From: a virus
Strand: one strand, 5' to 3'
Virus record (IMG/VR): IMGVR_UViG_3300029267_001409
Coordinates: 1 to 32,320 of that record
Length of the DNA: 32,320 nucleotides
Positions 1 through 32,320 of this stretch are shown here, one piece after another. Under the pieces are notes generated by a model. It saw only the letters and a program-made list of their open reading frames with translations. It ran no database searches and was not told where the DNA came from. Position numbers and translations under genes: made by a program. The first letter of the stretch is position 1, and every line of letters starts with the position of its first letter.

Positions 1-2
1 CC

Positions 3-86
3 ACTCTCGCCCACTACCAGTCTGTCCACCCAAGAAAACCAAACGACATGTACGTGGTCTTTACAAGAAAAAAGGGTGGCCTATGA
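3..86 (+). CDS. C-terminal end of a gene cut by the left edge (partial)
   Basis: A reading frame is open from the left edge to the TGA at 84-86 and ends in the residues MYVVFTRKKGGL. It overlaps the ATG of the next gene in an ATGA arrangement (83-86), the usual sign of translational coupling, which is why I prefer this frame. Two other frames are also open across these few bases: one ends at 96, the other runs into the next gene. About 27 residues are visible, too few for a function. Confidence 0.4.
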   Translation, partial: TLAHYQSVHPRKPNDMYVVFTRKKGGL

Positions 87-607
87 CGAAAGATGAAGTA
101 CAAAAGATCGTGAGCGTTATCGAAGACATAGCCAAGACCTTAGACCTTACAAGATACGGTAAAGCAAATTTATCTATCTTCCCTCCGTCGGCACTCAAGC
201 AGGCACACGCTACACTACTCGATTCCCATAAAAAGGGAAAAAAGATCCAAGACCCCTTCTCTTTTTTATGGTCCCTTGCACACAAAGCTACTAAAACTAA
301 AGGTCTCGATATAAACTACTCCATCTTCGACAAATACAACTTCAACAAAGAAACAGAAGAACCAACAACATCCAACCAAATCCACCAACCACTAGAAAGA
401 CGTAAAATGCATCAGTCATACCAACCATGGATTAAACCAACAGAAAAATACGACCTTCAACATGAACTAAAAGGCTACGAAAACGCCGCAAAACCCAACA
501 ACTTCAACAAGGCAGCCTCGCTTTTCGGCCACGAAATAATGGCCAATTTACTTAAACGATGCAAACATAATGTAATTACTAAAGCTATGCAGTCCACACA
601 GCAATAG
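83..607 (+). CDS. Hypothetical protein, 174 residues
   Basis: I do not recognise the family. The ATG at 83 follows a purine-rich AAGGGTGG and overlaps the stop of the preceding frame. The protein is basic and polar with no membrane segment. The segment around residues 57-76 (DPFSFLWSLAHKATKTKGL) loosely recalls the helical C-terminal domains of phage replication or loader proteins, but this is a weak likeness. The second half is rich in Asn, Gln, Lys and Pro. The coding strand is unusually rich in A and C: by hand I count 48 C against 20 G in 301-480, opposite to the terminase gene downstream. It lies 9 bases before the likely small terminase gene, so packaging or late-replication roles are possible but unproven. 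Confidence 0.7.
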   Translation: MTKDEVQKIVSVIEDIAKTLDLTRYGKANLSIFPPSALKQAHATLLDSHKKGKKIQDPFSFLWSLAHKATKTKGLDINYSIFDKYNFNKETEEPTTSNQIHQPLERRKMHQSYQPWIKPTEKYDLQHELKGYENAAKPNNFNKAASLFGHEIMANLLKRCKHNVITKAMQSTQQ

Positions 608-616
608 GAGAGAGAT

Positions 617-1096
617 ATGAACCAAAACCCTAAGCCTAGCATGGAGCAAAAAAGGCCGCGTTGTGAATGGGTCGATCAGTACCTCGATATATACACCCTT
701 AAAAGAATGCCAATAACAAAAACAACCTTGGAAAGACTAGCCACAGACTTGGTAAAATGGGCTAAGGAAGATGAAGACGCACTCGTCCTTTCTGAGTTTT
801 ACCTCGATCGAGGTATTCCACACTCAACTTTCTCAAAGTTAGCTTTCGATCATCCAATAATGGCTGAAGCTCTAGCTACAGCTAGAATGTTTATAGGCAA
901 GCGCAGAGAAAAAGGCGCACTCAAAAACAAACTCAACCAAGCTATGGTTATGTCCCAACAATCAAAATATGATCCTTCATGGTGGACTCTCGAAAAGAAA
1001 CGAGCAGAACTTAAAGCTTCAACACAAGCCAAACACAACCCAGACGTTAAATACGCAATAGTAGTAGAAGACTTTTCTGATAAGGAGAAGAAGTGA
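617..1096 (+). CDS. Putative terminase small subunit
   Basis: A 159-residue soluble protein preceded by GGAGAGAT. Residues about 56-80 (LVLSEFYLDRGIPHSTFSKL and following) look like the helix-turn-helix of small terminases that recognise the phage packaging site. After it come a helical stretch with the RREKGALKNKLNQAM segment (96-110) and an aromatic SWWTLEKKRAELK segment (121-133), as in small subunits that oligomerise and hand DNA to the large subunit. The gene lies about 1.4 kb before the large terminase, somewhat further than usual, with four small genes between. Its last bases overlap the GTG of the next gene. The call rests on motif style and position; another DNA-binding phage protein is possible. 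Confidence 0.6.
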   Translation: MNQNPKPSMEQKRPRCEWVDQYLDIYTLKRMPITKTTLERLATDLVKWAKEDEDALVLSEFYLDRGIPHSTFSKLAFDHPIMAEALATARMFIGKRREKGALKNKLNQAMVMSQQSKYDPSWWTLEKKRAELKASTQAKHNPDVKYAIVVEDFSDKEKK

Positions 1097-1440
1097 CCAA
1101 TATATACACTATATCACTAGGTATAGACGGCGATGACATAATCATACGCTGGAATGTAGAGATAGAAGAGGGAGAAGCAATAACAACCAACAGATGCCTC
1201 AGACGCCTGATAGACTTTATGAGTAGAGATGGCCTAGAACGACTACTTGAAACTGCTGCTGACGAAAAAAAAGATATAGACATACTCATCGAAGACGATT
1301 ACGGATATGAAGCTGCAATAAATTACGATCCTGCAGATGACCCAGACGAGCTGCCAATACTGTTCTTTACTGCTGTCTTCGGGCGATGCTTAGAAGAGCT
1401 AATAAAAAAGTCATGCAAAGAGAGATTGTTATTTAATTAA
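1093..1440 (+). CDS. Hypothetical acidic protein, 115 residues
   Basis: Starts at a GTG that overlaps the previous stop (GTGA, 1093-1096), preceded by AAGGAGAAGA, so it is translationally coupled to the small terminase gene. The protein is strongly acidic, with runs such as DDPDE and IEDDYGYE, and has a predicted alternating strand/helix pattern with no membrane segment. I do not recognise it. The neighbour at 1456 has a similar size and a similar order of strands and a closing helix, so the two might be distant relatives, but there is no convincing sequence match. An acidic partner of a DNA-binding packaging protein would fit the place; this is inference. Confidence 0.65.
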   Translation: MTNIYTISLGIDGDDIIIRWNVEIEEGEAITTNRCLRRLIDFMSRDGLERLLETAADEKKDIDILIEDDYGYEAAINYDPADDPDELPILFFTAVFGRCLEELIKKSCKERLLFN

Positions 1441-1455
1441 CTATGAGGAGATACC

Positions 1456-1794
1456 GTGTGGCCAAAGGCATTCAAAATAAGAATAGCTTCACGTGATAGC
1501 GCTCTAGAAACAGTAGTAATTTCTTATAAAAAACTCTCAGTACCCGTATTCATTAGCAAAATCATTAAGATCTCCTCCAAGAGGGGATTTTTGCATTTTA
1601 TACGTAGATCAATCCCCGATGGAGACTACTGTAGAATAGCTATACAATCAGGGGGACACGAGATAGCTTCCGAGGTATACGGATTACCCAAAAATGATCT
1701 CTTAAAAGAAACCCGTATATTTAACTCATTTACTGAGTGTATGACCAACCTTGTAAAAGAAGCTCAAGAATATATAGACAAGGAATGGGAGTGA
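1456..1794 (+). CDS. Hypothetical protein, 112 residues
   Basis: Starts at GTG 1456 after TGAGGAGATACC, a good ribosome site. The protein is basic at its N-terminus (MWPKAFKIRIASRD) and ends in an acidic helix (VKEAQEYIDKEWE). It has no signal peptide or membrane segment. I do not recognise it. It sits between the acidic 115-residue protein and a small membrane protein whose start overlaps its stop (GTGA, 1791-1794), so it belongs to the same rightward operon leading to the large terminase. Confidence 0.65.
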   Translation: MWPKAFKIRIASRDSALETVVISYKKLSVPVFISKIIKISSKRGFLHFIRRSIPDGDYCRIAIQSGGHEIASEVYGLPKNDLLKETRIFNSFTECMTNLVKEAQEYIDKEWE

Positions 1795-1979
1795 ACATAG
1801 ACGCACTAATAGTCTTATTACTAGCAGCTCAGTTCAAATTAGGTCTTTACGCTTTTTGGAAGTTATCTAGTCGTTTAGATAAGTTGGAGAAAGGTGCAGC
1901 ATCTTCGGTTGGGATGGAGATTATTAAGGAAGTAGCAAAGAAGATTGAAGAGAATACACTCTTAAACAATAAGCAATAG
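1791..1979 (+). CDS. Small single-span membrane protein, 62 residues
   Basis: The best start is GTG 1791, overlapping the upstream stop and placed 6 bases after AAGGA; ATG 1785 in the same frame would add two residues. Residues 4-23 form a hydrophobic segment (DALIVLLLAAQFKLGLYAFW). After it comes a charged amphipathic helix (SSRLDKLEKG and EIIKEVAKKIEEN). A short membrane anchor with a cytoplasmic helix fits a holin, antiholin or spanin-type lysis accessory, but no diagnostic motif is present. The next gene also encodes a membrane-anchored coiled coil, so the two may act as a pair. Confidence 0.6.
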   Translation: MNIDALIVLLLAAQFKLGLYAFWKLSSRLDKLEKGAASSVGMEIIKEVAKKIEENTLLNNKQ

Positions 1980-1989
1980 GAGATATGAG

Positions 1990-2475
1990 ATGATTAGATG
2001 GAATTCTGTAGTGGCTGCAGGAGAAAGAGGAGCGGATGCTTTAAAGTCTTACGTTAGCTTGCAGTGGGTATTTCTGTACGCAGTTATAGCTTTTGGGATA
2101 ATAGCCGCTATAGCAGTGTTTACTTACTTCCTTTCACGTCTTTTTGGGAAGCTTAGATTTGATCGTAAGCAAGAGAGACTACATAGAGAACTTAGGGCTC
2201 AGCTAGAAGAAAGAGACGAACTCTTACAGAAGTCAGAGAGGAAGCAGCAGCAACTAAGAGATATGCTACGTAACCTGCAGGACAGGCTGGATGTTATGGA
2301 CAACAAGCTATATCGAGTCGATGCCCTAAACGAATCTGTTAACAAACTTGAGTCTTCTAATGTAGATCTTGTTAGTGACATCAAGAAGCTTTCTTCTAAG
2401 GCTATTGTTAAGGTTGAAGGAAAGAGGAAAGTAGGTAGGCCTAGGAAGATGAGAAAGGCACCACAAAGGAGTTAA
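1990..2475 (+). CDS. Membrane-anchored coiled-coil protein with AT-hook-like tail, 161 residues
   Basis: Starts at ATG 1990 after AGGAGATATGAG. Residues about 26-48 form one membrane span (VFLYAVIAFGIIAAIAVFTY). Residues 58-135 are a long charged heptad-rich helix, almost certainly a coiled coil. The tail is very basic and contains KVGRPRK (about 147-153), whose GRP core flanked by basic residues matches the AT-hook, a minor-groove DNA-binding motif. The order membrane anchor then coiled coil resembles inner-membrane spanins (Rz type), but spanins do not normally carry an AT-hook, and the basic tail would suit binding of DNA or nucleoid at the membrane. The gene ends directly against the terminase start. 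Function is open. Confidence 0.7.
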   Translation: MIRWNSVVAAGERGADALKSYVSLQWVFLYAVIAFGIIAAIAVFTYFLSRLFGKLRFDRKQERLHRELRAQLEERDELLQKSERKQQQLRDMLRNLQDRLDVMDNKLYRVDALNESVNKLESSNVDLVSDIKKLSSKAIVKVEGKRKVGRPRKMRKAPQRS

Positions 2476-3831
2476 GTGGATCATCCAATAGAGGTAAAGA
2501 TACATCTAAATAAGTTTAAGCCTCGTGATTATCAGCGTCCTATCTTCAAGGCGTTCTTTGAGGATCGTTATCGTCGCATGGTGATAGTTATGTGTCGTCG
2601 TGCAGGTAAAGATTTGTGTACGTGGAACATTGCGATACGTGAGGCTGTGACTCGACCAGGGGTGTATTACATTGTTTATCCTACGTATGCTCAGGGCAAG
2701 AAGATTTTATGGAATTCGGTGACGATCTCTGGCATACGTTTTCTGGATTATATTCCGCAGCAGCTCGTAGACTCTATTAACTCTCAAGAAATGAAGGTTA
2801 TTCTTTCTAATGGTTCTATCATTCAAATTATTGGTTCTGACAATCCAGACAGGATCGTAGGAACGAACCCCCAAGGAGTGGTGTTCTCTGAATATGCACT
2901 CCAGAACCCTCGTATATACGCCCTTATGTCGCCTATCCTAGCCGCGAACAAAGGGTGGGCTATCTTTCAATCTACTCCTAGAGGTCGCAATCACTTCTGG
3001 GATCTCTACCAGCTTGCATTAAATTCTCCTGACTGGTGGACATGCAAGCTTGGGCTCAATGAAACGAAACACATTGATCCCGCGGAAATAGATAGGGAGA
3101 TAGCCGAGGGTCTGATGTCGCCTGATTTGGTTCAACAGGAATACTATGTTTCGTTTAATGCGGGGGTTGAAGGTTCATTTTATTGTAAATACATAGATCG
3201 TATGAGGTTGAATAACCAGATAGGGGCGCTTCCTTGGGAGGCTGGCTTTAAGGTTCATACGGCATGGGATATTGGGGTAAGAGATTCGACATCCATTATC
3301 TTCTTTCAGGTGATTGGTCAGACGGTCCGACTGATTGATTACTATGAGAAGAACAAAGAGGGGCTAGAACACTATGTATCGTATGTGCTCTCCAAACCAT
3401 ATACGTATGGTAAACACATAGCCCCTCATGACATTCAGGTTAAAGAGTTTGGTTCTGGCATGAGTCGGATAGAGAAAGCCAAGCAGTTAGGGATACGTTT
3501 TACGGTTGCGACTAAGGTTTCTATCATGGATGGTATAGAGTCGGTTCGATCTGCTTTAAGTAAAATATGGATTGACGAGGGCCGCTGTGCAAAACTGATA
3601 AGAGCGTTGGAAAATTATCGGCAGGAATATGATTCAAAGAGGCAGGTTTACAAAGACAATCCGCTTCATGATAAGTACAGTCATGCGGCTGATGCGATGC
3701 GTTATTTGTGTATTTCTTTGCCGAAGACACGTGATGAATTGTCGGCGCAAGAGTTAGAAAAAATTAGGAATGAGGCAGTTTATGGTAGCCAATCTGCTCT
3801 TCCGCCATTTTTTAGACAAAATAAATACTAG
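2476..3831 (+). CDS. terL: Terminase large subunit (DNA packaging ATPase and nuclease)
   Basis: The 451-residue motor protein docks on the portal, uses ATP to pump DNA into the prohead and cuts the concatemer. The N-terminal ATPase half shows a Walker A variant CRRAGKD at 40-46, a Walker B strand ending in catalytic Glu (GVVFSE, 134-139) and a coupling motif QSTPRG (165-170). The C-terminal RNase H-like nuclease half shows the metal-binding acids in AWDIGVRD (263-270), PHDI (317-320) and HDKYSHAADA (398-407). Length and domain order are normal for large terminases. It starts at GTG 2476 directly after the upstream TAA, with AAAGGAG just before. The coding strand is G-rich (51 G, 29 C by hand in 2581-2760), unlike the genes to its left. 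Confidence 0.95.
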   Translation: MDHPIEVKIHLNKFKPRDYQRPIFKAFFEDRYRRMVIVMCRRAGKDLCTWNIAIREAVTRPGVYYIVYPTYAQGKKILWNSVTISGIRFLDYIPQQLVDSINSQEMKVILSNGSIIQIIGSDNPDRIVGTNPQGVVFSEYALQNPRIYALMSPILAANKGWAIFQSTPRGRNHFWDLYQLALNSPDWWTCKLGLNETKHIDPAEIDREIAEGLMSPDLVQQEYYVSFNAGVEGSFYCKYIDRMRLNNQIGALPWEAGFKVHTAWDIGVRDSTSIIFFQVIGQTVRLIDYYEKNKEGLEHYVSYVLSKPYTYGKHIAPHDIQVKEFGSGMSRIEKAKQLGIRFTVATKVSIMDGIESVRSALSKIWIDEGRCAKLIRALENYRQEYDSKRQVYKDNPLHDKYSHAADAMRYLCISLPKTRDELSAQELEKIRNEAVYGSQSALPPFFRQNKY

Positions 3832-3840
3832 GAGTTACAC

Positions 3841-4092
3841 ATGCGAAATAGCACGGTTAAGGTTGCGATATTTTGTGTAGTTAGCACGGTAGTGTTTAGC
3901 TCATGCGTTAAGAAGACATTTAATACTGCAACACAGCCGATTGTGAAAACATCAAAAACTATTTGGAATTGTGTTAGTGCTCTTTTTGGTTGTTCATCTA
4001 ACAAGAAAGCCATCAAGACGCAGCAACCTCATGCGCATCGACCTCCTACAGCCGCTAAGGCTGATAATAAAAAGATGGTTAAAGGAAGGTAG
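3841..4092 (+). CDS. Small lipoprotein-like exported protein, 83 residues
   Basis: The N-terminus is a signal sequence with a hydrophobic core (VAIFCVVSTVVF) ending in FSSC at residues 19-22, a non-canonical lipobox, so lipidation at Cys22 is likely but not certain. The mature part is short and basic. Residues 39-51 (KTIWNCVSALFGC) align without gaps to segments in two exported proteins of the leftward island (K28-C40 of the 18554-18853 protein and K43-C55 of the 18850-19164 protein). It starts at ATG 3841 after AGGAGTTACAC and touches the next gene end to start. An envelope-acting phage accessory (superinfection exclusion, lysis) is my inference. Confidence 0.7.
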   Translation: MRNSTVKVAIFCVVSTVVFSSCVKKTFNTATQPIVKTSKTIWNCVSALFGCSSNKKAIKTQQPHAHRPPTAAKADNKKMVKGR

Positions 4093-4347
4093 ATGAAGGT
4101 AGGGTCTTTGATGGCATTTTTATTTTTGCTGGTTACTGGGTTAGTTATTTTGTTTTCTCCTACAAAAGAACGTTTGATCATTAGGCGAGCAGCAGCTGAA
4201 ATTGTTAATGTCATCAGGACCCGTGCTACAGTTTTATGGGATAGGTTGAACGGCGTAGGGACATACGAATTAAAAGAGCCTCCTGCAGAAGATGCGTTCG
4301 ATGATGGACAGGAAGGTGAAGAGTGGTTGGATAGTGGTGTATCATGA
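4093..4347 (+). CDS. Small membrane protein, 84 residues
   Basis: Begins with the ATG that follows directly on the upstream TAG, with AAGGAAGG overlapping the previous stop. Residues about 5-22 form one strong membrane span (SLMAFLFLLVTGLVILF). After it come a basic segment (KERLIIRRAAAE) and a very acidic C-terminus. It lacks a cleavable signal, so it most likely stays in the inner membrane with its tail inside. Single-span holins and small accessory proteins of this size are common near phage packaging genes, but nothing diagnostic is visible. It is probably co-expressed with the lipoprotein-like gene before it and the portal after it. Confidence 0.65.
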   Translation: MKVGSLMAFLFLLVTGLVILFSPTKERLIIRRAAAEIVNVIRTRATVLWDRLNGVGTYELKEPPAEDAFDDGQEGEEWLDSGVS

Positions 4348-4393
4348 TAGAGTAGAGATGGTAGTTGAAATAACTTAAATCGAGGATTGAAAT

Positions 4394-6466
4394 ATGCTTT
4401 TTCCTGAGTTGGGTCCTGAATTTTTTGAGGAAAACGACAATTCTCTTCTTGCGCGAATGTCGACTTTTTACAAAGACAGTATCACGATCAATCAGTCTTT
4501 TTGGGAGGAAGCAGAAATAGACACGAGGTTTGAGGCTGGCGATCAAAGTTTGTGGACAGACATGTATGGGCTCATTCCTCAGAATCGTCGCCAACAGTTT
4601 AATTTTAATCGCATAAGGCGTGTGATTAATATGATCTCTGGCTATCAGCGTCAGAATAGGAAATCAACAGTCGTCACTCCGGTGGAAAATGGAGATGCAG
4701 AAACTTCCGATCAATTTACAAAGATTTTAATGTGGTTGAACAAGCAAGAGGGTGTTCTTGAGACGATATCTGAGGCGTTTCATGGATCTCTTGTTACTGG
4801 TATGAATCTCCTGCAGGTTTGGGTTGATTATCGAAGAGATCCTGTTTCAGGTTCTATCAAGGTAGATAATTGCGCTCACAATACTTTTCTTATTGATCCC
4901 TATTTCCGAAAGAAAGATCTCTCGGATTGTAATGCGATCTGGAAGAGGTCGTATTTGACTCGCAAGGAAGTTTTATCGCTTCTTCCAGATCAGTACGATA
5001 TGGTCATGGCTCTTCCGGCAAAGGAAGAAAGAGATGGCAAATTCAACTACATGCCTGAGTCATACAATGTTGGTCCAAAAAACTTGATGATGTATGACGA
5101 GTTTTATTACAGGGATTATCGTACTCAGAAAATTATTATTGATACTGTTACTGGTGAGACGATGGAGTGGACATCGGATGACGATGAAGCGCTCAAGGAA
5201 TATCTCAGGTTTTATCCTCAGGTGACTGTGTCAGAGGCTGAGGTTCCTACTGTTAAGGTAGCTATCGTAGTGCAGGGTAAAGTTATGTACGATGGGCCTA
5301 ATCCAATAGGAATAGACAAGTATCCGTTCGTACCTGTTTTTGGATATTACAATCCACAAATGTCTGATTATCCGTGGAGGATACAAGGTGTTGTTAGGGG
5401 GTTAAGGGATGCTCAGTATCTATACAACAGAAGAAAGGTTATTGAATTAGACATTCTCGAGAGTCAAATTAATTCAGGGTTTAAGTACAAGATAGATTCA
5501 CTTGTTAATCCCAAGGATGTTTTCCTTTCTGGTCAAGGGCGTGGTCTGGCTTTGAAGCAGGATGCTCAGATGACCGACGTTGAGCAGATTATTCCTCCTC
5601 AGATTCCGCCCTCCATGATTCAGCTTTCTGAAATACTAGGAAGAGAAATACAGGAGATATCTGGCGTTAATGAAGAGTTACTTGGGAGTGCTCAAGATGA
5701 CAAGGCAGGAATACTATCGATGCTGCGTCAAGGTGCGGGTCTAACAACACTGCAGATATTATTTGATCAGCTTGATAGGTCGCAGAAGTTACTTGGTGGT
5801 TTGATGATAGATATTATTCAATCGAACTTCACTCCTGGAAAAGTGGCTAAAATTATAGAAGACGAACCTACGTCACAGTTTTATAACAAGGCGTTTGGCA
5901 AATACGATGCTGCGATTGAAGAGGGCATTAATACAACTACTCAGCGTCAGATGCAGTTCGCTCAGCTTATGCATTTGAGGGAAGCGGGTCTTCCGATACC
6001 AGACAGTGCGATACTAGAGTCTGCGACGATTCAAAATAAGAAAGATCTTATTGAAACGATGGAACAGCAAGCTCAGCAAGAACAACAGTTGCAACAGATG
6101 CAATTGCAGGTTCAGATGGAAGAAACCAAAGCCAACATTGACCTTGCGAAATCAAGGGCGGTAGCCGATCAAGGCCTTGGGGTTGAGCGTTTTAGTAGGG
6201 TACAGGAGAATGAGGCACTAGCAATAGAAAGACGTGCAGAGGCACAGAAGGATCAGGCGCAAGGATTGTTGAATATTGCTAAGACTCTGCAGGAGATAGA
6301 GACTATAGACATTGACCAATTGCAGAAATTAATAGCTCTATCGAAATTGTTGTCTGCTAAAAAGGAGCCTGATAAATCTGGAGAAGGTGAAGAGGGATTG
6401 GAGTCAATTGCGTCTGCTATGCAGCGGGCTCAAGCATCAACGAATCAAACATCTGAGAGAGGTTAG
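4394..6466 (+). CDS. Portal protein, P22 type
   Basis: A 690-residue portal, forming the ring at one head vertex through which DNA enters and leaves. The N-terminal part has the typical start of the P22-type family (FYKDSITINQSFWEEAEIDTR, then a clip-like GDQSLW and NRIRRVINMISGYQRQNR). The core contains a YPWRIQGVVRGLRDAQYLYN segment and a following EISGVNEELLGS segment, also characteristic. From about residue 555 the C-terminus is a long Gln- and Glu-rich helix, matching the barrel extension of the P22 portal. The length is close to that of P22 gp1 (about 725). It starts at ATG 4394 after CGAGGATTG. Confidence 0.92.
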   Translation: MLFPELGPEFFEENDNSLLARMSTFYKDSITINQSFWEEAEIDTRFEAGDQSLWTDMYGLIPQNRRQQFNFNRIRRVINMISGYQRQNRKSTVVTPVENGDAETSDQFTKILMWLNKQEGVLETISEAFHGSLVTGMNLLQVWVDYRRDPVSGSIKVDNCAHNTFLIDPYFRKKDLSDCNAIWKRSYLTRKEVLSLLPDQYDMVMALPAKEERDGKFNYMPESYNVGPKNLMMYDEFYYRDYRTQKIIIDTVTGETMEWTSDDDEALKEYLRFYPQVTVSEAEVPTVKVAIVVQGKVMYDGPNPIGIDKYPFVPVFGYYNPQMSDYPWRIQGVVRGLRDAQYLYNRRKVIELDILESQINSGFKYKIDSLVNPKDVFLSGQGRGLALKQDAQMTDVEQIIPPQIPPSMIQLSEILGREIQEISGVNEELLGSAQDDKAGILSMLRQGAGLTTLQILFDQLDRSQKLLGGLMIDIIQSNFTPGKVAKIIEDEPTSQFYNKAFGKYDAAIEEGINTTTQRQMQFAQLMHLREAGLPIPDSAILESATIQNKKDLIETMEQQAQQEQQLQQMQLQVQMEETKANIDLAKSRAVADQGLGVERFSRVQENEALAIERRAEAQKDQAQGLLNIAKTLQEIETIDIDQLQKLIALSKLLSAKKEPDKSGEGEEGLESIASAMQRAQASTNQTSERG

Positions 6467-6472
6467 AGGTGG

Positions 6473-6487
6473 TACCTCATTGAGGTA
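6473..6487 (+). other. Short hairpin after the portal gene
   Basis: TACCTC at 6473-6478 and GAGGTA at 6482-6487 form a perfect 6-bp stem around a 3-base loop. It is followed by AT-rich but not U-only sequence, so it is at best a weak terminator. The rest of 6488-6586 holds a TATAAA at about 6538 with only a poor -35 in front. I do not call a promoter there. Confidence 0.4.
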
Positions 6488-6586
6488 TATTTTACCTTGA
6501 TGCATAATTTGAGTTTATGTGTTGTTTTTTGCCCCGTTATAAATGCTCAGATTAGGCGTCAGTTTCCAAAACAGAAAGGGCTTATT

Positions 6587-6814
6587 ATGGCCAAGAAGAA
6601 ATACTACAGTTCAGCAGGCAAGATGGGCGGAGAAATGATTTCAGGTGCTTCAAGAGGGCATGCAAACATGCCTCAAGAAGTGATCATGAAATATTATCCA
6701 AAGTCAGATGCATATCTTAATGAAGATATAAACGATGGAATACGTGGGATAGATGTGCAGAAGATGGCAGATGTTAAAGACATGAAGAAAGATCTTTCGC
6801 CAACAAAGTATTGA
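6587..6814 (+). CDS. Conserved small phage protein, 75 residues
   Basis: I choose ATG 6587 (MAKKKYYSSAGKM) because AAAGGG lies 6 bases before it. An upstream in-frame ATG at 6497 would add a hydrophobic, unlikely leader. The pattern (YYSS near the start, NMPQEVIMKYYPK at about 24-36, DINDGIRGID at about 43-52, DMKKDLSPTKY at the end) matches a small protein I remember from many uncultured short-tailed phages, placed between portal and scaffold. It has no established function that I know; a minor head component is likely from position. No signal or membrane segment is present. Confidence 0.7.
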   Translation: MAKKKYYSSAGKMGGEMISGASRGHANMPQEVIMKYYPKSDAYLNEDINDGIRGIDVQKMADVKDMKKDLSPTKY

Positions 6815-6829
6815 TATTGCTTCATTACT

Positions 6830-6868
6830 ACTCAACGGTGTGTAGCTTAATGTTATACGCCGTTGAGT
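6830..6868 (+). other. 12-bp hairpin directly before a small gene
   Basis: ACTCAACGGTGT (6830-6841) pairs with ACGCCGTTGAGT (6857-6868) with one G-U pair and a 15-base loop. There is no U-tract after it. The AAAGGA ribosome site of the next gene begins 5 bases later. The structure could end or stabilise the upstream transcript, or limit ribosome access downstream. Confidence 0.5.
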
Positions 6869-6883
6869 TTGCAAAGGAAAAGT

Positions 6884-7093
6884 ATGCCAGTAAACATTAG
6901 AAAAGATGATAAAGCAAGAAGGATAGCGCTTAATATATTAGGTCCACCTGCGTGTGGTTTGGCAGATTCTTTTGGGAAGAAGAAAAGGTATCGAAGGAAG
7001 AAGGTAGAGGAGACTACTGCCGAGAAGAAATACCAAGAAAAGCTAGAAGGTGAGAAGATAAATAGGCTTCAAGAAGCGGGCTATCGTTGGTAA
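6884..7093 (+). CDS. Small basic protein, 69 residues
   Basis: ATG 6884 (MPVNIRKDDKARR) follows AAAGGA with good spacing; an upstream TTG at 6863 lies inside a hairpin arm and is unlikely. The protein is rich in Lys and Arg, with a central run KKKRYRRKK and a helical, charged C-terminus ending in GYRW. I do not recognise it. It is the first of three consecutive short basic proteins between portal and scaffold, which suggests a head-internal or DNA-contact role. That is inference from charge and position only. Confidence 0.6.
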   Translation: MPVNIRKDDKARRIALNILGPPACGLADSFGKKKRYRRKKVEETTAEKKYQEKLEGEKINRLQEAGYRW

Positions 7094-7108
7094 AAGAGGG
7101 AATAAATA

Positions 7109-7309
7109 ATGGCAAAAAAGAAATCTTGTCCTAAAACTAAAAAAGCTAAAATAAAAAAAATTAAGAAAGTAATGAAAGAGTTCAAGTCTGGTGAGCTTGA
7201 CATTGGAAAGAGCGGAAAAAAGGTTAAAAGCAAAAAGCAAGCTATAGCGATTGCTCTTTCAGAGGCTGGAATGTCAAAGAAAAAAACTAAGAAAAAGAAG
7301 AAGAAGTAA
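7109..7309 (+). CDS. Lysine-rich DUF6496-like protein, 66 residues
   Basis: About 40 percent of the residues are lysine. The central part, with KKVMKEFKSGEL and then KKQAIAIALSEAG, matches the pattern I know as DUF6496, a small family found in bacteria and phages whose members have a KVMxEFKxGxL motif and a QAIAIALSEAG motif and end in a Lys tail. The family's function is not established; a histone-like or RNA/DNA-contacting role is often guessed from charge. It starts at ATG 7109 after AGAGGGAATAAATA and ends in a run of lysines just before the next start. Confidence 0.75.
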   Translation: MAKKKSCPKTKKAKIKKIKKVMKEFKSGELDIGKSGKKVKSKKQAIAIALSEAGMSKKKTKKKKKK

Positions 7310-7310
7310 T

Positions 7311-7487
7311 ATGTCAGAAGAAAACAGGGAGAGTCTACAGACTGCTGAGGAGGGTAAGCCTGGCAAAAAAGAGAGGATTCTTGTCATGTTCATACATATT
7401 TTTAGAGCTATTCTTAGATTTTTTGAGAGAAGAATGATGAAAGCGCGTAGTAGGCGTTTGGCCAAGAGGATGGATAGAAAAAGTTAG
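7311..7487 (+). CDS. Small basic protein with hydrophobic helix, 58 residues
   Basis: I choose ATG 7311 (MSEENRESLQ), one base after the upstream stop, over an in-frame upstream codon inside the preceding gene. Residues about 23-37 (ILVMFIHIFRAILRF) form a hydrophobic amphipathic helix. The C-terminus is very basic (ERRMMKARSRRLAKRMDRK). This looks like a membrane-surface or short single-span protein; a pinholin-like or head-peripheral role are both conceivable. I do not recognise the family. Confidence 0.55.
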   Translation: MSEENRESLQTAEEGKPGKKERILVMFIHIFRAILRFFERRMMKARSRRLAKRMDRKS

Positions 7488-7496
7488 AGGAGATAG

Positions 7497-7997
7497 GTGG
7501 GGAAAGTAGATATAAGCAGAACAAAAAAGACGGTTGGAGCACATTCGTTAGAGCTGGCATCTAAAGATCAAGGTACGCATACGGCAATAGACCAAATGCG
7601 TGAGCAGCTCGATGATTATGAGAAGAATATACACGAATGTGTACAATCTCATCTAAGCAAGTTTCCAGGTGATTTTTATGTTGTATGTTTGACCAAAAAA
7701 GAACGTTTGATGCAGAACGTTTTGCGTGGTTATTTTTTTGCTAGGCAATCGTGTCCAACTCCAGATTATGATCAGGCTGTTTATAGATACGTGCGTGAAG
7801 ATGCCCACCTTGATTTTTTGTGGGTTGTTCCGGATGCTGCAGCTGTAAACTTTATGAAGAACAATCCTAATTCTGTTCCTCCAGAGAAATATGGACTACT
7901 TAAATTTGTATTACAGTTTGCAGATGGAAGTCTTTTGAGGTTGGCTAAAGTGCTGAATGGAGAGAAAAAAGATTCAAACATTTTAGAGAAAAGGTGA
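7497..7997 (+). CDS. Conserved phage protein of the capsid neighbourhood, 166 residues
   Basis: Starts at GTG 7497 after AGAGGAGATAG. The protein is soluble. Its pattern (YEKNIHECVQ about 42-51, FPGDFYVVCLTKKERLMQNVLR about 56-77, YFFARQSCPTPDYDQAVYRY about 79-98, then LDFLWVVPD and LLKFVLQFADGSLLRLA) matches a conserved protein I recall just upstream of scaffold and capsid genes in uncultured short-tailed phages. No function is established to my knowledge; position argues for head assembly or a minor virion component. It ends 3 bases before the scaffold start. Confidence 0.75.
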   Translation: MGKVDISRTKKTVGAHSLELASKDQGTHTAIDQMREQLDDYEKNIHECVQSHLSKFPGDFYVVCLTKKERLMQNVLRGYFFARQSCPTPDYDQAVYRYVREDAHLDFLWVVPDAAAVNFMKNNPNSVPPEKYGLLKFVLQFADGSLLRLAKVLNGEKKDSNILEKR

Positions 7998-8000
7998 GAT

Positions 8001-8702
8001 ATGGAAGAAGAAAACATTCAAGAAGTTCAACAAGAACAACAAGATACCGTTCTTGCTGAAGTAAATACTCAAGAGCCTGCTCAAGCTAAGCCAGACAATT
8101 CGGCAGCAGCCAACATAGTTAAGCTAAGAGAAGCAAAAGAAAGGGCTGAAAGAGAAAAAGCTGAGCTTCAGGCGCGCCTAGAAGAGATACAGTCCAAGGT
8201 AGCTCAAAAAGAAGAAATAGAACCTGTTTATGGTGATGATGATTTTGTGGAGGGAAGAATACTCAAAAAGGAATTAGATTCTGTTAAGAAGCAAATAGAG
8301 GCGTATAAAGCAGAACAGATTCAAAAGACAGATGAAGAGAGGCTTATGAGGGTCTATTCTGACTTTGATAAGGTCGTTAATCCAGATAATATTCAAAGAT
8401 TAAAAGAGGTTGATCCTGAGACTGCTGATACGATAGCTAAGTCTACGGCCTCTCTTTACACCCGTGGAGCAGCAGCATATAAAAGGATTAAAGAATTAGG
8501 GATTTTTGTAGAAGATAAGCATGAAAAGGATCGGGCTAAAGCGCAGGCTAATATTTCTAAACCTAGGCCGTCCAATTCAGTTTCTCCACAACAGGGCGAC
8601 AGTCCGTTATCGATGGCTAACGCCTTTGCTAACGGACTAACCCCTGAGCTCAAGAAGCAACTGTGGAAAGAGATGCAGGAAGCGTCTAATAAATCTTATT
8701 AA
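8001..8702 (+). CDS. Capsid scaffolding protein
   Basis: A 233-residue, acidic, highly helical protein just upstream of the major capsid gene, the standard place for a scaffold that guides prohead assembly and is then lost. The first 38 residues are Gln/Glu-rich and disordered. Residues about 40-70 and 90-115 are charged heptad-type helices (KERAEREKAELQARLEEI). The tail is Ser/Pro/Asn-rich and ends in a short helix (LTPELKKQLWKEMQEA), like the helix-loop-helix capsid-binding end of other scaffolds. No protease domain is visible. A terminator follows the stop codon. Confidence 0.8.
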   Translation: MEEENIQEVQQEQQDTVLAEVNTQEPAQAKPDNSAAANIVKLREAKERAEREKAELQARLEEIQSKVAQKEEIEPVYGDDDFVEGRILKKELDSVKKQIEAYKAEQIQKTDEERLMRVYSDFDKVVNPDNIQRLKEVDPETADTIAKSTASLYTRGAAAYKRIKELGIFVEDKHEKDRAKAQANISKPRPSNSVSPQQGDSPLSMANAFANGLTPELKKQLWKEMQEASNKSY

Positions 8703-8732
8703 TGACTACTATTACAAACCTCACGAGAGGTT

Positions 8733-8778
8733 GCGTGCGGTTGTTGAGCGCTATCTCCTCCGGCCGCACGCCTTTTTT
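8733..8778 (+). terminator. Rho-independent terminator after the scaffold gene
   Basis: GCGTGCGG (8733-8740) pairs perfectly with CCGCACGC (8764-8771). The stem is followed by CTTTTTT. The loop is long (23 bases), which lowers efficiency. It separates the scaffold operon from the capsid gene, which has its own promoter. Confidence 0.7.
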
Positions 8779-8787
8779 ATATAAAAA

Positions 8788-8817
8788 TTGCACATGCTTT
8801 GACCATCTAGTTATACT
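8788..8817 (+). promoter_or_regulatory. Sigma-70-type promoter for the major capsid gene
   Basis: TTGCAC (8788-8793) and TATACT (8812-8817) are separated by 18 bases. Transcription would start near 8824 and give a leader of about 140 bases that contains three short repeats and a hairpin. The position directly after a terminator supports an independent capsid transcript. Confidence 0.6.
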
Positions 8818-8825
8818 GGAATTAG

Positions 8826-8892
8826 CGTACGGGGAGTCGCGCCCTCATTCTGACGTACGGGATTCGTCACCCCAAGACGTAAGAGACTCGTC
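8826..8892 (+). repeat. Three imperfect direct repeats in the capsid leader
   Basis: Copies begin at 8826 (CGTACGGGGAGTCGC), 8854 (CGTACGGGATTCGTC) and 8878 (CGTAAGAGACTCGTC), spaced 28 and 24 bases. They lie just downstream of the predicted transcription start. They may bind a regulator or form RNA structure. Confidence 0.5.
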
Positions 8893-8911
8893 AACTCATT
8901 GGTAGTTGTTT

Positions 8912-8929
8912 TTGCACTTTATGGTGCAA
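8912..8929 (+). other. Hairpin in the capsid leader
   Basis: TTGCAC (8912-8917) and GTGCAA (8924-8929) are a perfect inverted repeat around a 6-base loop, 23 bases before the capsid ribosome site. The same hexamer TTGCAC is the -35 element upstream. A transcript-stabilising stem or operator is possible. Confidence 0.4.
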
Positions 8930-8963
8930 TTATTTGTTTGTTTTAATCATTAAGGAAAACCTT

Positions 8964-9911
8964 ATGGCTATTACAACAACGAGTGTTCTGCCAGCACCGG
9001 TGCAGCAAAGTTTCTCAATGAAGCTTCTCGCAGTTCCGGTTCCTAATATGATCCACAAAATACCTGCAGTTAAGAAAACTATGCCTGCAAAAGGTGGAAC
9101 AACACTTAGGATGCGCAGATATAATCCGTTGGATACAGCAATGGTTCCTTTGGGAAACACTGGTGTAACTCCCCCAGCTCAACAGCTCACAGCTGTTAAT
9201 ATCGATGCTGAGATCTCTTTTTATGGAACATATATTCAACTCAATGAACAAGTAACTTTGCAGAACCAAGACCCTGTATTAAACGAAGCTGCAAAAAGAC
9301 TTGGTGTTTCTCTTCGGCAAACCGAAGATCAATTAACAAGAGACATGTTGGCATCGACAGCTTCATTTATTAACTGCGTAGGTGGTGTAAATGGAGACAA
9401 CCCAACCGAGCTCACAAGGTCAGATGTAGATACTGTTGTAAGAACTCTTCTTTCGGCAGATGCTTACACAATAATGGATAACATTGAAGGTGAAGATAAG
9501 TTTGGTACAGCTCCTGTACGTGATGCTTACTTTGCATTGTGTAATACAGATCTAACCGGTGAATTAGACGCTGTTTCTGGTTTCATTAATAAGAATCAAT
9601 ATCCATCACCAATGAATGCTCTTCGCTCCGAATGGGGTGCAATTGGCAATCTTAGGTTCTTGGTATCGTCGATTGGTTCGAAAACAGCCAGTGGCTCTGC
9701 TCTTGGTGACGATGTCTACAATATTTTCTGTGTTGGTATGGAAGCTTATGCGTGTGTTGAACAGGATCAGTATTCTGCTCAGTTCATTTACCGTCCTCCT
9801 ATCTATGACGGCCCACTCGCACTTAATGCTTCTGTTGGATATAAGTTTGCTGAAGTTCCTCGCATCTTGAATGATGAGTGGATCATCAACTTACGTGCAA
9901 CACTAGCTTAA
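8964..9911 (+). CDS. Major capsid protein, N4-gp56 family
   Basis: A 315-residue protein that builds the icosahedral head shell. The start ATG 8964 (MAITTTSVLP) has AAGGAAAA before it; a TTG ten codons upstream lacks a ribosome site. Residues 46-71 (TTLRMRRYNPLD, then MVPLGNTGVTPP) and 87-97 (YGTYIQLNEQV) follow the pattern of the N4-gp56 family: a strand with basic residues, a PLxxTGVTP loop, then YGxxxQLxE. The C-terminus (AEVPRILNDEWIINLRATLA) is also typical. Length is at the short end for the family, with no obvious insertion domain. It is the only gene in the first 17 kb with its own promoter and leader, which fits high expression. Confidence 0.9.
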   Translation: MAITTTSVLPAPVQQSFSMKLLAVPVPNMIHKIPAVKKTMPAKGGTTLRMRRYNPLDTAMVPLGNTGVTPPAQQLTAVNIDAEISFYGTYIQLNEQVTLQNQDPVLNEAAKRLGVSLRQTEDQLTRDMLASTASFINCVGGVNGDNPTELTRSDVDTVVRTLLSADAYTIMDNIEGEDKFGTAPVRDAYFALCNTDLTGELDAVSGFINKNQYPSPMNALRSEWGAIGNLRFLVSSIGSKTASGSALGDDVYNIFCVGMEAYACVEQDQYSAQFIYRPPIYDGPLALNASVGYKFAEVPRILNDEWIINLRATLA

Positions 9912-9924
9912 GAAAGGAGTAGAT

Positions 9925-10944
9925 ATGTCATTAGATACAATTATTCAACAAGGTTCGTTTACTTCAGATGGAACAGATAAGATCTTGCAACTTAGATCTG
10001 ATGTTGACTGGATTAAGGTTTATAACCTTACAAACATTGCGGCATCGACACAGTGGGCAGGTTGTACATGGTACTGGCAACGTGAAATGGCACAAGATGA
10101 TGCTATTACAGAATTCCATGCTGCTGCTTCACAAGTAACATCGATGTCTACATCAGCAATTGGTTATAACTCAGAAACATACAGGGGAATTACTCTTATC
10201 GATTCTTCTGATAGGACTCCAGGCGCTGAAGTTGCTATGACTGCTGGAACTAACACAACAACTCCTGTTTACAGCACAGCTGATACAGGAAATATGATCA
10301 CAGGATCTATTGTTCGAATTCAGAACACAGATCAAGCAAACTTAAACGGTTTGGATTTCACAGTAGATACAGTTACAGCTGACACCAGTTTTGCTCTAGC
10401 TAACACACTTGCTACTGCTCCTGGAATAATAGCTGGTGCGAATGGTACATATAGATTGATTGCTCAAAACGCAACAATCTACAATATGTTCTATCCACAA
10501 ACCCGTGTTATTTCAGCTATATCTCAAGCAACAAGCGGTGTTGTTAGAACATTAGTTGATCATGCTTACACAGTTGGACAGAAGGTTAAATTTAGTATTC
10601 CTTCTGGAAGCGGAATGGTTGAACTTGATGGTCAAACAGCGACCATAACTGCAGTAACCACAGATACATTTACAATTAACATAGACACAAGTGGTTACAC
10701 AGCTTATGCATTCCCTATCTATACAGCTGTTCCATATACACCTGCACAGGTTATGCCTATCGGAATGGCAGCAACAAGCACGTATGCGAATTCGCTTGAT
10801 GATGCAACACTTAATACAGCCTTTATTGGTGTTGTTCTTGGAACAAGTGACTCTGCTGCAATTGCATTAGGAAGTCCAGGTGGAACAACAGGAGACGTAA
10901 TTAAGTGGGTTGCTGGTAAATCATTTGCTACTGACCTAACATAA
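9925..10944 (+). CDS. Virion protein with FCCH-like beta modules, probable head decoration or fibre
   Basis: A 339-residue Thr/Ala/Ser-rich beta protein. Residues about 208-252 (HAYTVGQKVKFSIPSGSGM, then LDGQTATITAVTTDTFTI) follow the pattern that databases call the ubiquitin-activating E1 FCCH domain, which in phages is simply a small beta-barrel module of virion proteins. Residues about 126-159 (SIVRIQNTDQANLNGLDFTV and on) look like a second, more divergent copy. The N-terminus (LRSDVDWIKVYNLT) may attach to the virion. It lies 13 bases after the capsid gene with AAGAAAGGAG before its ATG, so it is co-transcribed with it. A head fibre or decoration is the best guess. Confidence 0.7.
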   Translation: MSLDTIIQQGSFTSDGTDKILQLRSDVDWIKVYNLTNIAASTQWAGCTWYWQREMAQDDAITEFHAAASQVTSMSTSAIGYNSETYRGITLIDSSDRTPGAEVAMTAGTNTTTPVYSTADTGNMITGSIVRIQNTDQANLNGLDFTVDTVTADTSFALANTLATAPGIIAGANGTYRLIAQNATIYNMFYPQTRVISAISQATSGVVRTLVDHAYTVGQKVKFSIPSGSGMVELDGQTATITAVTTDTFTINIDTSGYTAYAFPIYTAVPYTPAQVMPIGMAATSTYANSLDDATLNTAFIGVVLGTSDSAAIALGSPGGTTGDVIKWVAGKSFATDLT

Positions 10945-10962
10945 TATTTATACGTTACTTAT

Positions 10963-10978
10963 GGGGGCTTCGGCCCCC
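10963..10978 (+). terminator. UUCG-loop hairpin after the decoration-like gene
   Basis: GGGGGC, TTCG, GCCCCC: a very stable 6-bp stem with a UUCG tetraloop. The following sequence is TCTTAAGG, so the U-tract is poor. It may act as a partial terminator or protect the 3' end of the abundant capsid transcript. The next ribosome site is only a few bases away. Confidence 0.5.
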
Positions 10979-10993
10979 TCTTAAGGAAGGAGT

Positions 10994-11392
10994 ATGATGG
11001 AAGAAAAACAATCATCGATTCAAAAGAAACCTTCGGTTAAAAATTTGAACTATCAAAGAGACAAAGACAGAGAGAAGGTAAAAGGAGTTTTTCGTTTTTA
11101 TGAAGTTCCAGGAGGAACTATGAGTTTCTTTTTCAGGCAATACAAAGGTGACCAGCCTGTAAGATACAAGCTAAAAGACGGAGAAGTTTGCAGTATTCCT
11201 TTAGGGGTTGCAAAACATCTTAATAAAAATGGATGGTATCCACTTCACCAACACGCAGTTGATGCAGATGGAAGAAATATATATAAAGTTGGAGAAAAAA
11301 AGAGAAGGTTTGGCTTCCAGAGTTTAGAGTTTATAGACCCAACTGACTTTGATACAGTAGATAACAGCATACTAACAGTTGAGAAAATCTAA
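10994..11392 (+). CDS. Conserved phage protein, 132 residues
   Basis: Starts at ATG 10994 after AAGGAAGGAG; a second ATG directly follows. The protein is basic and soluble. Its core (RFYEVPGGTMSFFFRQYKGD about 34-53, then LKDGEVCSIPLGVAKHLNKNGWYPLHQH about 60-87) and its end (FQSLEFIDP) resemble a protein often found between capsid and adaptor genes in uncultured short-tailed phages. The name is not established. Position suggests a minor head or head-completion component. Confidence 0.7.
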   Translation: MMEEKQSSIQKKPSVKNLNYQRDKDREKVKGVFRFYEVPGGTMSFFFRQYKGDQPVRYKLKDGEVCSIPLGVAKHLNKNGWYPLHQHAVDADGRNIYKVGEKKRRFGFQSLEFIDPTDFDTVDNSILTVEKI

Positions 11393-11461
11393 GCTGCAGC
11401 CTGTGTATTTTAAAAACTTGGAGTAGCTCTCCATAAATTTAATTAAAAACAAGGAGTAGGA

Positions 11462-12469
11462 ATGGCAACAACAGATTCGACTCTTTCTACGCTTACGCAG
11501 ATAAGAACTAAGATACGCAGGCTTACACGAAGTCCATCGTCTTCTCAGTTAACTGATGGACAAATCGATGACTACGTTAACACATTTGTCCTTTATGATT
11601 TCCCAGAGTTTACAGTCGACAATAAGTTAGTCTTCTTCGTTATGCCTAATGTTGACAAGTATTCAACTAACACAATAGATGAGGACGATCCTCTATATAA
11701 TTTCAAGAACATTTATTTAAGTGTTCAGCCTCCGATATACGTTGGTGGTGAAGAAGTTTATTTTACTCAGTCTAGGCAACCTTTTTATAGGCAATATCCA
11801 GAGTATGAGTACGTAGAGAATATAGGCACAGGTGATGATGTTACTACAGCATTTGCTGGAACATTGTCTGAGGTTCCTGTTTTAGCGCGTACAGTCAGTT
11901 TCAGTTCAGCTGATACTGATGGTCAGGGGATTGTTTTGAAGGATGTTCCTCAGATTGATCCTGTTACAGGGCAGCAAACTCAGACTGGCGATCTAGTGGT
12001 TCCTAATTCTGATGTTAGTGCTGGGGTTATAAATTATCTGACAGGTGTTTACTCATTTACTTTTCCAATAGCACCAGGCAATGGTGAAAACATTGTTGCT
12101 CAGTCTTATAGATATACAGCGGCTAAGCCCAGAGCATGCCTTTATGAGGATAGAACTTTTAAATTTAGGCCTGTTCCTGACAAGGTTTATAGAGTTGAAA
12201 TAGATGCTTTTAAGCGCCCTACAGAGCTTTTAAATAGTACTGACGAGCCTGATATTGCACAATGGTGGCAGTACATTGCTTATGGTGCAGCGAAGAAAGT
12301 ATTTGAAGACAGGATGGATGTTGAGAGTACGCAAGCGATCATGCCTGAGTTTTTGAGGCAGAGGTCTTTGGTTTTACAGAAGTTAGTTGTGCAGCAATCC
12401 TCTGAGCGAACGGCAACAATTTACACAGAAAGAGGAGCTGGATTCTATGTTGACAGAGATTCTGTCTAA
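11462..12469 (+). CDS. Head-to-tail adaptor-like protein
   Basis: A 335-residue protein. The N-terminal segment (LTQIRTKIRRLTRSPSSSQLTDGQIDDYVN, about residues 10-39) is the opening seen in adaptors that sit under the portal: a helix with basic residues and then a LTDxQIDDYVN helix. A beta-rich middle follows (about 120-240), then a helical C-terminus (WWQYIAYGAAKKVFEDRMD, about 267-285) like the closing helices of gp4/gp11-type tail proteins. It starts at ATG 11462 after AAGGAGTAGG. Gene order between capsid and nozzle-like gene supports the role. The last 23 bases overlap a small membrane protein gene. Confidence 0.65.
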   Translation: MATTDSTLSTLTQIRTKIRRLTRSPSSSQLTDGQIDDYVNTFVLYDFPEFTVDNKLVFFVMPNVDKYSTNTIDEDDPLYNFKNIYLSVQPPIYVGGEEVYFTQSRQPFYRQYPEYEYVENIGTGDDVTTAFAGTLSEVPVLARTVSFSSADTDGQGIVLKDVPQIDPVTGQQTQTGDLVVPNSDVSAGVINYLTGVYSFTFPIAPGNGENIVAQSYRYTAAKPRACLYEDRTFKFRPVPDKVYRVEIDAFKRPTELLNSTDEPDIAQWWQYIAYGAAKKVFEDRMDVESTQAIMPEFLRQRSLVLQKLVVQQSSERTATIYTERGAGFYVDRDSV

Positions 12470-12566
12470 ATTATCACCGATAGATATAGCGGTTATAGTT
12501 GCGGCCTTTAGTTTGGTGTTTTTGGCGCGCAAGCTTTGGGTCGACAAAAAAAGGGGAAGATGGTGA
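12447..12566 (+). CDS. Hidden 39-residue single-span membrane protein
   Basis: ATG 12447 lies inside the end of the adaptor gene, after AGAGGAG (about 12431-12437). The frame runs to TGA 12564-12566. The product begins MLTEILSKLSPID, has a membrane span at about 14-27 (AVIVAAFSLVFLAR), and ends with a basic tail (KKRGRW). Size, N-out topology and basic tail fit a small holin or pinholin, but a peptide of the virion is also possible. The overlap and ribosome site speak for real translation. Confidence 0.6.
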   Translation: MLTEILSKLSPIDIAVIVAAFSLVFLARKLWVDKKRGRW

Positions 12567-12587
12567 AAAAGCTACTTACTTACACAT

Positions 12588-13175
12588 ATGTCAGAAAGGA
12601 GGTGTATCATCGCGTATAAAAATACCATTCCAACTGCATCAGATCTGCTTTCTCAGTCGCAAGACGATATCTTAAATAATTTTGCAGGTATAAAGACTCT
12701 TGTTGATGTGAATCACGTTACGTTTGATGCTACTAATGAGGGGAAACACTACTTCATACAGTTTCCTGTTCAAGTTCCAGTTCCTACTACTGGAGCTGGA
12801 GAAGTAGGACTGTATAGTCAAACATCTACTCTTTCAGGAAATCCTGAATTGGTATATGCACCTGAAAGCGCTGCAACGCCAATTGAGTTCACTTCTTCTG
12901 TGCAAAATGAACAAGGGTATGCGATCTTGCCATCTGGAATAATAATGAAGTGGGGATCAGGGACAGTTAATGCTAATACAACAGCAACGGTTAATTTTGC
13001 TACCGGTGCTGGCGTTCCTACTTACACGACTGTTTATAATGCTCAAGCTACAAGAGAAGGTACTACTGGGGATACCGGTGTGCTTTATGTTCAGTCTTTT
13101 ACTACTTCAGCCATAACTGTATTTAATACGGCAGATGCTTCTAAAAAGTTTTATTACAGCATTATAGGAGTGTAA
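12588..13175 (+). CDS. Short tail-fibre-like protein with gp53-type end
   Basis: A 195-residue protein if it starts at ATG 12588. The opening of the family as I know it (AYKNTIPTASDLLSQSQDDI) begins only at residue 9, and the perfect ribosome site AAAGGAGGTG lies inside the reading frame at 12595-12604, 4 bases before an ATC (12609). The native start may therefore be that ATC. Residues 43-60 (HVTFDATNEGKHYFIQFP) and 110-123 (GYAILPSGIIMKWG) match fibre-type proteins whose C-terminal domain is called gp53-like; this domain usually forms the receptor-facing tip. It ends 1 base before the nozzle-like gene. Confidence 0.7.
   Translation: MSERRCIIAYKNTIPTASDLLSQSQDDILNNFAGIKTLVDVNHVTFDATNEGKHYFIQFPVQVPVPTTGAGEVGLYSQTSTLSGNPELVYAPESAATPIEFTSSVQNEQGYAILPSGIIMKWGSGTVNANTTATVNFATGAGVPTYTTVYNAQATREGTTGDTGVLYVQSFTTSAITVFNTADASKKFYYSIIGV
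12595..12611 (+). promoter_or_regulatory. Strong ribosome binding site in front of an ATC codon
   Basis: AAAGGAGGTG (12595-12604) is a near-complete anti-16S match. No ATG, GTG or TTG stands in frame at the right distance after it. The in-frame codon at the ideal distance is ATC 12609, followed by GCG TAT AAA, the expected N-terminus of the family. The out-of-frame GTG at 12602 hits a stop after a few codons. Confidence 0.55.
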
Positions 13176-13176
13176 T

Positions 13177-15459
13177 ATGTACGATCGTTTTCTCATTGCT
13201 CCTATTAATAGCGGCCTGATTACAGATGTTAAAGCGTGGCAGATTCCAGAAGATGCGTTCGCAAGGCTTAACAATGCATATGTAAGCAAAGGTATTGTGA
13301 GGAAGCGATTTGGCTCTGAGCTTATGGGTGGGTCAACGGCATCTTCTCTTTTGGATCAGTTGAATTCTAGGCTTCGTATTAGTGTTACTACAACAGACGG
13401 TGCCGGAACAGCTTCAGGAACCGTTCCTGGAGCTCTCTTTGAAGTTGGTCAACAGTTTTCAATAGGTGATGAAATATTTACCGTTGTTGAAGCAGGAACT
13501 CCCGGAACAATGATTTCCACTGGTGGCGCATCAACTAAAACATTTGATACTTCAAGCGGTGCGTATGTATTTACCGGAGTGGCTGCACTGACCACGGTTT
13601 ACTATTATCCTTCTTCACCAGTAATGGGCCTTTCTTTTTATGAAGAAAACAAGGTTACAAACAATACAACGTATGCGTTTGATGAACAGTTCATTTATAG
13701 GTTCAATGGAAACTCCTGGGACAGGGAAGGAACGGTAGTTCTTGAGGGTAGTGATTCTGATTTTGTATGGGCTGCAAACTGGACTGGGATAACGGCTGAT
13801 CAAACGGCTCTATTTATATCAAATTTCAATGCTACCGTTGGTACTCCTGGTGCGACTGATGATCCTATGTATGTGTATAAAAATGGTTCATGGGATGAAT
13901 TTAGGCCTGTTTATGAGGTGGCTGGTAATGTAGTCGATGGCTATGTTCAAAGCGCAAAAATTATTATTCCTTTTAAGGATAGACTTCTACTTCTTAACAC
14001 GATTGAAAGGGACGTAACTGCTGGGACCAATGCTGAACATGTTAATAGGTGTCGGTTTAGTCATAACGGAACACCTTTTCCTGCAGACGTCCCTGACAAT
14101 GTCGCTGCCGCTGTTTCGAATGCATGGCTTGAGGGAAGCCAAACATGGACGATCGGCGGCACTACAAAAAGATCTGATGGTGCAGGTTTTATAGATGCTC
14201 CTACTGAGGAAGAGATAGAAGCTGCAGAGTTTATTAAAGACAGGTTGATTGTTTATTTTGAGAGAAGTACCTGGGAGCTTGCCTATACAGGGAACCAAAT
14301 ACAGCCTTTTGTTTGGCAGAAGATTAATACAGAGCTTGGCTCTAAGTCTTTAAAGTCACCTGTTCCTTTTGACAAGGCTATATTCACCGTTGGTAGAACA
14401 GAGATCCACGGTTGTTCTGGTGCAAATGTAACTAAGATTAACGAAGAGATTGTTGATCAAGTGTTTGAGATAAGAAATAGGAATGAAGGCTTAAAAAGAG
14501 TTTGTGGAATTAGGGAGTATTTTGAAGAACTTGTTTACTGGTCTTTTCCATCTATAAATTCGCATGAAGATTCTCAAAGATATCCTGACAAAGTTCTTAT
14601 ATATAACTACACAGGTGATGCTTGGGCTACTGCAGACGATTGTATAACTGCTTTTGGGTATTACGAGGAGCAGCAAGCTACTAGTTGGGAATCTACTGAA
14701 TTAACTTGGGAAGAAAGTAATTTTAAATGGGATAGTGGTACTAAGCAGACCAAATATCGTCAAATCATAGCTGGAAACCAGCAAGGTTTCATATTTATAT
14801 GTGATACTGGCATTTCGACTAATGAAGCTGTTATGAGTGTTACTAATATTTTCTACTTTGGAGCAGACCTTTACGTCACTTTAATCAACCACACTCTCAA
14901 TGACGGAGACTTCCTGAGATTAATAGACATGAATGGTGTAACATTATCTGGATCGGGGATATACAAGGTCTCCGTCATTGATTCTGACACATTATTTCTT
15001 GCCGGTGTAACCATGACAGGAACGTATACTGGAGGAGGAAGAGCGGCGAGGGTTTCCAAGATAGATATTCTTTCCAAACAGTGGAATTTCTATGTTGATA
15101 AGGGAAAGAATTTTTACTTAGCGAAAATAGATTTTGCAGTTTTAAGAACAGATGTTGGTGAGATAACAGTTGATTATTTCCCTTCTTCAACAAACCTATC
15201 GATGATAGAGAGCGCCCAGACTACAGGTTGTATTTTAGGGGATAATAATTTACAGACCTATCCTTTTGATCTTTACCCGATAGAGCAATCACAAAACAGA
15301 CTATGGCATCCAGTTTATTTCCAGACTGACGGTGAATGCGTTCAAATAAGAATATATCTCGATGATGAACAGATGTTAGATCCTAATATATCAGCTTCTG
15401 ACTTTCAGCTTGAGGGGTTAGTGGTTCATGCGAGACAAACTTCTGAAAGGCTGCAGTAA
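13177..15459 (+). CDS. Tail nozzle-like virion protein
   Basis: A 760-residue beta-rich protein starting one base after the previous stop, with AGGAGTG overlapping it. The N-terminus (NSGLITDVKAWQIPEDAFARLNN) and the central parts (about residue 350, FIKDRLIVYFERSTWEL; about 400, KAIFTVGRTEIHGCSG; about 470-490, DKVLIYNYTGDAWA) follow the pattern of nozzle or tubular-B-like proteins of short-tailed phages (P22 gp10, T7 gp12 type), which form a hexameric propeller-like tip under the adaptor. Residues about 554-620 (nucleotides near 14836-15040) look like an inserted FCCH-like beta module (NHTLNDGDFLRLIDMNGV). No similarity to endolysins is seen. Confidence 0.7.
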   Translation: MYDRFLIAPINSGLITDVKAWQIPEDAFARLNNAYVSKGIVRKRFGSELMGGSTASSLLDQLNSRLRISVTTTDGAGTASGTVPGALFEVGQQFSIGDEIFTVVEAGTPGTMISTGGASTKTFDTSSGAYVFTGVAALTTVYYYPSSPVMGLSFYEENKVTNNTTYAFDEQFIYRFNGNSWDREGTVVLEGSDSDFVWAANWTGITADQTALFISNFNATVGTPGATDDPMYVYKNGSWDEFRPVYEVAGNVVDGYVQSAKIIIPFKDRLLLLNTIERDVTAGTNAEHVNRCRFSHNGTPFPADVPDNVAAAVSNAWLEGSQTWTIGGTTKRSDGAGFIDAPTEEEIEAAEFIKDRLIVYFERSTWELAYTGNQIQPFVWQKINTELGSKSLKSPVPFDKAIFTVGRTEIHGCSGANVTKINEEIVDQVFEIRNRNEGLKRVCGIREYFEELVYWSFPSINSHEDSQRYPDKVLIYNYTGDAWATADDCITAFGYYEEQQATSWESTELTWEESNFKWDSGTKQTKYRQIIAGNQQGFIFICDTGISTNEAVMSVTNIFYFGADLYVTLINHTLNDGDFLRLIDMNGVTLSGSGIYKVSVIDSDTLFLAGVTMTGTYTGGGRAARVSKIDILSKQWNFYVDKGKNFYLAKIDFAVLRTDVGEITVDYFPSSTNLSMIESAQTTGCILGDNNLQTYPFDLYPIEQSQNRLWHPVYFQTDGECVQIRIYLDDEQMLDPNISASDFQLEGLVVHARQTSERLQ

Positions 15460-15986
15460 TGGCGCAAGGTCCAAATACAGGAGCATTTGTACCGACAACA
15501 TTTGTTTGGGATGTGGCTGAACTTCAAGAGGTAGATGTTCAGAGCGACAAATTTAAGGAAATTTTGGTTAGGTTGTATCAGAATCTTAATTTGATGCAGT
15601 TGAATTTGAACATAAAAGATTCTGCCTACTACGATCAGTCAGAGTTTGTTAATGGTCAGTCTTTTTGGCCCTCAGCTGCTGTTCCTTCTTCTCAAACTGA
15701 CGCTGTTAATAGAAGACAAGCTTTTCGCAAGGTTATTAACTTTGGCGCTCTACCTAATACAGCTACTAAGAACGTTGCTCACAATATAGATATAACCACA
15801 GGTTTTACGTTTACCAGGATTTATGGGTGTGCATCGGATACTACAAACAGGAATTACACGCCTATTCCAAATGCAAATACGGACATTAGAATTACAGTTA
15901 ATGCTACAAATGTTGTTATAACTACCTCGGCTAACTACTCTACATATGACACTACATACGTTGTGCTAGAATATTTAAAAAACTAA
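15459..15986 (+). CDS. Small virion protein with jelly-roll-like C-terminus, 175 residues
   Basis: The start ATG shares one base with the preceding stop (TAATG). The N-terminal half (FVWDVAELQEVDVQSDKFKEILVRLYQNLN) is helical. The C-terminal half (VINFGALPNTATKNVAHNID about 89-108, then about 115-175) follows a pattern common in phage tail proteins: FGxLPNTxTKxVxHxI, then short strands, ending in VVLEYLKN. Its position right after the nozzle-like gene suggests a tail-tip or tail-plug component. I know no fixed name. Confidence 0.65.
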   Translation: MAQGPNTGAFVPTTFVWDVAELQEVDVQSDKFKEILVRLYQNLNLMQLNLNIKDSAYYDQSEFVNGQSFWPSAAVPSSQTDAVNRRQAFRKVINFGALPNTATKNVAHNIDITTGFTFTRIYGCASDTTNRNYTPIPNANTDIRITVNATNVVITTSANYSTYDTTYVVLEYLKN

Positions 15987-15999
15987 CAGAGGAGAGAAA

Positions 16000-16602
16000 A
16001 TGGGATTTCTTAGTGGCTTGGGACGCATGTTCTTCGGCAGTAAGCCTGGTAAGCCAGAGTACAAGCAGATTCAAAGATTCACTCCAGAGCAACAGGCTAA
16101 TTTGTCTAAGTTGTTGTCGCAAGGAATGGCAGATGTTGATCCTGCTCTTTTAGAGAAGAGATATAGGGGTCAATTCGAGAGGGAGACTGTTCCTGGGTTA
16201 GCTGAAAGATTTACAGCTATGGGAGGCGGACAACGTTCAGCGGCATTTGAAGAATCTCTTAGAAGAGGTGGTTTAGATCTAGCTGAGCAGTTAGCGGGTG
16301 TTAGAGCTCAAATGGGTATGCAAAAATTAGGATTGGGGTTGCAGCCTCAATTCGATACGATGATGATACCAGGTGCTCCGGGTACTTCTGGAATATTAGG
16401 AAATTTAATTGGTCAAACTGTTGGAAATATTGGTGGTGGCTTATCAAACATGTTGACGTCAAGGCTATTTGGGGGCGGTGCTCCTCAGTATCGAGCTCCT
16501 ATGCAACAACCTATGGGTAGATATATGGCCGGACAACCCAGGGGTTACAAGAAATCATATAGTCCGGTTCTAATGAAAATAATGCAGGGCTTAACGTTTT
16601 AA
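16000..16602 (+). CDS. Ejection-type internal virion protein, 200 residues
   Basis: Starts at ATG 16000 after AGAGGAGAGAAA. Residues 27-60 (FTPEQQANLSKLLSQGM and on), then residues about 65-105 (VPGLAERFTAMGGGQRSAAF, SLRRGGLDLAEQLAGVRAQM), follow a pattern seen in short-tailed phage proteins that are packed in the head and ejected with the DNA. The C-terminus is Gly-rich and amphipathic (about 128-160), then Pro/Gln/Arg-rich, and could insert into or cross membranes. The neighbour downstream has the same character. The role in DNA entry is inferred from pattern and position. Confidence 0.6.
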   Translation: MGFLSGLGRMFFGSKPGKPEYKQIQRFTPEQQANLSKLLSQGMADVDPALLEKRYRGQFERETVPGLAERFTAMGGGQRSAAFEESLRRGGLDLAEQLAGVRAQMGMQKLGLGLQPQFDTMMIPGAPGTSGILGNLIGQTVGNIGGGLSNMLTSRLFGGGAPQYRAPMQQPMGRYMAGQPRGYKKSYSPVLMKIMQGLTF

Positions 16603-16611
16603 GGAGATAAA

Positions 16612-17811
16612 ATGTCAGTTATTATAGGTCCACAACAACAACTCAAGCAAGGAGCTGCTACTGGAGAATCTATAGGACAAAATCTCGCAAAATCTTTGCA
16701 GATGCTAGCGCAAGACAGGATGGCCAGGCAGCAGCGACAACAGGAAGTGTCATCTGGTCTGCAAAGCGTATTGGGTGTTTCTCAACAGGAGGCTCAAGCT
16801 ATATCAAGGTTGCCTGAGGCGCAGCAGAATCAGGTCTTTCAGAGTTTATTGGGAACAACAGAGCAAGAAGTTATCCCTCAAGCTGCAGGCCAAGAGCCTG
16901 GAATGCCTCCTGATAGTTTGAGTGCCTTAGAGCAAATGCTTCCAGAAGAGATGCCTGAAGAGGGTACGCCTGAGTATTCTGATATTGTTAGCAAGTTTCA
17001 GGCGCATGTAGATGGTCTTCCCTCAGAAGAAAAGGAAGCATTAAAAAGAAGCATTGCCGAACAGACAAAAATTCCTCCTCAGGAAAAAATGAGAAGAAGA
17101 ACTATGAGGGAGAGAATTAGAAGCGGTTTGCAGACTACTGCCAACATGGAAAAAGCAGTAAAATTAGATCTTGCAAAAAGAAAACAAGAGCTTGCAGAAA
17201 GTAAGTTTGATTTTGATAAGAAGTCAAAAATAAAACAGCAAACTCAGAAGTTTTTCGACAAAACAATTGAGGAAGGCAAGGCTGCAAGAGAATTCAACAT
17301 GCGACTTGGAAGAATGGAAAACTTAAACAATAAGAAGTTAGATTCTGCAGGGAAGGCTGCCATTATAGATACAGTAAAACATGGTTTGTGGGGAGTTGGT
17401 ATTGACCTTACGTCTCTACTTAATCCGGATTCACAAGAGTTTAAGAAGTTGACAAATGACTTTCTTAAAAATGCTAAGACGTTTTTTGGGTCTAGAGTTA
17501 CTCAAGGTGAAATAGGATTGTTTTTAGAGACTGTTCCCTCTCTTCTTCAAAGTAGAGAAGGAAGGAATCGTGTTATACAAAACATGAAGCTTCTTAACAA
17601 AGGGGCATTACTTTACAAGAAAGAAATGATGAGAGTCATTGAGGAAAATGATGGTAAAAGGCCAATTGATTTGCAATTTCAAGTTGAAAAAAACCTTGAG
17701 AAAAAGATGAATAAAATATCTGAAAAATTTGCCAGCTCAGTTAGAAAAAAACTTCCTCCTTTAGAAGGAAGTGAAAAGAAAGAACCGACTTTTCTTGGTA
17801 TTCCTTGGTAG
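16612..17811 (+). CDS. Ejection-type internal virion protein, 399 residues
   Basis: Starts at ATG 16612 after AAGGAGATAAA, 9 bases after the previous gene. The N-terminal third is Gln- and Ala-rich and helical, the middle (about 155-250) is a charged coiled-coil-like segment (RRRTMRERIRSG, DLAKRKQELAESKFDF). Residues about 265-330 (SLLNPDSQEFKKLTNDFLKNA, FGSRVTQGEIGLFLETVPSLLQS) form a conserved domain I associate with large internal proteins of short-tailed phages. The end is Lys-rich. No peptidoglycan hydrolase motif is visible. Its stop faces the stop of the leftward gene at 17815 with only 3 bases between. Confidence 0.65.
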   Translation: MSVIIGPQQQLKQGAATGESIGQNLAKSLQMLAQDRMARQQRQQEVSSGLQSVLGVSQQEAQAISRLPEAQQNQVFQSLLGTTEQEVIPQAAGQEPGMPPDSLSALEQMLPEEMPEEGTPEYSDIVSKFQAHVDGLPSEEKEALKRSIAEQTKIPPQEKMRRRTMRERIRSGLQTTANMEKAVKLDLAKRKQELAESKFDFDKKSKIKQQTQKFFDKTIEEGKAAREFNMRLGRMENLNNKKLDSAGKAAIIDTVKHGLWGVGIDLTSLLNPDSQEFKKLTNDFLKNAKTFFGSRVTQGEIGLFLETVPSLLQSREGRNRVIQNMKLLNKGALLYKKEMMRVIEENDGKRPIDLQFQVEKNLEKKMNKISEKFASSVRKKLPPLEGSEKKEPTFLGIPW

Positions 17812-17814
17812 GGC

Positions 17815-18108
17815 CTATCTTTCTGTGAGTTTTCTTTTCAGAGCTTCTTCGTATGCTTGGTTGAAGTTTAATTCAGGGTTTTCAGAGATAATTACTCTTA
17901 TATCTTGGAGTGAGATTTCAGAGGCTGCTTCTCGCATTTCTTCATAATCTTCTATTGCTTTAGTTTGTTGTTTTATAACTCTGTAAAGTTTCTTGTTTTC
18001 AGAACGAAGTTTAAGCGCTCCCTGTATAAATCCTATTGCTCCAGTTACCCCCATAACTCCTACTATCATTCCCAATAATTCACCAAAGATAAACCCGCGC
18101 TTTTTCAT
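17815..18108 (-). CDS. Membrane-anchored coiled-coil protein, 97 residues
   Basis: Starts at ATG 18108 after AAAGGAC. Residues about 6-30 are a Gly-rich membrane span (IFGELLGMIVGVMGVTGAIG). A charged helix follows (about 33-70), then an acidic helical end (ISENPELNFNQAYEEALKRK). The architecture resembles an inner-membrane spanin or a phage membrane accessory. It has its own promoter and lies downstream of the terminator that closes the exported-protein operon, so it is a separate unit. No partner outer-membrane spanin is evident next to it. Confidence 0.65.
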   Translation of the reverse strand: MKKRGFIFGELLGMIVGVMGVTGAIGFIQGALKLRSENKKLYRVIKQQTKAIEDYEEMREAASEISLQDIRVIISENPELNFNQAYEEALKRKLTER

Positions 18109-18139
18109 GAAAAGTCCTTTCTTTTAGAATTACACATCC

Positions 18140-18145
18140 ATTATA
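18140..18145 (-). promoter_or_regulatory. -10 element of the promoter for the leftward 97-residue gene
   Basis: A perfect TATAAT on the minus strand (plus-strand ATTATA at 18140-18145), about 32 bases before the ATG. The -35 region falls inside the terminator stem of the upstream operon and matches poorly, so the promoter may be weak or need an activator. Confidence 0.45.
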
Positions 18146-18150
18146 TCCTA

Positions 18151-18184
18151 AAGAAAAAGGCGAGAGGAAAACAACTCTCGCCTT
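18151..18184 (-). terminator. Rho-independent terminator closing the exported-protein operon
   Basis: On the minus strand AAGGCGAGAG (18184-18175) pairs perfectly with CTCTCGCCTT (18166-18157) over an 8-base loop, followed by TTTCTT. It is a classical intrinsic terminator, 41 bases after the stop of the last operon gene. Confidence 0.8.
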
Positions 18185-18224
18185 AACTTTGTATTTATCA
18201 TAAATAAGTATAATATTCTGTCTA

Positions 18225-18557
18225 CTAATCGCTGCTTATGATTAGCATTTGTCTTGCAAAATATCCTACATCATCTCTTCTGAAAGATTCAATAGCTGCA
18301 TATCTCAGTTGTTTTATAGATTTACGATATTTTTTAGAAGCGAATATCATTACTTTTTTGAAGCCTTCATCGTTTCTCAAAAACTTGTAAGCAAATACGT
18401 GAAACTTCTTTGGATTACGTCTAGCTTCCCTATAAACCTCAGTTTTAAATTCTCTCATCTTTGTTGTTGCTAGTTTTTGCTGGTCATCTTTGACGCCGTC
18501 TGCGTGTGCAGCAGCTGCTGACATAATAAAAGTTAGTGTTAAAAATAGTTTCTTCAT
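18225..18557 (-). CDS. Exported basic protein, 110 residues
   Basis: The N-terminus is a clear Sec signal peptide: MKK, a hydrophobic core (LFLTLTFIMSAAAA) and a cleavage site after AHA (residue 19). The mature protein of about 91 residues is very basic and helical (REARRNPKKFHVFAYKFLRN, KKYRKSIKQLRYAAIESFRR), with no cysteine and no known motif. It is the last gene of a five-gene operon; its ATG overlaps the previous stop by 4 bases. A basic mature protein in the periplasm could bind envelope polymers or nucleic acid; I do not recognise it. Confidence 0.75.
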   Translation of the reverse strand: MKKLFLTLTFIMSAAAAHADGVKDDQQKLATTKMREFKTEVYREARRNPKKFHVFAYKFLRNDEGFKKVMIFASKKYRKSIKQLRYAAIESFRRDDVGYFARQMLIISSD

Positions 18558-18853
18558 TTGTTTTCCTTTTCTTCTTCGAGTTTATTCATAGTTTCAGTTA
18601 TTGATTGATGTAATACAGGATGTGTTATTAAAAATTGCGCTGCTTGTTGTCTTGCTCTTCTCATCATTCTAGCTCTTTGTGCTTGTGTTAATCTGGCATA
18701 TTGTTGTGCAGGAGTTAGTCTAGGTCGTCTAGCGCATCCTGTTTTTTCCATTACGTACCAGAATGCATTTTTTAGGCATTCTATTGGTTTTGCAACAGTT
18801 ATTGGTGTTACTGCCATTATCAAAGTAAATAATACTTTATTAAATTTCTTCAC
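18554..18853 (-). CDS. Exported Arg/Gln-rich protein with shared GC motif, 99 residues
   Basis: A signal peptide (MKKFNKVLFTLIMAVTPITVA) is probably cut after residue 21, leaving KPIEC at the mature start. Residues 28-40 (KNAFWYVMEKTGC) match the 13-residue motif found in the 18850-19164 and 3841-4092 proteins. After it come a basic, Gln/Ala/Arg-rich helical part (LTPAQQYARLTQAQRARMMR) and an acidic end. Two cysteines (C26, C40) could form a disulphide. Both ends overlap neighbouring genes by 4 bases, so the operon is translationally coupled. Confidence 0.75.
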   Translation of the reverse strand: MKKFNKVLFTLIMAVTPITVAKPIECLKNAFWYVMEKTGCARRPRLTPAQQYARLTQAQRARMMRRARQQAAQFLITHPVLHQSITETMNKLEEEKENK

Positions 18854-19164
18854 TTGTCTTCCTCCATTTCTTCTTCCCTTTCTGGTTTATACTTCTTCAT
18901 TCTAAAGGCATTTAACTTGCCTTCTGGGCTAACAACATATATAACGTCTTTACTGTATTCATCTAACTCATAACTCTTTATGAGCTTTTTCTTATTAGTG
19001 CATCCAAGCATTTTAGCTATGTAAAAAGCTATGTTTTTAAATCCACGTTTTGTAAGATTCCAGCCGTAGCAAATGATCTGTCTAGGTGTTATTGGCTTAG
19101 CTTCTTGCATTGGTGCACAACTTAAAGTCACAGTTGCGATTAGTATGAGCATTAACTTCTTCAT
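18850..19164 (-). CDS. Exported protein with shared GC motif, 104 residues
   Basis: The N-terminus (MKKLMLILIATVTLSCAPMQEA) is a signal peptide. Either Cys16 is lipidated (TLSC is a poor lipobox) or cleavage follows QEA at residue 22, leaving KPI as in the 18554-18853 protein. Residues 43-55 (KNIAFYIAKMLGC) carry the shared motif, followed by TNKKK. The second half is charged, with a short strand pair (DVIYVVSPEGKLNAFRM) and a very acidic tail. No known family. It lies 2 bases after the preceding gene and overlaps the next by 4. Confidence 0.75.
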   Translation of the reverse strand: MKKLMLILIATVTLSCAPMQEAKPITPRQIICYGWNLTKRGFKNIAFYIAKMLGCTNKKKLIKSYELDEYSKDVIYVVSPEGKLNAFRMKKYKPEREEEMEEDK

Positions 19165-19166
19165 AA

Positions 19167-19874
19167 TTACCTCCTGCTATGAACGCGTCTTGCTTCTCTA
19201 GGACGAACTCTTCTAGTAACAACTCTTCTAGTTCTTCTTGTTGGTTCTACTTCATCAGGTTCTAGATAGTCTGAATCCTCTCTGTATTCGTCATCTAAGC
19301 ACTGTTGTTCACGTTCTCTTAGTATTAGACTTACTTCTCTGTCTATTTGATCCCTAATCATTCTTCTAAGAGATACATTCTCGTTTATTTCTCTTAAAAG
19401 AAGTTCATTGCGTTCCATTTGTTTATCTATATCTGTTCTTACTGGTTGTTCTGCTTTCTTTTGAGGTTGTTTTTGTGGTCCAATATTTTTGTTAACAAAG
19501 TTATAAACAACTCTTAATGCTACTGGATCGTTTTTGTATTTCTCAAGCAGTCTTGCGATATCCATCACGTTTTCTGGTTTCTTTTTATTCATCCAGTTCT
19601 TGAGAGCAACTAATCCTGCTACTCCGCCACCAACTGCAGCTATAACTGGGTGTGCCCACAAAAGGGCTCCGAGTTTAGCGATACCAGCTCCAGCAAAGTA
19701 TCCTGCTACACCACCGGTGACTGCTTTCATAGCGTCTGAGAAGAATCCTGTTTGCTGTTGTGCTTGTGGTGCTACAAGTTGAAGTTGCACTGGTTGTTGT
19801 GGTTGTGGCCCCATAGGAGCCACTCCACTAATTACACCCCCACTTAAAATCAAAGCTAATACTAGTTTTTTCAT
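19167..19874 (-). CDS. Exported glycine-zipper protein with Arg-rich tail, 235 residues
   Basis: A signal peptide (MKKLVLALILSGGVISG) is followed by a Gln/Pro-rich linker (about 20-42). Residues about 50-92 hold two Gly/Ala-rich hydrophobic segments (AVTGGVAGYFAGAGIAKLGA and HPVIAAVGGGVAGLVAL) of glycine-zipper type, which pack in membranes or pores. Residues about 100-190 are charged and helical with an acidic end (DDEYREDSDYLEPDEVEP). The last 28 residues are very Arg-rich (RRTRRVVTRRVRPREARR). The ribosome site is a G-run (AGGGGG). The 19887-20399 protein has the same order of parts. A membrane-inserting or surface-exposed protein is likely; the role is unknown. Confidence 0.7.
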   Translation of the reverse strand: MKKLVLALILSGGVISGVAPMGPQPQQPVQLQLVAPQAQQQTGFFSDAMKAVTGGVAGYFAGAGIAKLGALLWAHPVIAAVGGGVAGLVALKNWMNKKKPENVMDIARLLEKYKNDPVALRVVYNFVNKNIGPQKQPQKKAEQPVRTDIDKQMERNELLLREINENVSLRRMIRDQIDREVSLILREREQQCLDDEYREDSDYLEPDEVEPTRRTRRVVTRRVRPREARRVHSRR

Positions 19875-19886
19875 AATAACCCCCTA

Positions 19887-20399
19887 TTAATAATCGTAAC
19901 CGTAATCGTCGTCATATCCGTAATCCATGTCTTCGTCATATTCATAGCTGTCATAATATCTTGGACGAAACATTGGACGCCTGCTCATGCTACGACCTCT
20001 TCTAGGCCTAGACATGCTGCGAGCAACCCTCTTGGCTACTTCACGGATCATCTGTTCTTTCTTCTCTCTTTCAGCATCTCTACCTGTTACTTTGTCGGTA
20101 AGAAGTTTGGCTGCTGCTCCAATAGCGTAAGGAGCTGCGATTTTAAGTACCGTACCTAAACCGAAAGGCAATATAGCGGCGGCTGCTACTGTGCCTGCTA
20201 CAGGCAAAACCTTGCCGACCGTAGATGCTGCATTGTTGCTTCCAAAAAGGCCCGTTATTGAACTCCAGGCACCTTTAGCTAGTGATCCTATCCAAGAGCT
20301 TTTAGCTGGCTCAGGAGTGAATCCTGCTTGCTTTCTGGCCTCAACATTAGAGATAGCCAACAGCGTCATCAAAAATAATGCTTTGTGTAAGTTCTTCAT
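19887..20399 (-). CDS. Exported protein with Ala-rich membrane segments and Tyr/Asp tail, 170 residues
   Basis: I choose ATG 20399 (MKNLHKALFLMTLLAISNVEA) because it begins a clean signal peptide and follows AAAGGGA; an in-frame codon 8 residues upstream gives no better start. The mature part has a Gly/Ser segment, then Ala-rich hydrophobic stretches (about 60-100, KVLPVAGTVAAAAILPFGLG and APYAIGAAAKLL), a charged helix, an Arg/Ser-rich stretch (RSMSRPRRGRSMSRR) and a tail of Tyr and Asp (YEYDEDMDYGYDDDYGYDY). It is the first gene of the exported operon, behind the second of two similar promoters. It shares its architecture with the next gene. Function unknown. Confidence 0.75.
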   Translation of the reverse strand: MKNLHKALFLMTLLAISNVEARKQAGFTPEPAKSSWIGSLAKGAWSSITGLFGSNNAASTVGKVLPVAGTVAAAAILPFGLGTVLKIAAPYAIGAAAKLLTDKVTGRDAEREKKEQMIREVAKRVARSMSRPRRGRSMSRRPMFRPRYYDSYEYDEDMDYGYDDDYGYDY

Positions 20400-20454
20400 A
20401 GATGTCCCTTTCCCTTTTTGCACCCCCCCACGGAGCGCTAGTTAAAATATGCTA

Positions 20455-20492
20455 ACTATATCTAGCTTATCATAGCTCATAGGCTATGTCAA
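20455..20492 (-). promoter_or_regulatory. Promoter with operator-like dyad for the exported-protein operon
   Basis: On the minus strand TTGACA (20492-20487) is followed 17 bases later by an extended -10 (TGATAAGCT), or 26 bases later by TATAGT (20460-20455). A perfect inverted repeat CATAGC / GCTATG (20488-20471) overlaps the spacer. The 38 bases match the promoter at 21727-21764 at 28 positions (21 of the first 25). Confidence 0.65.
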
Positions 20493-20530
20493 CAATATTT
20501 TCAAATATTTATTAAACTTCACAAAAGTGG

Positions 20531-21010
20531 TCATTTTGGCTGTTTTTTCTTCGAAAAGTGGCCTTTGTCGACGTTTTTCTCGAATACTATTACTTCTGTG
20601 AGTCTTTTTATGACGAATTGTGTGATTGTTTGGTTGTATTTTTGGGCCATTTCTTTGATGGATGTCATGAGGTATATAGGTATATTCATGGCTAATCTGG
20701 CTACTCCTGGCCTTTTTATCATGGTTTTGGTTACCTTAGGGCCTCTTTTATTAGATAAATATAAGTGTTCCACTTTGGTACACGCTTTGTTGTTGCATTT
20801 ATGTAGAACATAGTGTCCGTATGGTATCTTTCCTTTTTCCACCATCCAGGTGCATCTGTGTGCGCCTATTGGCGTTCCTTCTACATATATAGAAGGTGAT
20901 GATCCCTCCCTGGTGGCTCCTTTCCATCCAAAACAGCCTTTTTCGTCGATAATTCTGTATTTATTTAGTGTTTTGACGATTTTTTGGCGTCTTGACTGTG
21001 TTAGCTTCAT
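20531..21010 (-). CDS. HNH endonuclease fused to a ribbon-helix-helix domain, 159 residues
   Basis: The N-terminal half is an HNH_3-like nuclease: W29 and the AHR (50-52), VLHKCNNKACTKVEHL (68-83) pattern gives the metal-binding and catalytic His51, His70, Asn74 and His82, and a CxxxxC pair (C72, C77). Residues 103-142 form a strand followed by two helices (ARLAMNIPIYLMTSIKEMA, then the helix from NQTITQFVIKRLTEV), the pattern of Arc/CopG ribbon-helix-helix DNA-binding domains. HNH proteins of this kind are often free-standing homing nucleases in phages. The extra domain could give target specificity, or make the protein a regulator of the dyad promoters nearby. It is the third gene of the first leftward unit; its start overlaps the gene before by 4 bases. 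Confidence 0.75.
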   Translation of the reverse strand: MKLTQSRRQKIVKTLNKYRIIDEKGCFGWKGATREGSSPSIYVEGTPIGAHRCTWMVEKGKIPYGHYVLHKCNNKACTKVEHLYLSNKRGPKVTKTMIKRPGVARLAMNIPIYLMTSIKEMAQKYNQTITQFVIKRLTEVIVFEKNVDKGHFSKKKQPK

Positions 21011-21261
21011 TTCTTTCTCCTTCTTCCACTTTCTCTGGATTTACTCTGTAAACGTCTATTCTTTATGACAGATATACCTATGGTATATTCTCGAAATTGA
21101 CGGGCTAGCGTTACAAAATCATGGTATTTACAACTCTTGATTTCACTAAAACAGCCAATTCCAAGTTCCTCCATAAATATATCTGCCATGAAAGGAACAG
21201 CTAGAAACTCCGCATGAAGCGTCATTTCTTGCTTTTTAGTTAGTTTCTTATGGATGACCAT
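21007..21261 (-). CDS. Hypothetical protein, 84 residues
   Basis: I do not recognise this protein. It starts inside the end of the preceding gene (22-base overlap) and ends with a 4-base overlap onto the HNH gene. The first 60 residues are helical and mixed (LHAEFLAVPFMADIFMEEL, then KSCKYHDFVTLARQFREY). The last 20 are very basic (KNRRLQSKSRESGRRRKK). No signal peptide or clear membrane span. Coupling with an HNH gene suggests a partner, immunity-type or regulatory protein, but nothing in the sequence proves it. Confidence 0.6.
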   Translation of the reverse strand: MVIHKKLTKKQEMTLHAEFLAVPFMADIFMEELGIGCFSEIKSCKYHDFVTLARQFREYTIGISVIKNRRLQSKSRESGRRRKK

Positions 21262-21677
21262 AATCTTAACGCTACATATCTAGCACCGTAATAACCGGCT
21301 TTTATTGTTTCTTTACAGACACCCCATATAGTCTTAGCGACTGCAGGATTCTTATAAAGAAATAGTAGTCCTATACCAATTCCGGCACCTAAGAGCACTT
21401 TCTTGAAAGTATCCCTTATTTGCTCGTAAGCAGTAGGCTCGTCAAATATAGGCAAATTAGCTTTCAATTTACGCATGTTTTTTGCGCGTCTTTTTGCAGC
21501 AAAAAACTCTCTAGCTGTCATAGCACGGCCCCTAGGAGCCTGTCTAACACCAAAAGTTTTCTCGGCAGCATCCCTAAAGCCTGCCGGAGCTCTCAATGTT
21601 TGCCTGGTTGGGCTTACGCTTCCAAAAAAAGAAGCTAAAATACTGCAAAAAAGCAGCGTTTTTATTGTTTTTTCCAT
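21240..21677 (-). CDS. Exported or membrane protein, 145 residues
   Basis: The start ATG 21677 follows a G-run ribosome site (AGGGGGG). The N-terminus (MEKTIKTLLFCSILASFFGSVS) is a signal peptide or anchor. Then comes a basic, Arg-rich part (about 30-75, with FRDAAEKTFG and REFFAAKRRAKNMRK), and residues about 93-106 (VLLGAGIGIGLLFLY) are a membrane span. The end is aromatic and basic (YYGARYVALRLWSSI). It contains KTIW, also seen in the motif of the 3841-4092 protein, though the rest does not align. It is the first gene of the first leftward unit and resembles the exported proteins of the second unit in style. Confidence 0.7.
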   Translation of the reverse strand: MEKTIKTLLFCSILASFFGSVSPTRQTLRAPAGFRDAAEKTFGVRQAPRGRAMTAREFFAAKRRAKNMRKLKANLPIFDEPTAYEQIRDTFKKVLLGAGIGIGLLFLYKNPAVAKTIWGVCKETIKAGYYGARYVALRLWSSIRN

Positions 21678-21726
21678 GATTTCCCCCCTATAGTTACATG
21701 GAATTAATTAGATACGTCCCTTTTCT

Positions 21727-21764
21727 ATTATACATACTCTATCATAGTACATATGCCATGTCAA
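21727..21764 (-). promoter_or_regulatory. Promoter of the first leftward unit, twin of 20455-20492
   Basis: On the minus strand TTGACA (21764-21759) is followed by the shared pattern TnGCnTATG and CTATGATA. TAGAGT stands at a 17-base distance, and a perfect TATAAT (21732-21727) at 26 bases. The distance from the TATA element to the ATG (about 50 bases) is also like that of the twin. Confidence 0.65.
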
Positions 21765-21787
21765 CATTTTTTTAAATTAGCTAGTAG

Positions 21788-21816
21788 TTGCTCTGGTAGC
21801 GTTGTTATGGTCATAA
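21788..21816 (+). promoter_or_regulatory. Weak candidate promoter for the fibre cluster
   Basis: TTGCTC (21788-21793), a 17-base gap and TCATAA (21811-21816). The match is poor. A rightward promoter must lie in about 21690-21850, because the fibre genes cannot be reached easily by transcripts crossing the leftward island and its terminator, but I cannot place it with certainty. Confidence 0.25.
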
Positions 21817-21854
21817 AGACAATATTTCTACTAATTATTAATAAGGAGTCGGTA

Positions 21855-24200
21855 ATGGCAGTAAATAGGAGAGATATAGATCTCGAAACGTACAGTCCTA
21901 ATCAAACCACTGGTATATATAAGAGTCCTATTGTTTCCAAGACAAGAGGCCCAGGAACAAGTGATAAGGCTGATGTTGGTACTATTTGGATTGATCAGTC
22001 TACAGATGCAGCATATATTCTTACAAAAGTTCAAGCTGGTTCTGCTACATGGGACAGTATTACAGATATATCTGAAGGTGGTACAAATGGGCAGCTTTGG
22101 ATAGGGTCAACGGGTGCTTCTCCTGCGTGGGCAAATCTTACCTCTACTGGTGGCTCTGTAACAATCACAAATGGTGCTAATTCCATAAACCTTGAAGCAG
22201 CTGGTGTCGCGGCCTTAACTTCCCTTGATGGTGATGCTGGAACGGCTACTCCTACAGCAGGTGTTATTACTATTGTTGGTGGTACAAACATTACCACGGC
22301 TGGAGCTGGGTCGAATCTTACAGTTAACCTTGATGCTAGCCCTTCTCTTGCTGGATCATTAACTGTCGCAGACAGCATTACTATGACCGCTGGAACGTGT
22401 ACCATTACAGCAGATGATAATGCGGGACAAGACATATATTTGCATGCTGATGGTGGAACTACAGAAACCATAGATATTCACGTAGATCAAGGAACTAATG
22501 TTGCGTCGATCAATATTCATTCGGATGTGGGTGGTGTTACGACAACTTCTGGATTGGCTAGCGCTGATGCTATTAACATTGTTGCTTCTGATGCTGCTGG
22601 TGGTGTTGATATCGATGCTGGAACAGGCGGTATTATTGCAACAGCTACAAATGGTGAAATCAGACTGGCTTCCGGTACTGGTGCAGTAAATATTGGTGCC
22701 GACGCGGCAGCTCACACAGTTACAGTAGGTTCGACAACTGGAGCAGCAGCCACTGTCCTTCAGTCTGGAACCGGCGATGTTGCGATTACATCAACAGATG
22801 CGATAACAGCTGATGCTACAGGTGTACTGGAGTTGAACTCGTCAGGTGCAGCGATAGGTATAGGTAATGACGCAGACGCATTTGCGATCAATGTTGGAAC
22901 AGGCGCTGCTGCACGTACTATCACGATAGGTAACTCAACAGGGGCTACTGCTGTTGACATCAATTGTGGTACTGGTGATGTCACTGTAGGTGCAAACGCG
23001 ACTGCACACACGACTACACTTGGTTCAACAAACACCACATCTAACGCCATTCTTCAGTCTGGAACAGGTGGCATAGCAGTGACCTCCGGAGGTACCTTAG
23101 AGGTTGATGCTACAGATGCTCTCACTATAGAATCGTCTGCTGGAACAATTGGAATTGGTGTAGATGCGGTTGCTCAGGCCATAAATATAGGTACAGGTGC
23201 TGCTGCCAGAACAATCACTGTTGGTAATGCCACTGGTGCAACATCGGTTGTTTTAAATGCTGGAACAGGTGCTGTAAACATTGGTACTAATGCAGTAGCT
23301 CATACTGTCACTGTAGGTACAACAACAGGTGCTGGTGCGACAACTATTCAAGCTGGTACAGGTGCAATAACAGTTAATGGTGGTGGTGCTGTAACTATTG
23401 ATTCTGCTGGTGTATTAGAGCTTAATTCTTCGGCAGGTGTTATTGGAATTGGTAATGATGCTGTAGCTCAAAACATCAACATTGGTACAGGAGCAGCAGC
23501 CAGAACAATAACCATAGGTAATACAACGGCGGCAGCTCAAGTTGACATTGATTGTGGCACAGGAGGTGTCAACGTAGGTACATCGGCGACTGCACATACA
23601 ACCACGGTTGGATCGACCAATACAACATCTGATACAACAATTCAGGCAGGCACAGGTGCATTGACAGTGAACGGTGGAGGTGCAGTAGACATAGACGCCG
23701 CAGGTGCATTGAGTGTTAACTCTTCGGCTGGTGTAATTAATGTTGGTGATGATGCTGTTGCTCAGGCTATCAACATAGGTACTGGTGCTGCTGCGAGAAC
23801 TATTACTCTTGGAAATGTAACTGGTGCTACACAGGTTGATATACAAGGTGGTACAGGTTTGATCACCTTAACTCCAACTGGTGGTGCTATATCGATGGCT
23901 CCTGCAGAGACTAGTGGTGCTGCTGCAACTCAGACTCTTAATGCTTATCTTGGTTCTGTTACTTACACAGGGTTTACAACTGCTTCGGCTGCATCTCAGA
24001 CGTTTGTGGTTACTAACTCTGTAGCTACAACTACATCTGTTGTTTTTGCAACTGTAAGTAATTTGGGTACTAATGATGCTCAGATGACTCTTACAAGGGT
24101 TGAGCAGAAAGCTGGATCTATTGAATTTACAACAACAAACAATGGGGCGGCGGCTCTTAATGGAAACGTTGTAGTTACTTTCTGGATAATAAAAGCCTAA
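21855..24200 (+). CDS. Large repetitive tail fibre or spike, 781 residues
   Basis: Starts at ATG 21855 (MAVNRRDIDLETYSPN) after AAGGAG. Residues about 35-65 (VGTIWIDQSTDAAYILTKVQ and on) recur at the start of the last gene in the window and probably dock the fibre on the virion. The central part is a Gly/Thr/Ala/Asn-rich run of short strands. From residue 334 a unit of exactly 98 residues is repeated three times and partly a fourth, each containing IGTGAAARTIT or a close variant and a second half-unit VNVGTxATAHTxTVGS. This is the look of a trimeric beta-helix or beta-prism shaft. A C-terminal domain (about 680-781, ending VVTFWIIKA) is probably the trimerising head. Host adsorption is the likely role. 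Confidence 0.8.
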   Translation: MAVNRRDIDLETYSPNQTTGIYKSPIVSKTRGPGTSDKADVGTIWIDQSTDAAYILTKVQAGSATWDSITDISEGGTNGQLWIGSTGASPAWANLTSTGGSVTITNGANSINLEAAGVAALTSLDGDAGTATPTAGVITIVGGTNITTAGAGSNLTVNLDASPSLAGSLTVADSITMTAGTCTITADDNAGQDIYLHADGGTTETIDIHVDQGTNVASINIHSDVGGVTTTSGLASADAINIVASDAAGGVDIDAGTGGIIATATNGEIRLASGTGAVNIGADAAAHTVTVGSTTGAAATVLQSGTGDVAITSTDAITADATGVLELNSSGAAIGIGNDADAFAINVGTGAAARTITIGNSTGATAVDINCGTGDVTVGANATAHTTTLGSTNTTSNAILQSGTGGIAVTSGGTLEVDATDALTIESSAGTIGIGVDAVAQAINIGTGAAARTITVGNATGATSVVLNAGTGAVNIGTNAVAHTVTVGTTTGAGATTIQAGTGAITVNGGGAVTIDSAGVLELNSSAGVIGIGNDAVAQNINIGTGAAARTITIGNTTAAAQVDIDCGTGGVNVGTSATAHTTTVGSTNTTSDTTIQAGTGALTVNGGGAVDIDAAGALSVNSSAGVINVGDDAVAQAINIGTGAAARTITLGNVTGATQVDIQGGTGLITLTPTGGAISMAPAETSGAAATQTLNAYLGSVTYTGFTTASAASQTFVVTNSVATTTSVVFATVSNLGTNDAQMTLTRVEQKAGSIEFTTTNNGAAALNGNVVVTFWIIKA
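22854..23870 (+). repeat. 294-base (98-residue) coding repeat, three full copies and part of a fourth
   Basis: Units start at 22854, 23148, 23442 and 23736, always 294 bases apart. The protein is much better conserved than the DNA: the GTGAAARTIT core is spelled with different synonymous codons in each copy. This points to old copies held by selection rather than recent recombination. Confidence 0.8.
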
Positions 24201-24210
24201 TCATACTCAT

Positions 24211-24242
24211 GGCTGCCGTTGACTTAATTGGCAACGGCAGCC
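24211..24242 (+). terminator. 11-bp hairpin after the repetitive fibre gene
   Basis: GGCTGCCGTTG (24211-24221) pairs perfectly with CAACGGCAGCC (24232-24242) over a 10-base loop. The sequence after it (AATAACTTG) lacks a U-tract, so it may be a 3'-end stabiliser or a weak terminator. Confidence 0.5.
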
Positions 24243-24276
24243 AATAACTTGTTAGACTAAAAAAGAAAGGGTTTTT

Positions 24277-24609
24277 ATGAATGCAAAGAAGGCTATAAAA
24301 AGTTTACCTGCTTCAGAAGTTGTTTCAGCCTCTTTAAGTACAGTAGATTTTAATTTAATTGATAATGGAACGTTGACTAAGGCGTGTTTTGCTCTCAAGT
24401 TTTCGAATTATGCCAATCAAATTATTCTCATTAGTTTTGATGGTGAAACCATTCATGAATCTATCTGGCCACAGCATGAATTTGTTCTAGGTAATTTTAG
24501 AGATTATAGTTTTGCAAAAGGTACTAAGATTTATATGCGAAGAGCAGGTGCGGCTAGTGGTACTGTATATGTATCTAAGTATTATGTTGATTCAAGTCCA
24601 ACAATTTAG
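24277..24609 (+). CDS. Small beta-rich virion protein, first of two paralogues, 110 residues
   Basis: Starts at ATG 24277 after AAGAAAGGG. A soluble beta protein. Residues about 47-105 (ANQIILISFDGETIHESIWP, then FAKGTKIYMRRAGAASGTVYVSKYY) align in order with the 24932-25276 protein: a strand with S(F/Y)DG, an aliphatic loop, (A)xGT(K/R)IY(M/V), then GxVYVxxYY. Such small proteins are often found among fibre genes. A role as fibre cap, decoration or assembly partner is inferred. Confidence 0.65.
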   Translation: MNAKKAIKSLPASEVVSASLSTVDFNLIDNGTLTKACFALKFSNYANQIILISFDGETIHESIWPQHEFVLGNFRDYSFAKGTKIYMRRAGAASGTVYVSKYYVDSSPTI

Positions 24610-24620
24610 AAAGGATTGAT

Positions 24621-24887
24621 ATGGAAGAAGAGAAAAAAGAAAGTGTTGTTTCTGAAGAAAAGAATTCGGAGAATGTTGTCCCAGAAATGGAGGCAAAGGG
24701 TGTAAATGAGATGGTAGTTAAAGTTAAGGGAGAAGAGGATAGGGAATATAGATTTCATATTCCTTTTGGAGCTCCTTTAATTGAAGCATACAATGCGGCT
24801 TGTAATGCAGCGTCAGAGGTAGCACGTTTGTTTAAAGAAGCTATTGAAAGACAAAAAGAAGCTGAAAAAGAAAAAGCTGAAGAGTAA
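24621..24887 (+). CDS. Hypothetical charged protein, 88 residues
   Basis: Starts at ATG 24621 after AAAGGATTG. The first 30 residues are Glu/Lys-rich and disordered. The middle has strands (MVVKVKGEEDREYRFHIPFG, about 31-50), the end is a charged helix (VARLFKEAIERQKEAEKEKAEE). It lies between the two paralogous beta proteins and is followed by a hairpin. I do not recognise it; a fibre chaperone is one possibility. Confidence 0.6.
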   Translation: MEEEKKESVVSEEKNSENVVPEMEAKGVNEMVVKVKGEEDREYRFHIPFGAPLIEAYNAACNAASEVARLFKEAIERQKEAEKEKAEE

Positions 24888-24895
24888 TGATAAAA

Positions 24896-24913
24896 GGGTG
24901 CCTGCGGGCACCC
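24896..24913 (+). terminator. Hairpin between small fibre-cluster genes
   Basis: GGGTGCC (24896-24902), loop TGCG, GGCACCC (24907-24913), then AAACTTT. It is a 7-bp GC-rich stem with a short, imperfect U-tract, a probable partial terminator placed directly before the next ribosome site (AAGGAGGGAT). Confidence 0.5.
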
Positions 24914-24931
24914 AAACTTTAAGGAGGGATA

Positions 24932-25276
24932 ATGGCCCATTCTCAAGCAATAAGGTTGGTTCCTGAGTCAGTTAGATCCTTAGCTTTTGGGTCTATAGGG
25001 GCTGGTTATACTGGAATAGGAACTTCCATAACTAATCCGGTAAGAATATTGCATATACAAAATTTAACTGACGCTGAGTTAATGTTTTCATATGATGGCG
25101 TCAATGATCATTTTCCGCTTCCGACGAACGGATTTCTTCTTTTAGATATAACTGCCAATAAATCTAGAGAGCAAGGCTACTATTTAGCTGAAGGTACAAG
25201 AATATACGTTAAAGAGGTTGGCACTCCTACTACAGGAAATGTATACGTTTGTGTTTACTATGGATCTACTACCTAA
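24932..25276 (+). CDS. Small beta-rich virion protein, second paralogue, 114 residues
   Basis: Starts at ATG 24932 after AAGGAGGGATA. It shares with the 24277-24609 protein the order SYDG (about 53-56), an aliphatic FLLLD strand, AEGTRIYV (about 90-97) and GNVYVCVYYG. The N-terminal half (VRSLAFGSIGAGYTGIGTSI) is more Gly-rich. The two genes flank the charged 88-residue gene, so a duplication followed by divergence is likely. Location among fibre genes suggests a tail or fibre accessory. Confidence 0.65.
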   Translation: MAHSQAIRLVPESVRSLAFGSIGAGYTGIGTSITNPVRILHIQNLTDAELMFSYDGVNDHFPLPTNGFLLLDITANKSREQGYYLAEGTRIYVKEVGTPTTGNVYVCVYYGSTT

Positions 25277-25287
25277 AAGGAGAAGCT

Positions 25288-27705
25288 ATGAGTCAATCTG
25301 GACAATATTTGTTAACCTCCGGTGCCTCCATGATTCAATCACTAACAGGAGATACAGGTGGGGCTGTAGGGCCAACCGCGGGTAATATAAATATAGTTGG
25401 TGCTGATGGATTAGTGGTTAGTGGAAATCCTGGGACGAGCACACTTACTATTGAAGGCGTCTCTTATGTAACAGATGCTGGAACAGCTACTCCAACTGCT
25501 ATAGGCGGCTTAAATGTTCTAGGTGGAACAAATATTAATACTGCAGGGGCAGCCAACAATGTAACTGTAAACCTAGACAACAGTATTAGCCTTTTAGGGA
25601 CTGTTACTGCTGGTACTGGAATTGAATCGACTACAGGGAATATAAGGGCTGTAGCTGGAAATTTATACGCAGGTGGTGATTTAGATGTAGTTGGAACAGT
25701 TACTTTTACCAATGTTACTGATGGTGTTTTAATTGCCGACGGAATTGGAGAAATTTCGTCTATAACGGGGACGGATGGTCAGGTAGTAATAGGAAGTACT
25801 GGAGCTGATCCTGTTTTCAATACTCTTACGGCGGGTGCTGGTATAACGATTGCAAATGGTGCGGGTACTATAACGATCTCTTCTACTGGTGCTGGTGGTA
25901 TAGCTAATACGCATACTATAGCTCCTTCTGGGGCTGAATACACTACTATTCAGGCTGCTTTAGATGATAATGTTGCAACTGGTCAGATATTCTTGGTTTA
26001 TCCTGGTGCGTATTCTGGTGACACAATAAATTTCACAGCAAATGATCAGATGGTTATAGGTGTTGGTGGTGCTGACTGTCAGTCTATTCAGATTGTATCG
26101 GCTGCTTCTGCTGACATGTGTGATTTTGGGGCTTTTACGGGATGTGTTCTTAAGAATCTTACGATAACAGTATCAGGAGCAACAGCAGCTGTTTCATGTG
26201 TTAAAGGATCTACTGGTTCTATTGTTATAGAAAATACGATATTAAATTGTACGAACTCGTCTGTTACTGGTGCTACGCAACCTTCTTGTATAAGTAGTAG
26301 CGGTGCAGCAACAGTAAGTGTTTATGATTCATGCATTAACTATACGAATGCTGTTGCGGTTGGTGCGAATGTTAAGTCTGCTTTGAAGTTGGCTGTAAAT
26401 TCGTCTTTATTGTTAGATAGAGTTGAGGGTGATTTTACATGTTCTAATACATCTGCAGGAGGCGGCTTTTACTTCAGCACGGTAAATACAGATTTGATAG
26501 TAAGAAGATCTATTATTAACGTAGCTGATCCTACTGGTGGTTTGATATGTGGATTTTATTATGTTGGGACGTCAGCTAATACAACAGATATTGAATATAC
26601 GGTTATTAATGTAGCAACTGGTCTAGCCAACAACGGGGTTGGTATATATTCCGCTGGTACTTCTGTTATATCGTCTACGAATAACAGAATTACTGTAACT
26701 GAGACTGGTGGTGTTGCTAATTCGTTTGTAGTTGGTGCTGGTTCAACTATCAACTCAACGTTTGATGATACGTTGTCTTCTAGCGGTCCAGTTGCTGGTG
26801 GAACTTTTACAGAAGTGTCATCTGATCTAAGCGGTAATTTTGATGCTACATCGGCTATTACTACGGCGACGGTTAATGCATCAACGGTTAATACTAATTT
26901 AGCTGTCATAAGTACTGTTGGTTATATAGGTACTGCTACATCAGCTGCAGATTACTACACATTATCGGCTTATGATGTTGATGGTGCAGCGTATGTAGAT
27001 TTTGTGACTTTAACGGCTAATAACACTCCAACTTGTGATCTGTCTACGTCTGTTACGATGGGTTCAAATGTTATTTATTATGCTACTGGTACTGATGTTC
27101 CCGTAACGGATGGTGGTACAGGAGCTTCTTCTTTAACGGATCATGGTGTATTAGTTGGTTCAGGAACGGCAGCGGTTACAGCGTTAACGGTTGGTACAAA
27201 TGGTCAGGTTCTTGTTGGTTCTACTGGTGCAGATCCTGTTTTTGCGAATATAACGTCTGGAGATTCGTCTATAACGATAAGTGAAGGCGCTGGAACTTTA
27301 GATTTAACTGTTACTGGCGGTTCAGGAAGTCTTGCGTGGACAGAAGTAACTGGAACAACTCAAGCTATGGCGGTTCACAATGGTTACATTTTAAATAATG
27401 TTGCGTTAGTCACGGCTACGTTGCCTGCGACGGCGGCGGTTGGATCTATTATTAGGGTTGTTGGTAAGGGTGCTGGTGGTTGGACTATTGCTCAGAACGC
27501 TGGTCAATCTATTGTTTTTAACACATCTACAACAACAGTTGGCGTAGGTGGAAGTTTGTCATCTACTAATGATGCTGATTGTGTTGAGCTTGTTTGTACA
27601 ACAGCAAATACAACTTTTACTGTGATGAGTTCTATAGGAAATGTATGGCAACACAAAATTCGATTGGTAGTAACAAGCCTATCGAGGTGTCTTTTGGTGG
27701 TATAG
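25288..27705 (+). CDS. Pectin-lyase-like fibre or spike, first paralogue, 805 residues
   Basis: I choose ATG 25288 (MSQSGQYLLTSGA) after AAAAGGAGAAGC. The N-terminal 200 residues are Gly/Thr-rich fibre-type repeats. Residues about 208-500 begin HTIAPSGAEYTTIQAALDD and continue with FLVYPGAYSGDTI, the opening of the pectin-lyase right-handed beta-helix used in many tailspikes. I see no clear catalytic signature, so receptor binding is at least as likely as cleavage. Residues about 604-654 contain the module GGTGASSLTDHGVLVGSGT. The C-terminal domain (about 690-785) resembles other fibre ends. The last 20 codons are read out of frame against the start of the next gene, a 61-base overlap. Confidence 0.75.
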   Translation: MSQSGQYLLTSGASMIQSLTGDTGGAVGPTAGNINIVGADGLVVSGNPGTSTLTIEGVSYVTDAGTATPTAIGGLNVLGGTNINTAGAANNVTVNLDNSISLLGTVTAGTGIESTTGNIRAVAGNLYAGGDLDVVGTVTFTNVTDGVLIADGIGEISSITGTDGQVVIGSTGADPVFNTLTAGAGITIANGAGTITISSTGAGGIANTHTIAPSGAEYTTIQAALDDNVATGQIFLVYPGAYSGDTINFTANDQMVIGVGGADCQSIQIVSAASADMCDFGAFTGCVLKNLTITVSGATAAVSCVKGSTGSIVIENTILNCTNSSVTGATQPSCISSSGAATVSVYDSCINYTNAVAVGANVKSALKLAVNSSLLLDRVEGDFTCSNTSAGGGFYFSTVNTDLIVRRSIINVADPTGGLICGFYYVGTSANTTDIEYTVINVATGLANNGVGIYSAGTSVISSTNNRITVTETGGVANSFVVGAGSTINSTFDDTLSSSGPVAGGTFTEVSSDLSGNFDATSAITTATVNASTVNTNLAVISTVGYIGTATSAADYYTLSAYDVDGAAYVDFVTLTANNTPTCDLSTSVTMGSNVIYYATGTDVPVTDGGTGASSLTDHGVLVGSGTAAVTALTVGTNGQVLVGSTGADPVFANITSGDSSITISEGAGTLDLTVTGGSGSLAWTEVTGTTQAMAVHNGYILNNVALVTATLPATAAVGSIIRVVGKGAGGWTIAQNAGQSIVFNTSTTTVGVGGSLSSTNDADCVELVCTTANTTFTVMSSIGNVWQHKIRLVVTSLSRCLLVV

Positions 27706-29561
27706 GGGCGGCTACGTTAACTGATCACGGAGTTTTGGTTGGTTCTGGAACATCGGCTGTAACGGCGTTAACGGTTGGTACTAATGGTCAGTTGCTTATT
27801 GGAAGTACGGGTGCTGATCCGGTATTTGCGAATTTAACGTCAACTGGTGGTACTATATCGATAACGGAGGGTGCAGGTACGTTGAATCTGGAGGCTGTTG
27901 GTGGAACTGGTGCACAAAATACGCATACCATATCTCCATCTGGTGGTGATTATACGACTATACAGGCTGCTTTAACGGCTAATCCTACGGCGAATTCTTT
28001 ATTTTTGGTTTATCCGGGAACATATTCTGGTGACACGATTACTTTTACAGCAAACAATCAATCGGTGATTGGTGTTGGTGAGCCTGAGACTCAAGTGATT
28101 TCTGCTGCTAGTGCGAAGATAGTTGATTTTGCAGCTTTTACTGGTTGTATGATTAGTAATATTACGTGCACTATTACTGGTGCGACTGCTGCGCTTATTG
28201 ACACTATAGTTGGTAGTACTGGGTCGTTAGATGTAAACAAGTGTATTTTTAATGTAACGAATAGTTCTCATACTGGGGCAAATCAGCCTGCATGTTTACG
28301 TATAACAGGTGCTGGCTCTGTCGATGTTATGCGTTCTGTGTTTAATTATACAAACAACGTAGCGGCGGCTGGGCAGGTTAAAGTTGCTGTAAGTCTAGGG
28401 GCAGGGAGTTATCTTAAGATTGTTCACAGTGAGGCTACTGTAGGTTGTACGGGTGCTTCTACGGGCTCTGCTTTTGTGTATTCACCGACAACTGGTGAGC
28501 TTGAAATGATTGATTGTCAGATTTCGGTAACTGATGATACTGGAGGTCTTGTTGATGGAATATATTATGATGGTACAGCTCCTGGATTAGTTCAAAATTG
28601 TTCTATTACTGTTGTTGGTGGGGCCGCAAATACAGGGGCTGCGATTCAGCTTATTGGTAGTTCAACGATGCGGTCTTTGTACAACGAGATTAATGTTACG
28701 GATTCTGGTGGTATATCTTATTCGTTTAGGGTTGCAGCAGCAACAGAACTTGTTTCTAAGTTTGATGATATAACGGCGGCTGATGGTGTTGATGAGGCTG
28801 GAACGTTTACGCAGGTGAGTTCTGATGGGGATGGTAATTTAACAGCTTCTGGAAATCTTATAGCTAACTATGTTGCTACGAGTGCTGTTCAGTTTGATGA
28901 TGATGGAGTTATGTCGACCCAGGTTAACGCCTCTGATTATTACAATATTTCTGCTTATAACACGAACACAACATCAGATGTTGCTTTTTTCACTTTGACT
29001 GCAGGGGATCCTCCAACTGGAGATTTGAGTACATCGGTAACAATGGGTAGTAATGCTATTTACTATGCAACGGGAACAGATGTTCCAGTAACTGACGGTG
29101 GTACTGGCGCCTCAACGCTTACAGATCACGGAGTTTTAGTTGGGTCTGGAACTGCGGCGGTAACAGCACTTGCGGTTGGCTCTACCGGGGAAGTTCTTAT
29201 AGGAAATACAGGTGCAGATCCTTCATGGAGTTCTACTGCAACTGTTACTACTCTTAACGCTACGACGTTTGATACCAATGTGGCAGCGGCAGCTGTGACG
29301 CTATCTGGAACATCTCTTACAGCAGACGGTACAGATTCAGACATTGATATAAATATTACGGCTAAAGGAACAGGTCAGGTCATTATTGATGACTTGCAAC
29401 TTACAACAGACTTAGCTGTGACAGAGGGTGGTACAGGCGCATCTTCTCTTACTGATCATGGTGTTCTTGTTGGAAGTGGCACTGGAGCCGTGACAGCGCT
29501 ATCAGTAGGTACCAATGGACAGGTTCTTGTTGGTAGCACTGGTGCTGATCCTGTTTTTGCA
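27097..29561 (+). repeat. Four copies of a fibre module (GGTGA-x-LTDHGVLVGSGT)
   Basis: Copies of a roughly 50-residue unit lie at 27097-27249, 27696-27833, 29082-29228 and 29418-29561. Each reads GGxGAxxLTDHGVLVGSGT, then AVTALxVGxxGxxLIGxTGADP. This linker occurs widely in phage fibres in my memory. Copies are similar but not identical in DNA. Confidence 0.7.
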
Positions 29562-29942
29562 ACGTTGGCATCGGCTGATAACTCTATAGACTTCACGACT
29601 GGTGCTGGAACATTAGATCTTTCTGTTTCTGGAACTGTTTCAATTAATGCACAAACGGGAACTAGTTATACACCGGTTATTGGTGATGCAGGCAAGCTTG
29701 TAACATTGGATAATGCTGCAGCCATAACTTTAACTATCCCTCCTAACTCTTCTGTAGCGTATGATACTGGGACGACAATAGCTTTTGCTCAAAAAGGAGC
29801 TGGCACAGTGACGTTTGCCCCAGGCTCCGGAGTTACAATTAGTTCTAGAGGATCTGCGTTGGATACTGCAGGTCAGTACGCTATGGCTTCTGTTGTGAAG
29901 ATAAGTACGGATTTATGGTATCTATCGGGTGATATTAGCTAA
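27645..29942 (+). CDS. Pectin-lyase-like fibre or spike, second paralogue, 765 residues
   Basis: I choose ATG 27645 (MATQNSIGSNKPIEVSFGG), with AGGAA before it, inside the end of the previous gene. The N-terminus opens almost directly with the GGxGA module. Residues about 90-380 are the beta-helix part (HTISPSGGDYTTIQAALTAN, FLVYPGTYSGDTI), which aligns along its whole length with the 25288 protein (for example VISAASAKIVDFAAFTGCM and SLYNEINVTDSGG). It then carries two further module copies and a different C-terminal end (about 665-765, TPVIGDAGKLVTLDNAAAIT and on). The pair looks like a duplication with exchange of ends. Probably a second host-recognition fibre or a partner of the first. 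Confidence 0.75.
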   Translation: MATQNSIGSNKPIEVSFGGIGAATLTDHGVLVGSGTSAVTALTVGTNGQLLIGSTGADPVFANLTSTGGTISITEGAGTLNLEAVGGTGAQNTHTISPSGGDYTTIQAALTANPTANSLFLVYPGTYSGDTITFTANNQSVIGVGEPETQVISAASAKIVDFAAFTGCMISNITCTITGATAALIDTIVGSTGSLDVNKCIFNVTNSSHTGANQPACLRITGAGSVDVMRSVFNYTNNVAAAGQVKVAVSLGAGSYLKIVHSEATVGCTGASTGSAFVYSPTTGELEMIDCQISVTDDTGGLVDGIYYDGTAPGLVQNCSITVVGGAANTGAAIQLIGSSTMRSLYNEINVTDSGGISYSFRVAAATELVSKFDDITAADGVDEAGTFTQVSSDGDGNLTASGNLIANYVATSAVQFDDDGVMSTQVNASDYYNISAYNTNTTSDVAFFTLTAGDPPTGDLSTSVTMGSNAIYYATGTDVPVTDGGTGASTLTDHGVLVGSGTAAVTALAVGSTGEVLIGNTGADPSWSSTATVTTLNATTFDTNVAAAAVTLSGTSLTADGTDSDIDINITAKGTGQVIIDDLQLTTDLAVTEGGTGASSLTDHGVLVGSGTGAVTALSVGTNGQVLVGSTGADPVFATLASADNSIDFTTGAGTLDLSVSGTVSINAQTGTSYTPVIGDAGKLVTLDNAAAITLTIPPNSSVAYDTGTTIAFAQKGAGTVTFAPGSGVTISSRGSALDTAGQYAMASVVKISTDLWYLSGDIS

Positions 29943-29962
29943 CAACATAGGAGGAATCCTAA

Positions 29963-30871
29963 ATGATAAGACCTACTTTACTGCCTATATTCAGCGCTAG
30001 GAGGGGTGTGCCAGAATTGTCGTTCACTCAGAGAACATCTGGCTTTGGAACTGATGAAGTTACGAAAGTATATCATGACGGAACTTACTGGGTGATTGTA
30101 GGACAAAATGGAAAGTTGAGCACAGCGACTGATCCTACTGGAACGTGGACATCTCGTACTAGTCAGTTCGGAAGTGAGTACATATGGGGCGTTAAATATG
30201 GTTCTGATGGATATTGGGTTGCTGTTGGAGGAAATGGAAATATGTCAACGGCAACAGACCCAACTGGAACATGGACATCAAGAACATCCTCCTTTGGGAC
30301 AGATCGTGTTATGGATGCGACATATAATGGCACGCACTGGGTGGCTGTAGGATACGGAAGTAAAATAGCCACGGCAACAGATCCAACAGGTACATGGACA
30401 CAAAGAACTAATCCATTTACTAATGACATAATAGCCGTCGATTGGGATGGAACATATTGGTGTGCGGTAGGACTAGGAGGAGAAATGGCAACAGCAACAG
30501 ACCCTACCGGGACCTGGACCTCTAGAACTAGTTCATTTGGTACTGATGATATAAGGGGAGTGCATTATGATGACGGTATCTGGGTTGCGGTAGGATATAA
30601 TTCTGAGATAGCAACAGCAACAGATCCTACTGGGACTTGGACGCAAAGGTCAAATCCTTTTACAGCTGTAATTAGATGGTCTGATTTTGGAAATACTAGA
30701 TGGGTGGCAGTTGGGCTGTCGGGGGAGCTTGCTGAAGCTTTCGATCCAACCAGTACCTGGACCTCCCGTACATCTAGTTTTGGAAGTTCAAATATTCTTG
30801 GAGTTCACTACGCAAATGGTACGTGGGTAATTACCGGTAGCGCTGGAAAAATAGCTACCTCTCCAGGATAA
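29963..30871 (+). CDS. Seven-bladed beta-propeller protein, 302 residues
   Basis: Starts at ATG 29963 after AGGAGGAATCC. The sequence is seven repeats of about 41 residues, each with an aromatic strand WVAVG (or WVIVG, WCAVG, WVITG) followed by a TATDPTGTWTSRTSSFG-like loop. The N-terminal strand FTQRTSGFG completes the last blade, the usual 'velcro' closure of a seven-bladed propeller. The TDPTGTW loop resembles Asp-box (BNR) repeats of sialidases and YCF48-like propellers. I see no sialidase active-site pattern. A sugar- or protein-binding tip or baseplate protein is likely. Confidence 0.8.
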   Translation: MIRPTLLPIFSARRGVPELSFTQRTSGFGTDEVTKVYHDGTYWVIVGQNGKLSTATDPTGTWTSRTSQFGSEYIWGVKYGSDGYWVAVGGNGNMSTATDPTGTWTSRTSSFGTDRVMDATYNGTHWVAVGYGSKIATATDPTGTWTQRTNPFTNDIIAVDWDGTYWCAVGLGGEMATATDPTGTWTSRTSSFGTDDIRGVHYDDGIWVAVGYNSEIATATDPTGTWTQRSNPFTAVIRWSDFGNTRWVAVGLSGELAEAFDPTSTWTSRTSSFGSSNILGVHYANGTWVITGSAGKIATSPG

Positions 30872-30903
30872 TAATAATTAGTTTTAGCTTAAAAGGAGAT
30901 ATT

Positions 30904-32320
30904 ATGCCTACAGGTAAAAGAAAGCCTAGAAGAGTTACTGGTCAAGAACCGCTCTCTTATATGGGTGTAGAGGCTACGACGCCTCCTCAGGTTATAACTA
31001 GTGGTAGAGATGATCCTACTGTTAACAATTACAATTTTGATTTGGGTACTATCTGGATTAATTGGTCAACAAATGATGCTTTTATCTTAGTTAATATTGA
31101 GGCCAATGTTGCTGAATGGGTGAAGATAAACAATCAGGATTTAACAGTAAATGGTAATACTGGGAGTGCTGTTTCTGTTGATGATGTTATTTACATTGTT
31201 GGTTCTGGTGTTTTAGAAACTTCTGGTACAGGGTCTACGTTGACCATAGAGCATACTTCGGCGTCTGATGGTCAGTTAATCATTGGTGAATTGGGAGGTG
31301 ATCCTGCGTGGGGTAATTTGACGTCCTCTGGTGGAACTATGGATATAACAGAGGGTCCAGGAACCTTAAACATAGATATTAAGAGTGGTTTTTTAGGGGC
31401 TCAGGATTTTGCTACTGATTCTGGTACGGCTACTATTACGGGTAATACTATTACAATAGCTGGTGGTACTAATATCAACACTGCTGGAGCTGGTAGTACT
31501 GTTACTATTAATCTTGATAATGATGTTGTATTGGCGGGTAATTTGACTGCTGTTGATGCTGATTTCACTAACTTACAGGTTACCTCTTTGGGTACTGGTT
31601 TTCTTGAGTCGGATGCTTCAGGTAATGTATCTAATTCTGAGGGTACTGATGGTCAGTTGATTATAGGGGCGACAGGTGCAGCCGCAGCGTGGGCTAATTT
31701 GACGTCGACTGGTGGCACTATGCAGATTACTGGTGGTGCTAATACTTTGAATATTGAGTCTATTGCTGGTTTAGCGTCTCCTTATATATATACCTATGCG
31801 GATTGGGGTGGAGGAGGACCTGTTAACCCAGTAACCGACACTTCTGAGGATGGAACGACTGTTTTGATGACTAAGGGGACAGGTGTTCAGTCTTCCACTA
31901 CTGCTTTGCCTGGGAGTTGGGTAAGTGAAGGCGTCATAGGTACTGGTGGAAATAATTTATCAGGGGTTCACATAGCGTCTGGAGGTGCAACAGTATGTGT
32001 GGCAAGTCAAAATGGTGCTGCTCCAGGTAACTTTACGATAATACATGCTACGTCTCCTACTGGAACATATACGTCATACAGTATTGTAGGGGGTACAACA
32101 GATACATTCACTTCTGTATCGCATGATGGTACTTATTGGGTTATTACCGGAACAAATGGAGCCACAAATGGTGTATATCATGCTACTGATCCTACTGGTG
32201 CATGGACTTTTAATAGTAGTGGATTGACGTCTCAACCTTTAAATGATTGTGCTTTTGGTAATAATACATGGGTTGTTGTTGGGGATAACGGAAAAATAGC
32301 CTATCAACTTACTGATCCTA
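30904..32320 (+). CDS. Large fibre with propeller-like C-terminal part, cut by the right edge
   Basis: ATG 30904 follows AAAAGGAGATATT. The frame stays open for 472 codons to the window end. Residues about 46-75 (LGTIWINWSTNDAFILVNIE and on) match the N-terminal docking part of the 21855 fibre. A Gly/Thr/Asn-rich fibre part follows with GDPAWGNLTSSGGTM and ITIAGGTNINTAGAG units. From about residue 293 the style changes to propeller-type repeats (HDGTYWVITGTNGA, HATDPTGAWTFNSSG, GNNTWVVVGDNGKI), clearly akin to the 29963-30871 protein. It appears to be a fibre whose tip is a propeller. Confidence 0.75.
   Translation, partial: MPTGKRKPRRVTGQEPLSYMGVEATTPPQVITSGRDDPTVNNYNFDLGTIWINWSTNDAFILVNIEANVAEWVKINNQDLTVNGNTGSAVSVDDVIYIVGSGVLETSGTGSTLTIEHTSASDGQLIIGELGGDPAWGNLTSSGGTMDITEGPGTLNIDIKSGFLGAQDFATDSGTATITGNTITIAGGTNINTAGAGSTVTINLDNDVVLAGNLTAVDADFTNLQVTSLGTGFLESDASGNVSNSEGTDGQLIIGATGAAAAWANLTSTGGTMQITGGANTLNIESIAGLASPYIYTYADWGGGGPVNPVTDTSEDGTTVLMTKGTGVQSSTTALPGSWVSEGVIGTGGNNLSGVHIASGGATVCVASQNGAAPGNFTIIHATSPTGTYTSYSIVGGTTDTFTSVSHDGTYWVITGTNGATNGVYHATDPTGAWTFNSSGLTSQPLNDCAFGNNTWVVVGDNGKIAYQLTDP

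What the first reader, a model, noticed from the sequence alone, without database searches (positions are those of the whole stretch)
17815..21677. Leftward island of exported proteins inside a virion gene cluster
Nine leftward genes interrupt the rightward virion genes. At least six have N-terminal signal sequences (five in one operon with 4-base overlaps, one at the head of the first unit) and a seventh is membrane-anchored. None resembles a known virion or lysis gene. A tight set of phage-encoded exported proteins with their own promoters and terminator looks like a moron or lysogenic-conversion locus. They may remodel the host envelope, exclude other phages, or act outside the bacterium if the host is intracellular. 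The function is inference; the signal peptides, overlaps and strand switch are seen directly.
Basis: partly seen in the sequence, partly recalled or inferred. Interest (0 to 1): 0.72.

Follow-up and report, generated by a model that had tools for sequence, protein, structure and literature searches.

The report
Phage cassette of exported proteins
An uncultured bacterial virus carries, between its virion genes, a switchable and fast-changing set of proteins sent out of the bacterial cytoplasm; comparison with relatives shows a two-promoter regulon with its own probable DNA-binding regulator, most likely an accessory set that alters the host cell envelope, perhaps to keep rival viruses out.

Summary
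Nine leftward genes (17815-21677) sit between rightward ejection and fibre genes. Six have signal-peptide-like starts and a seventh an N-terminal anchor; the window's other 32 called ORFs have two. The island has its own terminator.

New here: two near-identical host-type promoters drive the island, P1 at 21764-21736 and P2 at 20492-20464. In eight related phages the P1 and P2 spacers are phage-specific yet shared within a phage (permutation p=1e-4) and built of tandem 7-bp repeats. Twelve of 14 more distant relatives carry a stand-alone ribbon-helix-helix gene at this spot, so it is the probable ancestral regulator.

Exported genes vary: two relatives have only the regulator, a Simkaniaceae-binned cousin has an empty site, and exported proteins diverge faster (median 36% against 76% identity). 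No integrase was found, so lysogenic conversion is not supported. Wider relatives recur in Chlamydiota MAGs (8 of 234), so an intracellular host is plausible, not shown. Best reading: an accessory envelope-targeted regulon, perhaps for superinfection exclusion; this function is inferred.

The parts
21736..21764 (-). P1: host sigma70-type promoter TTGACA-N17-TAGAGT (TG before -10) with tandem 7-bp repeat in the spacer
   Evidence: counterpart about 86-90 bp from the fibre start codon in the relatives compared
21240..21677 (-). family A: signal peptide, basic middle, C-terminal hydrophobic hairpin; also in 5 relatives (25-39% identity)
21007..21261 (-). small cytoplasmic protein, no signal; homologues detected in G001 (62%), G002 and G004
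20531..21010 (-). family B: I-PpoI-like HNH (His-Me) domain joined to a ribbon-helix-helix domain; in all 10 islands; probable regulator
   Evidence: stand-alone RHH at this site in the wider clade
20464..20492 (-). P2: second copy of the promoter/operator (TTGACATAGCCTATGAGCTATGATAAGCT), upstream of family C
19887..20399 (-). family C: signal peptide, hydrophobic hairpin (LPVAGTVAAAAILPFGLGTVLKIAAPYAIGAAAK), Arg-rich then acidic tail; in 8 of 10 islands; hits in IMG/VR only in this clade
19167..19874 (-). family D: signal peptide, two hydrophobic segments with an HP/NP turn, charged helical tail
18850..19164 (-). small exported protein, signal peptide (weak lipobox), no internal TM
18554..18853 (-). 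small basic exported protein
18225..18557 (-). small basic exported helical protein; homologues in G002 and G006
18157..18184 (-). intrinsic terminator (10-bp stem, U-rich tail) ending the P1/P2 unit
   Evidence: z -2.5
18197..18224 (-). P3: promoter-like site TAGACA-N16-TATGAT before the last gene
   Evidence: such sites are no more frequent than chance
17815..18108 (-). family E: N-terminal anchor or signal, helical tail; homologue last in the G002 island
16612..17811 (+). left boundary: rightward gene in the ejection-protein position
21855..24200 (+). right boundary: fibre-type repeat gene, N-terminus 64-78% identical in relatives

Best explanation
The island is an accessory regulon of envelope-targeted proteins, not virion genes. 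Host RNA polymerase can read it leftward from two sigma70-type promoters. P1 makes A, 21007-21261 and the regulator B; P2 makes the signal-peptide proteins C, D and three small ones, up to the terminator at 18184-18157; the last gene (17815-18108) lies beyond the terminator. B probably binds the phage-specific tandem 7-bp repeats between the -35 and -10 boxes of both promoters and represses both, so the cassette would be expressed early and then shut off. The exported proteins go through Sec; A, C and D carry a hydrophobic hairpin likely to insert in a membrane, the others are mostly small basic periplasmic or secreted proteins. Most likely they alter the host envelope so that related phages cannot adsorb or inject (superinfection exclusion). 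Shown: anatomy, promoter/operator pairs, conservation and variation. Inferred: that B binds the operators, early timing, location, and the exclusion function. Probabilities: accessory envelope-targeted cassette about 0.8; B as its operator-binding regulator about 0.75; exclusion or envelope shielding as the main function about 0.4.
For: P1 and P2 are the only matches of their motif in the window, with 0 in 100 shuffles. Across 8 phages P1/P2 spacers share 13.1 of 17 bases within a phage against 8.7 permuted, p=1e-4, and show a 7-bp repeat (lag-7 match 0.51 against 0.287, sd 0.031). In G002, G004 and G011 the only intergenic perfect-TTGACA sites with a fair -10 are P1/P2, plus one more in G004. 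B: HNH_3 in 10 of 10 members; model resembles I-PpoI and the RHH proteins AmrZ and Arc (weak E-values, but RHH segments superpose at 1.2-1.8 A with target TM about 0.7). Wider clade: a leftward stand-alone RHH gene at this site in 12 of 14 phages at E<=0.05, 11 with clear E; 105-209 bp from the fibre gene where both are on the contig. Variation: L052 and L044 carry only B (L052 also a small rightward lipoprotein-like gene); L054 carries B, C and one other; G016's site is empty. Divergence window-G002: exported median 36%, other genes 76%; only 1-2 of 7 exported genes detectable in G001, G004, G011. Fibre-adjacent exported genes parallel T5 llp, next to the receptor-binding gene (PMC9586334).
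Against: No experiment. No exported protein has a recognised domain. Signal peptides were called by a rule set, not SignalP. Operator divergence correlates with B (r=0.43, p=0.007) but equally with its HNH and RHH halves, so this does not single out the RHH. Known exclusion proteins usually come one or two at a time, not seven. Early timing rests only on promoter type. C's structure model is poor (pLDDT 54).
Confidence: 0.5

Rival explanations
1. The exported proteins act beyond the bacterium: the host is an obligate intracellular bacterium and the phage adds effector-like secreted proteins (hairpin proteins resembling chlamydial Inc proteins in plan) that modify the vacuole or the eukaryotic cell.
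For: The wider phage clade occurs in 8 of 234 genomes of the phylum of a Simkaniaceae MAG, all with strong hits, against 1 (the seed) of 231 in the methanogen bin's phylum and 1 strong (the seed) plus 6 weaker hits of 399 in the methanotroph bin's phylum. A, C and D have paired hydrophobic segments, a defining Inc trait (PMC3048545). In Chromulinavorax (Dependentiae), another intracellular bacterium, 44% of proteins carry signal sequences (PMC6561590).
Against: Inc proteins are type III substrates; these carry Sec-type leaders. Family C has no homologue in 234 genomes of that phylum. The MAG-associated cousins examined lack the cassette. Host of this phage unknown.
Confidence: 0.18
2. The island is a non-canonical lysis cassette: hairpin proteins as holins, small exported proteins as spanin-like or cell-wall-active partners.
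For: No endolysin or holin is recognised in the closed G002 or in most genes of near-complete G004; three island proteins have hydrophobic hairpins.
Against: L052 and L044 lack the exported cassette at this site and the wider clade does without it there; host-type promoters do not suggest late expression; the only spanin-like matches are weak and lie outside the island (3841-4092 E=0.049, 1990-2475 E=0.019).
Confidence: 0.12
3. B is a selfish homing endonuclease that marks an insertion hot spot, and the exported genes are passengers exchanged around it.
For: HNH_3 and I-PpoI-like fold; gene content varies around it.
Against: B sits in all 10 islands and its RHH half is kept at this site as a stand-alone gene in most distant relatives. 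The putative catalytic His before the Cys is Q, K or N in three members, and the other His is R or N in three. Cutting its own operators would be suicidal.
Confidence: 0.12

Closest known systems
Phage morons and lytic-conversion/superinfection-exclusion genes (T5 llp, T1-type cor)
   Same: small exported proteins encoded beside host-recognition genes; own transcription; accessory
   Different: seven mostly larger proteins, two operator-bearing promoters, a dedicated RHH-type regulator; no sequence homology beyond a weak Cor hit (E=0.035)
RHH proteins on tandem heptads (ParB/omega of pSM19035; PMC9499535)
   Same: RHH fold; 7-bp repeats as the site unit
   Different: fused to an HNH domain; two repeats inside the promoter spacer rather than long arrays; sequence differs in each phage
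I-PpoI / His-Me (HNH_3, PF05551) homing endonucleases
   Same: C-x4-C-x4-H zinc motif and predicted fold
   Different: RHH partner; catalytic His not conserved; present as a fixed resident of the site
Chlamydial Inc proteins
   Same: paired hydrophobic segments with a short turn, small and divergent
   Different: Sec-type leader; phage-encoded; no homology found

Membership tests
Moron / conversion cassette | own promoter and terminator, independent of neighbouring virion genes | tested here: met
   (sequence signals; transcription itself not measured)
Moron / conversion cassette | presence/absence variation among related phages | tested here: met
Lysogenic conversion | temperate phage with integration functions; expressed in lysogens | tested here: not met
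   no integrase in closed G002 nor in the scanned genes of G004; MAG copies phage-sized; expression not testable
Superinfection exclusion protein | cells expressing it resist the same or related phage | not testable with these tools
   needs a cultured host
RHH transcription regulator | beta-strand, helix, helix fold with DNA-contacting strand | tested here: met
   model and Foldseek to AmrZ, Arc, MatP (E>1 but TMt about 0.7 for AmrZ and Arc); stand-alone RHH relatives
RHH transcription regulator | binds its own promoter | tested here: inconclusive
   tandem-repeat operators in P1/P2 and correlation with B; no binding data
Active HNH nuclease | catalytic His conserved across the family | tested here: not met
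   replaced in 3 of 10 at each of two positions; the window's own copy keeps both
Chlamydial Inc | two TM segments separated by a loop of under 30 aa | tested here: inconclusive
   hydropathy of A, C, D fits; C model poor
Chlamydial Inc | type III secretion to the inclusion membrane | not testable with these tools
   leaders look Sec-type
Lysis cassette | endolysin or holin homology | tested here: not met

The most novel reading that the evidence does not exclude
A virus of an obligate intracellular bacterium carries its own regulated set of secreted effectors that act on the bacterium's eukaryotic host cell or vacuole, a three-level interaction controlled by a phage RHH-HNH switch.
Probability: 0.14. 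Interest if true: 0.92.

Novelty: new variant of a known kind. Interest (0 to 1): 0.62.

Why it matters
It turns a list of unknown small genes into a testable regulon: one probable regulator, two matched promoters with phage-specific operators, and a variable set of exported proteins in an uncultured podovirus clade whose wider relatives recur in Chlamydiota MAGs. The operator predictions can be tested in E. coli without the natural host. If the proteins exclude rival phages, the site is a catalogue of exclusion factors; if they leave the bacterium, phages would take part directly in intracellular parasitism.

Tried and rejected
Lysogenic conversion: no integrase in the scanned genes, and MAG contigs phage-sized. 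Known domains in exported proteins: none convincing in Pfam, PHROGs or PDB sequences. AlphaFold of family C: pLDDT 54, not used for fold search. Hairpin in the P2 leader (GCGC..GGGGGG..GC): weak, two pairs with compensatory change, not claimed. Recognition-strand covariation with the operator: not separable from overall relatedness. Homology between hairpin families A, C and D: only leader or hairpin similarity, not accepted as common descent. Host by portal scan of genomes: nothing; by capsid scan: two Chlamydiota MAGs plus one methanogen and one methanotroph bin, the latter two probably mis-binned. Dependentiae host: considered from leader style, untested. Family C in genome contigs: the alignment was too divergent for the tool. 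Single-protein scans with 19167-19874 and 18850-19164 gave no relative and one 40% fragment in an unrelated-looking contig.

Full report
What was checked. The window is a 32.3-kb virus record. It carries a podovirus virion set: terminase (phrog_2), portal (phrog_156), capsid (phrog_1357), tail and fibre-type genes. A rule-based signal-peptide finder flags seven of them and two of the other 32 called ORFs, Fisher p 5e-5.

Relatives. A portal search found 21 loci in IMG/VR. G002 is closed (52-bp terminal overlap, 40.1 kb); G004 (39.3 kb) has one gene split across its ends (11-bp overlap) and is near-complete. A fibre-gene search added L052-L054. At the same place, between ejection-type and fibre genes, all ten sites examined have leftward genes. 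B is in all ten. C is in eight. A is in six. L052 and L044 have B alone (L052 with a small rightward lipoprotein-like gene). L054 has B, C and one other gene. Family C was found in IMG/VR only in this clade. Some islands are cut by contig ends (L053), so counts are minima.

Regulation. P1 (21764-21736) and P2 (20492-20464) match one motif that occurs nowhere else in the window. The same pair is present in the other phages with C. Spacers are phage-specific but shared by P1 and P2 of a phage (13.1/17 against 8.7 permuted, p=1e-4), and show a 7-bp tandem periodicity (0.51 against 0.287, sd 0.031). The p-value treats the eight phages as exchangeable. Perfect TTGACA plus a fair -10 in intergenic DNA is seen in G002, G004 and G011 only at P1 and P2, and once more in G004. 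The window's P2 has a weak -10 (TAAGCT). A terminator lies at 18184-18157.

The regulator. B has HNH_3 in all ten members and the PF05551 zinc motif in seven. The AlphaFold model (pLDDT 77) resembles I-PpoI at one end and AmrZ, Arc and MatP at the other; all Foldseek E-values are above 0.1, so this rests on the short RHH superpositions. In 12 of 14 more distant phages a leftward stand-alone RHH gene sits at this site, 105-209 bp from the fibre gene where both are on the contig; one of them (G889) only at E=0.029. So the RHH is the old resident, and the HNH domain and exported genes look added in this subclade. In L044 a frameshift at an A-run separates the HNH and RHH parts; it may be a sequencing error and was left as read. 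The assignment of catalytic histidines relies on my knowledge of I-PpoI.

Evolution. Between window and G002 exported proteins have median identity 36%, B 67%, other genes 76%. In G001, G004 and G011 only one or two of seven exported genes are still recognisable, against 27-29 of 31 other genes. G016, binned as Simkaniaceae, has an empty site. In the wider clade, small leftward genes occupy this site, and leftward exported genes appear at another site near the portal and capsid genes in several phages.

Host. A capsid scan of genomes hit Simkaniaceae and Parachlamydiaceae MAGs, one methanogen and one methanotroph bin. Eight of 234 genomes in the Simkaniaceae MAG's phylum have a match, two of them seeds; controls had one (the seed) of 231, and seven of 399 of which only the seed was strong. 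The contigs are mostly phage-sized. This points to Chlamydiota for the wider clade, not necessarily for this phage.

Mechanism. I favour an early, self-repressed cassette that modifies the host envelope and excludes related phages, by analogy with T5 llp (PMC9586334). The binding of B, the timing and the exclusion are inferred. Rivals are effectors acting outside the bacterium, a lysis cassette, or a homing locus with passengers; each has a stated refuting test.

Noticed in passing
window 3841-4092 and 4093-4347: Lipoprotein-like gene followed by an N-terminally anchored gene, rightward, between terminase and portal; a spanin-like arrangement with only a weak phrog match (E=0.049).
   Followed up: partly
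L041 1383-6723 and L040 13-4315: The part of the genome missing from the window holds an ERF annealing protein, RHH proteins and further exported proteins, including a signal-peptide protein with a weak HIT-domain match (L040 3404-4315).
   Followed up: partly
closed genome G002 (L039, L041) and near-complete G004: No DNA polymerase, integrase or endolysin recognised by Pfam or PHROGs among the scanned genes; lysis genes remain unidentified.
   Followed up: partly
L068, L069, L173, L176 (capsid genes): Capsid genes of several MAG-associated relatives are split by inserted segments with their own ORFs (possible introns, inteins or homing endonuclease genes; not tested).
   Followed up: no
L039 4502-7603, L054 2207-5233, L052 2994-6131, L044 1467-4499: A gene of about 1000 aa follows the ejection genes in some relatives and is absent from the window, where a 399-aa gene abuts the island.
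   Followed up: no
L071-L144: 507 capsid relatives in IMG/VR: a large uncultured podovirus clade; several members carry leftward exported-gene clusters at another site, between portal and capsid genes.
   Followed up: partly
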